Shown here piece after piece: positions 1 to 64,000 of a DNA stretch of 64,000 bases. Position 1 is the stretch's first letter. Every line of letters begins with the position of its first letter. The stretch is taken from positions 1 to 64,000 of the forward strand of contig NW_020312082.1 in the NCBI RefSeq assembly GCF_002999335.1. The letters are read 5' to 3'. A model generated the notes under the pieces. That model made no database searches and had not been told where the DNA came from. It saw nothing but the letters and a program-made list of their open reading frames with translations. The position numbers and the translations under genes are program-made. This DNA is from Cyclospora cayetanensis (lineage: Eukaryota; Apicomplexa; Conoidasida; Eucoccidiorida; Eimeriidae).

Positions 1-537
1 CCTGTATGCAGTTGGTATCGATCTACAGCTACGGACCATGACAGTTAAAAGGTGAGGGGCAAGATCTTGCGAGCTAGGCTACTTTTCACCACTTTTTAGT
101 ACACTGATTCACGGAGCTAAATTCAGTAAAGATTTGAGGGTTTGGTCTGTTCGCTCGTATTGCACAGACTCGAGTAATTGCTTTGTCGTTTCGTACATCT
201 TTGACGCAACGTTGTATGCTTGTCAGTTAGATGCTGTGTACAACCAGCTATGGATGTTCCGAGTGCTTAGAGGGTGCGGTTGCGCGCACTTTGACTAACC
301 TGCTCTCCGTATTTTCGGAGTTTTGAGGAATGCAGGCAGGGAAAGGCGTACTTCTGCTCAAGACCAACCAAAGCCCTTCAAATCTGCATCGAATCTCGAG
401 TAAGACGTTTTCATACCGAGACCTTAAATGAAGTGTTACTGTTCTACAGCTTGTGTGAAGACTTCAGCTGTAGTAATCCCTGAAAGCTGATGAGTGACTC
501 ATTAACATTAAAAACAACATTGAAGTTTTTCTCCTTT
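1..537. other. No gene recognised at left edge
   Basis: I see no open frame with splice signals or recognisable motifs here. The stretch may be intron or spacer next to the minus-strand exons that start at 538. Confidence 0.4.
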
Positions 538-933
538 CTAGAAAGGGACCTCATAAAGTAGTTCTTTGGCGGTACGAGGGAGGTACAGAACGGGGTACCT
601 GTTCAACAGGCCTATCCCATCTTCGAGTGCTTGTCCATCCTTATGGCCTCCATCTTTTTTGTTCGAGAGGACGTGATCGATATATTCTGTAAGCATTTGA
701 TCAACTGACATTTTATGCCTGTACAATAGCTATGCTACTGAGTTCACACCAGCTTGTAGGCAAGCCTTTGCTGCGCTAACGGCCTCTGTGCCACCATTCA
801 TTTCCATCGCCACAAGGTGCATTTTAACGATACTGGCTGGGCGATATCGAAACCGGTCAACTGTCGAAGAGAAAAGTGGAATTTTCTCCATCCTCCGCCC
901 CTGCATGAGAGGAGAGGAGTTGCATAAAGCCAT
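538..933 (-). pseudogene. Minus-strand reading frame interrupted by one TAG (function unknown)
   Basis: Two open segments, 933-730 and 729-538, lie in the same minus-strand frame and are separated only by a single TAG codon at 732-730. Together they span about 131 codons. A strong pyrimidine-rich acceptor (CTCCTCTCCTCTCATGCAG) precedes the ATGGAG near 898, so the upstream segment may start as an internal exon. The second segment contains the helix-like stretch MSVDQMLTEYIDHVLSNKK and ends near a possible GTACCC donor. The TAG could be a true inactivating stop, a sequencing error, or the mark of a very short intron (GTGTGAAC...GTACAG, about 31 nt), which would be unusually small. I do not recognise the family. 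An alternative frame of the first segment is also open for about 30 codons. Confidence 0.3.
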
Positions 934-1118
934 GCATTACTACGAGTTGTAACAGCCTATCCAAAGTTTCCTTGAGGTTTCGCTTGGTTCGCACTCAACA
1001 CAAACCTTTGCGAAAGATTTTCAGTGGATTTAAAGAGAGGATTTGCCTTCCCTTGCCCGCTTCCTTCCCATTTCTGGACATCAGGGGAAAAAAACAGCTA
1101 GGGGCAGCGTCATCATAC

Positions 1119-1189
1119 CCTCCAAGTACTCCAAACATTGAAAGCTGGTTTCGCATGGCATCTAGCACAAATACAAAATATTGAATATC
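1119..1189 (-). CDS. Candidate internal exon, unknown protein
   Basis: A 71-nt minus-strand exon is bounded by a CACAG acceptor before 1189 and a GTATGA donor after 1119. It encodes DIQYFVFVLDAMRN followed by QLSMFGVLGG, a plausible hydrophobic helix, and exits in phase 2. The next strong acceptor in this direction is at about 909, so it may belong to the same gene as the segment at 538-933, but joining it in phase 2 puts that exon in a different frame from the one described there. The family is not recognised. Confidence 0.3.
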
Positions 1190-1216
1190 CTGTGTCGAGC
1201 TAACAGTACATTGCAA

Positions 1217-3760
1217 TCAATTAGCTACAGAAGAAGGCAAACCAATGGGCTGGTTTCTCACTAGCATTTAGTAGAGTATAACCGGTGTTCCTAAAAATTT
1301 CTGAAGTGCAAGTTAACCCGCTACTCTAGGTAGCATCACGCGTGCCTCTACTGTGAGGCCAGGAAGTCTGAGGGGAGCTGGCAGTGGAATAAGAAAGGTT
1401 TTGAAGAAGCATTCAAAAACGTGCAATTTTCGTGCAAAGCCTGGAGTCGTGCTTCCCTACAAGACCTTTGATGAAGCGGGAGAGCAGGGCTAACATAAAA
1501 TAGTACGCTGCATGCTATGCATCTTTAGTAAAGTACATTACAGCTGACACTGACAATCAAAATATAAATGGATTACGATTTACATACATCAAATAAATCA
1601 TTCATGCGTTTTCTTTCTAATAGGACGCTTAAGAGATTGGGCACTGCTATAAGCAATCCGTGGCGTCCAGTACTTTGCGAGTCAAGACTCTTCTCTTCAT
1701 GTAAAGAGCGGACAGCGTTAGGCTGCATGTGTTGCTAGAAGGTAATGAACCAACACTGTAGTCACTGTCCTTTCGCTAGCTTTCCTCGCAGTTGGAGGCA
1801 CGCTCTAGGCCGTAACCCCTTCATAATCACCACTGAGCATTTCTAAGAGCCCTGAAGATTAAGGACAAGGGCTGCGAGGTTTGACTGCAGCCCCAAAGGG
1901 CGTTAAAGCTTCAGGCACTACAGCTCTTGTGCAATCCTAACGCCACCCTCTACCGACCCAGGCTTCCAAAAAGTCTGCTCTTGGGATGGCGCCCATCGAC
2001 GGTTTCGGGTGCTGCGCCGAGTCTCCCTCAGGCGATAGATTTGCAAGGATCTCCAATGCGGGCTGGTTGCACGGGTGTGGAAAAGCAACACTGGAACACC
2101 ACTTTACTTATCCTTCCTTAACACCCCCGCAAATCCTACCTCGGAAAGGGATAAATATAGTTTCTGGTTTTGATAAAGAATTCATATGCACCTTAGACTT
2201 CAACCCTTGCGTCGAAGATTTTTGTAACAAGAAGCGATTGAGTGCTTAGTAAGGACAAATGATTACTGGGAAAGTCAACCCTTCAAGAACTGGTCGGTCG
2301 TTTGAGAATGGGGTCTGCGCCCCCTGTTGCAGGCAAGCCACCTTGAGAAACAGGAAAAAGAGTCTCCTTTTTCACCGAATGAGCGTTATGCTTGCCCTAG
2401 CTACAAGCATCTAGCTGAATGATGTACTTTTATAAATTGTTCATTGCACAACCTTGTCTTGTTCAGCCTAACTATGGACAATAGCATTTATTTGTAAAGT
2501 GGTATGGAAAACGTCCTTTCCACAATCAGCCTTGTCACGCAAAATCCTTATTCATCTATGCTAGAATTCATGATGCACCTGCACTAACACTCCTTAGGCG
2601 CTAAAGGCTCTGACAGGCTGTGGCTGTGCAGCGCACCTAGTTCCTTAGGTGTTCATGTGGAGAGCGAGACTTGAGTTGCGACAAAAGCAGCTGGAGGAGG
2701 GGTTGTAACTCGCTTTGCTATAGCTTGCCTTGCACGCAGCAGTGCGTGCAGATCCAATCTTTAATGACCGAACAGTCTTCAAAGGTTGATTTCTTATTAG
2801 TGAATGTTTGCTGGAGCATTCAAGCGCTTCAAGTGATGATGGTTTTCATGTGTGTGCTGGATTCTAACGTGCAAGCGTGCATCAGCCGGCCTAGTGAACG
2901 TGAAAACTTGATTCCCTACCAACAATGAATTCTTGATCTGTTGGAGCAGGGTTGAAAGGGGATGAAATATTGATTTTTTCTCGACGTAGACTTTACATTT
3001 GTGTTTAGCAAGTCGTAGAGCAGGCATATACATTGGGGTTTCCACAAGAGTGCACCAGCCTACAGTGGAAAACCCTGGTACTGCATCGCGTCGAAGAAGA
3101 TTAACACGGCAACTGCATCCTTAAGTAAGCGCTGTTTCAAGAAATGATTGTCGCACGAGCCTGCGTCGTGGAGGGTGGCATTAGGATTGCAAGGGAGTTA
3201 CCTGTCGTAGAGCTGTGGCGACTGTTGGGGCTGCGTTCAAGCATTGTAATACTTTTTGTTTTCAAAGGCCTACAACGCCATGCAAGATTGGGTATTAATT
3301 GGGGCTCCCAAGCTACTTCGCGGATACATGTGGCGTCTGGTAAGGGTGCAGCTGGGTACCATACGACCTTTGTGCGGTCCGCGTGGCGCACATCGGCGCA
3401 TAATAGTGGATGTACGGCGGAGTGCCTACACGGACTACTGCAGCATCAAGGTGTCTACAGTCTTGAAGTCTTTGACTGCTAGCACATAGCATCACTTGCT
3501 GCAGATGTAAACACATATACCAGCATCTTCAGTAACTACTCTGCTAAGGCAACATCTCATCGTTCGCGATGTTACCATTTCAGCGAATTTCATCATCGTG
3601 ACCGCAAGTAAGCCTCAGCAAAAGAATTGCTTCGAAGTCTAAAATAATAGTTTGCACAGAGGTTATAGAAATGCACCAGCAACGGCAATAGATGGTCAAT
3701 TTAGCTGGACCACCGCCACCTGATGCTGCTGCTGCGTCTTTAAGGGGTCCCCAGCCCCAT
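1217..3760. other. No supported gene
   Basis: Several open frames of 60-112 codons occur on both strands around 1.9-3.5 kb and overlap one another. None has convincing splice sites, a domain, or composition that distinguishes it from chance. Part could be intron or UTR of the flanking minus-strand genes. Confidence 0.4.
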
Positions 3761-4582
3761 TTACTTACTTAAAAGATTTGCGATGCCATTACTTCTCTTC
3801 CGTTGTTGTGAGACTCTACTTCTGGGCTGATAGATACCGGGTGTGTTACCAATATCCCGGCGTCTCCGAGCAACCGTTTCGCTGGTATCTCTGGATTTAA
3901 GGGTCTGTAGCAACTGTCGCTGCTGACTCTGAAGGCGTTGCTGCGAGATGGAAGCCTTGGAGCGTGTCAGTGCTCCAGGCGCGCTTAATCTCCTATGCAG
4001 TATCCTACCTGTGGAGGCGCTACTAGTATCAGTTTGCGAGGCTGTTCGGTTATCAATAATTCCAACACCGGGGCTACTGGAGTCCCAAGCTTCAGCACTA
4101 GCTAGGCATCGCTCTTGTTGCTTTCGTTGCTGTCGCATGCAGAGGGCTTCCCCAGGCACACCTTCACCCCCCCGTATAGTGAAGGCGGCTTGGTACTTCT
4201 TCGGCTTCGCTGCTGGAGATGCTGCGGCGAAAGGCACGATTGCGGAGGCCCCAGTTCTTAAAGCAGTAGCAGACGCAACGGTAGCCTCGGTGGCTGTGGC
4301 TGCAGTCGAGAAAACAAAATCACTAGTGAAAGAAGCTGCCGCATGGCTTCTCTCCAGAAGAGTTGTGTGGCCGATATTAGAAGCGTCAGCAGGCTGGCTT
4401 TGAGAGCCGCCACCTTCTGTAGCAGCAGACGCGGTAACAGCAGTGAGGTCGCATGCTGCAGCAGAACGGGCCTTGGGATCTGCCAGTAACAGCTTCCGGA
4501 TCACTTCATCAGACACGAACCCTCCACAGAAGAATACAACCCGCTCCCAGAGCCACGGAGAAGGCAATTCAGTCTCCAAGCC
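3761..4582 (-). CDS. Last exon of an unrecognised minus-strand gene
   Basis: An open exon of 274 codons including the stop follows a long pyrimidine-rich tract ending in AAG, so translation enters in phase 0 near 4582 (the upstream in-frame TTG is not a credible start). It begins with an ordered-looking stretch, LPSPWLWERVVFFCGG then FVSDEVIRKLLLADP, and becomes Ala/Ser/Thr-rich and finally Gln/Arg-rich with basic patches (RRRRD, SQQRKRS). The low-complexity tail is typical of coccidian proteins. The region just upstream (4.6-5.0 kb) is C/T-rich on this strand and looks like intron. The antisense 151-codon frame at 3948-4403 is a shadow. No family is recognised. Confidence 0.45.
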   Translation of the reverse strand, partial: GLETELPSPWLWERVVFFCGGFVSDEVIRKLLLADPKARSAAACDLTAVTASAATEGGGSQSQPADASNIGHTTLLERSHAAASFTSDFVFSTAATATEATVASATALRTGASAIVPFAAASPAAKPKKYQAAFTIRGGEGVPGEALCMRQQRKQQERCLASAEAWDSSSPGVGIIDNRTASQTDTSSASTGRILHRRLSAPGALTRSKASISQQRLQSQQRQLLQTLKSRDTSETVARRRRDIGNTPGIYQPRSRVSQQRKRSNGIANLLSK

Positions 4583-5156
4583 CTTCGACACAGACAAGTA
4601 AAAAGAGACAGAAAAGCATATGCAGACTAATGTATGATACCGAGAAAAACAGACAGAAAGACGATAAAATAACCGCAGTGATGGGGCAATGATGAGATTA
4701 GAAAAAGCACTGCGTATACTGTGGGAGGCTGGGGCAGAAACACGGCTGCATAAAGCGGCATTGAGCTACAGAAACCGATAGATGCAAGGTGCCAGGAAGG
4801 CAAGGCAGGGGCGCATCAAGGCATAAAATGAAGGCACAAAGCACAGCAGTCAGGAGCAAACAGAAGCTCTCTTTAGAGGCTGGCCAAAGCGATGAAAATA
4901 GCAGCAGATGGGTGGAAGGAGAGAAAGGCACAAGAGGTAAAGTTGGAGGGTGCATTCGAAGTACGGTGGTTTAGGGCGAGGTGTCCTTTGTCACCAATGA
5001 GCTATCGGGGTGTAATGTCCTATTATGAAAAGTTGAGACCGATTCATTGGCAACTAGCCAACACCACAGGAGTGCGAACGAGCTCGGTATGAGGAGTGCA
5101 GCCCGTGAGGGGTGTCCTTTGCTTCAGCAGAGCGTTTAGAGAGGCGTCCCACCTAC

Positions 5157-5644
5157 CGGCTCGAATAGACCCCTCTCAGTCGCGAAGCGGAAGATACTCG
5201 CGAGGAGGCAGGCGAACCGGAGCCCATGATTCATGTATCTGGTCACCAGACGGAGCGCAACAGCGAAAGAGATGCTAGTGCCAAATAAAGAAGGCCTAGA
5301 AGAGCAGCCAAGAGTGATAAGAGAGAAGCAGGATAGAAGAATGGCAGAGGGGCCGCCAAAATTACCAAGAGCTCAGCACTAGAGAGCTACACACACTAGA
5401 GATACACAATAAGGGATGCAGAAGGAAGCTGGGCTCAGGAAAAGATCAGCACTTTGACCAACATGACGGAGACGGAGCCAGTCGTCGGGGAAGGTGAGTT
5501 GAAGAAATTGAGGTGTGAATCGTCGGGAAGATGTACCGGAGGTGTGCAAGCTCGTGAAAGAAGACTCCCAGCTGCGTCGACAGTTGCAGCAATTCTTGCG
5601 GCCTCTGCAGCTGTCTTACGCGAATTCTGATGCAATAAGACCAC
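5157..5644 (-). CDS. Candidate exons of a minus-strand gene (possible UVRAG/Atg14-like)
   Basis: Two exon candidates are seen. The first (about 5644-5453) follows a CCTCAG acceptor and can read RVRQLQRPQELLQLSTQL then GVFFHELAHLRYIFPT. The second (5274-5157) lies between a CTAG acceptor and a GTAGGT donor and can read AVALRLVTRYMNHG then LRFACLLASIFRF. The pairing of a helix ending in an 'L-IFPT' turn with a later 'AVALRLV' helix is reminiscent of the UVRAG/Vps38/Atg14 family of PI3-kinase complex subunits, but this is only an impression. Both exons are open in another frame too, so the frame choice is uncertain. A further small exon may lie at 6240-6312, with a perfect GTAAGT donor. These may or may not join the exon at 3761-4582. 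Confidence 0.28.
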
Positions 5645-7002
5645 CTGAGGCTAGCGTTGCGGCTGCTGTTCTTGCTTTTCAGTGGACTGCTGCGCAGTGC
5701 TGCTGTGTCAGCTCTTACTTGGGCGTCGTTTTTGCTGTGTTTCCTTTCGGGTTCATGCTTGTGCAGCTCGTCGGGATCTTGATTCCTACGTATGCAGTAC
5801 CAGACCTTGGAACATCACTGCTATAGGAGCGTACACATCACCTCCACCCAGTAACTTCGATCTATAAAGCAAAGAGAGACAGTTGGAAAGGCTCACTTGT
5901 TGCTCAAAGGTTTCCGTATGACGGAGCCGGCCTTGGGGTGTTGGGGGTTCTGCTCAGCGAGGACGAAATAACTGAAAAGAGAGGAAAAACGGCAGTAAAA
6001 ATGGAGACAGAGAAAGTCATTGGGAATGGAATAGGCAAAGCCTTAGGGTGAAGCGGCGTAGGGGGGCGTGGCGAACAACCACGGGAGGAAGTACCACAAG
6101 AAGAGGGCAACCAATTCGGGTGCAGTGAGGGCTCTCGTCTTCGGCTCTATGGGCACTACAAATACTGAAATGTGCGTTATATCAACAATTTCTAAACCCT
6201 CACTCCAAATCCCGAAGCCGTAAAGCCACAAACTTACCGAAAACCAAATTTTCTGCAGACAGGGATTCCATATTCGCAATGAAGATGATGAATAGAGGCA
6301 GCGGCTTGCTCCCTGTTTTTAAATTCAACCGTGGCGCCGTTCACCTGTGCATTCACCGAAGCTCATAGGCCGCAAACGCTATTTGCCCTCCACAGATCGT
6401 AGGCCCTTAGCCCAAATCTCGGTGGCTGTAGCTTATACATCAAATTGTACTCTTTTAAAAAGCGCTACACCGTATTGGCGAAAAGAGATGCCTCACATAT
6501 ATGAGAGCCCTCACCTTAGCAGACTTGAAGGTGTAATAGGATCCCTCGTCCAGCCGACAACGCGTTACTGTCCCAGCTGCGCGCAGATGCCGACGTAACA
6601 GTTGAGATCCTCACCAAGCAGCAGACAGAGATAGCAGAGAGAGAGAAGCCCGTGACTCAGCATAAGGAGAGGAGCAGAAAGGAACGAACGTAACCGCAGC
6701 ACAGGCAGGAAATGACATAATACACGGATACAGAAGTAAACTTGGGTTGGCCACGCCCCAGCAAATTCAACCGCGAGCAATCGGGGCCATATCCGCTTAG
6801 TGCAACTAGACGCAGCTTGTGCACGAGAAATCACATAAACTAGAGAAAAGGTTGCACTGAAACACCGCGTAGAATCTTACATGCATTCAAGTTGCCCCAC
6901 ACATGCAAGCAGAAGCTGGTACTAATCTTGCAGTTTTCTTCGCTTGCCTAGAGCACCCTGAGTATTATTTTTGATGGTTCCGCGTTGGTCTGGTATCTCT
7001 GT

Positions 7003-7840
7003 CTACATCTTTAAGATGTTGCCTCCATGTACATGTCTTCGCTGCTTACTGCGTTGCTCTAGCGCTGGGGAGAACTGAGTGTCTAGGAGCCTCCTTGACT
7101 GGTACCGTGGATGCTGCCCATGCTGTTTGTGTAACTCATATTCCTTCTCCTTCAGCTGATCGCGGGCTTTTCGCACCTCGTCAGGGGCAGCCAGCATCGC
7201 TGCTGCTGCCGCTGCAAGTGCATCAGTGGGCAGTTCCAAGTTGGGGTTCTTGCTGCCGTTGTTTCCCCATAGAGATGCTGCCGCAGCAACCGAACGGTGG
7301 TGTGTGACTGTCGCTGCACTGTGATGCGGTGTTTGAATACCAGAAGAAGGCTTCACGGGCTTGCCGTGGTGGTTAGGATTCTGTAATTGGTCGTGCTGTT
7401 GCTGCTTCGAAGGTTGGTGCTCCTCGTCGCATGGCCTCTGAGAAGCTCTGTGGCGTGACCCGCTGGTTCCTGACGGAGCGATGAATGCAGATGTTAGAGC
7501 GCACACGGCCACATATGACTGCCCTGGTTATCCCTGCTTAGTAGCTACCGCTTCTACGCATACGGCAGTTACCGCTGGTTCAATTTCTTTCGGAAGCATC
7601 CCCTACCAACAGGAGACTCTCACCTAAAGTCTTACTTGATGATAAGTATTTGGTGCTCATTTTCCTTTTATCGGTGCTGTTTGATTCAACGCAGGCCCTT
7701 TTGTGGATGTGAGACCCAGAAATTTCAAGGCCAAGCATGCTGCTGCTCTTTGTGGTGCAGCTTGCATCGGCTTCAGTGGATGCCACGACGGTGCCACTAG
7801 AATGAGCTCGGTTGCTGTCGAAGGGCCTCAATGGCGACAT
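7003..7840 (-). CDS. Hypothetical protein, about 249 aa, two exons
   Basis: An ATG at 7840 opens a 78-codon exon ending at 7607 before a GTAGGG donor. An acceptor (GGGCAG) at 7519 restores phase 0 and leads to a second exon, 7518-7003, giving about 249 residues. The first exon is Ser/Thr-rich. The second has a His/Gln-rich stretch, an Ala run (DALAAAAAAMLAAPD) and a charged, probably coiled-coil C-terminus with KARDQLKEKEYELHKQHGQ. Because TAG precedes the ATG in frame, 7840 could be a real start; an acceptor (GCGATAG) directly upstream means it could also be an internal exon. No family recognised; I infer no function. Confidence 0.4.
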
Positions 7841-10800
7841 TTCCTATCGCAGTAGCTCCTGGACAAGGCGCCCCCAACTTGACTGGCGATACCACTGCGT
7901 TGCCCGCGAAGAAGTGAAACGGCCAAGAACACGGTGATCTGCTGGGGGTGTCTGTATTGGGCTTCCTGACAGGAAATTGACAGAATCATTAAACCTGATG
8001 AAAACTTAATGAGTAACTGCGCTGTTCCTGCTGGTTTTCCCAGGCCCCATCCCCAGGGATCTAGAGGACACAAGGAATCACTTGCATCAAAATTGTAAGG
8101 TTTGTGCAGTGCCACAAAAATCCTTGCAAAGACCTCCTGCGGACTGATATGAGCGTATGTATACCTGGAAAGGGCAAAGAAGTCGTCTCATTTAAAAGCC
8201 TATGGAATAGGGCCTAAGATCTGGGGCTTCAAGTGGAGAGAACGAGAAGCTCCGTAGAAAACAGTAGAGCCACATCTATGTCCTTACTCCCCATTCTCAG
8301 CGATGTGAACTATAGGGGATTTTCTTCTAGAGCCCTTTTAGCTGCAAAGCACGAACCGTTAAGTGGACATCCGGAGGTCACTCCTCTGGAGCCTCATGCG
8401 GTGATTGGGGCAGAAATAGAGGCGGGCTTGCCGAAATCGCTGGAAACAAGGAAAATTGTGGAGAATATGGGGAATTACACAACAAGATGACGTACCGGAG
8501 CAGAAACAGCCGCATCAATATCGAGTGGCTAGCTGCGCCCTATTCTGAGCTCCCGGAGATGCGTTCGCTCAGGCTAGGGACTTTTCAGAAAATACCTGTA
8601 CCACAAAAATTCGAAACTTTATATGGAAAACTGTGGAAAAGCAAGTGATGGAACTTGGAAGAAGGTACAATTATGCTCGGACATCTAGAAGCTTGGACAG
8701 CTGAGATAACACATGGGCAAAACGAGCAGTAACAACAAGAATACAGAAGAAATGAGCCACGACGAGCATTAAAAATCATATTTGCGCCACACAGTAGCGC
8801 TACATTGATCTGTTAAGCAGTGTATCGGCTGTTTGGAAAACTCGGGCCCCCCAGCTGAGGTGGCAAAAAAGTTTTCAGTGCATGCAGTGGAGCACCGCTT
8901 TTCCCTGGAGCATAGACAACCTAAAAACCTAAGCTTTAAAGCGAAAGCAATAAGTAAACTCCTGGGAGAAGCATCTAATCCCAGGGCATGAAAGCACAAG
9001 TAAGAAGGGGGCCACATTGAAAAGGCGTGAAGACATACATGCAGAGAAATGTGGTTGTGTCCAAAGACAGAAGAACTGATATGGGCACTGCCGGTTTGTT
9101 TGTCTGTTGTCTGGAAGATATTTTGGCAATGGTTGGCCTCAGCCACACCGTGTAACGGATCGTGTTTTCGCTTGCCATGGTCTGTATGTACTTTTGAAAT
9201 CCACGGCGGCTCTGCTAAATTTCGGGCACTGAAAGGGTCCAGACTTTAAGAACAAGCTCACATAAGTGAAGCGAGGACACAAAAGGGTACATGCGAAGAA
9301 AGACGGAGACAGAAAAGAGCTCATCAGCCCACAATAGGTGCACAGTGCAATCAGATATAATTATGCCTCAGAGTGTATGTTCATCGAGAAAATAGGGCTG
9401 CCATCATAAGAAAGAAGGTAAGAGCCTCGCAGCGCCACAATACTAGAGATGGCAGGGTAATAACTGAGCGCCCAACGGAGAGGAAGAAGCATCAGGCCCT
9501 GGGTTCTACCAACACAGACCTAACTGCGGCTATCGTGGTCTTGGTGCATGTCTGGCATGGATTGATCGCGTTGTGTTTAGACTTCTGGGGCCTACAGGGT
9601 TTGGACGGCCAAGTTGCTGCAAATAGTGTATGGATCGAATTTGTTTGCTCATGCTGTAAACGCGAATGGCGAGCTTTCCGCAGAATAAGATATTAAGCCA
9701 TGCGAATTTATTTTTCTGTTTGTGTGTAGTGATTCCGAGCACTTAATCTGAGAGAATCTTGCGGTCTAATGTGCTATGCTATTCTTGCACACCTGAAGAG
9801 ACACCAACGGACGATGAGCCACGAGCACGATACAAAAGCAATGTCCAGATCGATTCGCTGGTGTGTTGCGACACCTGTTCCGCGCTTCTGCCTCAAGAAT
9901 CCTTGATGCCAGAGATCTGGTAGCCCCCTGAATTAACTTTACTTGGCGGACATTCTTGCTAGATACAACATGAATTATGAAGAAGCACTAACAGGGTCTG
10001 CAGATACTCGTGTCAGTCTTATTGCTCGTACGGAAAAAACCCTAGTATTTATTCTTCTTGCTCTCCCTGGTACTGCTCAATGTTGTTCCCTCTGCAAGCA
10101 GGGGACATAGGAAGGAGATATTTCGCTCCAGTCTCCTTAAAGTGTGCAGCTCAGTCCGAGCGGTGAGACGAGTCAAGGCGCCAGCTACCCCGAAGCTGAG
10201 TCTGCACTGAACTTGAAGCCCTTGAGACCACACATCCGCGATTAGCGGTCGTGTGCACAGATGCCTCGATTGATCCACAAAGTCGACAAATTCCTCGAAA
10301 CTCTGCTCAATAACACTTTAAGCCACAAAATAGCTATAAAGATAATTTGAAATAGTGAAGATATGCAAAATTGCACTTAATCTATAGAATTACAAACAAG
10401 AACGCACGGCCCTAGTGGGGCCCTTGTTTAGGGGCCCAACGCAGGTGACTGCTTCGAAACTGAGAGGGGGGAGAAAGAGGGAATGGAAGAGCCGTATGTT
10501 TGAGTCAAGTTGGTTTCATGCTTATTGGAAGAAAACATTGTACCTAAAACGCTAAGACAAGAAAAATCGAATACCCTACGTCACCGCGGTTGTACTCAAT
10601 CTGGAGCCATCATCAGATAGATCTCGTTCATATACTGCCGCCATTGTCTAATAGCCATGTGACAGTAACTTCATTCGGGCCCTAGGGGCAAGCCTGGCGA
10701 AGCTGTTGACCCTTTTAGGGGGCTTCTTGAATCCAGTTCGACAGGGGTTTCCCTCTGTCCCGAGCACCCATTTCTTACTGAGGGCCTTCCCAGTAGCTGT

Positions 10801-10886
10801 ACAATTTCGTCATTAGAGATATGATCTATTCGCCACCCTTTCAAGCCTGAGGTTCGGTCGGCATGGCGCCTAGGATCTTTCCTTAA
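7841..10886. other. Region without a confidently supported gene
   Basis: Several frames of 60-125 codons occur on both strands. The most protein-like is a plus-strand frame at 8233-8490, which starts only at GTG and has no clear splice context, and a minus frame at 10042-10278. I cannot support any of them as genes. The last few hundred bases should contain the promoter and 5' UTR of the REV3 gene. Confidence 0.4.
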
Positions 10887-13800
10887 ATGGATGTACATCA
10901 TCTGTCTGGAGACCCCTTACACTCCCCTTTTTGCGGAGTGCCCCAGGGGGTCCAGCAAAATTGGGATGTTCCAGCCACTAACGTGGACGCCGAGGGTCTC
11001 GCTGGCATCGCAGTGACAGCATCAGTAGTAGAGATCGGGTCAGACTCGCCAATTAAGGGTCTAGATCCATTAGTGTCAGAAGTATGCGGGCGGCCCCTTG
11101 AGAGGGTTCCCATAGTTCGTATATATGGACCCTGGGGCACGGGGGGTCCTCAATGTTGCCTCCACTTGCATGGCCTATTTCCATACTTTTATGTCCCGGC
11201 CCCCCCAGAGGCATATGGAGAGGGGGCTTCTGGATTTCTTCGTCGCTTTGCTCGGTGTCTAGTGTTGCAGGCAGACTTCCTCCTGGCCTCGAAGGCAGGA
11301 GGTGCCAGGCACCCTGGCTGTCGAAAGGGGGCTTCTATACGTGGCATTGGGGTCCCCAAGCCTGGAGATCCAGTTGGCTGGGATGGGATAGGAAAGAGTA
11401 AAGGGGCGCCCAAGGGGGGCCCGCTTGTGTATAGGATCGAGGTAGTAAGGCCTACTCCCTTTTACGGGTATCACAGGGAGCTTTATGCCTTCCTGAAAAT
11501 ATACTTGACTGCACCGGATATGGTGGGACCCCTCGCTGGGCTGCTTCTGCAAGGAGCTGTCACAGGGAGTCCTCTGCAGCCCTACGAGGTTCACCTAAAC
11601 TTCCAAGTAAGGTTGTGTATGTGCTTTCCCCCCATTGTTATCCTTTTCGAGCGGTCTTCAATTCCTTTATGACATCTGCCGCTCTCCCTGCTAGCTTTTG
11701 TTCTTGTTGTGTCAATCTGTTGCTCTCTTCCCCTCAGAAGTTAATGTATGATTTGGAATACACCCACATTTGTGTCTCGGACGTATTCCTTCGTGCGTCT
11801 GCTAATTTGCTCTTTGAAACTGCCATATTTTAAGCTTCTTCATCTTGCTTTCTGTGTTTCTGCCTTCGTGTATGTCCTTCCGTAGACTCAGGTTTTCGCC
11901 GATTTGCATTTAAGGGGGATGTCCCCGGTATTTGTGCAGAAGCCCTATTTCCGGACTCCGGTTCTCCTTGACCCTCTTATTGCCGCAGGGGTTCATAAGG
12001 GACCCCACAGTTCTCCTCTCAAGGCTCATTGCGGGGGCCCTTACTACAGAGGACACCTGAGAATCTCCAGGGAGGGAGAGAAGGGGCCCTTAGGCCACAG
12101 TACAGTCCAAGGCGTGCATCGTCATTCTGTTTTGGGTATGCTCGGGGAGGGGGCTGTTAGGACCTTTACTGCTTTAGGCTGGGGGCAACTGCTGCACCAG
12201 ATAAGTCAGGTGGAGCAGGCAAGTGCAGCAGCAACAGCAGCACCACACAGTGCAACCGATGAACAAGGAAAAGCACACAGCAGCAAGATTGAGAATCCTA
12301 CTGGCCTGTTATGCGAAAAGATCCTACAAGCCCTGCCCCCTGAAGGACCTGAAGGCTTGCGACTGCTGAAGGTCCCCCGATATAGCAAGTGCATGATAGA
12401 AGTGGACGCACGGATGGATCAGGTTTTGAACCCTATTGTTGCCGCTGAAAAAGCGAAGTCAACAGCAGCAGTATCAGCAGCCGTAGAGCAGCAGCGGTCT
12501 GGTCGCATGGAGAACGAATCGCCGAGTCCAATCTCAGTAGGTACACCCAGCAGCATTGCTAGTGCCAACGTGTTTTTAGCTCAATTGGTAGGCAGTGTTG
12601 CCGATTACTGGAGAGAAGAAACAGCAAGGGCATCTGCGTGGGGATTGCCGCCTCCATCTGCAAATGGTTCGGGGTCTCAGGAAGGCCTTCGGGACCCCCA
12701 AGGAGCTCCCGCTCCTGAATTATGGAGAACAGCACTCGAAAATATCATTAGGCGAGTTCACGAATGGCAAGAGCGGCAGCAAGACGGTGGGAAACCATTT
12801 CCACTGCAAGGTATCACCTGTCAGAGTCATTTAGAACAGAAGCAACAGGAGCAGCGCCGCTCACGAGACATTGACTATTCTCTGCTGAAGACATGGGAGG
12901 CATCGGAGCTGTCAGAGACTTCAGATTCCGACTCCGCGTCCATCGGAAGGAGCCCAAGATATCCAAGGGCATGTGTAGCTCCAAAGCCTCCCGAAGAGGA
13001 TTCCCAAGTTGCAGGCGAGGGGACCCCACATTGGCAAGAGAAGGTGACCTTGGATCCGCTTATGTCGTCAAAAGGACGGCCACTTGTTCATGGGCTCTGC
13101 AGTAGCCAAGATTCAGTGGAGGCTGCACGGCTGCTAGTTCAAGCGACGCCTCCTTCCCAAAGGCCCCCTGTCGGCATAGTGCCGCCTGCAGAGCTTCCAC
13201 TTGAGGCCACTGATGACCTTCTCGGCATCGAGGTACGCAGCAGAAGCGCTTTTGGAGCACCAGAGGCAGCAGCAAGTATAGCGAAAATGGGGACAATGCA
13301 GATATACTACGTGCATGACGTACAAAACCAGTAACGATTGAACCACCTGCAACATCAGGTAGCTTCTAAGAGCACGGCATGCTAAGCTGTGCATTGGCTG
13401 CGAATGCTTTTCTGCTTTTTCAGGACCTTAAAGACGAGGAATTTTCTTTGCTTCTTGCATCCCATGGCACTGTGACTCACAGTGACGTAGATAACCCTAT
13501 GCGAGCACCTGGCCTTGGGGAGATTCCCGATGCAAATTCAGTAGAGCGGCAAGTTGCTTCTGATGAAAGCAGCGCAGACTCCAGCAACAGCAGAAGCCCC
13601 ATCACGTCAAAGAAGCAAGAGGGCCCGCGGAAAGTGTTTTGTGCTTTTAATCGGAAAAGGGGTTCCACAGCCGAGCCGAGGTATAGTATTGGCAGTTGTG
13701 CGCAGTGCAGAAGCTGCATGTGTAGGTGCTGTGCACCGTGCAATAAGGGCAAGCAATGTGTATCAGATATGGAGGATATTCTGCAGGTGTGCGATACAAC

Positions 13801-16800
13801 GAAATCCAATACTGAGGATCACCCATTGTTACCTTTCCTTCGGGACAATCCCTCTAGAAGAAGCAGCACATGTGAAGTAACATCCCTCGAGGGGCATAGT
13901 AAATTGCCTGACAGTGGATTGTCTGAGAACCGAGCCTCTCGCTTTCCCGCCAAAACCCTCCAAAATATTAGGACAACAGCAATAACAATGCGGGTACCAC
14001 CAATAACGGCAGTACCAGCAGCTTTGCCGGGAGCAGTAGCAGCAGAGTCGGCGGGCGGATTCGATGCACCAACAGACAGCTCATCATATGCCCCAACTGT
14101 ACGGTTGGAGGGCTCATCATCCTGCGATGACCTCTCCCCTACCCAGTCCATAGGCGAATCACCCTGTCGCCGCCAACCGTGTTCAGGGATCGCTGTGCGC
14201 TCCCCAACAGCAAACACAGCAAGCGCAGCACAGGCGGTAACTGGAGCGGCCGAAGAGCATGCCCCAGCAGCTCATCCCCATGGCAGACCGTGTGGCACAG
14301 CCAGCAGCAGCGGCAGTAGCAAGACGTCAACACCAGTATCTAGGCGATGCACGGTAGTCAAGGGGTCTGGTTCATCCCAATCCAGTAACTCGGTGGTTTC
14401 TATCTCTCCACCGCCTGACGCTTGCACGTGCATAAACAAAGCGGTAGCCCTCACAAAAGAAGAAATGCTTCCGTTCTACAGCGACCCGCGCGACGTCCCC
14501 GCTGCAACAAACCCTCTGAGAGCAACGCCAGGTGGTCGCCTGCAGCAGAAACTGCTTCACTGCGGGTTTGTTCCGCCGCCTTGTACATGCCGCAAGCATT
14601 TAGTGGCACTACCAGCGGCAAAAACATGGCCAATTGTACCTGTAGGACAGGGAGAGTGTAAGCCGGAGCTGAGGCGCCTTTTACGGCAGCAGCAGCGAGT
14701 GCAACAACGTCAGCAGCCACAGGAACACACGGGAATTCAGCAGCACGGGGGCAGCAACTGGGAGTGCTTCGTGTATTTCCAGCCGCCGCCAGACATGGCC
14801 CAAGTTTATGCGACTTGCCCGTCAAAGGTGAGGCGCAAGTGGCACAGAACGGAGCGGCAGGGCCATTATGAGCACTTACAACCACCACTGGGTCAACAAA
14901 AGCAAGAACATTTACCGCAGTGCAATGCTGATGCAGAGGCCAGGTGTCTTGATGCTATCCAGGCCATCGACAAGACCAACGGAAACGGTAAAGGGGAGGC
15001 GTTATTTCTGCAGGAGGAACAAATACAGGAGCAGCACGACCACACGAGGCAAAAGGCGAATGAGCAGCACACAATGCCTCAGATGCAGGATGCAAGCATA
15101 CGGCTGGAACAAGAAATAGCTTGTAGCAGCAGGAATCCCATTGGTAGCAGCAACAAGAGAATGAGTGAAAGCAAACTTAAAATGCAGGTGTCAACACGCT
15201 TGGACAACCACGGGCGTATCGTAGGCTATGTGGCTCCAGTTCAGCAGGAAAAGCAGCAGGCGCCATCACGTGAGCCTGCGAATACCTCCCAAAGCAGCAA
15301 CAGCAGCAGCCAACATGAGCGCACCTCGCAAGTAAGTCTTGCGTCTGATGTACGTCGGGCGAAGAAGGGGCTCTTTGCGCAGCAGACACCAGAGTCAAAA
15401 CTCACCGATGAAGTCCCAGGAGCGTTTCAGACTGCGAGCTATGGAACTCTTTTAGCGCTCGAGGTCATCGCGGAGTGCCGTCCTGCAGCAGCGACGGAAG
15501 CAGCAGCAGCAGCAGCAACACCTAATCCTGGCACTTGCTCCGTGCTAGCCATTTGCTTCATATTAAGAGATGAACGACTGAAACTGTGCACAGAAAGGAT
15601 GCAACAGCAAGTGTTGTACTCTGATGTTAATGGTGTAATAATATTTGACTCCCAGGAGCCCTCTGGGCCTCCTCGCTGGTGTCCCCCCTGCCCCGAAAAC
15701 TCACCAGGGGGGTTACAAGAGCATATTTTCCTTGGTAGTATCGATAGCTACTTTGACAGCAGGTGGTGGCGCTGTATAGTTAGCAGCGAAAAGGAGTTGC
15801 TGCTGCAGTTTTGCGGTCTTATTGCAGCAGCAGATCCTTCTCTGCTGCTGCAGTGGGAGGATGGTGGTCGGGGACTTGCGTTCTTACGAAAGCGCGCGGA
15901 CGCCCTTGGCCTTGGGCAGCTTTTCAGGCGGAGATGCAGCAGACGGTCAGGCGAGAGGAGCTCCAGGGCACACGCTACAGGCAGCAATCTTAAGCCTACT
16001 GACTCTGGCATAAAACAATCTAGGAACGCATACAGTCAGAAGTGCAGGAAGTTGGGAAGGAGCACAACGAGACACCTGAGACAATAGCCAGACACCGTTA
16101 AACGAGATATGCTTGTAGACACAAGGAGAGAATGGCAGAGAGGACCACTGCAGCAAATGCAAAGATACCTTGTCTGTCGCTTTTTCTCCCTCACCATGAC
16201 CGATAAACTAAGCTGTATACGATGGTTCTGAGGTTATTGACGCAGCTTTAGTTGTCTGTCCTTCTCAGGGCTGATGAAATATCTGCTGCTCCCCGACTCT
16301 CCTGTCGATCATCTAAAGCACCTACCGCGTTCCCATCTGTGGTTCCTGTGGCTTCTGGAGGAACCAACATGCGAAAGCGAAGATATTGGATGCGCGGGAG
16401 CTCTGCCATCCCTGGGCGACTGGTGCTTGAGGGCTGGCGATTGCTTCAGAAGGAGGTAAAGCTGCAACATTCCGACCTTTGTGGTACCGCAGGTGAGGTG
16501 TTGGGGCTCCTTTTACCATCCATTCCACAGGCGATCGTTGCGGCAGTTTGGGAGCAGGCACAGCAAAAACGGAGACGCAGAGCTTTACAGAACCCACAGG
16601 AGCAGCAGCAACAGCAGCAGCGGGAGCAGGACGAGTTGTGGGCGCTGAAGTCAATCGCCGAGCTGTTGGCATACGTTATGAAGAGGTAACTGCTGAGCTG
16701 CTGAATGGAACACCAAACTACCTCTACCGTTCCCTGTACTATTCGTTATATCTGTCATTGTCCTTCAAACGTATTCAGGTCTACACAGGTATTCTGCACC

Positions 16801-19800
16801 CGTCTAGATGTATGTCTGAGCACGCGTACGTGAGTGTTATGCCTTATGTACAAACAGGTTGGCAAATAAGTTCGAATATGTGTGCATGCGTGCAAACGTA
16901 GAGAGCTTTATGCCTTTTTTACTGCGTATTTGTACATGCGTTCATGCGTATACGTGAGGATAGAGCGACCTGACAGTCACTCTGCCTGCGGTTTGAGTTG
17001 AGGCTCCCTCCTTTATTATTGCCTCTCGTGGCCTCTCTCGGAGTAACGACCCCTCCTGTTTACTTCAGAAATTTTATTTGTTTCTTAATTCCCCCCTTTG
17101 TTTGAGTGTCCGTCATATCGTAACGAAGCATCCATCTTTACGAACCTGTGCACCCAATCCCGTCTTCTTCATGGCCGCTTCCACTATCCTTTGCTGTGTC
17201 GCCCTGCATTAGGGTATCCCTGGGCCTCCGGCTTGTTGACAGCTGTGAAGTTTTGCCACGCACAAGTGAACTTGCGCGGCTGTACGGCTGCTGCCTTCAC
17301 TCTGCCCTAACGCGCGGCAGTCAGTTCAAAGTCGAGAATATCCTTCTCAGGGCCACAAAGAATCTCAACTGCGTCCTCGTCTCCCCATCCAAGCAACAGG
17401 CAGGATACCACCCGGACCTACGATCAAGAAAATACGCTTTGCATTTTAGCGCTCACGCTTTAAGATATTATTGTGGTGGAATTTGGATGCTGTGTTTGTT
17501 GGGGTTCTCTTCGGATTTTGAAGGCTCGTAGTTTTAATGCCAGTTTCTGTGGTGTATGAATGCATTTTAGGTTAGGGAGCAACCTGCAGCAGTGGGAGTA
17601 CCGTTGGTATTGGAACCTATATCTGGATTTTACTTCTCCCCTGTTTTAGTTCTGGACTTTCTGTCTCTATATCCCTCAATTGTGATCGCCAACAATATCT
17701 GTTATTCCACTTGCCTAGGCTCTGTTGAGGTACGCTTTGACCGTTCGAGGTTTACGGCTGCGCTTGGTGTACACAGGTCTGATCAATTTGCCCCAGCTAA
17801 AGCTTTACACTCACAAAACATTTGTGTGTGTTGCTTTCACAAGCAAGGTGAACACGCTTTTTATATCAAGAGCACTATTGAGGGGGCAAAGTCTAGCGTA
17901 TGTGCGCAGGTGGACCCGGTAGAGTCAGAAACGAAGACATTGGGAGTATTGACGGTACATGCACCCCCAGATGTTTTTGCCTGGGTCATTAAGGCGCATG
18001 CCGAAGCAATGGCAACGAGAAGTAAGCCACGATTGCAAAATTCTAGGAGCTGAATCTGTATGCTCAACCTCTGAAAATATGCTGTGGGGTTCGCATTGAA
18101 TTCAGGGAGCAGACAGTAAGGGTTTGTATGCACAAATACATATACAAATTTCTCTATTACTGGGCCTTCTGATGCTCTCTGCATTCATCCCTCTCTGTTT
18201 GCTCATTTTTCACATAAAGGCGTGCATTGACATCGTCCTACACTGGCTTCTATTTCGGGCCCCCGGTGCTAGTATGCATCTGGTTTACAGTCCACAGTAA
18301 TAGTGGCACTCTCTCAACTTGCCGTACCCCTCTATCTGCCTGCGCGTTCGCACCGCCCTTCATCTGTGGCTGCGCAGGCTCCCCTGGGTCAAGCGTGTGG
18401 GCCCAGCGGAACGATGCGATGCGAGTGCTGCCTGGGGGAAGCATTTTTGTGTCTCCTCATGTGCGGCAGGTAAGCAGGTTTCTTCTCTATATAAGAAATA
18501 TCCTCTTTGATTGCGGTGTTATTAAAACGCATTGATGGTAGTAATCGCATTTGGGGTGAAAGCCTGAAGTCGCGCCGCTGACAATCCAGAACAGCGCAGT
18601 AAAGATGCATACACGGTTTTCATGAGCTGAATGAGTTTACATGGATGCCATGGTGGGAGCAGCTGAGCAACAAGTTTATTTTCCGGCTATTATCACATGT
18701 GCATGCCACCCAGGGTATCCTACCAGCCATCTTAAATGACATTCTCCAGACGCGGGTGATGGTCAAGCAGGCATCCAAAAGATATCAAGGTAATGTATAG
18801 CCTGACACGAATTCTGGTATACGTAGCATTTCAATGTATTAGAGGACTCCCTGTATTCGAGGCAAAATTGGAAGGCTAGCAGACTGTGAGGTGTTCTAGC
18901 GGGGTGCATTCGTGTGTGCATAATTGAGCATAATAGCAGCGCATGGAATTACTCAATGTCTCTATCGGACTGTCGATGTAGCGTTATGCGTACTCTCTCT
19001 CTTGGTATGGCGACACACTCAAACGCAAAGCCTCGAATCTTTGTATGCCTGAATGTGTAAATGGGCAATCAATAGCGGCTGCAGGTTGTAGATGCTGAAT
19101 TGGAATTGTGGACTATTTGTGAGCTTAGGCAATGGGCAGGCAGATGAAGCGTTGTTAAGGAAACTGGATTACAGGCAGTTTGGTCTTAAGATGATTGCCA
19201 ACGTAACTTACGGGTAAGGCGTTTTGCCAATACCTGTAAGCCCTTATACATCTACCTCTTGCTCTTAGATCCATCTGTGCGGTCTCGTTCTTTTTTCCTA
19301 TGTTAACGATTCGTGAGTGTGAAAGGCAGTTTTTGAAAGCGCAGTGATTTTCCTTCGGTGCAGTTTGTTCTGCCTTGCCAGTCCATCTCCCTGCTGGTAA
19401 TTATTCATGTTACTGCTCGAAAGCTTCATTTTGCTGCCATGGCCTTTGCAGTGTGTGGAGGTCTACCAGTGACCGTGATTGCAAACGATGTATGAGCATT
19501 GTACCTCGTTACTCCGTAGTACATTAGCCTGCCTTGAAGCAGTGTGCAGACGCAATGTTTGTGTGCTGGATGAGCGATCATGAGAGCTATTTAAATCTAT
19601 GTTGCCTGCCTGTATAATATCCATTGTTGAGATACGTAAGTCCCCCACAAATATTTCTTTACGGACTAGATTAACTGGTGAACTTTCTTGTAACTCAGTC
19701 TGCTTCTTGGACAGCCGATTTATGCTGTACAGTTTTTGGAAACCTTTGCTACCTACAGGTATACTAACGCGAACGTCAGCGGCAGAATGCCTTGTTCAGA

Positions 19801-22800
19801 CGTCGCGGATGCCATTGTCGAAACTGCGAAGGCCACTTTGATCCGTGCAATGCAACTTATTGAACAGACACAGAAGTAAGGCACATCCAAAAGCCTTCGA
19901 TTTCACTGCTTCTTCGTTGTATATAGGGTATTCCTCTTTACTGGACGCTTGTGTTTGAGGAAGCAGGGGCAAGTGAGACATGCTAGAGCTAATGGCTGGA
20001 AGTTTTGGGGCATGTATATGAGGAGGAAGAGGTTCTTCCGCACGTTCCCGGAAATTTTCGCTAAATGCGCTTTTTGTGATATGAGGTGATGCCCCATAAG
20101 CTCAATATAAGTGTTACGGATCAACATAGCGTTGAACTGAGGGTCAGCAGCCACGAGATGCGATGCGCGACTCTTCTTGTTGACTTGTGCCACCAACCCA
20201 GGTCGCTGTACATGCGTGTTGAGTTGATTGGGGGCCGATGCAGCACGAGAGTCACGTGCGGACCCATAGGACTTCTATCCTTCTCTGTCCTCATGAGCAG
20301 GTGGGGTGCCCGAGTTTTGTACGGGGACACGGACTCGATGTTCGTTTTGTTGAAGGACAGATCCCTTGAAGCCGCATTCAGCATTGGCAGGGAAATCGCC
20401 GACGCTGTCACAAGGAGCAACCCAGCACCGATTACGCTTCAGCTGGAAAAGGTAATCCTGCAGTACCGTTTGAGCAGCTAAATGGAAACTATAGTCACTC
20501 TCGAATCCAGGTGCAGAGGGGTGGGGGTGGAGCTCACGGCATGTTACGGGTTTTAGCATACTTGCATATAATTTGGCATTTGTTAATGTGTCTCGAAGAG
20601 AAGCTCGCGCATACCTTCACATATCTATCTAGGTCCTGCCCAATCTACTAGCTCGCTTTTGCGGGCATCCTAGAAAGCACTGCATGCAGCTACGGCTGTG
20701 AAGCCTAATAGCTTGCTCGGCTCCATAGACTGCTTATACAGACCACGATAACGTGTACCGTTTTATATGTAGTGGTGTGTGCCCCATACTTGTGGGTTCC
20801 TTGGGGTATTTTGCAGATTTACCCGTCGTACAGAAGTACAATGCTTCTTGAGCTTGATATTTGCATCGTGAACGCTCTTTCTTCTGCTTAACCCGACTTT
20901 ATGTCGGATGCTCAGGTTTATCTGCCATGTTGTCTTGTCACAAAGAAGCGATACGTTGGAAACGCATATTTCTCGCCTTCAGGCCCACCGATATTTGACG
21001 CTAAGGTAGGAATACATCCTTGACCGCTAACTGTCTTGCCATTTTCTCTTTTCTGCGTCTACACGGCTGGGATCGTAAAACTATCTGAAATCTCCCCTCA
21101 ATGTTAGCCATGTGTGTACTGAGTTGTATATCTGTTGGTTGCCTCATTGTCTGGATGTGCTTATTCCTTTGTGCTGGATGTTTTTGTTTATGGCTACTCT
21201 ACCCCTGGCCAGGGCATTGAGACTATCCGCCGCGATCAGTGTCCTCTTACATCGGCCATTCTGGAAAAAAGCCTTCGCCTCTTTTTCGAAACGCGAGATC
21301 TCTCAAAAGTAAAGCAAATGGTACGTTGCGCTACCTTGCTGGGGTGTAGGAGTAAGCACGCCTACCTAGAAGATTAGCATGGCCCACGCGCAGGCGTGAT
21401 ATGCACAAAAATCGAGAAGTATGTCCTTTAAAAACAAAGGAGAGACAAAGAACGAACGCAAAACTTCTAGTGGGGGATGCAAGAAATATAGTTGCAAATG
21501 TGATACATCATGCTGTTCTTTCGTGTTGTGTCTCTCTAGTCGTATGGTGAGCCATGATTATGCACTTGCGCATATGTGATCATGATACATATATATAAGT
21601 TACGAGTATACGGTTATTTGTGCTGGAGCTGTGGAGCCATGTGGTCATATGCTGACTGGCGTTGTTTGAATATATGAGAAATACGCCCTTACTGGTTTAC
21701 ACCCGTAACCGGCCGCTGTGCACTGTGCATGGCCTCAGTTGTACAGACAGTGGAGCAAAATGCTACGGAGTCAGATACCCATAAGGCATTACATTTTCCA
21801 CAGAAAGGCTAAGCTCGGTAAGACAGTACTTTTGAGTGCGCTATGCTCTGTGTCGATACTGCCGTCAAATGCAAAGCTGGTTATATTCAGGTGTATGTAT
21901 GTGTTGGATATGTATTTTGCGAGCTTGCCTGCATCTATCGACAGAAATATTATCGTTTCGCAGTTCCAGCTGTGCCTGCCCACCGCTCGCTGTACCCCTG
22001 ATTGGTCGCTAACACAGCTTCTGCATATATGCATGCTCATCCGCGCCCACATTTGCACCCAAAAGTGTGCCGGCCTTTCTACATACAGAGAAATCGTCTA
22101 ACTTGTGTTCGATGCTGGCCATGAGAGAGTTGTATGTTAATTGAATCCATGATGCATCTAGAGTATATATATGCTTCCATAGACATGCTTAGCTCTCTAT
22201 ACACGTGTACATGCACATTATTCCTTTTTGTATGTATCTACATGATTGCCAGTTTTGGGGCGTGTCTGGGCTCAAATCTACTCGTGTTCAGGGACCTACC
22301 GAGCAGAGACAGGTGACGCCCCTGCGGGGACACTTCCTCCCCAAGCCAAAGTGTTGTATGAGCGCTTGTATCACCAGCGAGACTACAACGGAGAAGCCTC
22401 AGCTTCTTACGGCATAAGGGTTCCCTTCGTATTTTCCCATGTTGCGGGGGACACAGATGTACCTTTTGGTGCCTCGGGTGCTTTGGCCCGAGGAGCCGGC
22501 GTTCGGCTGGTGGACTGCGCGACCTCCCCCGATAACGTTTACGGTGGGCGGAGAGACCATAAAGAGATGCAGCAGCTGTTGAGCGGATGGGTACACCCTT
22601 CGTTAAGGCCGCTATCGCTGGTGCTGACACCAGAAGAGCATCTGCCCCATCGGCAGCAGCAGCAAGAGGATCAGCATCCAGTGGCACAAGTACATCATCG
22701 ATATTACATTACCAGGCAGATTATTCCTGCACTTGACAGGGTTTTTTCTCTTCTCCCCCCTCCGGCATCTGCAGACTTGCTGCAGTGGTTCAGGGCAATG

Positions 22801-23911
22801 CCAAAGCCAGTTCAGCGCTTGACTGCACAGGCAGCTGGCCACACACCCATGCGCCGACACCAACTGCAACGGCAAAAGGGGAAGCACTTTCTTCTGAAGC
22901 AACTTGGCATAAGATCTATAACAGCTGAAGGAACACGGGAAAGGCTGGTGCTACAGAAGTTCTTTGCTGCTACCTCTTGCCTTTTTTGTGGGGGCAGATG
23001 CAAAGAGTTGGATTCTGAACTTTTAGCTGCTTCCTCCGAAAGTGCGTACAATACCAGAAGCTCAGAATGGCATAGATCCGCTTGTTCCAACGTGGAAGAG
23101 CCTCAGGAGATAGCCATTCGTAAGAACTTCGTGCAGCAGCTCCAAAATGCTTCTTTTGGCATCAGTAGCAGCGGTGAGAACGAGATAGGGGATTCTCAGA
23201 CGCTAAGAACATCGAGGAGGCTAAAAGAAGGATATGCAGGCTTGACGCAGAGAGAAAGGGTCTTAGTTCTGCCCCCTATCTGCGAAGGTTGCAGCAACAG
23301 TCCTGCATTGATATGCGTGTGGATGCACCAGCGGCTCAACAAAATTGAAAGAAGATTGGCAGTAGCAGCAGACTTCTGCAGGCAGTGTGCAGGTGAGATT
23401 TGTACGCATTAGCAAGGTGTGGCACAATTTTAGGTAGGCTAGGTCTCTGCTTTTGAACGCGAATACGTGTTCCAGACCGCGTGGCGATGCAGGATAGGGA
23501 GGATTGAGACGTCAGACCGATATAAAATATGTAGATTTATCATATTGGCATAGTCTATTACAGCGGAGATATGTTTGTCTTCGAATGTATCACGTTTAAG
23601 GAAAAATATGTGCGCGTATAGTGTATATCTACATGGGGCGTCTGGATATGTAGACAATCTGGGCCGAGCGAGATGCCACTGCGGTAAAAACGAATCGCCT
23701 GGATTTACATCCGCATGTGCTCGCAATATCGACTATTTATTAGACAATGCTGTCCTTGGATGCGTGTATTTTCTCAGGGTCTCGCCTCTGTGCGGACAGT
23801 TGTCTGCAAGCTTGGCACTGCGACGTGTACTTCAGGCGAAGCACAGAAGCAGATAAACTACGGGCTCTACAGCGTCAAATGCAAAGTCTCGGATTGAGTA
23901 TTAGCAAATAA
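10887..23911 (+). CDS. REV3: DNA polymerase zeta catalytic subunit (REV3), 18 exons, 2,511 aa
   Basis: Family B polymerase for error-prone translesion DNA synthesis in the nucleus, normally partnered by REV7 and POLD2/3 subunits. Exons: 10887-11606, 11738-11782, 11892-13232, 13424-15945, 16269-16685, 17213-17399, 17571-17729, 17910-18021, 18378-18469, 18714-18789, 19129-19213, 19759-19875, 20301-20451, 20916-21005, 21213-21320, 21739-21817, 22292-23392, 23778-23911; all phases agree. N-terminal hallmark [23 protein letters not shown] at 1053-1061; degenerate exonuclease region; motif A DFLSLYPS 1773-1780; motif [10 protein letters not shown] 1911-1919; motif C YGDTDS 1965-1970, all catalytic Asp present. 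Cys pairs CysA C2330/C2333 and C2431/C2434, CysB C2463/C2466, C2472/C2476, the latter expected to hold Fe-S. Exon 4 is a long Gln/Ser-rich insertion. Start at 10887 is the first ATG, but the usual SVRIVTADYY-like N-terminus is missing, so a short upstream exon may be absent. Confidence 0.95.
17400..17570 (+). other. GC-AG intron in REV3
   Basis: No GT donor fits between the exon ending PSKQQ and the exon starting VREQPAAVG. Cutting at CAG|GCAGGA (17399/17400) and at the TTTTAG acceptor (17570) keeps the frame and gives [20 protein letters not shown], which matches the REV3 family in length and pattern. The intron therefore appears to use a GC donor. Confidence 0.75.
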
Positions 23912-24043
23912 ACGATATATTTACCCCTTTTTGGGGATGGCCATACAGGAAGGACGGGCGATTTAGTTCACTTGCATCTTTGTATGTGTTTTTTTGGTAA
24001 AGGACTTTGATCTTTGGACTTTTCAACTTGTGCTTTCAATAAA

Positions 24044-24660
24044 GTATGATCTAGCTTTTTTGATTGGGAGCAGGTTACGCATATTTTTTTGGCGACACCG
24101 TCAGAAGACCTTGGTGAGTGCTGACAGAGCAGTTGGAGCGCGTTCACAAAAGGGGCGCCAGCGGAGCGGCGACTGATTTTCTTGCCACGTATTTTGAATA
24201 ATTTAATGCATATGAGTAGATTAAATATAAGGGTATTCATTTTAACCGTGCTTCGCTACTTCATCTGTTGCTCTTTCAGCAGTGCAAGTATTAACGGATG
24301 TGGGCCTACACATTGAAGGGACACCGCACCGCCTAATCCTGGAGCCCGTTCCGCCCAATAGTACTGAGGGGCCTAAAATAAGCGGCACAGTATTTGTGCT
24401 TGATCCTTCAAACTATATTAGGCTTATTTCATGTAATGTTTACTATTATTCTAGTCTGACAGCATTTTCTACAAGCCTTCCAGTGCATTGGCTGTTCAAC
24501 ATCGACGGGGTGCAGCAAATACCAAAGCGGTTCGCTATTGCCTTCTATTTCTTTTTCTCTCATTGCCGTTGTGCAAGCGTTTCAACGTTTATATGAACCT
24601 CGAAGCAGATGGCATGAATACGACACTGGAAGCACTCAAGTAGGAAAGCCCCCTGGGGAG
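24044..24660 (+). CDS. Candidate exons of an unrecognised plus-strand gene
   Basis: A short exon ending at about 24112 with a GTGAGT donor reads VTHIFLATPSEDL and joins in phase 1 to an exon from 24280, after a CTCTTTCAG acceptor, that reads AVQVLTDVGLHIEGTP then HRLILEPVPPNSTEGPKI. A further exon candidate follows an excellent pyrimidine tract at about 24573 and is open in two frames, one reading FNVYMNLEADGMNTTLEALK. The gene begins only about 130 bp after the REV3 stop, so its true start is not clear. It may be the N-terminal part of the next gene (25008-28340). I do not recognise the family. Confidence 0.35.
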
Positions 24661-25007
24661 AGCTACAAGAGGAGAGCGTTCCCCACGCAATCCGACAACG
24701 AAGAGTAATAACTATGGCATTCACACATTTTACAACATTTTAGAGTACAATAGAATCGGTCTTACTTCTGACGCTTATAGCTCAAAGTTTTCTCGTCGAT
24801 CACGATTTGTTCAGCGTGCCTTGCAGGTAGCTTCGACAAAAGGGTTACAGCTCCTCAACGGGGTAACCAGCCATCCAGGCCTTACAGACAGCTGAGAGTA
24901 CCAGATTCACGGAGCTACAGGCCAGAGCTGGTTAGTAATCGATTCAGCAACAGTGATAGAAACAGCGTGTAAGGGATAGCCTAGTTGTGTACATCAAGAG
25001 ATCCAGG

Positions 25008-28000
25008 ATGTCTCCGCCCCTTCAGGGGCAGCTACGAAGCCCTCCACTAAATCTCCTACAGCTCGAGGACCCCCTTCTTGCAGTAGCCCTTCCAGTAGGG
25101 GGTCACGAAGACGGACACTCCCGGCTTAAATATGGTGGTACCCAAGGGTCTCTGGTAGCTCCGAATGCCGGCAATGGCAGCACAGTATTAGCGATGCTAG
25201 AAAGCTTACTCGTTCGGGGCCTGTGGTTAACGGTTAGTATACAAGCGGGGTCACCTGATGGTCCTTCCATGGGCCTCCAGCCAATTGGAGCTGTTTTGTA
25301 CCTACCGTTCGTTCGGGAAGGCCGAGTGCACCCAAAGTTGCAGGTACACATTGGCTCTAGAGAGCTGAAGGAGTGGGATCATCAGTTCGAGGTCAATTTA
25401 TCCGTCTCTACAGTATCATTCTGCTCAAACTGTTGGAGCTCGAGCCTCGGGGGCCTACCAGAAGAGACTGTACAACACAAAAATCCAGAGGGGGCTCTAC
25501 AAGGAGGCAATGATGAGTCGCACAGCGCAATGGCTGAGACCAAAGCAGCTGAATGTTCTAGTGTGAGACTCATATCTGCATGTGGTTCTCTTATCTGCTT
25601 CGTGGGGGGTCCTCATATGCCACTGGAGAATCAAGTCACCCACGACGTTCTACGGATTTTTAGGGCATTCGAGTTCGACACAAGTCTGTCACAATCTGAT
25701 TCTTGTCACTTTCCTGGCTATTTAAACCCCCACAATTCCCCTTTAAAAGTGCAAGCCAAGGCCTCTTTGGCTGTAAAAGTTGTTTTTGATGGAAGGGAGG
25801 AGAGCCTGGGTTTAAAAAGAATTTCAAAAAGTGCACTAGGTCACGCGTACAATCGGTTGCCGATAGCCTCTGAGTGGCAGACCAACCTTCAGTGAGCTTG
25901 GAGGAATAAACAGGGCACAAAATCGGGGTCGCATAGCGTTCTTGCCGTGTACATCTCGTCGAAGGGATACTGTGTTTTACGTGTTTCTAGGCCGGCTATA
26001 TGGGTTCCTTAGTGCTGCTATCAAGAGCGATTCCAGCCCGAGTCCCCTGGGCTATCTCCTAGAATCCTTGCCCCTTTTCGCCTTAAGTTCTCCGCTCCAG
26101 AGGCAGTGAGTTTCGTTCTTGGTCCACGAGCCAGCAAGATGCCCCCATACTTTTGTTGCCCCCAAAACTGCAGCAGGATGCTCGTCTGGGCTCACATCCA
26201 AAGTTGTCTCTGCTTTCTACAAAAAGCAAGTTTTTCTTTTTGGCACACGAACTGCAGGAACTTTGTTGCCGCTCGAAAATCGCCTTTTGTTGAAAACAGA
26301 GACTGTTCTACAGCACCAGCAGCAACACACTTGAGGTTTAAAAAAACGGCCATAGAATATGATGGCTATTCTTGGCATTGTCAAGGAGCTAGTGACCCAG
26401 CTCGACCTTGGCCCAGTGCCCTCGCATGCAGCTGGATCACCCATATAGCCATCCATGTAAACTCTTCATCCTTCTGCTGAGAAGTCAATTCCCCTAGCTT
26501 GCACAAAAGGTTAAATCCCTAGGCCCTGATCTGAAATATATGGGTTCTCAGCTTAATTCCGCGACGCGCGTTCAGGCAGATGGAGTCAGGGAACGCCATG
26601 CACTGCTGTGCGCCTTTCGACGGGTTCTACTTGATATAAACGAGAAAAGCTCTGGAATGACATCAGCTCTCGAACGTCCAAGCAAGGAGGCAACTGTTGG
26701 TCTTGAAAGTACTATCCCCTCTGAAACAACTATTGTCGTATGGCTCAAACCCTATGCGCTACCCGTTGGTGCCTTTTCCGTCTTTAGGTAGACATTGAAG
26801 GCCTGCTGGTTTTTGCCTTGCATCTAAATGACACTAAGAGTTTCATAAAAATAAATAGGCAAAGCTACATTTCCTAAATGCGTGGACTTCTTCTTGTAGG
26901 GTGCTTCTTTTTGCGGAGACGGCTCAGACCGTTGCTCGAACCAGAGGCAAGACACCGCCCAAATACTAAATTATCATCTTTGGTCTTTATCTTCGCACGC
27001 TACTCCCTAGATCGCAAAGCCTACAGACCTTAGTCAGTCCTACAAAGCCTTCTGGTGCGGATGCTTTGATCCTAAGCTGTAGTGAAGAGAAGACGGCATC
27101 TGGAGTCCCAAACCACGATGACGAGCCCGCACTCCAGCTCAAGTAAATAGCAAAACTACAGCAACTTGCGTAACAGAGTAACCTCTTACTCCTTGATCTT
27201 GCTCTATCCAGCATGTTTTCGTAAGGTGTTTTTCCTCTCTGCAGGAAAAGGCCCCTCAACCCGAATGCAGCTCCCTTCGTCCCTCGAGCTTCTGCACAAT
27301 CTACAGCAGCTACGAATGTGTCAGCTGTGTTGCATGATGCCCAAACCCTCTATGGCGCTCCGCTGCAGCCAAGAGCGTCAGCAACAGCAGTAGATCATGT
27401 GGGAGAAGCCACAACAGCAGGGATACCCCTGTATAACCATGGAGTCAAAGAACATTTGATTGGCTTGACACAGTTTCAGAGCAGTCTGATTCCAGCCTCA
27501 ACGCACAATAAGTTTGAGGCTGACATCTACAGAGAGATGCACCCCTCCATTGAATCGTTCTCCTCAACTCTCAACCGAAGTTCCTATCTGACTGAGCCCC
27601 CAGGAAGACTTTGGTCACCTTCAGGCTATACGCCCAGGGAGGGCAACATGGCAAGGCCCCATAGGCAGAAGATCTGCAGAGATATACTGGGGGACCGGCC
27701 ACCCCATTTGACTGCTCCAAGACCTGAGAAATCCTGGGAGGCAGGATTAAGTGCGACGTTAAACACCTGTCAGTACACCCCAATGTCTCTCGTTGCATTA
27801 CGACGATACTCACTCCTGAGACAGCCAATCTGTAAGACGCTAGGCTTCGTTTTACACCAAAAGGACATGCAACGAAGACCGGAGAGTTTGCCCCCCTTGC
27901 TGCGCTCCCTCCCTTTTGGTCCTCCTTTTAGAGTGCCCAGTACAGCTACAAAAAGCTCTGGCGGATTAGCTCCAGTGCCCGCTCCCTATTACACGCGAGG

Positions 28001-28340
28001 GCCTCAAAAGTTACACGCACTTCGGGTCCCACCGCTCCTTTCTGCGCGTGAGACTCTCTTCCAGAGCTGCCGAGGACACCAGCCGCAGATGCATATACCA
28101 CTACCATCTGGCTGCGCTTGTGACTTTTGGACGACCTGGGAGGCTTTGTCTAGCCTACAATCCTTTTTGCCAAGCCGCAAGGCGATAACTGCTCCGCCCC
28201 TTCTCCCCAACCCAAAGGGAGCCACCACATCGACGTTTCCCTTACCAAAACATGACACCTGGGTACTATCTAATAATATTTCGGCGCCTTTCGGTGAGGC
28301 ATACTCTTATGGACGGTGCTCACAAACCTGTGCTCTCTAG
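25008..28340 (+). CDS. PAM2-motif protein, exons partly resolved (function unknown)
   Basis: An ATG at 25008 opens 295 codons to 25895, containing an ordered-looking region (LLVRGLWLTVSIQAG; VLYLPFVREGRVHPKLQV). A short middle exon candidate lies at 26540-26791. The last exon starts at 27245 after a classic acceptor (TTTTTCCTCTCTGCAG) and stays open to the TAG at 28338-28340, with a Pro/Ser-rich C-terminal half. Directly after this acceptor it encodes PLNPNAAPFVPRA, a close match to the PAM2 consensus that binds the MLLE domain of poly(A)-binding protein. The protein is therefore likely to act in mRNA turnover or translation, as other PAM2 proteins do (ataxin-2, PAN3, Tob, LARP4). Which of these, if any, it corresponds to I cannot say. 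The junctions between the three pieces are not solved. Confidence 0.5.
27255..27284 (+). other. PAM2 motif coding segment
   Basis: The ten codons read LNPNAAPFVP. This keeps the PAM2 anchor residues (L, N-P, A, F, P) at the usual spacing, followed by a basic residue. The motif sits in the reading frame of the large downstream exon. Confidence 0.7.
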
Positions 28341-29433
28341 GACCTGTAAGTATCATTTCTACAAGGAGTAAGTACAACCTCAGGGGTGTACCAGGAAAGG
28401 CCGTAAATAACTTCGAGTGTAGTCCATGAAGATAATGGCACTTGCGCCCAAAAGCTGTTGCTAGGGAATCGTAAAGAGCTTCAACAGCAAATTAAAGAAA
28501 GTTAGGATTCCTGGGGTGCCCTATTCTACCGCTGAGGAAGTCTGTTCTCTGCGACACTGCAGGAGGCCGAAGTTCCCACACGAAGATGTGAGCTTCCTCT
28601 GGCAGCGCAGGAAGACGGTACTGAAGCAGTGCCGAAGACATGCTTCACCGTGCCATACAGGATCCTACGAAAAATAAACAGCAGTCATGTAGGAAAACGG
28701 CAGACTCGGAGAAAACTTTGGTCCTACGAGACTGCGAAAACAATAGACACTTACTGCTGTCAAACTGATTACGCTTCTGCACTTTGATGAGAATTATCGG
28801 CCCTTTAATGGGGACTTGTTCAACAGGAACGCTCAATTCGCTATTGCTACACGTCTCTGAGCTCCAAAACGAAGGCGTGCAAAAAACAAGCAACTATCTA
28901 GTAGCTAGATTGCTTGTCACATTTCCAATAGAAATTTACTCTCGAATTGTTTGCAGTCTTACAAGCAAGAGCATTCCATGACAGAATATATATTCGTTTT
29001 GCAGCTAGCTATCAGCAACTTGGCTTGTAGCCTATTGCTCATGCTGGCGAATATATATTTCCTCAGACCTGCCTAAGCTGAAAGCTAACTAGCTTTTGTT
29101 TTACACATTAATCTTTGTCCCAACTAAATATGACGTTAGATTCGTTGCCCTGTCTGCACAGTGGCGATGGTCCCATCTGCAGCACCCACTCGCTATTCGT
29201 CTCTACTTGAAATGTGGCGATACCACAGTGACCACATTCCCCTAATGTTTGTTGTTGAGCCATGAAGACAAGGTAACCGGATAATTAGCAAAACAGATCA
29301 ATTGTTCTGGTTTGGGTGCCCTCGACATGCATCTGCCCCACGTAAACTCCATTAACGGGAATTGGATCCACACCGGGGGACTCACATTGCCCTCCAGAAC
29401 CGATGTCAATACCTAATTAAAGTTAATAAATGA
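28341..29433. other. Intergenic, no supported gene
   Basis: This lies between a plus-strand and a minus-strand gene that converge on it, so both 3' UTRs are expected here. A GTAAGT at 28347 directly after the previous stop hints that the preceding exon may splice in another frame. A minus-strand frame at 28645-28893 is not supported. Confidence 0.4.
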
Positions 29434-31747
29434 CTAGGGTTCCTCTTCATAATGTACCTGCTTCCTTAAAGGATGGGGTACGGTTTCATTAGAGTATCCG
29501 TCCAGCCGTTCTGGGCCTACCATGTCGGGGTGTGGATTTGTTTCGACAAACGCAACGGGATCCTTAAGTATCTCGTCGTGATTATACCGGGGATGCAAGG
29601 AATCAAATGTATGGTACACATTAGTCCTAACGTGTGTAACGAATTGCTGAAAGCTCCGAGCCCCTATGGGGAGAGCGATTGGTTCTCCGTGCTCGTCTAA
29701 TGGCACGTCTTCGTCGTCATCTTCATCCGCGTGTTCCTCTTCGAACAGTTCAAAATCATCGATGTCACCAGTTTCAAGAGACCCATCCTCAGGAGCATGA
29801 TACACTTTCTGCAACAAAAGGGCCTGCAGATGCTGACTACTTCTGCGAGTGGGATCGGCTGCAAAATCAACAAAAAGTAACAAACGGAGGACCGGCGTGT
29901 CCATCAGGATTTTTCAACTAGCAGAGCTATGCGATTCAGTCGACATAGTCCCTTGAATTAAAAGTTGAATCCTGTGAAACAGAAGTGCTACCATATGTAT
30001 AGTGAATCTGCATCTGTGTGACTGCCACTTGCTTACCCTCAACTTTGATTGAACCATCAGGACGAGACCCTCCAGTAGCTGGGTCTCTAACGATCCAGTG
30101 AACACTCTCTGGCGCTCCAAACTTTCTAAACGTGCCGTCATTCTTCTTGCTGATTGGTAGTATTGCTCCGTGTGCAAGAAAGGCTACGGGTTGTGGGTGC
30201 TGCAAGTCCAGTTGTTCGTTGAACACCCATGTATGGTGCATGTGGTCGTAGTATAAAAACATGGAAGACGCTTCGCCCTCCTGAGCAAACCAACTCGTAA
30301 TTTGATCACACACAACAGCTGGTCACCATTTTTATCGTAGTGGAAGGGGTCCGCGGCTGGCAACATGCCAGCCTGCTTGGTGCTACCGCCGTTCTTTTGT
30401 ATGCCTCTTTGCCTGCGTCTCACTAGGCGACGTTGTCTTGACCGGCCAAAACATTTGTGGGTGCACAGCTATACGTCCCGTGGTATCTTTGCTCGTGTTA
30501 GACGAGTTTCAGTGACTGTTCACCTTCTGCCAGATAAGTCTGCCATGATTGAGGTGTGGTTTTGGCCTGCCATCTTGAATCATGTACATTTTGTAGGTCC
30601 CAGATATTTTTTGAGCTCTCCTTCCACTACTGACTGCTAAATATTTAGGAAAAAGAACATTTTTGGAATGCGCACCAATCACATGGGTGTTGTTGTGTTG
30701 CCCATCAACGAACGGCAAGCGATACAGTGGTGTCCTCAGGCCAGGAATACCCGCAGAGAGATGCAGATCTTCGTGGGTAACACCGTCCTGAAGGAAAAGT
30801 ATCACTCAACACAAGGCTACTTGCAATCAAGCCAAAATTCAGTATACTGTAGGTAGCTACATTCAGGGCAAACTAGCCCATGTGCTGCCTTCTAGGACCA
30901 GCAACTGCGAAGAAGCACTGGGATGTGGGGCTTGGTCCACTGCCTTACCCAGATGTCGATGTATTCTGGTTCATCAGGGTGCTGTTTCACTTCGTCAAAA
31001 ACGCTACTATGATCTAAACCGTATTCAGGATGAGTGTCTGCAAGATGTTCATGAGTTTCTGCATCATATTCATCGTGCAGGTATCCATGGGCATCTTCAC
31101 TCTCATCATCCTCTGCCTCTTCGAATTCCCATTCTTCGTGATCATATTGAGTTTCGTGTAAGGGATGCCTGGCCCCGGATCCAGGGGTCATATTTTGATG
31201 TGCCAAGGAGTTGCTCGTGTGCAGCATGTCGAGAGCCGCAACAGGCTGACGGTGGCCTCCAACGCGCTGGCTCACTGCTGTTTGTGCCTCGGATCTACCA
31301 GACGAGGATTCAGGTGGTGTCACTGTTGTGGTTGTCTTAGTTGTGGGTGGTTTAGGCGAGCGATAGAGGGGTGTAGAGAAAAAGACAAACACAAAGATCA
31401 CGCAGGCGGCAAGAGCAATCCAAAGCCGACTGGCCTACGCGAAAACATGATAAAAGCATATTAGGAGGCAACCATGACTAATTCTGTCAATGAAAAAAGT
31501 CAAACAGAAATTTGCTTTCCGGTCTCCGTTCCCTCTATGAGGGCAGGCATGAGACACTTAAATGGGAGGGGGGATATCCTTGACCCTCTGACAATGAAGA
31601 AGAAAGTACACGACTGACCTTTTTGAGGTTTTTTACAAGATTCTTGTCCTTGCACCCCTCATTTGAGCTAAATTTATCAGCGGCAGTTTCCAGGTCAATC
31701 TCGACAGATGTCGAAAACATTCGGGGCCTCATCCCTGGAATATACAT
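29434..31747 (-). CDS. Predicted type II membrane protein, five exons, apparent frameshift
   Basis: Exons on the minus strand: 31747-31619, 31434-30949, 30787-30524, 30393-29992, 29858-29434. Phases agree throughout apart from a 2-nt excess in exon 4, giving about 567 residues. The N-terminus (43 aa, cytosolic) is followed by a single hydrophobic segment, ASRLWIALAACVIFVFVFF at 44-62, then a Thr/Pro-rich stretch (TTKTTTTVTPP) and an acidic His/Glu/Asp region. A folded-looking part follows (TYKMYMIQDG; ASSMFLYYDHMHHTWVFNEQ) and a second acidic patch (EEEHADEDDDEDVPLDE) before the end. This fits a Golgi, secretory or surface-vacuole protein with a lumenal domain; no family is recognised. In exon 4 the frame changes inside a CA/GT repeat at 30306-30315. 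The ORF at 31819-32091 could be an extra first exon in a compatible phase. Confidence 0.6.
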
Positions 31748-31818
31748 GATGAAGACTACGAAAAGTCAAGACAAATCTATCGCGATTTTAGGGCTGGAAC
31801 ACTGCAAGCTAAGCGTGA

Positions 31819-32091
31819 TCAGTGTTTGGGCAGGAGGGCCTCAGAAAGCGAAGCAAAACGACCGGACCGGCACTTGCAGTGCCCCTTCCCCGTCACCAGC
31901 CGCCGCAGGAATCTAGTTGCTGAGCCGTAGAAGAAAAGCACAAAGGCGAAGCAAATCCCCAGAGCTATAGCAAGACAGAGAACCGAAGAGATTACAATGA
32001 GCTGGACTGTCTCCGCCACAGCAATGTTAGTAGGGCTTCCCGAGGGAAGGCTGGTCGTCGGCGGCGGAGCGGGCGGTCGCGACTTAACCAT
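31819..32091 (-). CDS. Small proline-rich single-pass membrane ORF, 90 aa, or first exon of the next gene
   Basis: An ATG at 32091 opens 90 codons. The N-terminus is Pro/Thr-rich (PPAPPPTTSLPSGSP) and is followed by a long hydrophobic segment (VQLIVISSVLCLAIALG and on to about residue 57), then a basic Cys-containing tail. The stop lies about 70 bp before the ATG of the membrane-protein gene on the same strand. If a weak donor (GTCGTT) is used, it joins in phase to the acceptor near 31735, making one protein with two membrane segments. I cannot decide between the two models. Confidence 0.4.
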   Translation of the reverse strand: MVKSRPPAPPPTTSLPSGSPTNIAVAETVQLIVISSVLCLAIALGICFAFVLFFYGSATRFLRRLVTGKGHCKCRSGRFASLSEALLPKH

Positions 32092-33269
32092 CCCAGAATT
32101 AGTTTTGCGCTTTTCCTCTTGTTTTATAGGCTTGTAAATTCAACTTAAAGGATTCGACTTAAAATGCAAATTAATTCAATTGAATTTATCGGCTAAACTA
32201 CCTAGTGGAATGGATGCTGGACGAGGGGGTGGAGGACACAATCTACGCAATGTAATCCGCAGCATTGCTGAGACTCGTGTGACCCAAAGCCTAATTATCT
32301 CATTAGAAATTTCATATCCCATCTAATAAACGTGGATTTCACTGACCTTCCTGTCAGCATTTGAGGTAGTTAGGCAGGAGCTCTGGGCGGCCTACCGCGT
32401 CAGAAGTAGCAGCTTATGCAGAAATGCCCTTGGCAATGGATTGCGTTGCAATAATCTTGACATAATATGCCAATTGAAGACGAATTGCGCCACTTCATGC
32501 CTCTATGCGTTCCCACAGTGTCATGAAGGCCCAATGTTAGCTGCCAAAACTGCCAGTCCCTCCTTTACAGGTGCTAGATTGCGCATGGCGCTGCCCCGAG
32601 GAAGCGTGCGCTCATACCAGCATGCCTTTTGTAACACTGATGAACGCCATTCTATAAGCTGGTGGTACCTGAAGGAAAGGAAGGTACTCATAGACGCCTC
32701 ATGGAAGTGTACATCTTGAAACAGAAAAATTCGGAACGACTGTGTAACACAAGATTTCAAGCATCCCTATGCACTCAGTAAATCACTCACTGACACTGCA
32801 ACTCGATCAAAGGCCATCTCCTGAAAGCATGAGTAATTTTTGGGCTGTCCCTAGCGTTTTCCAGGTCTTTTGCTTCCACAGCGCTTCCGCTCTGGAATTC
32901 CTAGTATATGCTGACCGCCTACTGTCCACTTTTGGTTTCGGTTCTTCACTAAATTCTCTCCAACAGGGTATGACCTAGTTTACCTTCCTGTAGCCGCGCA
33001 TGGAAACGCCTACGCATAGCATCATCGAAGTCTAATCGGCACGCATTTATGTATATTCTAGCTCAGCACTCAGTTCAATGTCTGCGTGCATACAGATGGA
33101 ATTACTTGCATAAACCAGGCTTCCGCTTTGCTGCTCCGATAAGGATAATCGAGAAAACCGGGTTTTCACGCTTCTAGGGTATACGAATCAATTGCTCCGC
33201 CGTCACGCCCATGCTTCCCAGAACAGAAATGCGCAAACAAGATCAAAATCAAACAATGGGTTTTCAAGT
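32092..33269. other. No supported gene
   Basis: It contains a plus-strand frame at 32441-32719 and its antisense shadow, neither with splice signals or motifs. It is A/T-richer than its flanks near 32.1-32.2 kb and may contain the promoter of the minus-strand membrane-protein gene. Confidence 0.35.
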
Positions 33270-33524
33270 TCATACTAGCAAGATTATCCCTTTGTTAGCG
33301 TTTTCAAGTCGTTGACTTTCACTGTACTTCAGCTGGCGTGCAATCTTTCCACGAACTGCCGCTTGGGCGGCAAAAGCAATATCTTGAGCACACTCCAGGT
33401 GGCTTTCACCCAGCAATGGAGCAAGCATGTGAGGCGCGAATCGCCGCATACACAGTTTAAGCCACCGACTAGTGCAATGCTCTGGTGTCGTCTGCCATCC
33501 TGTACTTCTCGGTGCCTTACGGCA
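33270..33524 (-). CDS. Candidate exon, unknown protein
   Basis: A minus-strand frame follows a long pyrimidine-rich tract ending TTCAAG at 33525 and enters in phase 0. It encodes CRKAPRSTGWQTTPEHCTSR, then WLKLCMRRFAPHMLAPLLGE and an Ala-rich helical stretch ending KIARQLKYSESQRLE, and closes at 33270. It looks like the C-terminal exon of a basic helical protein, but no upstream exons were placed and no family is recognised. Confidence 0.3.
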   Translation of the reverse strand, partial: CRKAPRSTGWQTTPEHCTSRWLKLCMRRFAPHMLAPLLGESHLECAQDIAFAAQAAVRGKIARQLKYSESQRLENANKGIILLV

Positions 33525-34080
33525 CTTGAACGGCGGTAAAGCAAAAATAGCTAGAACAATTTTAACGCGCAATCCTAAAGTTTTTCTGGACAGTTTATCG
33601 CGCTGGGACAAAAGAAGCTGGGTCCATCAGCATAAAAGACTGCGGCTGGTGACCTTATTCACCCTCATATACCCATAGAAGTGTTAAGTGCTGGGGCAGT
33701 AAACAGGCGCCCTATTAAATATTAGGGCGGTGTGAAGAGGCCCCTATCGTCAAGCGAGCAGTAGCAAGAGCGCCTCGAACTCATTCTCTGAGCGACAAAC
33801 CCTGTAAATGTCAGCGTTTCTGGGTTCAGCGCGCTCGATAACTGGCCACTGGAGACTTGAAGGGGCCCATGATGCACTCCTACAGTTTTTCATATACTTT
33901 TAAAAGTCCCGCCACTGCCCGGCCGAATGTAGAAGCCCCCAAAGCGTAGAGGATATCTGACGAAGGTAAACCGAGTACAAAGAGGCAGAAATCACATACA
34001 ATATGTCAGCACACGACCATTAGAAAGCAGAAAGAATTAGTTGTAAACTGTGGTGGAGCACGAAGTAGCAAGATTCAAAG

Positions 34081-35749
34081 TCAAAGCAAACGGTTGGCCG
34101 GATCAAAGCCCTCACTCTTGTATATTCCTGGTGGTGGAGTGTCTTCGTAGTCGTAGCGAAGCACCAGAGATGGGCGAGGATGCCATGTTTCGTTTGCTGC
34201 CAATTTAGGGAAACATTATATGCAGGTTAGCCTCGAAATGATGAAGCATGCACCCTGTACACTGCAGCTCCATCAGCAACAGTGTAAATAAGTGCAAGGT
34301 AATGGGACGGCAGCATAAGCAGCACATGCAAGTGGTTTACTTACCTTGCCCCCTATGTAGTAGCCTTGAGTCGTAGACAAGGAGATCACCAGGTTCTAGC
34401 ACAGCCTTCACTGTTGTACCTCCAGCGAGAACGTTTCGAAAAAACGCCGGCAGAGAGCACATCCAATGAACCCAACTGTCTTTTCCGTCCTGCAGCGAGA
34501 GAAAAAAGCATTCGACACCAAGTCATGAAAATGAATGTGGGGCCACTGAGGCCAGTCTAGAAGCCGCATCCTATCCAGTTCCTGCACGCGAACAAGGATT
34601 CGGAGCTACATTATCAGCAAGAAGAGGAGTAATCTACGCTTTACCTCGCCAGACAGCGTGTGCGAACCCGGAAGCAATTCTGTAGGACCGTTGCTCGAGT
34701 GCACATGCACCAATGGGATGACTACCGTTATGCCGCGGTGCGAATTGTCCCGATGCCAAGGCTGGGCGAGAGCTAGTGCATCTGACACAAGGAATAAGAG
34801 ACATGGTTCTTCATCTCTTGCATACCTGTTTCCCCTAAGGCGCCGAAAGAGAAGGGACGTATCAGTCCAAATGGTGTGGCCATACCTGCATTTACCGTCT
34901 GCATCTCGGATACGAACAACCTGCGACGAAGCAACACATGGGGAAGCCAAGTTTGCGCTTGAGGAGTTACAGAAATAAGCAGGCCATTGCTCACTAGGTC
35001 TCCGAATACATAGAGGCATAATGACCAGCCCATCCGCTCAGTGGAGTGGACTTCACGTGCGACCGTCGTTGCGAGTTTTGTGCATCATACTTGTTTTTCT
35101 TTTTAGCCCCGCCTGCTTCCAAGTGAGCTCCACTGGGAAGATATGAATGCACCAGAGGCATCAAAAGACGCTGAGCGTCAACTATAGAATTCTCTACCAA
35201 CGACCCCCGGAGGAGACAGTGTAAGCGTCCTACAAAACACACGCCAAATGTTTCAAGTGACACACAGACCAAAACGTGTACAAACAGTATGGAAGCCTAC
35301 TGACCGAAGTGAGAAACAACAGCAAAGCTAGCACAAACAGGAACAGCATGGCTAGCAAGGCAGCACACCATAAGTAGGTCTGGTGCAGTACACGTTCGGA
35401 TCCACCTCCTTCATCTTCATCCCACCTTCGGCAGCCTGTAAAGATATAGGCCATACGGAATTCCATGAATTGTAATTCTGTGCAAGGGCAGACACATCAA
35501 GACTACACTGTGCACTTGATGACCTGCCTCCATACCCTACGAGAGTAAGCGTACCGTAGCGGTTGCAGAAAACGTTGCCTGCTGTAGTTCTTGCAGTTGC
35601 TTCGGGGTGAGAGCGTTCTTCAGGACAATGAAGCCCTGCTTGGATATCGCATCTTTAGCAGCCTTGACATCAGACGCCCGTAAAAACAAAGGCAACTCCA
35701 GGGCGCTTGTCGCACGTGGCTTTGCCTTGCACCTGCAGTGTTCGCGCAT
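34081..35749 (-). CDS. PhyH-family Fe(II)/2-oxoglutarate dioxygenase, seven exons, 267 aa
   Basis: Phytanoyl-CoA dioxygenase-like enzyme expected to use Fe(II), O2 and 2-oxoglutarate to hydroxylate a substrate I cannot name. Exons: 35749-35555, 35435-35369, 35229-35091, 34920-34896, 34761-34645, 34489-34345, 34196-34081; phases agree and total 804 nt. The N-terminal helix AISKQGFIVLKNALTPKQL is typical of the family. The facial triad is visible: H and D of WHRDN (34755-34747) and the distal His of SRLLHRG (34357-34355). GPTELLPGSH and PGDLLVYDSRLLH are family landmarks, and the Arg of LVLRYDY can bind 2-oxoglutarate. The fourth exon is only 25 nt and is the weakest junction. ATG 35749 is chosen as the first Met of the exon. 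It lies 128 bp downstream of another minus-strand ORF. No targeting signal is evident. Confidence 0.85.
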
Positions 35750-35877
35750 CACTGCCCTATCCTAGAGAGCATCTCTTATGTTCCATACGAAAAATCTGAA
35801 AGAATGGTCTTGGGCATTATGCGACTTAGGAAATACCTTACACTAATTGTGCCATGAATAAGGGATTGGTTGGGAGC

Positions 35878-36720
35878 TTACTGCTCTGCAACATCGGCAT
35901 AAGACGCGAGGGCCATGGGTGTGCCTGCATTCTTTCCAGTGTTGAGCGCAGATAGTTGTCGTACGCGTCGTGAACTGCTTTCTTGTTGCTGGCTTTGCTT
36001 ATCGGAGCCTAGCCCCTGTAGTGAACCACTGCTAACCCAGCTGCTGCAAAGGCTTTTGAGGACCTGCTTGTCTACTGCAGTAATAAACTTAGCCAAAGCA
36101 TCCCTGCCACTTTCAGTGAATAAGAGTGGGAGCATCGAGCATTCTGAGCTGTCGGTACTGCCCTTGGTGCTGCTACGAATTTCCCGCAATGCCTGGATTA
36201 ACTCGTGCGTGGGCCGGACAAAGTCACACCCTGAAGCAGCAGCACGTATTTCTGGGTTGGAGAATACATCAGTGAAGGTGCGTTCTATCTCTTGCAGGAG
36301 CAGAGGCATGTCTGCATCGCTCAGTGGTCCATGCCGATGAGCATGAGTTTCCTGTTGCAGCTGGCGAGTTGCCAGGTCGCAGAGCAGTGCTGCTTTGAGT
36401 TTTGCGCAGAAGAGGTTTTTCAAATGAATATGTAACTCTATTGGAGAGCCTCCCTTTACACAATTGATAAGCTCATCCGGTGTGCCCAGGCTGGGGTTCG
36501 CTACTGCAAGCTCCTCAGCCCACGAACTGCTGGGAATTTCTGCTGCTGTAGCTGCTGCAGCCGCATCAGCTCCTGCCTGAGCTGCTGCAGCGGGGAGACC
36601 CAAAGCCAGCAGTCTCTTGCGATGCCGTTGCCTACACAACTCGGCGTTATTCGAGACCGCCTGTTCACTGAGGGGTTCGTATGGCTTTCCATATATTTCA
36701 GGAATGCCTTGAGGGCCCAT
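35878..36720 (-). CDS. Hypothetical protein, 280 aa, helical and Ala-rich
   Basis: An uninterrupted frame from ATG 36720 to the TAA at 35880-35878 gives 280 residues. It starts MGPQGIPEIYGKPYEPLSEQ, has a basic helix (CRQRHRKRLLALGLP), an Ala run and then a long predominantly helical body (LKNLFCAKLKAALLCDLATR; SGRDALAKFITAVDKQVLK). There is no signal peptide or membrane segment. The C-terminus is Ser/Gln-rich. An upstream in-frame TTG at 36765 is not a credible start. The family is not recognised. It sits directly upstream of the PhyH gene on the same strand, but nothing links the two functionally. It could also be one exon of a larger gene. Confidence 0.5.
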   Translation of the reverse strand: MGPQGIPEIYGKPYEPLSEQAVSNNAELCRQRHRKRLLALGLPAAAAQAGADAAAAATAAEIPSSSWAEELAVANPSLGTPDELINCVKGGSPIELHIHLKNLFCAKLKAALLCDLATRQLQQETHAHRHGPLSDADMPLLLQEIERTFTDVFSNPEIRAAASGCDFVRPTHELIQALREIRSSTKGSTDSSECSMLPLLFTESGRDALAKFITAVDKQVLKSLCSSWVSSGSLQGLGSDKQSQQQESSSRRVRQLSALNTGKNAGTPMALASYADVAEQ

Positions 36721-39700
36721 GGCCGACGGGCAATGGCGTTGTTTATATCGGTGCAAAAGCAGCAACGCTGCACCTGCGCATACAAGCAGTCACAGCGATG
36801 TGTCACCCTCTGGAGATAAGGTCAAGCAGACCCTCGTAGTTGGACTAGCCAAAATTGGAGGCAGGCTCTGTGAACTTTTGTGCAGCATCGATTCTCAAGC
36901 AGGTTCACGTGCTCCAAACTCTTCAGCTTAGCTATCACTGCTCTTACCACCTGCTACAACCGTCGTTGCAGTGCCGGCAAGGCATTGCAGGGCTCTGCGG
37001 ACCGCCCTGGGCCTCATCGAGGAGACGGCAGGTCGTTGTGCCGCTAAAGATTCAGGAACGTGCTGTGTCCCACCAGCTAAACGTCTTTGTGATGGACACG
37101 TTTCTCTTATGTCTATATAAAATGAGGAAAACGAAGGGAAAACAAATGTGTCTTGGTTTTTCATTGTCGACTAACTGGGGCCCCCTACCCCAGGAGACCC
37201 CACCCGATAACTTGATGGGGCTGGGAGTTCCTGAGCCATGCTATATGGTAATTTCCTAAAACTACGGTGGATAGATTCACACGCAAATGAGGAATATTGC
37301 AGACAGTAGAATACAGCAAATGACACAAAGCTTATGGAGATTAATACTGCCAACAAACATCAATCTACATCGACCAGGACTTGAGTGTCCATTTGGAACA
37401 AGCGGAGGCATTTCATCACAACCTGTTATTGAGAAAGGTCTACTTCTAAACCGTACTTAACAGATGGAGGTTGTAAAAGGCTTTAATTTAAGTTTGGCGC
37501 ATGCACAGATGGTGGATGGGGCGACGAAAAATCGTGCTGTGAGAACAAAATCTGGACGCAACAGCTGATTCCTGCATAGCGTTGTAGGAAGATTTCATAG
37601 CTTGATATATAGCCTCCAATCATCTCTAAATTATTAGTGCTGACGCAGATTGAGCGGTATTCCGGTCTCAGACATGCTTATTTACTTTCTACTACGCTAG
37701 ATGTGTTTAACTAGGCACTAGTAAACGAACTGACAATTTAATTCGTTTGTTTGTGTATCTTATACATTGCACACCCACGTTGGCTAGATTCAGACACCTG
37801 AGTTGTAGTTTGCTTGTGCGTTATATATAATTTGCAGCAAGCTGTGACTGCTCAGCGTGTTTGGAGGGTGCAGGGATCGGTGTGGAACCTGCAGCTCCCT
37901 CTTCATGGCGGGATCTCTCTGACAGGCTGGCAGGCGAATGTCTAAGTTCTTGTGTAACGCAGTCAGTAACTTTCTATCAAGTTTGTATTGAGTGCAGAGT
38001 TCATTAACTCCCTACAGCGACCTCAGATAGAACGGGAAACCTGGTAGCACCGCATGGTTCGATGCAGCTGTTACCTGCTCAACTCGTAACTGTGGACGCA
38101 GTGGGATATAATCTTCCTTCTACAACGACTGTCTGGTCCGATTGCGCTATTTATTGGTTGAATAACTTAGTATAACGTGACAACATGCGGGGAGAAAAAA
38201 TCTCTGGCAATGATGTATAGCGGTGGCAAAACGTGTGTTGGGGCAGCAGAGGCATTCTTGCGAGCCGAAATAAACGCAGCAGCTCTAACAGCTAGTAAAG
38301 AGGCATGAAATCCTGACCTATCAAATGGCCGTGGATGCGCTGATAAGGTTATGCCGCCTAGTACAGTAGGACGGCCGAAGGAGGGGCAAGTACTCGAAGG
38401 TTTCATCAGCCGGTACAGATGTATGTCGACTTTTTCTCCTTTTACATAAGGAGGAACGAGGGCTCTTTGCAACATGCACATCGGAAGGAGAAGCGCTTCA
38501 ATGGTTTCTCAGCTCACGCACATGACGGAGTCTGCCTGCACGGATTAGTACAGTTCAAGACTCCATACAAGCCCTGACCTACTGGTTTCTACCGAGATCA
38601 AGTAAATCGCAAACTGAGAGTACTTAAAAGGCTAAAGCAAAAAGCTCATCAATATGAAGAAATGTAAAGCTTTGGTTTGTATAAACACAAGGTAGATGGA
38701 ACAGCTGCTTTAACAGTGGCTTACCTAGGCTAAACGAAGTGGCGCATTATGTGGTTGCAAGGTGGGTAGTGACTCAGCGAGTCGACAACCAATCGGTTGG
38801 GCTGACGAACATGATGGAGTGCGTGAAATTTCCGAAGAGAATTGCGTATCTCATGCGTCTTTGGCTAAAATATATAAGCCAAGTAGGAACAGAACCAATG
38901 GATGTCGGGTTGGGTCTCCTGGCCCTAGCATACAATTCAGGATAAATGACAGAAGAAATCTAAAAGGAACCCACCCACCCTCCAAAGGATTTCACACGGC
39001 CCTCTATGCAGCTTTTTCTATAGTAGGATATTAGGTCCTATAATCCCGAGGTGCAAGCACATGCGAAAGGGCAAAAAGCTTTAACAACGGAACTAGGCTC
39101 TGCGGAAGCAGGCTGCTTAGCGAGCAACGCTCGTACACCTGGGAAATGGAAAGCCACCTGCTCAGGCTGCGGTGCAGTAAAACCGCCGTTCGGCTCCAGA
39201 TCCACAACAGGTCGATTCCGCGCTCACGCTAGTTTATTTAAATGGCCAATAGGTGATATAGTTGCCTGATACTGGGCCATAGTGGTTTTCTTCTATGAAG
39301 AGACGGCACAGAGGTGCGATATACTTGATCACTCATTGGCACAATCCCTTAGCAAATCCCTGGATCAGACCCAAGCCATGCCCCATAGTATCCGGAGCCC
39401 CCCCCAATTAAAGAAGATACATAAAAGCAGGAGGAAGCTTTGCGCTAAGGCACACTGCAGGAATTGGTAGGGAATTCAGGGCGTAACATGATGCTAGTGC
39501 CAAAAACGGACGAAAGATGGCGGATGGGTTGTCACGAAGACTCCGAACATATTCGGCGTGAAGCACAAGTTTGTAATACCTTAGCTTGCAGAATTACAGA
39601 GCAAGAATGCACCCGACATCTGACTTGACAGATGCTTTTTACTAATCCCTCTTCACCTTGGTGACAGGCAGAAAACGGCTTTCGACACTCGCACTCGCAA

Positions 39701-42700
39701 ACTTGAGTAGCCTGCATCCCTTTTGGCCATGTCGATGCCCTAGCTCAACTAAAGCAGCAAGTTTATAAGGAGTGACATGGGTCTATTAAGGGGAAGTGGA
39801 TGGTTGTCGTCATGGCTGACGTCTTGGTATTTAGCCGAAACGCTCAAGAGGAGCTGCAGCACCTACAGCGTAAGCATTCGTTGCTACAGGACAAGCAGTA
39901 ATATGTGAAGGCATGCAAGTGTAATTCTGCGTTTCGGTTGCAAGCATGAAGCAGGATCCAGAAAAACTTGGAGCACGCACGGCGCGGCGTGTAGCTTTAT
40001 ACACCCACAAGGACGTTGTGAAGTTCTATGAGCGTGAACGTCTTACCATATTTGAATTCTTGGTTGTGCTCGGATCGCTGCACCTTTGACTGGTCTACTT
40101 CAGAAAGCACGGTTCATACTTTGAACAGAGGAGGCAGATGCCGCTACAGGGACGTTTATCGCCAGCCTTACATCTCCGGCTCATGTGTCGCCCGACTGTG
40201 AGCGCCATTTTCTCTAGCATCTGATGCTGGTGAAAATGGCGCCGGGTGTAATTCTCTCTCCTAGCAGCCTGCAGATCCTCCAAAGCACCGAATCATTGTT
40301 TGCTTTTCTCAGTGATTCATCAGAACCCAACAGGGGTCTCCGGGGCGGGAAAGGAGCTTGATGTGGTGTTAGGCAAAAAATGCCGTCGACGAGGCGTAGG
40401 TGTACTGTCCAAACCAAGTAGCGGTCTCTAGTGTATCGTCTGAAAGGCTTACAGGACTTGGATAATGTTGGAGTTGTTCGGTGGCTTCAGTGCCTTACTG
40501 TAGTGTGCCTTCAAAGTGAATTATATCAAGGGCAGCAGCAAAACGGCTACCAATTCACTATCGCGGAACGTTAGCAGCCCACTATTATGCAGTACAACTA
40601 CTGTTGCCTGTGATGATTAACGGCTTTTACCAATATTGCGTCTGTCTGATGCCTTTGACACCCGTATGAAGCAAGCTCTATGAAGTAAACTGTCGAGTAC
40701 ATGGTTGCTCCGTACAGTTTATCGAGTTATTCTCCAATATAAGGATCAGTGTCTTGTGCTTAGCACTTTCAGGATCTTCATGTAAACGCATCTTCGCCGC
40801 CTTTCATCCGTTTTCGGCACGAACACCAAGTTAAGCCCAAGTTGCTGATCAATTTCTATTGCCAAGAAATTCAGAATGGCCAAAGGGTGAAACGGTGCCA
40901 CGCTGTGATTTACATGCAGTGATTCAAAACAACGCGGAAACCGCTGCTTTCACATTCCGGTTGCGCTCCCCAGTAACCCTTGGCACGGATCACATGGCCA
41001 TGTCCTTTGGGGACGTTGAGGGATTCATACTACATTGAGAAAAACTAACGGTTTCCCTGGTGGCTTGCGAGGAGCCTTGGAGCAGGAGAGAACGCAGTGT
41101 CATGCACAGAATGTTAGCACTCAAGCCTCACAATTTTCCTTGCTCCGGCCTTTTGCAAAAAAGCCTTCTGCTTTGTGAACTGATTTAGACGGACCTGGTT
41201 TGGACTGCAATGCTGGGTCAAGTGTCAGTAGGATTTTCGTCGTTGTCAACAGACTAGGAGTATCATTACGAACAGGGATCCGAAGTCTCTTCGCACGTAT
41301 TCTTGTCACGTCACATTCCGCCTACACATTGACCATAAGTTGACCTTTGCGAGCCACCCTGAGGGAGATGCACACACCAAGCGTACCAAAAACAGTGTTC
41401 TGCACTATTGGCTACTTGATGGTCTCCATAATCCAGTTGCTCAAATTAGGCTTCTTCCTGATGACCAATACGCTTATATTGAACCGGTACACTCGAGCAC
41501 CGATTGCTCCACCTCATATCTAGTTACACTGGTGAGTCCGTTTCCGAGCCGGGCCTGGACTTGATGGTCCGAAGTCAGTAGCAACCCTCGGCAACGCAGG
41601 GAGTTCAAAAGAAAGCTTGAGAGTGCACGCAAAAAATACTCAACGCTTAGGAGAGAAGCGCTGGCAATCCTAATAGGCTGTGGCCCGCTACGTGTTTCAA
41701 GCCTGGAGATCTTGGTCCTGGTGGATCAGCAGGCTTTACGAGGTCCACCAGACTGCGACCTAACGAAGAATCAGGCAGACGGCTCGTGCCGATTGCAAAG
41801 CTCCCGCGAATCTAGCTTGCTTACTTTATCGACTTCCGTAAAGGTAGGGCTGCCAAAAAAGCTACCAATATTGTATTCTTAAAGAAGTTTTAAAGCTCCC
41901 CCAATTATTAAGGGACTTTGCCGCGCACGCAAGTGACCTCTGGGGAAGCGAAGGATCAACAAAAGCCTCTATGGTTGTTCAATTCTAAGAGTTCTGAGCA
42001 CTGGCACTCCATTAGACTGGGTAGCTAGTGCAACGAAGTGGGGAATGCGGGTCGCAGTGCTTGACGGAGAATTAACTTCTGGCTTACTTATTCGCAATAA
42101 AAGTTGTGGCCCAGGCTGTTAATTAATGCTGGCTACCACTAAATACATTCCTTGGGTACTTTTATAATTGTAGTTCTGCAGCGACTTTTGCTGCATGAAA
42201 CAGCAGTCTTCATTCATGGGTACTGTTTTGAAATTGCCAGTGTAGCTAGTCTCTGCAGCTCGATGTAGGGCCAGTACTCTCAGAGTGTCTTTGCATCCTC
42301 TCTTGCCCTTTTTTTGGGCTTTGAATCCGACTTCGCAGCATAATTGAGCTATATTTGCATGTAGAAATCGCTCTGCCACGCAAGGGCATTGCTGAACGAG
42401 TGTGTACTTTGGCTTCCCTAGCATATTTACGTCGCTGCTTTGTCGCAGCAGGCTGCATAAGCATTCAGCACTTCGACGACAGTGAACTGTTACGCGCTCT
42501 CGATTCTGTTGGGTTCGTTTCTCTTTTGTTGCTGCCACATGCGTACGCCTTGCTTCCTTTCAATTTGCTTTCATCGCCTCATGTCTGTAATATTCCATTC
42601 GAAATTTATATAAGGAGACGGGACGCAGAACATACTTAAAATTAATTATTCAAACACTTCTTGGATGCCATTTGAAAGACCTTTCTCCTTCCCTTGTTAG

Positions 42701-44238
42701 AGGTTGTGGGGGTATCGTCGTAAGGGAGGAGGGGCAGCTAGAGGGTGCATAGCTGCATTCTGTAAGAAGTCCGAGCAAGCACAACTGGTTTCACGTAGCA
42801 GGTGGCACACACACTCAACGTGCGTTTTGTGCAAAGCTAATGTTAATAATCAAATAAATAAGCTCTACGGTGGGATTAATCATTTAGGCGATTCTATCTT
42901 AACACTTAGCTGAATAAGTACTGAGGCAGAAAGTGTTTAGGCATATCGTGGCGCGCTGTAATGCCTTTTTCGCATTCAGTTCCGCGCGTCTGCTTGCTTG
43001 GAAAATGAAGATACGCACGGAACTCTTCTGCTGTACTACACGCACAGTGTCTCGAAGGACAGGTACAAAACACGAGGGCTTGTGTTTTGAGATTAGGTGT
43101 GCAAATGAAGTGCAAGGTACAACTGAACACTTTCTAGTGCGCTAGTTATTCTCAACTAAAAATTATTATAGATTTCACTGTATGATTTGCCTTTTACTCT
43201 ATCTTTATCGTGCGAAGCAATATCAGCTAGACACGAAACGGCGCAATGCAGCGTGTGTGTACCCGCTTTGTGCGACTAGCTCTCTCGCTGCCTCCAGTGA
43301 GTAGACAGCTACCCGAAATAATAGTATGAAAGCACATATAAGTATTATCAAAATAGTCAAATTCCTGGGAAACAATTATGCTTTTGGCAGCTGCCTGAGA
43401 GTAGTGTGTAAATGAATGTGGATGTTTCGTCGAAGGACGGGGGTGGAGGGGCAAGGGGAAATTTGCTCGTTGAAGCTCACAGTCTACACCGAAGCCATCG
43501 TCAGCATTCACACGTTGGGGATATGAGCTCTATGATTCGGGCTTTCAAATTTCAAGAAAGAACCCATTGTAGAATCTTGCCTCGGTTTGGTTGTAGTGCA
43601 GTAGACGTTACCGTTTAAAGCGGCATGGCAGACGCTAGCTCATGGGATCATTTCCGCTTATAGATGCACAAACACGTGCCGCCATCAAACATATCTTAGC
43701 TAGTTTCAGTGGGTAGAAGACAAAAGGCTCGATAACACATGGGGTTGGTGGGGCTGGCTTCTGTGCAAAGGCCTGCTTATAAAAGGTAGTGACCCAGGTG
43801 AGTCTAGTTGAAGCCTTCTATAGTATGGTGAATAATCGATATAAGCTAAAGTAATCACATGAAAAATGGCCTTAAGGGGCACATAGGGCTGTTTCGCTGA
43901 ATAACATGTATAAATCTGTAGGAACTGCTGAGTGCAACGTATCTAGCGGCCTTCCAACCTGAGGCTGGAGGCGCCTAAAGGAGGCTCAACCAGCGTGTTT
44001 GTTCCACCCCAGCGATTTTTGGCCTAGTTCTAATAAGACGTCGGCACTGAGGTAAGTAGTACTGCGGATTTGGGAACACGGTACTTTTTAAAGGAAATTA
44101 TCTCCAAGAAGGGCACCCGGAACTTCCAGAATAAATAAGGTTGACTCAACGGCTTAGGGCCTACTATTGAGTATAATATAAAGCTGCAAGCAGCTTTCGA
44201 ACCAGTTTTATCTTTCCGACACCCCAACTTGGGCTTCG
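36721..44238. other. 7.5-kb stretch without convincing genes
   Basis: I found no frame with both good splice sites and recognisable content. The best candidate is a minus-strand ATG frame of 104 codons at 38481-38167 (begins MCMLQRALVPPYVKGEKVD), which I do not consider supported. Frames near 41.3, 42.1-42.6 and 45.0 kb overlap antisense frames. No transposase, reverse transcriptase or long repeat was recognised. Confidence 0.4.
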
Positions 44239-45122
44239 TTAAAAATGATAAAGCAAAGTGCTTAATCTCAACGTGTCCACAATATTCGCCCGTAGCTCCT
44301 TTGTGTGCACAGGAGGAAAGTTAAGAAGGTGCAATATTCGTAGGGTTAAGGCTAACTCTACCGGAGGAATGCCTAATGCCATGCTGATCCTGCTCTGTAC
44401 TACCGGTGTTTCGTACAGAACCTGGAAACAGTTGGCAAGGACTGGGACAGCGTACCGCATGAGATTAAGGATGGCAGCATACGCATATAGGTCTAACTTT
44501 TGGGTAAGTTACTTGGTGGCGGGCTTATTACAGCCTTCTAGGCAGCTGTTTATCTTGGGTGTCAGCTTGAGGATCACTTGATGTCCAGGAAAAGTCACCT
44601 TTGCACCCAACGGAGAAACTTGTCCCTTTGTCTTAAAAGCTTAACTTTTCGTATTTGTGCTGACATCACACACAATGCGACTTAATAATCCTGGCCTTAT
44701 ATCAAGTTTTTTCTGACTGAATGGGTAGGCACGCGTACAGATATTCTACTATTACCTGCAGTGTGCACGAATTATTAGCAAAGTAGGCCACAAAGTTTCT
44801 CATCTCAAAAACGGCATACTGAATCAGCATTGTCGTACGTTCTGTGGTGTATCTTTTAAGAGTGGTCATCGGTAATCTCTCCCAAGGAGCTGTAGGATCA
44901 TTAAAGGCTTAATCTTAGATGCGGTGGTTGCTGATAGGGAAGGCAGTAGGGCCGAGCACACTGGTGATATCGTCATAATTATCATATAAAAAAGTGAAGA
45001 AAACGCTGGAATGCTCCACTAGACCCTGGTGGCATCCGCTTGAGGATACTCTTGAGATGCGGCCCAAGGCATCGCAGGTAACGCTTCCACAACTATCTAG
45101 CAAACAGGCAGCGTCTTGAGGC
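44239..45122 (-). CDS. Candidate two-exon minus-strand gene, unknown
   Basis: One exon candidate (45122-44915) follows a CAGTTTTCAG acceptor and reads PQDAACLLDSCGSVTCDALG and later FFTFLYDNYDDITSVLG. A second (44421-44239) follows a good acceptor (CCAACTGTTTCCAG) and reads VVQSRISMALGIPPVELALT then LRILHLLNFPPVHTKELR to a stop at 44239. Both look like real protein but each ends in its own stop, so they may be alternative last exons or belong to different genes. The head-to-head neighbour is the calpain-like gene starting at about 45.2 kb on the other strand. Confidence 0.3.
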
Positions 45123-45241
45123 CTGAAAACTGGGAGGTAGAACAGCATCAGTGAAAGAAACAATGAAACGGAGAGTCAATGCCACTAGCTGATGCTGCAT
45201 TACGATCTCTCTGGGCCTCTGAATCTGTCTGTAGAATTCAG

Positions 45242-48200
45242 GGCTCAAGGGGGACGACGGCCTCTATGAGGACGCTGAGTTTCCTGGAAATCCACCTGTT
45301 CCATCGTTAAAGCCTCCTGTAAGTTTTTAGTAAGCAGTGCCGACAGCTTTATGTTAGGCTGCAAAATGGATTACGTACCTGCACTTATGCAAGAGTGTTC
45401 CTGTGTGTTCTTTGTGTAGGGGAGTGAAGGGGAACCCCCAGGCATTTTAAAGGGGCTGCTCTGGAGGCGGCCTGACGAAATCGTATTTTCCATGCAGCAT
45501 CAACAAGCCAAGTCTCATCAGACATCTCGATTGCAGCAGCAACAACGAAATTCTGCACAGGAGCAGCTGTTTTCGCAGCCCCATGCAGAGAGGCGGGCAA
45601 TTTTGTTCAACAGCAGCAGACCTGCTTCCACTGTCGTTCAAGGGCTGCTGCCATCGCACGCATTTGCTGCTGCTGCTAGCGGCCTAGCCATTTCACACCC
45701 TCTAGCTATCAGAGAGGCTTTGATACACCCACAGCATTGGCGGTATATGAAGCCAAAGCACAGAGACCACGACGGCTGGCAGCTGGCTTAGCGGAGATTA
45801 GCCATAGGCTGCCACACTACAGTCGGTGGCAGAACGACTGCTTGCTGCATACTGCTTCTTCTAATAAGCATAGTGAGTGTGCAGAGAAAAACGATAGCAT
45901 ATACATTCATTGCTGCTGTGGGGGGGCTCTTGTGTCTCGATTCAGAGCGCGTGGCTTGTTCTGCGTAGCCTTCTTCCGGTCAGGGGAAAGAGAAGTGGTG
46001 TGCATAGACACCCGATTGCCCTGCCGCCGCTCGCAACAGCTCAAAGAGCACAACAGACAGTCTCGTCGGTCAACCAAGGGAAGCAGCTCTGAGGCACGAA
46101 AGTCGCGGAGCAGTAACGGAAAAGGCACATTATTGAGAGCAGCGCCTTTGAAGGAATGCCCTCCTAATTGCGCCACTTCGGCAGCGCTGCAGATTCAAGA
46201 GGGCAACTCTCAGCTCTGCTCGAGCAAACGTATATCTTCAGTAAGCCCAAATAGCGAAAATGGCTACCGATGCACTCTGGACAGTACAGAGGCACAAGCG
46301 GACGCCACGGACTCGCTCATAGAATTCGCGTGAGCTTTGCCACCCCTAGTATTTCCTCACCACACTGCGGGCCTCGAGAGTGGTTTTGCGACAATATATC
46401 TAAACACAGAAACCGTTGTATACCGTCCGAAATTTCCTGCGTCGCATTCAAGGCTAGCAAGCGGAAGTACCCACTTCGCGTGATATAACAGCATATATTC
46501 TTTGCTCGAATTTTTTTTTCTCACGGACAGATTCACTCACTGCCACGCTTTCGAGGAAGTATGGCTACCTCTCCTGGAAAAGGCTTATGCCAAGTTCCTC
46601 GGTTCTTATGAGGCTGTAGCACAAAGGTGAGCCTTAAGCCTTAAACAATAAATGGTAAGCATTATACAGGAACAGGCTTTACTAAGCGTGTGTGACATCT
46701 GTGCAAGGATTCAGGAGCTTCCGGGATATACTTGTCGACTTGACAGGAGGCGTTGGTCCGCCCACACAAGGACACCAAGGGCTTTACATCCCAGCCTCCA
46801 GTTTCTGACCCAAACTATAGTGTCACGTGCTGTCCACGGAAGCGTTTCGCTTTAAATCGTATGCTTCAGTCTTTCTTGTGCATCTGCTCAGTTGAGGAAG
46901 TGGAGGTCGCGTGCTTTGACGCTCCTGTGCTGTGGGCCAAACTAAGGAAGTGCGCTGACGGTGTCCCCTATGTATCTACGCAGGTCTTCTGAATGAAAAC
47001 CTGTTGGCAAATACCAGTAGTGCCAAATGCATGCATTTTTGCATATAATTAAGATAGTGGAGCCTATAGAGTCATTTCTCAACGTGCATGCAAATGTGTC
47101 TGTCAATAAGCGTGCATCCACATATTCTTCCAGCCAACCAATATTACCTTCTCTCAATGCCGAACCCGAGTAGTATTTACACATATTTAGATGTAGACTC
47201 CTAAGGTCAATTTGTTTGCTCTTTACCGTGTATGGGCTTTATCGGCGTCTACAACAATGTACAGCTACATGAATAAAGCACACCCGGTGAAGCGCACAAC
47301 GAAAGAAAATAGTGAATGCTGCACACACGAATGTTACTTCTAGGACTATATGCACAAGGCACAGAAGCCGGTACTCCTGCGTACACTTACACGTGCATAC
47401 ACATAGATGCAACGAATACATGAAAAGGCACATGTCTTGTTGGTGTTGTATTGCTGTTTACTGTAGGGCCTTCTGCACTGGGGGATGTTTTATAAGCAGC
47501 ATTGCCAGGGGCACAGCCACAGAAAAAGAAATACTCTCCAACAGGCAATATACCGTTGTCGATGTCGTACGGGTATGCAAACACAAAACTTCCAACCCTC
47601 TACCACAAAATCTTGTCCTGACATCTAGTCTTTGTACAGCCTGTCTGCAGGCCTCGCCCACTCATTGAGGCATTTGGCAATAAGGGCAGCACAAGTGCAG
47701 ACTTCAATGCCGTTCGTATCACAGTCAATGCCAATTTAAAGCACCCGCATCTGCTAAATGTTGGCTCTAGTTGGGAAATCTTTAGATTCATTTGGCACAC
47801 CCATGGCTTTGTAGGTTGAAGAACTGCGGCTAGTGCGGCTACACAACCCCTGGAAGGTCCCCACTTGGCGAGGAGAATTTTCTGATTATCATCGGTCCTG
47901 GACTCAGTATCCAGGTGCTTTATTACATCATAAACCACACATTCTGGCACTGTTGAATCTAAACCATCCATGAGCTGTAACTTCGGAGACTAGCAAGTCA
48001 TGACTGCGAAATGGTGATGGTATAAACTGATACAGTGTGTATGGCTGATGCACTCTCTGCAACAGCGCAGCAGGACCAAGACAATAAGCAGTCTGGAGAA
48101 GGAACCCACGGCCTTTTCGAATGGTATCTGGTCCGGTGTCCCTGTTTTGTCCTGTCTCTGGCCGCCAGACCTGAAAGAGAGGCTAAACTACAAGTTTGGA

Positions 48201-51200
48201 GATGCTCCAGCAGCATTTTGGATGAAGTTTGAGTCCTTTCTGGAGAATTTCACAGACATACTCTTTTGCTATTTTCTGCCCTCCGAGAAAAAAATCCCCC
48301 TTTCCCAGCTCAAGGAGCTGCCCACGTCCATCTCACCGGCTGCTGCAGCTGTGCGAATCCACGAGGGTTTCAACTCTGCTGCCGTAGCATCGAAGCAGAC
48401 TGCGGATTCGGAAGGAAACACGTGAGCTTCCATAAAGCCTTAAAACAGCAACAACCACTAGTCCTGTCTGCCGAATGGCAGTTTAGCATGGCGGGTGAGC
48501 GGTACGGGAGAATTTCTACATGATTCTAGAATTGTTGTTGCGAACACAGCAAGCTAGCCAGATCCACAACTGGAGATATTGAAGTTCTGCGCAATCAAGG
48601 ACTTGCTGCTTTGTACGTGACAGTGCATAGAGCCACTTGGAGTGGCTTGTCTCTCTGCGGTCTACCACGGGACTGGAATAGGCAACAGGCAGCAGCAGGA
48701 GCTACCGCCCTACAGCCATTAGCTCTATGCACACTACAGCAAGGACAAAGGCTTTCTGGTAGAATCAGGGAGAGCAGCTCCACCATGGTCAACAAGCAAC
48801 ATACGATTTCAACGGGAGTCCTATCTAAGGGGCCTTTCCCGGCTTGGCGAGTACGGTACTCGCAACCCGCGCAAACAGCAGATATCGCCAAAATCAGGAA
48901 GAGCCACACCCCTCTGCAGTCCTCTGCAGCGAAGAGTGCTGCTGCAGCTGCTCCTTTTTGTGTTGATGCCGTAGTCAATGGCAGGCTAGAAGTTTCCTGC
49001 GAAAATTTCGGCAGCGGGGCTACAAAACCAGCAGTCGTACCACAGTGCAACAGGACCACACCTGCATGCGCGGAATACACAGTTGTCAGCCGCCCCTCCG
49101 CTTTGGTCAGGTACGAATACCAAGCTGAGGGATTTGATATGGCGTGGGTAAACGCTCCAATGTTCCTCGTTTCTTTTCCTGAACCTTCATCTGTCACTAA
49201 TGCTTCGCACAAGCACCAGGAGGCGAGGATTAATGAATCGCAGCAAAGCCACCCGCTGTCCCAGGAAACACGGCCAGCTTTGCAGGAAGCTTTCCTCTCC
49301 ATAACGCAGAGCAGCGCTCTTGATGTGGCTCCAATCAGCATGGCAGTCTTTCACGCACGGGTAAACCCAGATACACACAGGCGCTTGAAGCTGATACCCA
49401 ACCACCGGGTTCAATGGACGTCGTGTGCATCCCTACGTGGATGTGGGATTTTCATGTTCTAACAATGGGAGAAAGTAAAAAAACCCAAGTTATGGGATAG
49501 AATGGTCTTTTGCTGCTCAGGAATGCCGCCGCATCTGGTCATTCTCGGATGCAAAGCTTGTGGGAGTGTCTCAAGCAGTGGCGGATGGTGAGAGACCGGC
49601 AAGCCAGGAGCCATGGAAGGGAGGCGGCTGCTGCATGGCTAGTTGCATGCAGGGTCTTTTAATAGGGGCTCCTGAACCTCGAGGGGCCTGGAGAGATAGC
49701 TGCTTAAGACTGGGATTTGTGGGGGAGGCCGAGGGAGATTGCGTAAAGAGCACCAGACGACTGCTCGTAGTTTGTTACCAAAACGTTCCAGCCGAGAGCA
49801 GCAGTTTACGCCCCAACGACTTCATTTTCCGCACCTTTAGCTCATGCCCCGTAAGCTGAAAAGGCTATATTCGAATGGGGAGTTTTCGAACTGTCATGTG
49901 CACCACTGCAAATCGGCGTTGTACTGAATCGCTGCAGTGTTCATAGAGGAGAGAGCATCTGTACCATAGCATGCGTACAGAAATATTGCGAGACGTTACT
50001 GGATTCCTCTGTTGGTCATGCCTCCACTGCCTCTTCACGGGTGCTTGCAGATGCACGTCGAGCAGCTTCCGCCCCCAAAACATTATCAATTATCAGGTGC
50101 ATGGACACCGGACTCCGCAGGTCAGCCTCCAACCCCTTAATTCATAAAAAGTTCTTGGTTTAGTCCTTTTTTGCGTGGAATAAATTCAAAGTGTCTTTGA
50201 GGAGCTTTTCCGAACTTGTTAAAAACCCCTCCTCACAAATCACTTTCTCATTGGCTCTTCTGGCGAGCTATGCTGCTGTTCACATTGTAGCTGGTGTTTT
50301 GGACTCCTTTAGGCGGCAGACTGTTGACACCGGGCCCTCGAAAGTGCTTTGTTTTTAATACGAAGTGGTCAACAAACCCACAATTCGCTCTTTATGCAAA
50401 CCCAAGGTGGACTGAAGCGACGACCTGCAGGCCCGGTTAAAGCAGGATATACAACTTTTGAGCTTAATGCTGATTAGCTCGAACATCAAACTAGAAAATT
50501 ATTGGGCTACTCGTGTGTGCTGGAGGTTCCAGTCGTAGTGGTGTTGCGCTTATGCCAGAAAAAGAGTGCCTCGACCACTGTGGAAGGGGGCTTGTGTTTG
50601 AGTGACGGTGTCAACTCTCCATGTTCAAGGTACCCTGAAACAACAGTGTGCATATCTGTAATACGGCAGGAAGCAAAAACAAAAACCGAACAGCACCTTT
50701 CCGTGAGGCTTGGGTTTCCTTAAGCAAGTTTTGGGAGAAGTGCAAGTAATTAGTTTGTGGTTCCTCCTGTCTTAGCACTGTATTTCTGTGTTTGCAGCAA
50801 CGAGCTTCACCTGTGGTGCTACTGTTGGGCACAAGCTAGCTCGTTGGATGTATTTGCACTCAGCCAGTAAATCAGTAGTAGCTGAACTGTCGTTATTACC
50901 AGTACCGTGGCAATCAGGTTCTGTTCTGTTCTGCGGTTGTGGGTGCTGTTGCGCTAGGTAGGTTTAGTGGCAACGCGATTGAGGGATTCGACAAACCCAG
51001 AGGCAATGGAAGACACAGCTTCTTCGAACTCTCAACATACGCAGTAACACTTAACTGATCTAATGTAATGATCCCTAACTTATTTCTACTGGCCAGCTCT
51101 GCAGATTGTCAAGCTGGACTTACAAAACCGGCTGTGAACCCAGGTTCAGGACGCAGAGTATACAGCCATAGTGTAAAAAGACTCGCACTGCTTCTTCTCA

Positions 51201-53317
51201 GTTTGTCTCGCAAGACAGCCATGAGAATGTGTGGTTACGCTCTACTCGCAGAACTAACTGGTTTGGAGCCGGCTCTGAAGCACCTCAACCTGAATTGAAT
51301 CGGAAGTTGACAGTCAGCTAACAATACCTTGCTACCTCTCCGTCCTAAAGCCAGATAGCCTGCTAACGCGTCCAGGGCTGCTGGAGCGGTGACGTTCAGC
51401 TCACATCTAGCTTGTAGCTCGTTCTTCGTGCAGATCGAGGCCGATGAGTGGTTCGTTGAAGCCGTCGGGAACGAGCAGTGCTGCATCAAACTCACGATTC
51501 TCAAGGGATCCGTGAGCCAGGTTTACCTATATCGCTGAGGAAAGCGAATTCATGGGTGTAGAAAACAGTGAATATATGCGAGTTTGTGGATCTGCGATTC
51601 CGTTTGTATTATTGCGATTGCTCTCCGTGCGGGTTGTCTCTCATACTCCATAGCCCTGTTGGTTGCATGCGTCTGCAAATTGTGGATTGGAACGTATCTT
51701 GGCCCTTCTTTGCAGGGCCCCCTTATAGTATCTCCATGCTTAGAGGTAGGAGGTGCAACTGGAGCCTTTGTCCTGAACGTGTTCAGCGACTTGCCTCTCG
51801 AGGTACCGAACGAACAAGTACCCCGCTTAGGTTGTTCGCGCTACAGTGTTTGGCATGGCCGACGCAAACAGTTCAGACTGACACGTTTCCCCTGTGTATA
51901 TGTGTCAGAACTATGCGTTCTCCTCCAAGCTGTACCAGAACACTGTAATCTAGAGCCCAATTCCTAGTTTTGAATGCCTTCGGTGGTTTTTGTTGCAGAG
52001 ACTTGAAGCCCTTGACTACGAGCACTACAGAACGCTAATTGGTCAATGGGAGCTTGAAACAGCTGGGGGAAGCCACAACTTCCCTGAGCTGCTCGCAACC
52101 CCTAATGGCCTCCAAAATAAAACAGGTAGGGGAGTTGGTTTTAGGCGAGAGCAGCTCTGTTCTGGGTGTGGTTTCCATATTTTTATCATTTGCTGGTCCG
52201 AGCATCATGTGTAACTGTCCTATGGTTGTGCCTGAAACCTCACGGTACCCCGTAAACTCTTTGCCTATTTGTCCATCCAGTTCCACTCCGGAAAAAAGGC
52301 AAAGCGCAGCCTGTTACGTGTCCCTTACCGCTTATTGGCACAAAGAGGGTCCCGCGTGGATGGGTGTCTAACCCGCAGTACCTTCTATCAGTAGCTGAGA
52401 CAGTTCAAGTTGGCATTACCTTGGCCAGGCATGACGACTGCTGGGGAATTCAAAAGGAGCAGGTTTGAAACTAGAGACTCAAATATTGAATCCATAAATA
52501 AATGTCCCATCACATGAAGGATGTCTGCTACAATGCAACTCACGCGTCAGTATCCAGGGTTCGGGATAAGGTATTAGCGCGCAGGGGATACCATGGGTTG
52601 CCGTCTTCAATTAAGTACTGAGATGTGCTGCAGGATATGGCGGGATGCATGATGGGACTTTACGTCTTTCGGGGAAGGAATGTTTGTATGGAGAATCTGG
52701 TCCAACAGACGGATTTTGTGGTGTGTTGCAGCGCTGTGCTTGTCTTGTGTTTCGGGGAGTATTCAGTAGTAGATTTTCTTTCCCGATAAGTGGGTATGCG
52801 GCTTGCATCTTGGAAAAAGCATGGGTTCACGTACAGCTGTGCTGGGGATTAGATACAACCATGCTCGCACATTTCATTACATGTCCCTCAAGCTCTGGGT
52901 CATAAAGTTTTGGCCTTGGGGATGGCGCCAGTTTCGACTCTCTGTGTCTGCGAGTCGATCAGCTTGGAAATGAAGTTTCACTCTCAGTTTTATTTGTCTG
53001 CCCACCCAGAAAGTCCGAGGAGTATGTCGTGATGCCCACAACCTGGAAGGTTTGTTAACACGAACTTGATCTTTGGCAAGTTCGTATATTTAGTATTGCA
53101 CTTAGGGCAATTCGTAACAGTGGAGAACAGATAATAGGATGGCAAAATTATATTACGATGCATTTACTGTACATAATGAAGTGTGGTTTCGTCTTTGCAG
53201 CCAGGAAAGACAGGAGAATTTCTCTTGCGCTTCTGTGGCCCACTAAATAAAATCTCCATTTCTGCACCCAGGAGTGGGGGGGAATCCATGGGCACTGAAC
53301 CCTCGATTAACGCATAA
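45242..53317 (+). CDS. Calpain-like protein with two calpain-III domains, predicted catalytically dead
   Basis: Papain-fold calpain core followed by tandem C2-like domains, as in CAPN7. Exons placed: 45242-45318, 45420-~45749, ~45798-46329, 46531-46626, 46715-46800, 46892-46983, 47467-47572, 47815-47914, 48169-48421, 48550-49360, 49521-49850, 50051-50120, 50313-50406, 51434-51511, 51716-51802, 51999-52125, ~52348-52462, 52634-, 52908-53049, 53201-53317. Landmarks: GLYEDAEFPG and LLWRRPDEI (pre-catalytic), VVQGLLPSHAFAAAASG (Cys helix), VAFFRSGEREVVCIDTRLPC, EVWLPLLEKAYAKFLGSYEA, DILVDLTGGVG, RLHNPWKVPTWRGEFSD (Asn site), AAFWMKFESFLENFTDI; then calpain-III pairs WTPDSAGGRLL...WSTNPQF and WELETAGG...WVSNPQYLL, ending EYVVMPTTWKPGKTGEF. 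The Cys is His (45657-45659) and the His position reads NRQY instead of GHAY. The N-terminus before 45242 was not found, and four junctions are unresolved (45.75, 46.98-47.47, 50.4-51.4, 52.1-52.3 kb). There is a Gln/Ser-rich insertion in the catalytic core. Confidence 0.8.
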
Positions 53318-53899
53318 ATCAAAGTGAAAAGTCCATGGTATTTCAGTATGTGGGCTGGTTTTTAACATGAAAAAGCAAGCACTAGATTTGCCGTCGAATT
53401 CTCCCAGGAGACTGCATCTGCAGCCTCTAATTCCGCTATGCTCAACTGGGACTTCCCAGGGTCCGCCGTTTGAAATACCGGCATTTTAGATGCCCGTGCA
53501 CATCAACATACATCGACTCACCATATTCTAAGCATAGATACACCTTTGAGTGCAGCTACAGAAGTTCGTATAGTTAGAATCACTGGTAGCAATTAGTCGC
53601 GAACTGCGAAAGGAAAACTATTCGATGAGCAGGCAAACACTCATAAACACTCTAGAAGGAGAGTCCATGGTGATAGACAGAAATGTATGCTAATAGGCAC
53701 AGCCTCACAAGAAAAAGAATACATACTTATTTAAAAGCTACTGGTAGCTATATGCCTTCAGATGCTTAGCATATTTTTCGCGAAAGGCACAGCCAGCCTT
53801 GCTCTGGTGCGTCTCTACTTCTACTTCGGACGGGTTTACATGGCTACCAAAGGTTGTGTAGGCCAAACAAACACAGGCCAGGGGTCTTCTGGGCGGCAT

Positions 53900-56800
53900 T
53901 TACTGTGTCCACACACAGAAGTTGTGACCGAAGGATGCGATGAGCCAATTTCCCGGTCCAGGGTGCCAGTCTAGCCATCCGATCTTTATCGCCACACTTG
54001 CACTGTGGGGGTGGCACCAGCGGTCCTTGGGTGAGATGTACGCCGCATACAGCCCATGTTTTGCCCTACGTAGTCACAAGCACCTGAAAATGATACGGGC
54101 TAGCCTTCAATGTACAATTACCAAATGGGGGGACCTAGGGGTTGGCAATATGGTTTGCGTACAGGCAGGATGATGAACTGTGAAACTGACAGGTGTTGAG
54201 CTATAAGTGCTTTTTTGCAAACATCCTGGTGAAAGCCTTTGGGCCAGAGGGTTGAGGTCTGCAGGGTTTAGCACTTACGTAGCCATGTAGATGCCGCTGG
54301 TGCTGTGGATCCCCATGGAAGTTCTTACGTCGCAAAGCTCTTGTAGCTTTTGTCTGCGACAGCGACATAGCCCCTGGCCCTCCTTACTGAGTTTTAAGCT
54401 TGTGATTTCCTTTTTTTGCGGATTAGCGCTTGGATTCAATTTGTGGCTTCATGCTTGGGACCTTCTATTTTCCTACCGACAATATGGGCCATAATCTGAG
54501 TAGTGGTTCCAGTAGATGCAAGGAACTCCCGGGTGCGTGAGAATGACCGCGTAACCTTGCAGCTGGAGAGATACCCACATTCTGTCAGTGAACTCGTAAG
54601 CTGATATGATTAGGGTTAAAAGGGGGAGAATTCCGTTGTACTGGGCATCCGGCATTAGGATTTAGCCGTGAGTGCCGGGGCTTAGATTTAAGATTAGAGA
54701 TTACAACTCCGTCAAGCTCCCCGTTGCAGAAGGTACGGCAGTACTCCAGGTGATCGGTATCATGGTTTTCAATAAAGGTAACGGCGAGCTGCGGTTCCTG
54801 CAGTGCATGGGTCGGAACACATCACACGAGATGCTCACTCGCTTAATTGTATTCCTGCTCAATGCTGAAAGCATAAATTCGTTTGCATCCTACTCGATGG
54901 ATCCCCCGCTGGGTAGGCATACGGTATAAACTCCGCAAGCTCGCGTTATTTTTGAGGTCTTCTCCGCATGTCAGCTAAATGGCTGTTTACTTTCCTGCTT
55001 TTGACCTGCGCTTGTGCCCATTCAGTTGTGTCGGACTTTCTTTCCCCTTTTTGCCCGTGTTTCCGTTCTTTATCTCTGCGCACTTAATTTCAAGTTGTAT
55101 CTTTTTCTATGTGCTCTGATATCCCTTCCTTGCTGTGCTTTTGTTCTGCCGGTTGGTCGATAATGTCTGTCATAACTTTGTACTGCTACAGTGGTTGTCG
55201 TTTTGCCTGCAATCTATGTACATGCTTTTCTCTTCCCTGTTCTGCTAGTATAATCATTCTCCCATGTCGTGACATATCTAAGTATGTGTGTCTTTAACTA
55301 TCTTTTGTATCTGATATCCGTGCGCTCTCTCTTGGCTGCTTCTTGTCAGCCTTTTTCACTGTCGACCCAAGCCTGTGTGTCTGTCCTTACTATGCCGACG
55401 AGACCGTTGAGATTTCCGCAGGCATTAAGAATGCCGAAGTCGCCTGTTTCTACTGCGCGTTGCAGATGATAGTAAAATGCAAAGTCAAAGGCAGCCAGAG
55501 AGCCCCCAGCGGCTCTGACGTAGTTCACAAGAGCCCGTGTATCGCCATGCCAATACTCCCCTACCGTGAACGGCCGACCCAGGTGCTCCACAAAGGCTTG
55601 CTGCGAATCGCACATGAAAACGACTATCAAGTAAAAGCTAGCTTGAGGCTCTTGCATAAGCGGTTTAAGCTTGAGGTATCGGGAATTCCTTCTTGCCTGG
55701 TACTGGGGGGCGTAGCCACCGGCCATGTCAATTCTGAACGCAAGGTATCCGACGTCTCGCATGAGCCACTGGGTCCAGAGCTTCATGTCTCGTTGCACTT
55801 GAGGGTTTGTATGGTCAAGATCCGGTGCGCAATCCACGCTCACGCCGGTGTCTTTGCCTCCTTCCCCATGGTAGCCCTGCAGGTTGTTGCATACCACCGC
55901 CCAAGGGCCCCAGTCAGGAGCTTCAAAAATTGTCCAGTGCCCCCGGCTGTCTTGCCGCGTGCCACATCGGTGGTTGGCCACCAAGTCAACGCAGCAAGCC
56001 AACCCTGATTCCCGAGCGGTTCGAATCAGATGTTGCAGCTCCGCTGCCGTCCCGTAATGACTGTTCAACGAGTACCTGGACGCAAACTTGACAGACCCCA
56101 TAGAAGCAGCGGTAGGGGTGGCTACGGAAAAAGGGACAGAGAGGGAGCGTATCGTTATGCCAAGATAAGCAAAACATGAAGTGGGGCGTAGACAGGAAGT
56201 AAATAGAACAAAAGACTTAAACAAGGCAGTGCCACAGTAGTAGCTGAGGTAGAAACGAGGGCCTAGGCAGAGTCACAATCGTAAACATATGCAGATCGTT
56301 ATCAGCAATCGTAACACCGGCAACACTGAGAACCAGTACCATCTGGTGGGCATGTATCCTTCCAATCCAACACATTCTGTGGGTGGAGGACACCAAATTA
56401 TGGAAACTCCAAGCCGTTTTATGTCCTCAAGTTTGCTGCAAAGAACGTTGTACCAGCCTGTGGGATTCTGTGCGCTGACCCAATTAAACCCCTGCAGCAT
56501 TATATGCCCCTTCCCATCGTCTAGTCGAGGTCCTTCCAGTCGCGTTTCAGCACGAGCGTCCAACGGGTCGCTGTGAAGTCCCTCAACTGCAGCCGGCAAA
56601 AATATCCTAAAGAAGCCGTTGCTTCTGCTGTAATCGATGTTGCTCTTTCCTTCATTGTAGTCCGGAGGAGGCAAATCGTGCCATGCGGAAACAGTGTAGC
56701 GGTGGGTGTCGCCTTTCGTTACTGCCACGTCAGTGTATTTGTGTTCCTGGGGTCCCACAGCTGGCAAAAATGCAATGGGGACCCCGTCTTTATACACCCG

Positions 56801-59478
56801 ATAGAATCGCACCGGAGCACCCCCGTGATCAGCTGGAGGTTTCCAACAGATTTCTATCCTGTGACACAAGCTCAGTCTGTCCTCTAAATATGGATTCGCC
56901 TGACCCAATCTGTACATGCAATACACTGAGTCTTTAAGCCAAACATTGCAAAACCTGGAAAACAAGTTCCCCTCAGTTGCTGCCCGTAGTCTTTAGGGTA
57001 TCAGGCTTGCTCATGACTGTGCTTTCACGCGACCTGTTTTCTGTTCTGTTTATGCAGACAAGGTTGAGTGGAGCCGATGGCTTCCCCGGTTCTGATGTCC
57101 TCGCGAGAACGCAGTCAGATGGAGGGCCTTCCTGACCCTCTGGGTTCACGGCGCAAACAAAATACGAATACACTCTTAGACCCAATAAGGGGCGGTCCGT
57201 GTAATCCCTGCAATCGCCGTCCACCATTGCCACTAACTGGCCGTCTCTACGCCACACAACCACATTTGCATCACACCTGCACTTTCTGCTTTGCAACGCT
57301 TGTGAAAGGGATCGTGTCTTTGGTGTGCTTGCGCGTGTAATTTAGCGTGTTGTAGCTGAGGACTGCGGCAAACGTTCCACTGCTTGGCTGTATACAAGAA
57401 GAGCGAGACACCAGAGAAAACGGCGTTGGACCCGAACTAGCAGCTGCTGTCTCTTTTGGATTCAGTAGATGCCCATAACCAGTGTAATGCAAGCCTCTAA
57501 AGTCCATAGACCTCCTCCTACCTGTAAATTGTGTAGCCTGATATGGTCTCAGCCTTAAATGGATTTGGATTCCAAGTCAGACAGGCATGGCTGCTGCCGG
57601 CTTCAATACATCTAAACGCAGTTTTGAAAAATTAAAAAGCACAAACAGGGCAGGAGCAGCTGTGCTAGGGTCAGCCACCTCAGATCACAGGAAGCAGCAA
57701 CAATGACAGAAGCAATATAGCGACCCCACGCGCCTGTAGCAATGACCACCTGCTAAAACGGTGGATTCACAGGTCAGGCAGCAGCTTCACCTGAGCACAG
57801 CCGGCTTTTGAGGAGGATCAGGAAGCCGCTGCAGTGATCCTCTGTAGAGAGCATATTTTCCTTTTGTTCCCGCGTAGTAGTGCTGACACCCTGGTGCCTT
57901 GTCCCAACCCCCGTGACCTGCAAGCCCACAGAGCTGTGTATCGTCATTCCTAAACCTACAACCCGGAACCAGTAGAAGAAGTCAAGTGGCAGCAAAGTGA
58001 ATAGTTAGCACCTGTCTTGAAGTGTACGAGGAGTGGTCATGAACGCGGTGGACTAGGACTTGAGTGTACCGAGTCTAGAGTATAGCGCATACCATCGTTC
58101 GGGAGAAACTCGAGGTTGGGTGTGTTGGAGGCAAAGAACCATAGCTTACCCTCAGCAGGACTGCAGCACAGTAAAAGCACTCATATATATCTGCGGTATC
58201 TTGCGAGCTACTTCTATTTCTCATGCATGGGCAGTTAAACAGCATCCTTAGTCGAGTATCTCCCTTTGATTACTTCTGCCTTTCTGTAGATTTGACCACC
58301 TCTGTGGTGCCTGCTCTGACTATCCACGCCACAAAATATCGACGACCACATAATGGCTCATACGTGGGGCACTTGGAAGCCATCCAGAGGCCCTACTTTC
58401 ACGATAGCGATACGAGCTTTCTGCCGGACCCCATGAACGCAGTGTGAAGGAGTGCTGGCAGCACGCCAAGTAATATGGCCCCCAACAGGTCCAAGATGGA
58501 CTTAAAAGTGCAACATAATAACAAGACCTCCATTCGAAATAACGACGCAAGTGCCATGGAAACATGATGTGTGTACGCCTCGAAATTTTTTGCTAAAGGA
58601 GTCAATAGCACGAACGCGGCACCGACGACAGATCGAAATGAATAAAGACTCGATGCAACGAAATACCAAAAAGCCTACCCACGGAGCCACCGCGGCAGGA
58701 GGCCAATGAGGGCCCTTCCATGCGGGGTCTGGAGCAGCACGCGGGTCATGGGGACCCCTGGCGAAGTGCTCCAAGTGCCCCCCGCTACACGATGGTGCAG
58801 GTGAGGCTGACCCCATCCTATGGCAAAACAAGACCCAAAGTACCAAGCACGGGACTCCTTTCCATGTTCTTCGTAATACACGGATCTAGCCCGTTTACTC
58901 CAGCCCCACGAGCACGCTACCCTGGACCTTCAATCGTGCTCTTTGGGTTCTTGTATTTGAATGGACCTCGATGCTTATTAAGCATAGTCGATGAGGCGTG
59001 AACGTAAGATCATTCTAATCCTGCTTTGTCGAAAAACTAAAACTGTAGCAAGCCTAAATACCTAATAGTGAGTACACCGTAGTTGCTGTAGGTTCGACAT
59101 CCTGGTACATTGCCTGTCAAGCTCACCAGTAATATAAAGCAACAAAACACCCTCTTCTTGGGCGCATGTATGCTCTTCAGAGGCCGATTCTGTGTTTTCA
59201 ATAAGTGAAGAGGAGGAAAGCATTTTCAGAAGAGAGCGGCTGCTGTGCCTTAAGAGCTCGGGACGAGATATTAGCCGCTTCTTAGGCTTAGGGGGCTCCA
59301 TTGAAGGATGTCTAACCAACTGTGGAAGCGGCGCTACAGAGGTCATGGAATGATTCAAATCCAGGAAGTCCAGTGATGGCCCTTCCTCTGCTGTGCCTAC
59401 TGCAGGTGTGGTATGAAGTCGCCTCATGGGAACTAAGGGCACCTGGAGTTCCCCGGGTGCTGGATTAGGGTCTTCCAT
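53900..59478 (-). CDS. Alpha-amylase (GH13, plant type) with starch-binding and two Fn3 domains
   Basis: Hydrolyses alpha-1,4-glucan, presumably the amylopectin store of coccidia, in the cytosol. Solved exons: 57955-57791, 57611-57522, 57276-57060, 56899-56340, 56075-55697, 55600-55391, 54797-54705, 54562-54477, 54353-54279, 54065-53900; phases agree, giving the C-terminal 679 residues. Order: end of a CBM25/53-like module (FRNDDTQLCGLAGHGGWDKA; start of it near 58806-58747, HLHHRVAGGTWSTSPGVPM), Fn3 (LTWNPNPFKAETISGYTIYR), Fn3 (ICWKPPADHGGAPVRFYRVY), then GH13 from GHIMLQGFNWVSAQNPTGWY. Catalytic residues are present: nucleophile Asp in FRIDMAGGY (55729-55727), acid Glu in FTVGEYW (55558-55556), Asp in ENHDT (54761-54759), plus VDLVANH. 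C-terminal sheet ends NFCVWTQ. A likely first exon, 59478-59127 (ATG, GTGAGC donor), is basic/Ser-rich with no signal peptide; junctions between 59.1 and 58.0 kb are unresolved. Confidence 0.9.
55601..55696 (-). other. GC-AG intron in the amylase gene (96 nt, in frame)
   Basis: The genomic frame runs through this segment without a stop, but the plant-type amylase pattern needs GYAPQYQQAFVEHLGRPF with no extra residues. Removing 96 nt between CAG|GCAAGA and the TTCGCAG acceptor gives exactly that. The segment also carries an intron-like pyrimidine stretch near its 3' end. The alternative is that 32 extra residues are retained. Confidence 0.65.
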
Positions 59479-60161
59479 TTGGCCTTCACCGTATCAAGTA
59501 CTAGCAGCACCAAACGTAAAAGCAAACTAATTTAGGTGGAACGAGTAAAAACACTAAGAGGAAGTGGACGTACGCAGATTTCCGGGAGAGAGGGCCACAG
59601 CAAAGGGCATAGGGGTAGCACTGGATTGCTAGATGGAATGGCAGCCTGTGGTATACGAGTTACCTACAGCCAAAAAATAAGGAAGAGGGTGCCTCATACG
59701 TGTTCATCCAGCCCATGGTGGTGCGATTTTCCACACTGCGTGCAGCTAAAGTCATTCCCTAGTACAGTATTAGTACACACACGCACGAGTATTAGTTAAC
59801 TACACACCCAAAAAGCTGCACATTTGTAGAGTCGAAGATGTCCTGCATAAGTTTTGCGAGTATAACCGAATATAACTAGTGGTGCACGAGAGTAGTGCAA
59901 GAGGACTCTTGGGGCCCCCTATCAGTGGAAGCCGGGTGGAGGGGCCCCCGAGCAGCAATGGTAGCTCCATCAGCATTTGCGACAGCGGATATATTTTGCC
60001 CTCCGCTGTGCTCTACTGAACGCGAACAGTTGCGTAATTTGTTCATCGTTCCGGCACTGGTGCTGTTGTGTTCGCGCGATTCAAAGCGGTGGCCATGTCC
60101 CACACAATCGGTCAACTGCTCGCAGGCGCTTACGAAAGCATCATGATGTTGCGTTAAGAAT

Positions 60162-60470
60162 TCAGACCTCCAACTCGCTGTCATGAAATCTACGCGTACC
60201 CGCTTCTTTGCTATCCACGGCACCGGCAGAACTACTGGCAGCGGCAGAACTACCGGCAGCGGCAGCAGCAGTTCTCGACTGATTTCTGGTTCCGGAGGAA
60301 ATCTTCCCTACAATTCTACATGAGGAAGCATCAGTAAAACTGAGTGCTTCTGCTGCTCGTGCCGGAGGGACTGGCCCCCGGGGCATGTGTGAGCGTTGAC
60401 GCGCCCCTGCTAGGTACGGTAACACAAGCACCTGGAGCGAAAGTGACATCAAAACTCGCCGAGGCAACAT
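60162..60470 (-). CDS. Small predicted secreted protein, 102 aa
   Basis: ATG 60470 opens 102 codons. The first 25 residues, MLPRRVLMSLSLQVLVLPYL then AGARQ, look like a cleavable signal peptide: basic n-region, hydrophobic core, small residues before a likely cut. The mature part is basic, then Ala/Ser-rich with several Ser and Gly repeats (AAAAAGSSAAASSSAGAV). It has no Cys pairs, membrane segment or known domain. An antisense and an adjacent frame (59876-60223) overlap its 3' end, and a donor-like GTACGC near the end means it could be spliced. A secreted or dense-granule-type protein is possible but is inference. Confidence 0.4.
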   Translation of the reverse strand: MLPRRVLMSLSLQVLVLPYLAGARQRSHMPRGPVPPARAAEALSFTDASSCRIVGKISSGTRNQSRTAAAAAGSSAAASSSAGAVDSKEAGTRRFHDSELEV

Positions 60471-60677
60471 GATCCGCCTATTCACACAAGATACCTGCGA
60501 GTGTACAGCGAAAGGAGGGGAACTGTAGGCTCCCTACTAGTCATTGTGTGCTGCTGTACAGATACAGCGGCAGCCTGTTGCCGGTCCAGTAGGTCATCTG
60601 CTGACGATTGGCAGCAGCTGATACACCCCCGGTTTGCACAGTAGCAACATCACAAGAAGTGCGCGTGCTTGCTGCGA

Positions 60678-62591
60678 ATGCGTCTGCCTCCTGGGGATTG
60701 GGTTGGTACTTCAACAGCAACGGAGTTTGCTGCTGCTGCTGGATATCCAAAAGGACCATTCCAGGGCAGAAGCAACTTAAGCCAGAGCACTAGGCACCGA
60801 GCAGCAGCAACAAACCAGAAACAGCAAAAACTCTTGGTGCATCGGGAAGCTCGCGGAGTGTCTGCTTCCTCTCCGGCAACAGCATCAGCGAATACGGCGC
60901 TGCCCATGAGCGGTAGCACCACATTTTTAGTGGGAAATCCCAGTGAAACGGAGCACGTGCATCCCAGCACTCATGTTTCCATGAAGCAGGCACAACAGCA
61001 GGTGCCGCAGCAGCGAGGGGGGCTGCATGGGTTGGCGCAGTGGACCTCTGCCAGCAGCGCCTCCTTTCATGCAGCAACAGTGGACGACGGAGATAAGAAC
61101 TGGCCTCCCCTGTCGCGTCAGAGCACGTCTACGCATGCAGGCACTTCAGCGACGGTGACAGATGCCGTAGATGATGCTGCTACAGCAATGGACGTTCTTT
61201 GGCAGTCCTCTGAATTAATGCGTCTCTCGCGGCTCCTACTGCGCGCCATAGACCAGATCTGCTGCACCCGAACCGCCTGCAGCAGCCAGATCAGCAGCGG
61301 TGAACGTAGCCGAAGGAGCTGCATGCCCTCCTCAGCTAGTGGTGTTGCTGCTCTACGGGTTGAGGAAGGCGCTCGAACGAACAAAGCGGCAGGCATGGCA
61401 ACTTCCCCAATAGAGGCCACCGACTTGGGAGCCGCTCAGCAGCAGCTGCTACGACTCGCTGCGGCTGCGCGGCGCTGCAGCTCGCGTGTGTGGGTGGCTG
61501 TGACGTCTGAAGCACCAGGCGATGACAGTGCAAGTGCCTTGCATCACCAAGAAGACGCCACTGCGGCTGTGCTTGCTGCCTTCTCCGCCGTCGCTGCCGA
61601 GGCTACAGCAGCAGAAATGCACCCCGTTTTGCAGTCCAGTCCTGAGCAGCGACAGAGGCTGCAGCGACAGGTGCGGCAGCAGCTGCTGCTACAGCAGATC
61701 CAGCAGCAACAAGGATTCTCGGGATCCAAGGCTCAGGGCAGCGTCTCGTCCGTCGCAATGCGCCAGCAGATCCTGCAGCAACTGCATGCACACGAGCAGC
61801 AACGGCCGCTACAGCCAGCAGCCGCTGACGGCGCTGGCAGCAACGGCGGAGGCGGCAGAATCGACATGCGATCTGCTGTACTGCAGCAACTTGCACAGGC
61901 AGAGAAGTCGGGTTCGGCTGCAGCAGACCCTTACAGTGCCAGCGGTAATAGCATGGCGGACAGCAGCAGCAGCACTCCCGAGCTTCGCAGTAGATCAGCC
62001 CCAATCGGTGCTGCTTTCTCGTCGCAGCAGCAGCACAACCAGGCGGAGGATGTGGGAATCACTGGAGTACAACACCTGCTGCTGCAACTTGCCCTCGAGG
62101 GGCCGCCGCAGCATCAGCTGCTTCGACGGTTGCTGCTCCTGGACTGCAACAGCAAGTCAAAGGATCAGCAGCAGTTGCAAAAACAGCAGTGCTGTGTTGC
62201 TGTACCGCCCCGACACGTGCTGAATCGGTGGTTTGGGGAGGGTTTGCGGAAGCACCCGGAGGCGTTGTGGTTGGTGCAGCAGCACAGACAGCAGCAGCAG
62301 CAACACGAAGTGCAGGAGGCGCAGCATGAGCAACCGCATGATCCAAATCAGCAACACGTATTTTCCATGGTGCACCCGTCCAAACAGCAACATCCTCATC
62401 CCGAGTGGAGCTTTTCCTATGCGGCGCAGGTTGCAGCAGCAGAGGCAGGGCAGTTGATGCAGCATGTGGGGTCACTACATCGCAGCGTGCAACGCATGGT
62501 CACCGAAGATAGGTATCTGCGGCTGCTGCAGCCGCAGATCAGGCTTATATGCCATGAGTTTTCCACGGAATTGCTTTCGCTAGTGCCCTAG
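60678..62591 (+). CDS. Gln/Ala/Ser-rich hypothetical protein, about 638 aa ORF
   Basis: A single frame is open from at least 60669 to the TAG at 62589-62591; the first ATG in frame is at 60678, but the true start may be in an upstream exon. The protein is dominated by CAG-encoded Gln and Ala runs with short ordered islands: SSELMRLSRLLLRAIDQICC, VPPRHVLNRWFGEGLRKHPE and a C-terminal helix AGQLMQHVGSLHRSVQRMVT. A potential coiled coil lies at QRQRLQRQVRQQLLLQQIQQ. The islands suggest a scaffold or RNA-granule type protein, but I do not recognise it. Antisense and +1 frames here (for example 61522-62223) are open only because CAG repeats lack stops in all frames. Confidence 0.6.
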   Translation: MRLPPGDWVGTSTATEFAAAAGYPKGPFQGRSNLSQSTRHRAAATNQKQQKLLVHREARGVSASSPATASANTALPMSGSTTFLVGNPSETEHVHPSTHVSMKQAQQQVPQQRGGLHGLAQWTSASSASFHAATVDDGDKNWPPLSRQSTSTHAGTSATVTDAVDDAATAMDVLWQSSELMRLSRLLLRAIDQICCTRTACSSQISSGERSRRSCMPSSASGVAALRVEEGARTNKAAGMATSPIEATDLGAAQQQLLRLAAAARRCSSRVWVAVTSEAPGDDSASALHHQEDATAAVLAAFSAVAAEATAAEMHPVLQSSPEQRQRLQRQVRQQLLLQQIQQQQGFSGSKAQGSVSSVAMRQQILQQLHAHEQQRPLQPAAADGAGSNGGGGRIDMRSAVLQQLAQAEKSGSAAADPYSASGNSMADSSSSTPELRSRSAPIGAAFSSQQQHNQAEDVGITGVQHLLLQLALEGPPQHQLLRRLLLLDCNSKSKDQQQLQKQQCCVAVPPRHVLNRWFGEGLRKHPEALWLVQQHRQQQQQHEVQEAQHEQPHDPNQQHVFSMVHPSKQQHPHPEWSFSYAAQVAAAEAGQLMQHVGSLHRSVQRMVTEDRYLRLLQPQIRLICHEFSTELLSLVP

Positions 62592-63492
62592 GCTGCAGCT
62601 GCAACTGCACTTGCCATTAGCGAGTGGTAGATCGTAAGAGCCACGCGTCGTACAGCTTGAGCAAACGGTGGAAAGGTAGCTAGTGGCACAGTAGCACGAT
62701 GCGCTTTGGCCATAGTCGTTGCTTTAGCTGGAGAAGGTGCTGTGCAGTTGCGGCTACTGGAAACGATGGTAGGGATTGCTTTCGAGGGGTACTTGCAAAG
62801 CGGCGAGTTTTAGTCTCAGGACAAAAGCAGGGAGAAAGTAAGACTCATAAAGACTTTTGGACTTTGTGGAATTGTGCGACCTGCTGGGGAGAACACGTCA
62901 CGAGGTGCAAATGGTGGCCTCCCACAGTCAGCATTAGTGTCGAGGCAAGGCATGCACGCCTCCAGATTAAAGGCCCCGTGAAATAGACAGGTACACAGGC
63001 AAGGAGAACCAATAGAAAGGAAAGGAGAGCTGCACTGCCAGCCCTAAAGGGGACTAACAGCCATTCATTAGGCGCAAGTCCTCTTTCGCGGTGCCTCAGG
63101 TACACCGAGTGTATGCAGCAGTTCAGATAGACCGAGTATATGCAGCAGCAGCTGCTGCATTCAACACGACTTCATAGACAACAAGCAAAGTCAGCTAAAA
63201 GCACAGCTACAGTGGCTGCAAACGCTGCATTATGTATGTGATGAGCCTGCTGCCGCTTAGGCCAAAGGAGGGTCCTTCGAAGTGTGCAGCGGATGGTCAG
63301 GCGGCAGCGTCTCCAAAGCAGTGGCGCGCTGCTTCCGCAACTGCAACAAAGAATAGCAGCACTGAAGAAGGAAGCTCATGCAGTAATCCAATGAACACCA
63401 GCTTTGACAGAGAAGCTTATATGCAAGAGGAGGAACTGCCGAAAAGGTGCAAGGCACCCCACAAAACTGGCAGCAGCAGCAGTGCGTCTCAC
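62592..63492. other. Spacer with short ORFs only
   Basis: A plus-strand ATG frame of 95 codons at 62699-62986 and a minus-strand frame at 62845-63105 overlap one another. Neither has splice sites or motifs I trust. The minus-strand side may hold downstream exons of the gene at the right edge. CAG-rich tracts occur near 63.14 kb. Confidence 0.35.
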
Positions 63493-63912
63493 CTTGAAGA
63501 CACCGAACTTCTGATTCTCCCGACGTTTCCGCAGGCGTTCCTGTCTCCGTCTCTGCTCGTCCTGCAGAAGGCGCAGCACTTCAAACAAAGAGAACACGTG
63601 AAGTGCTGGTCTTCCCCCTAGCCTACACTCTAGCAGGCAAACAGCGGTGGGAGCAACGTGAAGAGCCTAAAATTCTCGAGTGCAAGGAAAGTGCATAGGC
63701 AGCATGAATGCAGTGCTTTCGTCTTACAAATGAGTAAACGAGCATCCTTCTGTAAAGCTCTCCGCGGATCTCCTTTGTTCTCTTCTCCCTCAGCCTCGGG
63801 TACGGGCCTCCCCAGACATAGGGTGGCAGGTTGGCTGATATCCGCTGGCGCATGTAGCGGTGCAGCAGCGAAGACACTCGAGAACGCAGTCGATGTTCCA
63901 CTGTCCGTACAC
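63493..63912 (-). CDS. Two exons of a minus-strand gene at the right edge (basic helical protein)
   Basis: Exon 63912-63728 follows a GGCTTCAG acceptor, enters in phase 1 and ends at a GTAAGA donor. Exon 63561-63493 follows CTTCTGCAG and ends at a GTGAGA donor; both junctions are in phase 0. The joined product runs EHRLRSRVSSLLHRYMRQRI, then NLPPYVWGGPYPRLREKRT, KEIRGELYRRMLVYSF and DEQRRRQERLRKRREN, ending QKFGVFK. It is strongly basic and helical, which fits an RNA- or ribosome-associated protein, but no family is recognised. Upstream exons and the start lie within the last 90 bases or beyond the window; downstream exons were not placed. The 129-codon plus-strand frame at 63232-63621 is probably its shadow. 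Confidence 0.5.
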
Positions 63913-64000
63913 CTGAAGCCGCAGCGCCGGCAACAAACTTAGCAACCTACTATTTCAGAGGGAAAGGGATGCGGAGCTTCTGACAGCCTGTAACGTCTAG

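What the first reader, a model, noticed from the sequence alone, without database searches (positions are those of the whole stretch)
45420..47914. Calpain core with both catalytic Cys and His positions substituted (pseudoprotease)
In the helix where active calpains read QGxLGDCWFLAA, this gene reads QGLLPSHAFAAAA, so Cys aligns with His. The usual GHAYSV block reads NRQYTV, so His aligns with Arg. The Asn block (RLHNPW) and the structural landmarks around it are intact, and both calpain-III domains are complete. That pattern fits a conserved fold with lost proteolysis, as in mammalian CAPN6 and several trypanosomatid calpain-like proteins, and points to a scaffold or regulatory role.
Basis: partly seen in the sequence, partly recalled or inferred. 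Interest (0 to 1): 0.8.

Follow-up and report, generated by a model that had tools for sequence, protein, structure and literature searches.

The report
Ancient protease-dead calpain in coccidian parasites
This parasite gene keeps the shape of a calpain protease but has lost the two residues that do the cutting, and the relatives found in other coccidia, a free-living algal cousin and brown algae have lost the key cysteine as well, so it is probably a long-kept structural or binding protein rather than an enzyme.

Summary
The window gene (95% identical to Cyclospora cayetanensis LOC34618146) rebuilds as one open 24-exon frame, 45057-53317, 1251 aa. The catalytic Cys position is His (codon 45657-45659), the His position Arg (47543-47545); Asn is kept (47845-47847). 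A six-frame scan found no canonical Cys or His block on the gene's strand nearby.

The loss is conserved. Of nine proteins grouped by tree, 0 of 8 that cover the position have Cys: His in Cyclospora, Eimeria praecox and E. brunetti, Leu in E. stiedai, Arg in Vitrella, Thr in two stramenopile rows, Ala in Tribonema. All 4 coccidia that cover the His position have Arg. Core blocks are 69-93% identical to Eimeria, neighbouring loops 19-37%.

Corrections: the calpain-III-type modules, apparently three, lie outside the given coordinates, and an intact paralogue sits on another contig.

Pseudo-calpains are known in protists, so the kind is not new. What looks new is a group with shared Cys loss across coccidia, Vitrella and (92-95% bootstrap) ochrophytes. 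A scaffold role, perhaps cytoskeletal, is inferred, not shown.

The parts
45057..53317 (+). whole gene model, 24 exons, 1251 aa (N-terminus taken from the deposited model, may be longer)
   Evidence: single open frame over 24 exons; orthologue-guided joins
45235..45318 (+). exon 2: start of CysPc (GLYEDAEFP)
   Evidence: Eimeria and Vitrella counterparts
45420..45742 (+). exon 3: WRRPDEI block and the Cys helix VQGLLPSHAFAAA
45657..45659 (+). codon for His at the catalytic Cys position
45946..46329 (+). exon 4: core strands ARGLFCVAFFRSGEREVVCIDTRLP, then a poorly conserved loop insert of about 100 aa
46531..46949 (+). exons 5-7 (46531-46626, 46715-46755, 46892-46949): EVWLPLLEKAYAKFLGSYEA, SFRDILVDLTGGV, VEEVEVACFDAPVLWAKLRK; exons 6 and 7 are missing from deposited model P0001
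   Evidence: P0004 and P0043 match all three
47467..47572 (+). exon 8: LSNRQYTVVDVVR, the block that holds the catalytic His in active calpains
47543..47545 (+). codon for Arg at the catalytic His position
47815..47914 (+). exon 9: LVRLHNPWKVPTWRGEFSDYHRSW, catalytic Asn kept (codon 47845-47847)
48169..48421 (+). exon 10: end of CysPc (DLKERLNYKFG..AAFWMKFESF)
   Evidence: sub-threshold PF00648 match of the frame alone
48550..49850 (+). exons 11-12: degenerate first C2L-type module with low-complexity inserts (TWSGLSLCGLPRDW ... AWVNAPMFLVS ... LLVVCYQN)
   Evidence: orthologue matches; no Pfam match of its two frames alone
50051..51802 (+). exons 13-19: second C2L-type module (YQLSGAWTPDSAGGRLL ... 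KWSTNPQFALYA ... GPLIVSPCLEVGGATGAFVLNVFSD)
   Evidence: low-confidence model of the E. brunetti counterpart resembles calpain domain III
51999..53317 (+). exons 20-24: third C2L-type module, ending ..SINA stop
   Evidence: PF01067 residues 1119-1224 of the full model, E 1e-8

Best explanation
The gene encodes a conserved, proteolytically dead calpain. SHOWN by sequence: the Cys nucleophile and the His general base are replaced while the calpain fold and the Asn/Trp landmarks are kept, and every member of the orthologous group in hand that covers the site lacks the Cys, with different letters in different lineages (H, L, R, T, A). INFERRED: the CysPc domain has become a binding surface, held together with C-terminal C2L modules, and the protein works as a scaffold, most likely on the microtubule or membrane cytoskeleton. 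T. brucei CAP5.5 (subpellicular microtubules), mammalian CAPN6 (microtubule stabilising) and calpain-like ciliary proteins (ADGB, FAP42) are the working analogies. Likelihoods: catalytically dead 0.95; conserved non-enzymatic protein-binding role 0.8; cytoskeletal site 0.4.
Against: No activity, expression or localisation data. A review notes that triad substitutions do not always abolish calpain activity (PMC7912814 passage). The fold model has mean pLDDT 63.6 and covers only the PC1 lobe. The cytoskeletal site rests on analogy with pseudo-calpains whose orthology was not tested. Calcium-ligand columns do not help: the intact paralogue lacks them as well. Toxoplasma, Plasmodium and ciliates were not sampled.
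Confidence: 0.75

Rival explanations
1. Non-catalytic regulator or decoy of the intact calpain in the same cell: it binds the active paralogue or its substrates and inhibits or directs it.
For: An intact paralogue exists in the same genome. The Gln six before the Cys and the Trp of NPW are kept in Cyclospora.
Against: The paralogue does not group with it in the tree, though its own branch is long (1.84) and its place unsure; no interaction data.
Confidence: 0.15
2. Axonemal protein of the flagellated male gamete, in the manner of the calpain-like ciliary proteins ADGB and FAP42.
Against: The structural matches are weak, and unrelated beta-sandwich entries score as high or higher for the C-terminal model. 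No ciliary chain is in the sequence listings at E up to 10. Chain names are not printed by the tool, so FAP42 there is an inference.
Confidence: 0.2
3. Altered catalysis: His in place of Cys and Arg in place of His form a new active site.
For: Both substitutions put polar residues at the catalytic positions.
Against: E. stiedai has Leu, Vitrella Arg, stramenopiles Thr and Ala at the Cys position, so no chemistry is conserved.
Confidence: 0.02
4. A decaying pseudogene or an assembly or splicing artefact.
For: The two deposited Cyclospora models differ from each other and from mine.
Against: 24 exons open in frame; proteins from three Eimeria species share the altered Cys block and two of them the altered His block; core 69-93% identical while loops are 19-37%.
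Confidence: 0.03

Closest known systems
CysPc-C2L(n) non-classical calpains of protists (types 3-6 of Zhao et al. 2012, PMC3563603; outline, sections 6 and 10 and passages seen)
   Same: CysPc followed by tandem C2L modules; in Ectocarpus, Emiliania and trypanosomatids more than half of the variants lack triad residues
   Different: the word Toxoplasma does not occur in the main text and no coccidian group is singled out in the parts I saw; here a defined group across coccidia, Vitrella and ochrophytes lacks Cys in all 8 members covered
CAP5.5 and other trypanosomatid calpain-like proteins (PMC7912814, passages)
   Same: calpain-related, triad residues lost in T. brucei, no proteolytic activity reported, needed for the subpellicular microtubule corset
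   Different: separate lineage, some with kinetoplastid-specific domains; orthology not tested here
Mammalian CAPN6 (as described in PMC3563603, section 10)
   Same: Cys replaced (by Lys), microtubule-stabilising, no need of proteolysis
   Different: an animal CAPN5/6 gene; CAPN6 itself was not in my tree, where the window gene does not group with animal calpains
Androglobin and FAP42, ciliary central apparatus (PMC8175508 passages; androglobin Cys loss in a PMC4631099 passage)
   Same: calpain-like domain in a ciliary structural setting
   Different: androglobin carries a globin domain, not reported here; no ciliary chain in the sequence listings
Intact paralogue of the same genome (contig C330; CAPN7-like by recall) and E. 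tenella calpain ETH_00004075 (PMC3770453 passages)
   Same: same superfamily; an intron at the corresponding place and phase after LHR/LRK (aligned by eye)
   Different: intact triad GDCSF / RHAYSV / KNPWG; elsewhere in the tree on a long branch

Membership tests
Calpain superfamily (CysPc, PF00648) | match to the CysPc domain above the curated cut-off | tested here: met
   PF00648 142.4 bits, E 2.1e-41, two stretches, cut-off 23.8; a profile with four relatives matches solved calpains, best E 1.5e-58
Calpain superfamily (CysPc, PF00648) | C2L / calpain domain III downstream | tested here: met
Active calpain protease (MEROPS C2 peptidase) | catalytic Cys | tested here: not met
   His in Cyclospora; 0 of 8 group members that cover the position have Cys
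Active calpain protease (MEROPS C2 peptidase) | catalytic His | tested here: not met
   Arg in 4 of 4 coccidia that cover the position; kept in Vitrella and two stramenopile rows, Ala in Tribonema
Active calpain protease (MEROPS C2 peptidase) | catalytic Asn | tested here: met
   LHNPW; 7 of 8 group members that cover it, Ser in Tribonema
Pseudo-calpain (non-peptidase C2 homologue) | conserved fold with triad residue(s) lost | tested here: met
Pseudo-calpain (non-peptidase C2 homologue) | absence of proteolytic activity | not testable with these tools
   needs a protein assay
CAPN7 / PalB | N-terminal MIT domain | tested here: inconclusive
   none reported on the model or on E. stiedai P0003, but the Cyclospora N-terminus may be incomplete
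CAPN7 / PalB | groups with CAPN7 in a tree | tested here: inconclusive
   no named CAPN7 was in the tree; the paralogue that is CAPN7-like by recall groups elsewhere on a long branch
Androglobin | permuted globin domain | tested here: not met
   only PF00648 and PF01067 listed at E up to 10
Cytoskeletal scaffold like CAP5.5 or CAPN6 | microtubule or cytoskeleton association | not testable with these tools
   no localisation data in hand

The most novel reading that the evidence does not exclude
A single calpain gene lost its nucleophile before alveolates and stramenopiles separated, or came to the apicomplexan line with an ochrophyte-derived plastid, and has been kept since as a non-enzymatic structural protein. 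Coccidia later lost the general base too. It would be among the oldest traceable pseudoproteases, with the steps of decay readable in living species.
Probability: 0.5. Interest if true: 0.62.

Novelty: new member of a known kind. Interest (0 to 1): 0.45.

Why it matters
Public records label these proteins 'calpain family cysteine' or 'Calpain-1 catalytic subunit, related', so they can be counted as proteases and as targets of calpain inhibitors, which by sequence they almost certainly are not. If the shared Cys loss is ancestral, the group gives an ordered series (Vitrella and brown alga: Cys gone, His kept; coccidia: both gone) for how an enzyme fold is turned into a structural part. It also points to an undescribed conserved component of coccidian cells.

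Tried and rejected
Alternative GDCW exon: a degenerate DNA pattern gave 33 matches with 1-2 mismatches against 31.2 expected, none exact. A six-frame scan for canonical motifs found none on the + strand between 44 and 54 kb; it cannot see a motif split by an intron.

CAPN7 identity: nothing ties the gene to CAPN7, but no named CAPN7 core was compared, so this stays open. Androglobin: no globin listed. Ciliary chains: weak fold matches only, none in the sequence listings. NCBIfam: nothing.

First exon-6 donor gave residues that no Eimeria protein has; I replaced it by a donor that fits the orthologues. The queries used the first version.

A paper lists three T. gondii calpain-type genes (PMC3634991 passages), not compared here. 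The searches started from a protease-dead query, so active members of the group could be missed.

Results against the reading: the group with ochrophytes is starred in one tree (95/85) but not in the second (92/88). AU tests of three named alternatives gave p 0.030, 0.077 and 0.064, so two of three are not rejected at 0.05. In the C-terminal test the stramenopile members P0008 and P0015 score only 34.3 and 23.9 bits; their models end early. Besnoitia is much less like Cyclospora than Eimeria is: 64% in the second half of PC1, 45% in PC2; its 12% in the Cys region is meaningless because that exon is missing. Calcium-site columns: Thr at the D106-equivalent in 4 of 4 Eimeriidae and Thr at the E302-equivalent in 3 of 3, but the intact paralogue has Ser and Arg there, so I draw nothing from them; one column (E185) was misplaced by one and is not used. 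The C-terminal model has mean pLDDT 46, and its top Foldseek row is a plant virus capsid at rmsd 21.

Rows dropped: of 54 proteins, 40 plus two own models were aligned; four rows were left out of the first tree and eight more of the second. In the loop and PC2 identity ranges I left out rows with 1 or 8 aligned residues.

Full report
WHAT IS THERE. The window lies in a 43.2 Mb, 392-contig genome. The gene product is 95% identical to the annotated Cyclospora cayetanensis protein LOC34618146 (P0001), so the species is almost certainly C. cayetanensis. I rebuilt the gene from reading frames and splice sites and corrected it with Eimeria proteins. The result is 24 exons with 23 GT-AG junctions, 45057-53317 on the + strand, 1251 aa with one stop at the end. 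The N-terminus follows the deposited model and may be incomplete. The deposited model skips exons 46715-46755 and 46892-46949 and runs into intron sequence near its end; Eimeria proteins support both exons.

ACTIVE SITE. In a 42-row alignment the column of the catalytic Cys holds His in the window gene (codon 45657-45659), the His column holds Arg (47543-47545) and the Asn column Asn (47845-47847). The intact paralogue on contig C330 of the same genome, CAPN7-like by recall, reads C, H and N in those columns. A six-frame scan found no canonical GDC[W/S]-like or GHAY-like block on the gene's strand between 44 and 54 kb, and a degenerate DNA pattern occurs about as often as chance (33 against 31.2). 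A family search of the genome lists five CysPc matches at three places: C330, C333 and this gene.

CONSERVATION OF THE LOSS. Protein searches returned orthologues from Eimeria stiedai, E. praecox, E. brunetti and Besnoitia besnoiti, a second E. brunetti fragment and the free-living chromerid Vitrella brassicaformis, and stramenopile proteins from the brown alga Pylaiella, an unnamed eukprot entry close to it, and Tribonema. At the Cys column 0 of 8 that cover it have Cys: H, L, H, H, R, T, T, A for Cyclospora, E. stiedai, E. praecox, E. brunetti, Vitrella, eukprot, Pylaiella, Tribonema. Besnoitia is not counted because its model lacks the exon. At the His column 4 of 4 coccidia covered (Cyclospora, E. 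stiedai, E. praecox, Besnoitia) have Arg, while Vitrella, Pylaiella and the eukprot entry keep His and Tribonema has Ala. Asn is kept in 7 of 8; Tribonema has Ser.

TREE. With the three catalytic columns removed, coccidia form a clade (99/85), Vitrella is their sister (100/99), and the three stramenopile proteins join them (95/85). After removing eight long or odd rows, coccidia+Vitrella stays at 100/99 and the larger group falls to 92/88; forcing three alternative placements gave AU p of 0.030, 0.077 and 0.064. The wider group is therefore likely, not certain. A second test uses the C-terminal 367 residues of an E. brunetti fragment, which contain none of the CysPc domain, against the other 53 proteins: Vitrella scores 148 bits and Pylaiella 95.5; next come Besnoitia (cut short) at 43.5 and the best outside row at 39.7. 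The other two stramenopile members, whose models end early, score 34.3 and 23.9. The direct comparison with Pylaiella runs over 390 columns, E 4e-24, with Vitrella over 355, E 4e-41. The searches started from a protease-dead query, so active members of the group could have been missed.

CONSTRAINT. Between Cyclospora and Eimeria the Cys-helix region is 69-71% identical, the second half of PC1 87-93% and PC2 72-78%. The inserted loop is 25-37% and the linker after the core 19-20% identical (rows with 1 or 8 aligned residues left out). A gene in decay would not show this contrast. Besnoitia is further off: 64% and 45% in the second half of PC1 and in PC2. Calcium-ligand columns are replaced in Eimeriidae (Thr at the D106- and E302-equivalents; residue numbers recalled), but the intact paralogue lacks them too, so they say nothing about loss of function.

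HOW IT MOST LIKELY WORKS. Shown: a kept calpain fold without nucleophile or general base, with no conserved replacement chemistry. Inferred: the protein binds partners through the CysPc surface and the C2L modules and acts as a scaffold. Analogies are T. brucei CAP5.5, needed for the subpellicular microtubule corset, with no proteolytic activity reported for T. brucei calpains (PMC7912814, passages); CAPN6 as microtubule stabiliser (PMC3563603 section 10); and calpain-like domains in ciliary ADGB and FAP42 (PMC8175508, passages). Chains of a ciliary C1 central apparatus structure are the next fold matches after the calpains, weakly (E 0.083). I put the chance of a cytoskeletal site at 0.4.

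WHAT IS KNOWN. Pseudo-calpains are a known kind: 29 of 267 homologues in one survey are non-peptidase (PMC4631099, passage), and more than half of the variants in Ectocarpus, Emiliania and trypanosomatids lack triad residues (PMC3563603, section 10). An E. tenella protease survey lists one calpain; its printed forward primer, as I translate it, encodes DCSFL, so it is an intact calpain and not this gene (PMC3770453, passages). I saw no paper on this gene in the listings of searches for calpain with Toxoplasma/pseudoprotease (15 of 175 listed), apicomplexan/Eimeria (15 of 53), conoid (10 of 12), 'calpain family cysteine protease' with Toxoplasma (4 of 4), Vitrella/Chromera (8 of 50), pseudoprotease with apicomplexan (8 of 10) and Cyclospora cayetanensis (4 of 4). 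Most subscription papers are not held, and supplements were not searched.

VERDICT. The kind is known; the orthogroup and its likely ancestral Cys loss seem undescribed in what I could search. Interest 0.45.

Noticed in passing
L007 (contig C333), 3153-5567, - strand: A third calpain-like gene in this genome: PF00648 match E 5.5e-6. By eye GPFGRWLHGIFGF stands where the C330 paralogue has GFVGDCSFLSS, so its Cys may be lost too.
   Followed up: partly
L001 / L006 (contig C330): Intact calpain with C, H and N all present, CAPN7-like by recall; an intron after QLHR at the same place and phase as one in the window gene (by eye).
   Followed up: partly
45057-53317: Deposited Cyclospora models P0001 and P0002 skip core exons, and P0001 runs into intron sequence near its end; P0002 is named 'calpain family cysteine', and the E. 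praecox protein 'Calpain-1 catalytic subunit, related'.
   Followed up: yes
P0024 (Astrephomene), P0032, P0033, P0042, P0047 (Polarella): Other protist calpain-like proteins lack triad residues: at the Cys column Gly, Gln, Arg and Ser in P0024, P0032, P0033 and P0047. P0033 and P0042 have an NRAY block (His to Arg) like the coccidia; P0033 does not group with them and P0042 was not in the tree.
   Followed up: partly
10887-11669 (+): N-terminal domain of a DNA polymerase delta/zeta-type catalytic subunit (PF24055 E 1.1e-11, PF24065 REV3_N E 4.1e-5 below cut-off).
   Followed up: no
55349-56272 (-): Alpha-amylase domain (PF00128 E 4.9e-14), on the other strand just downstream of the calpain gene.
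   Followed up: no
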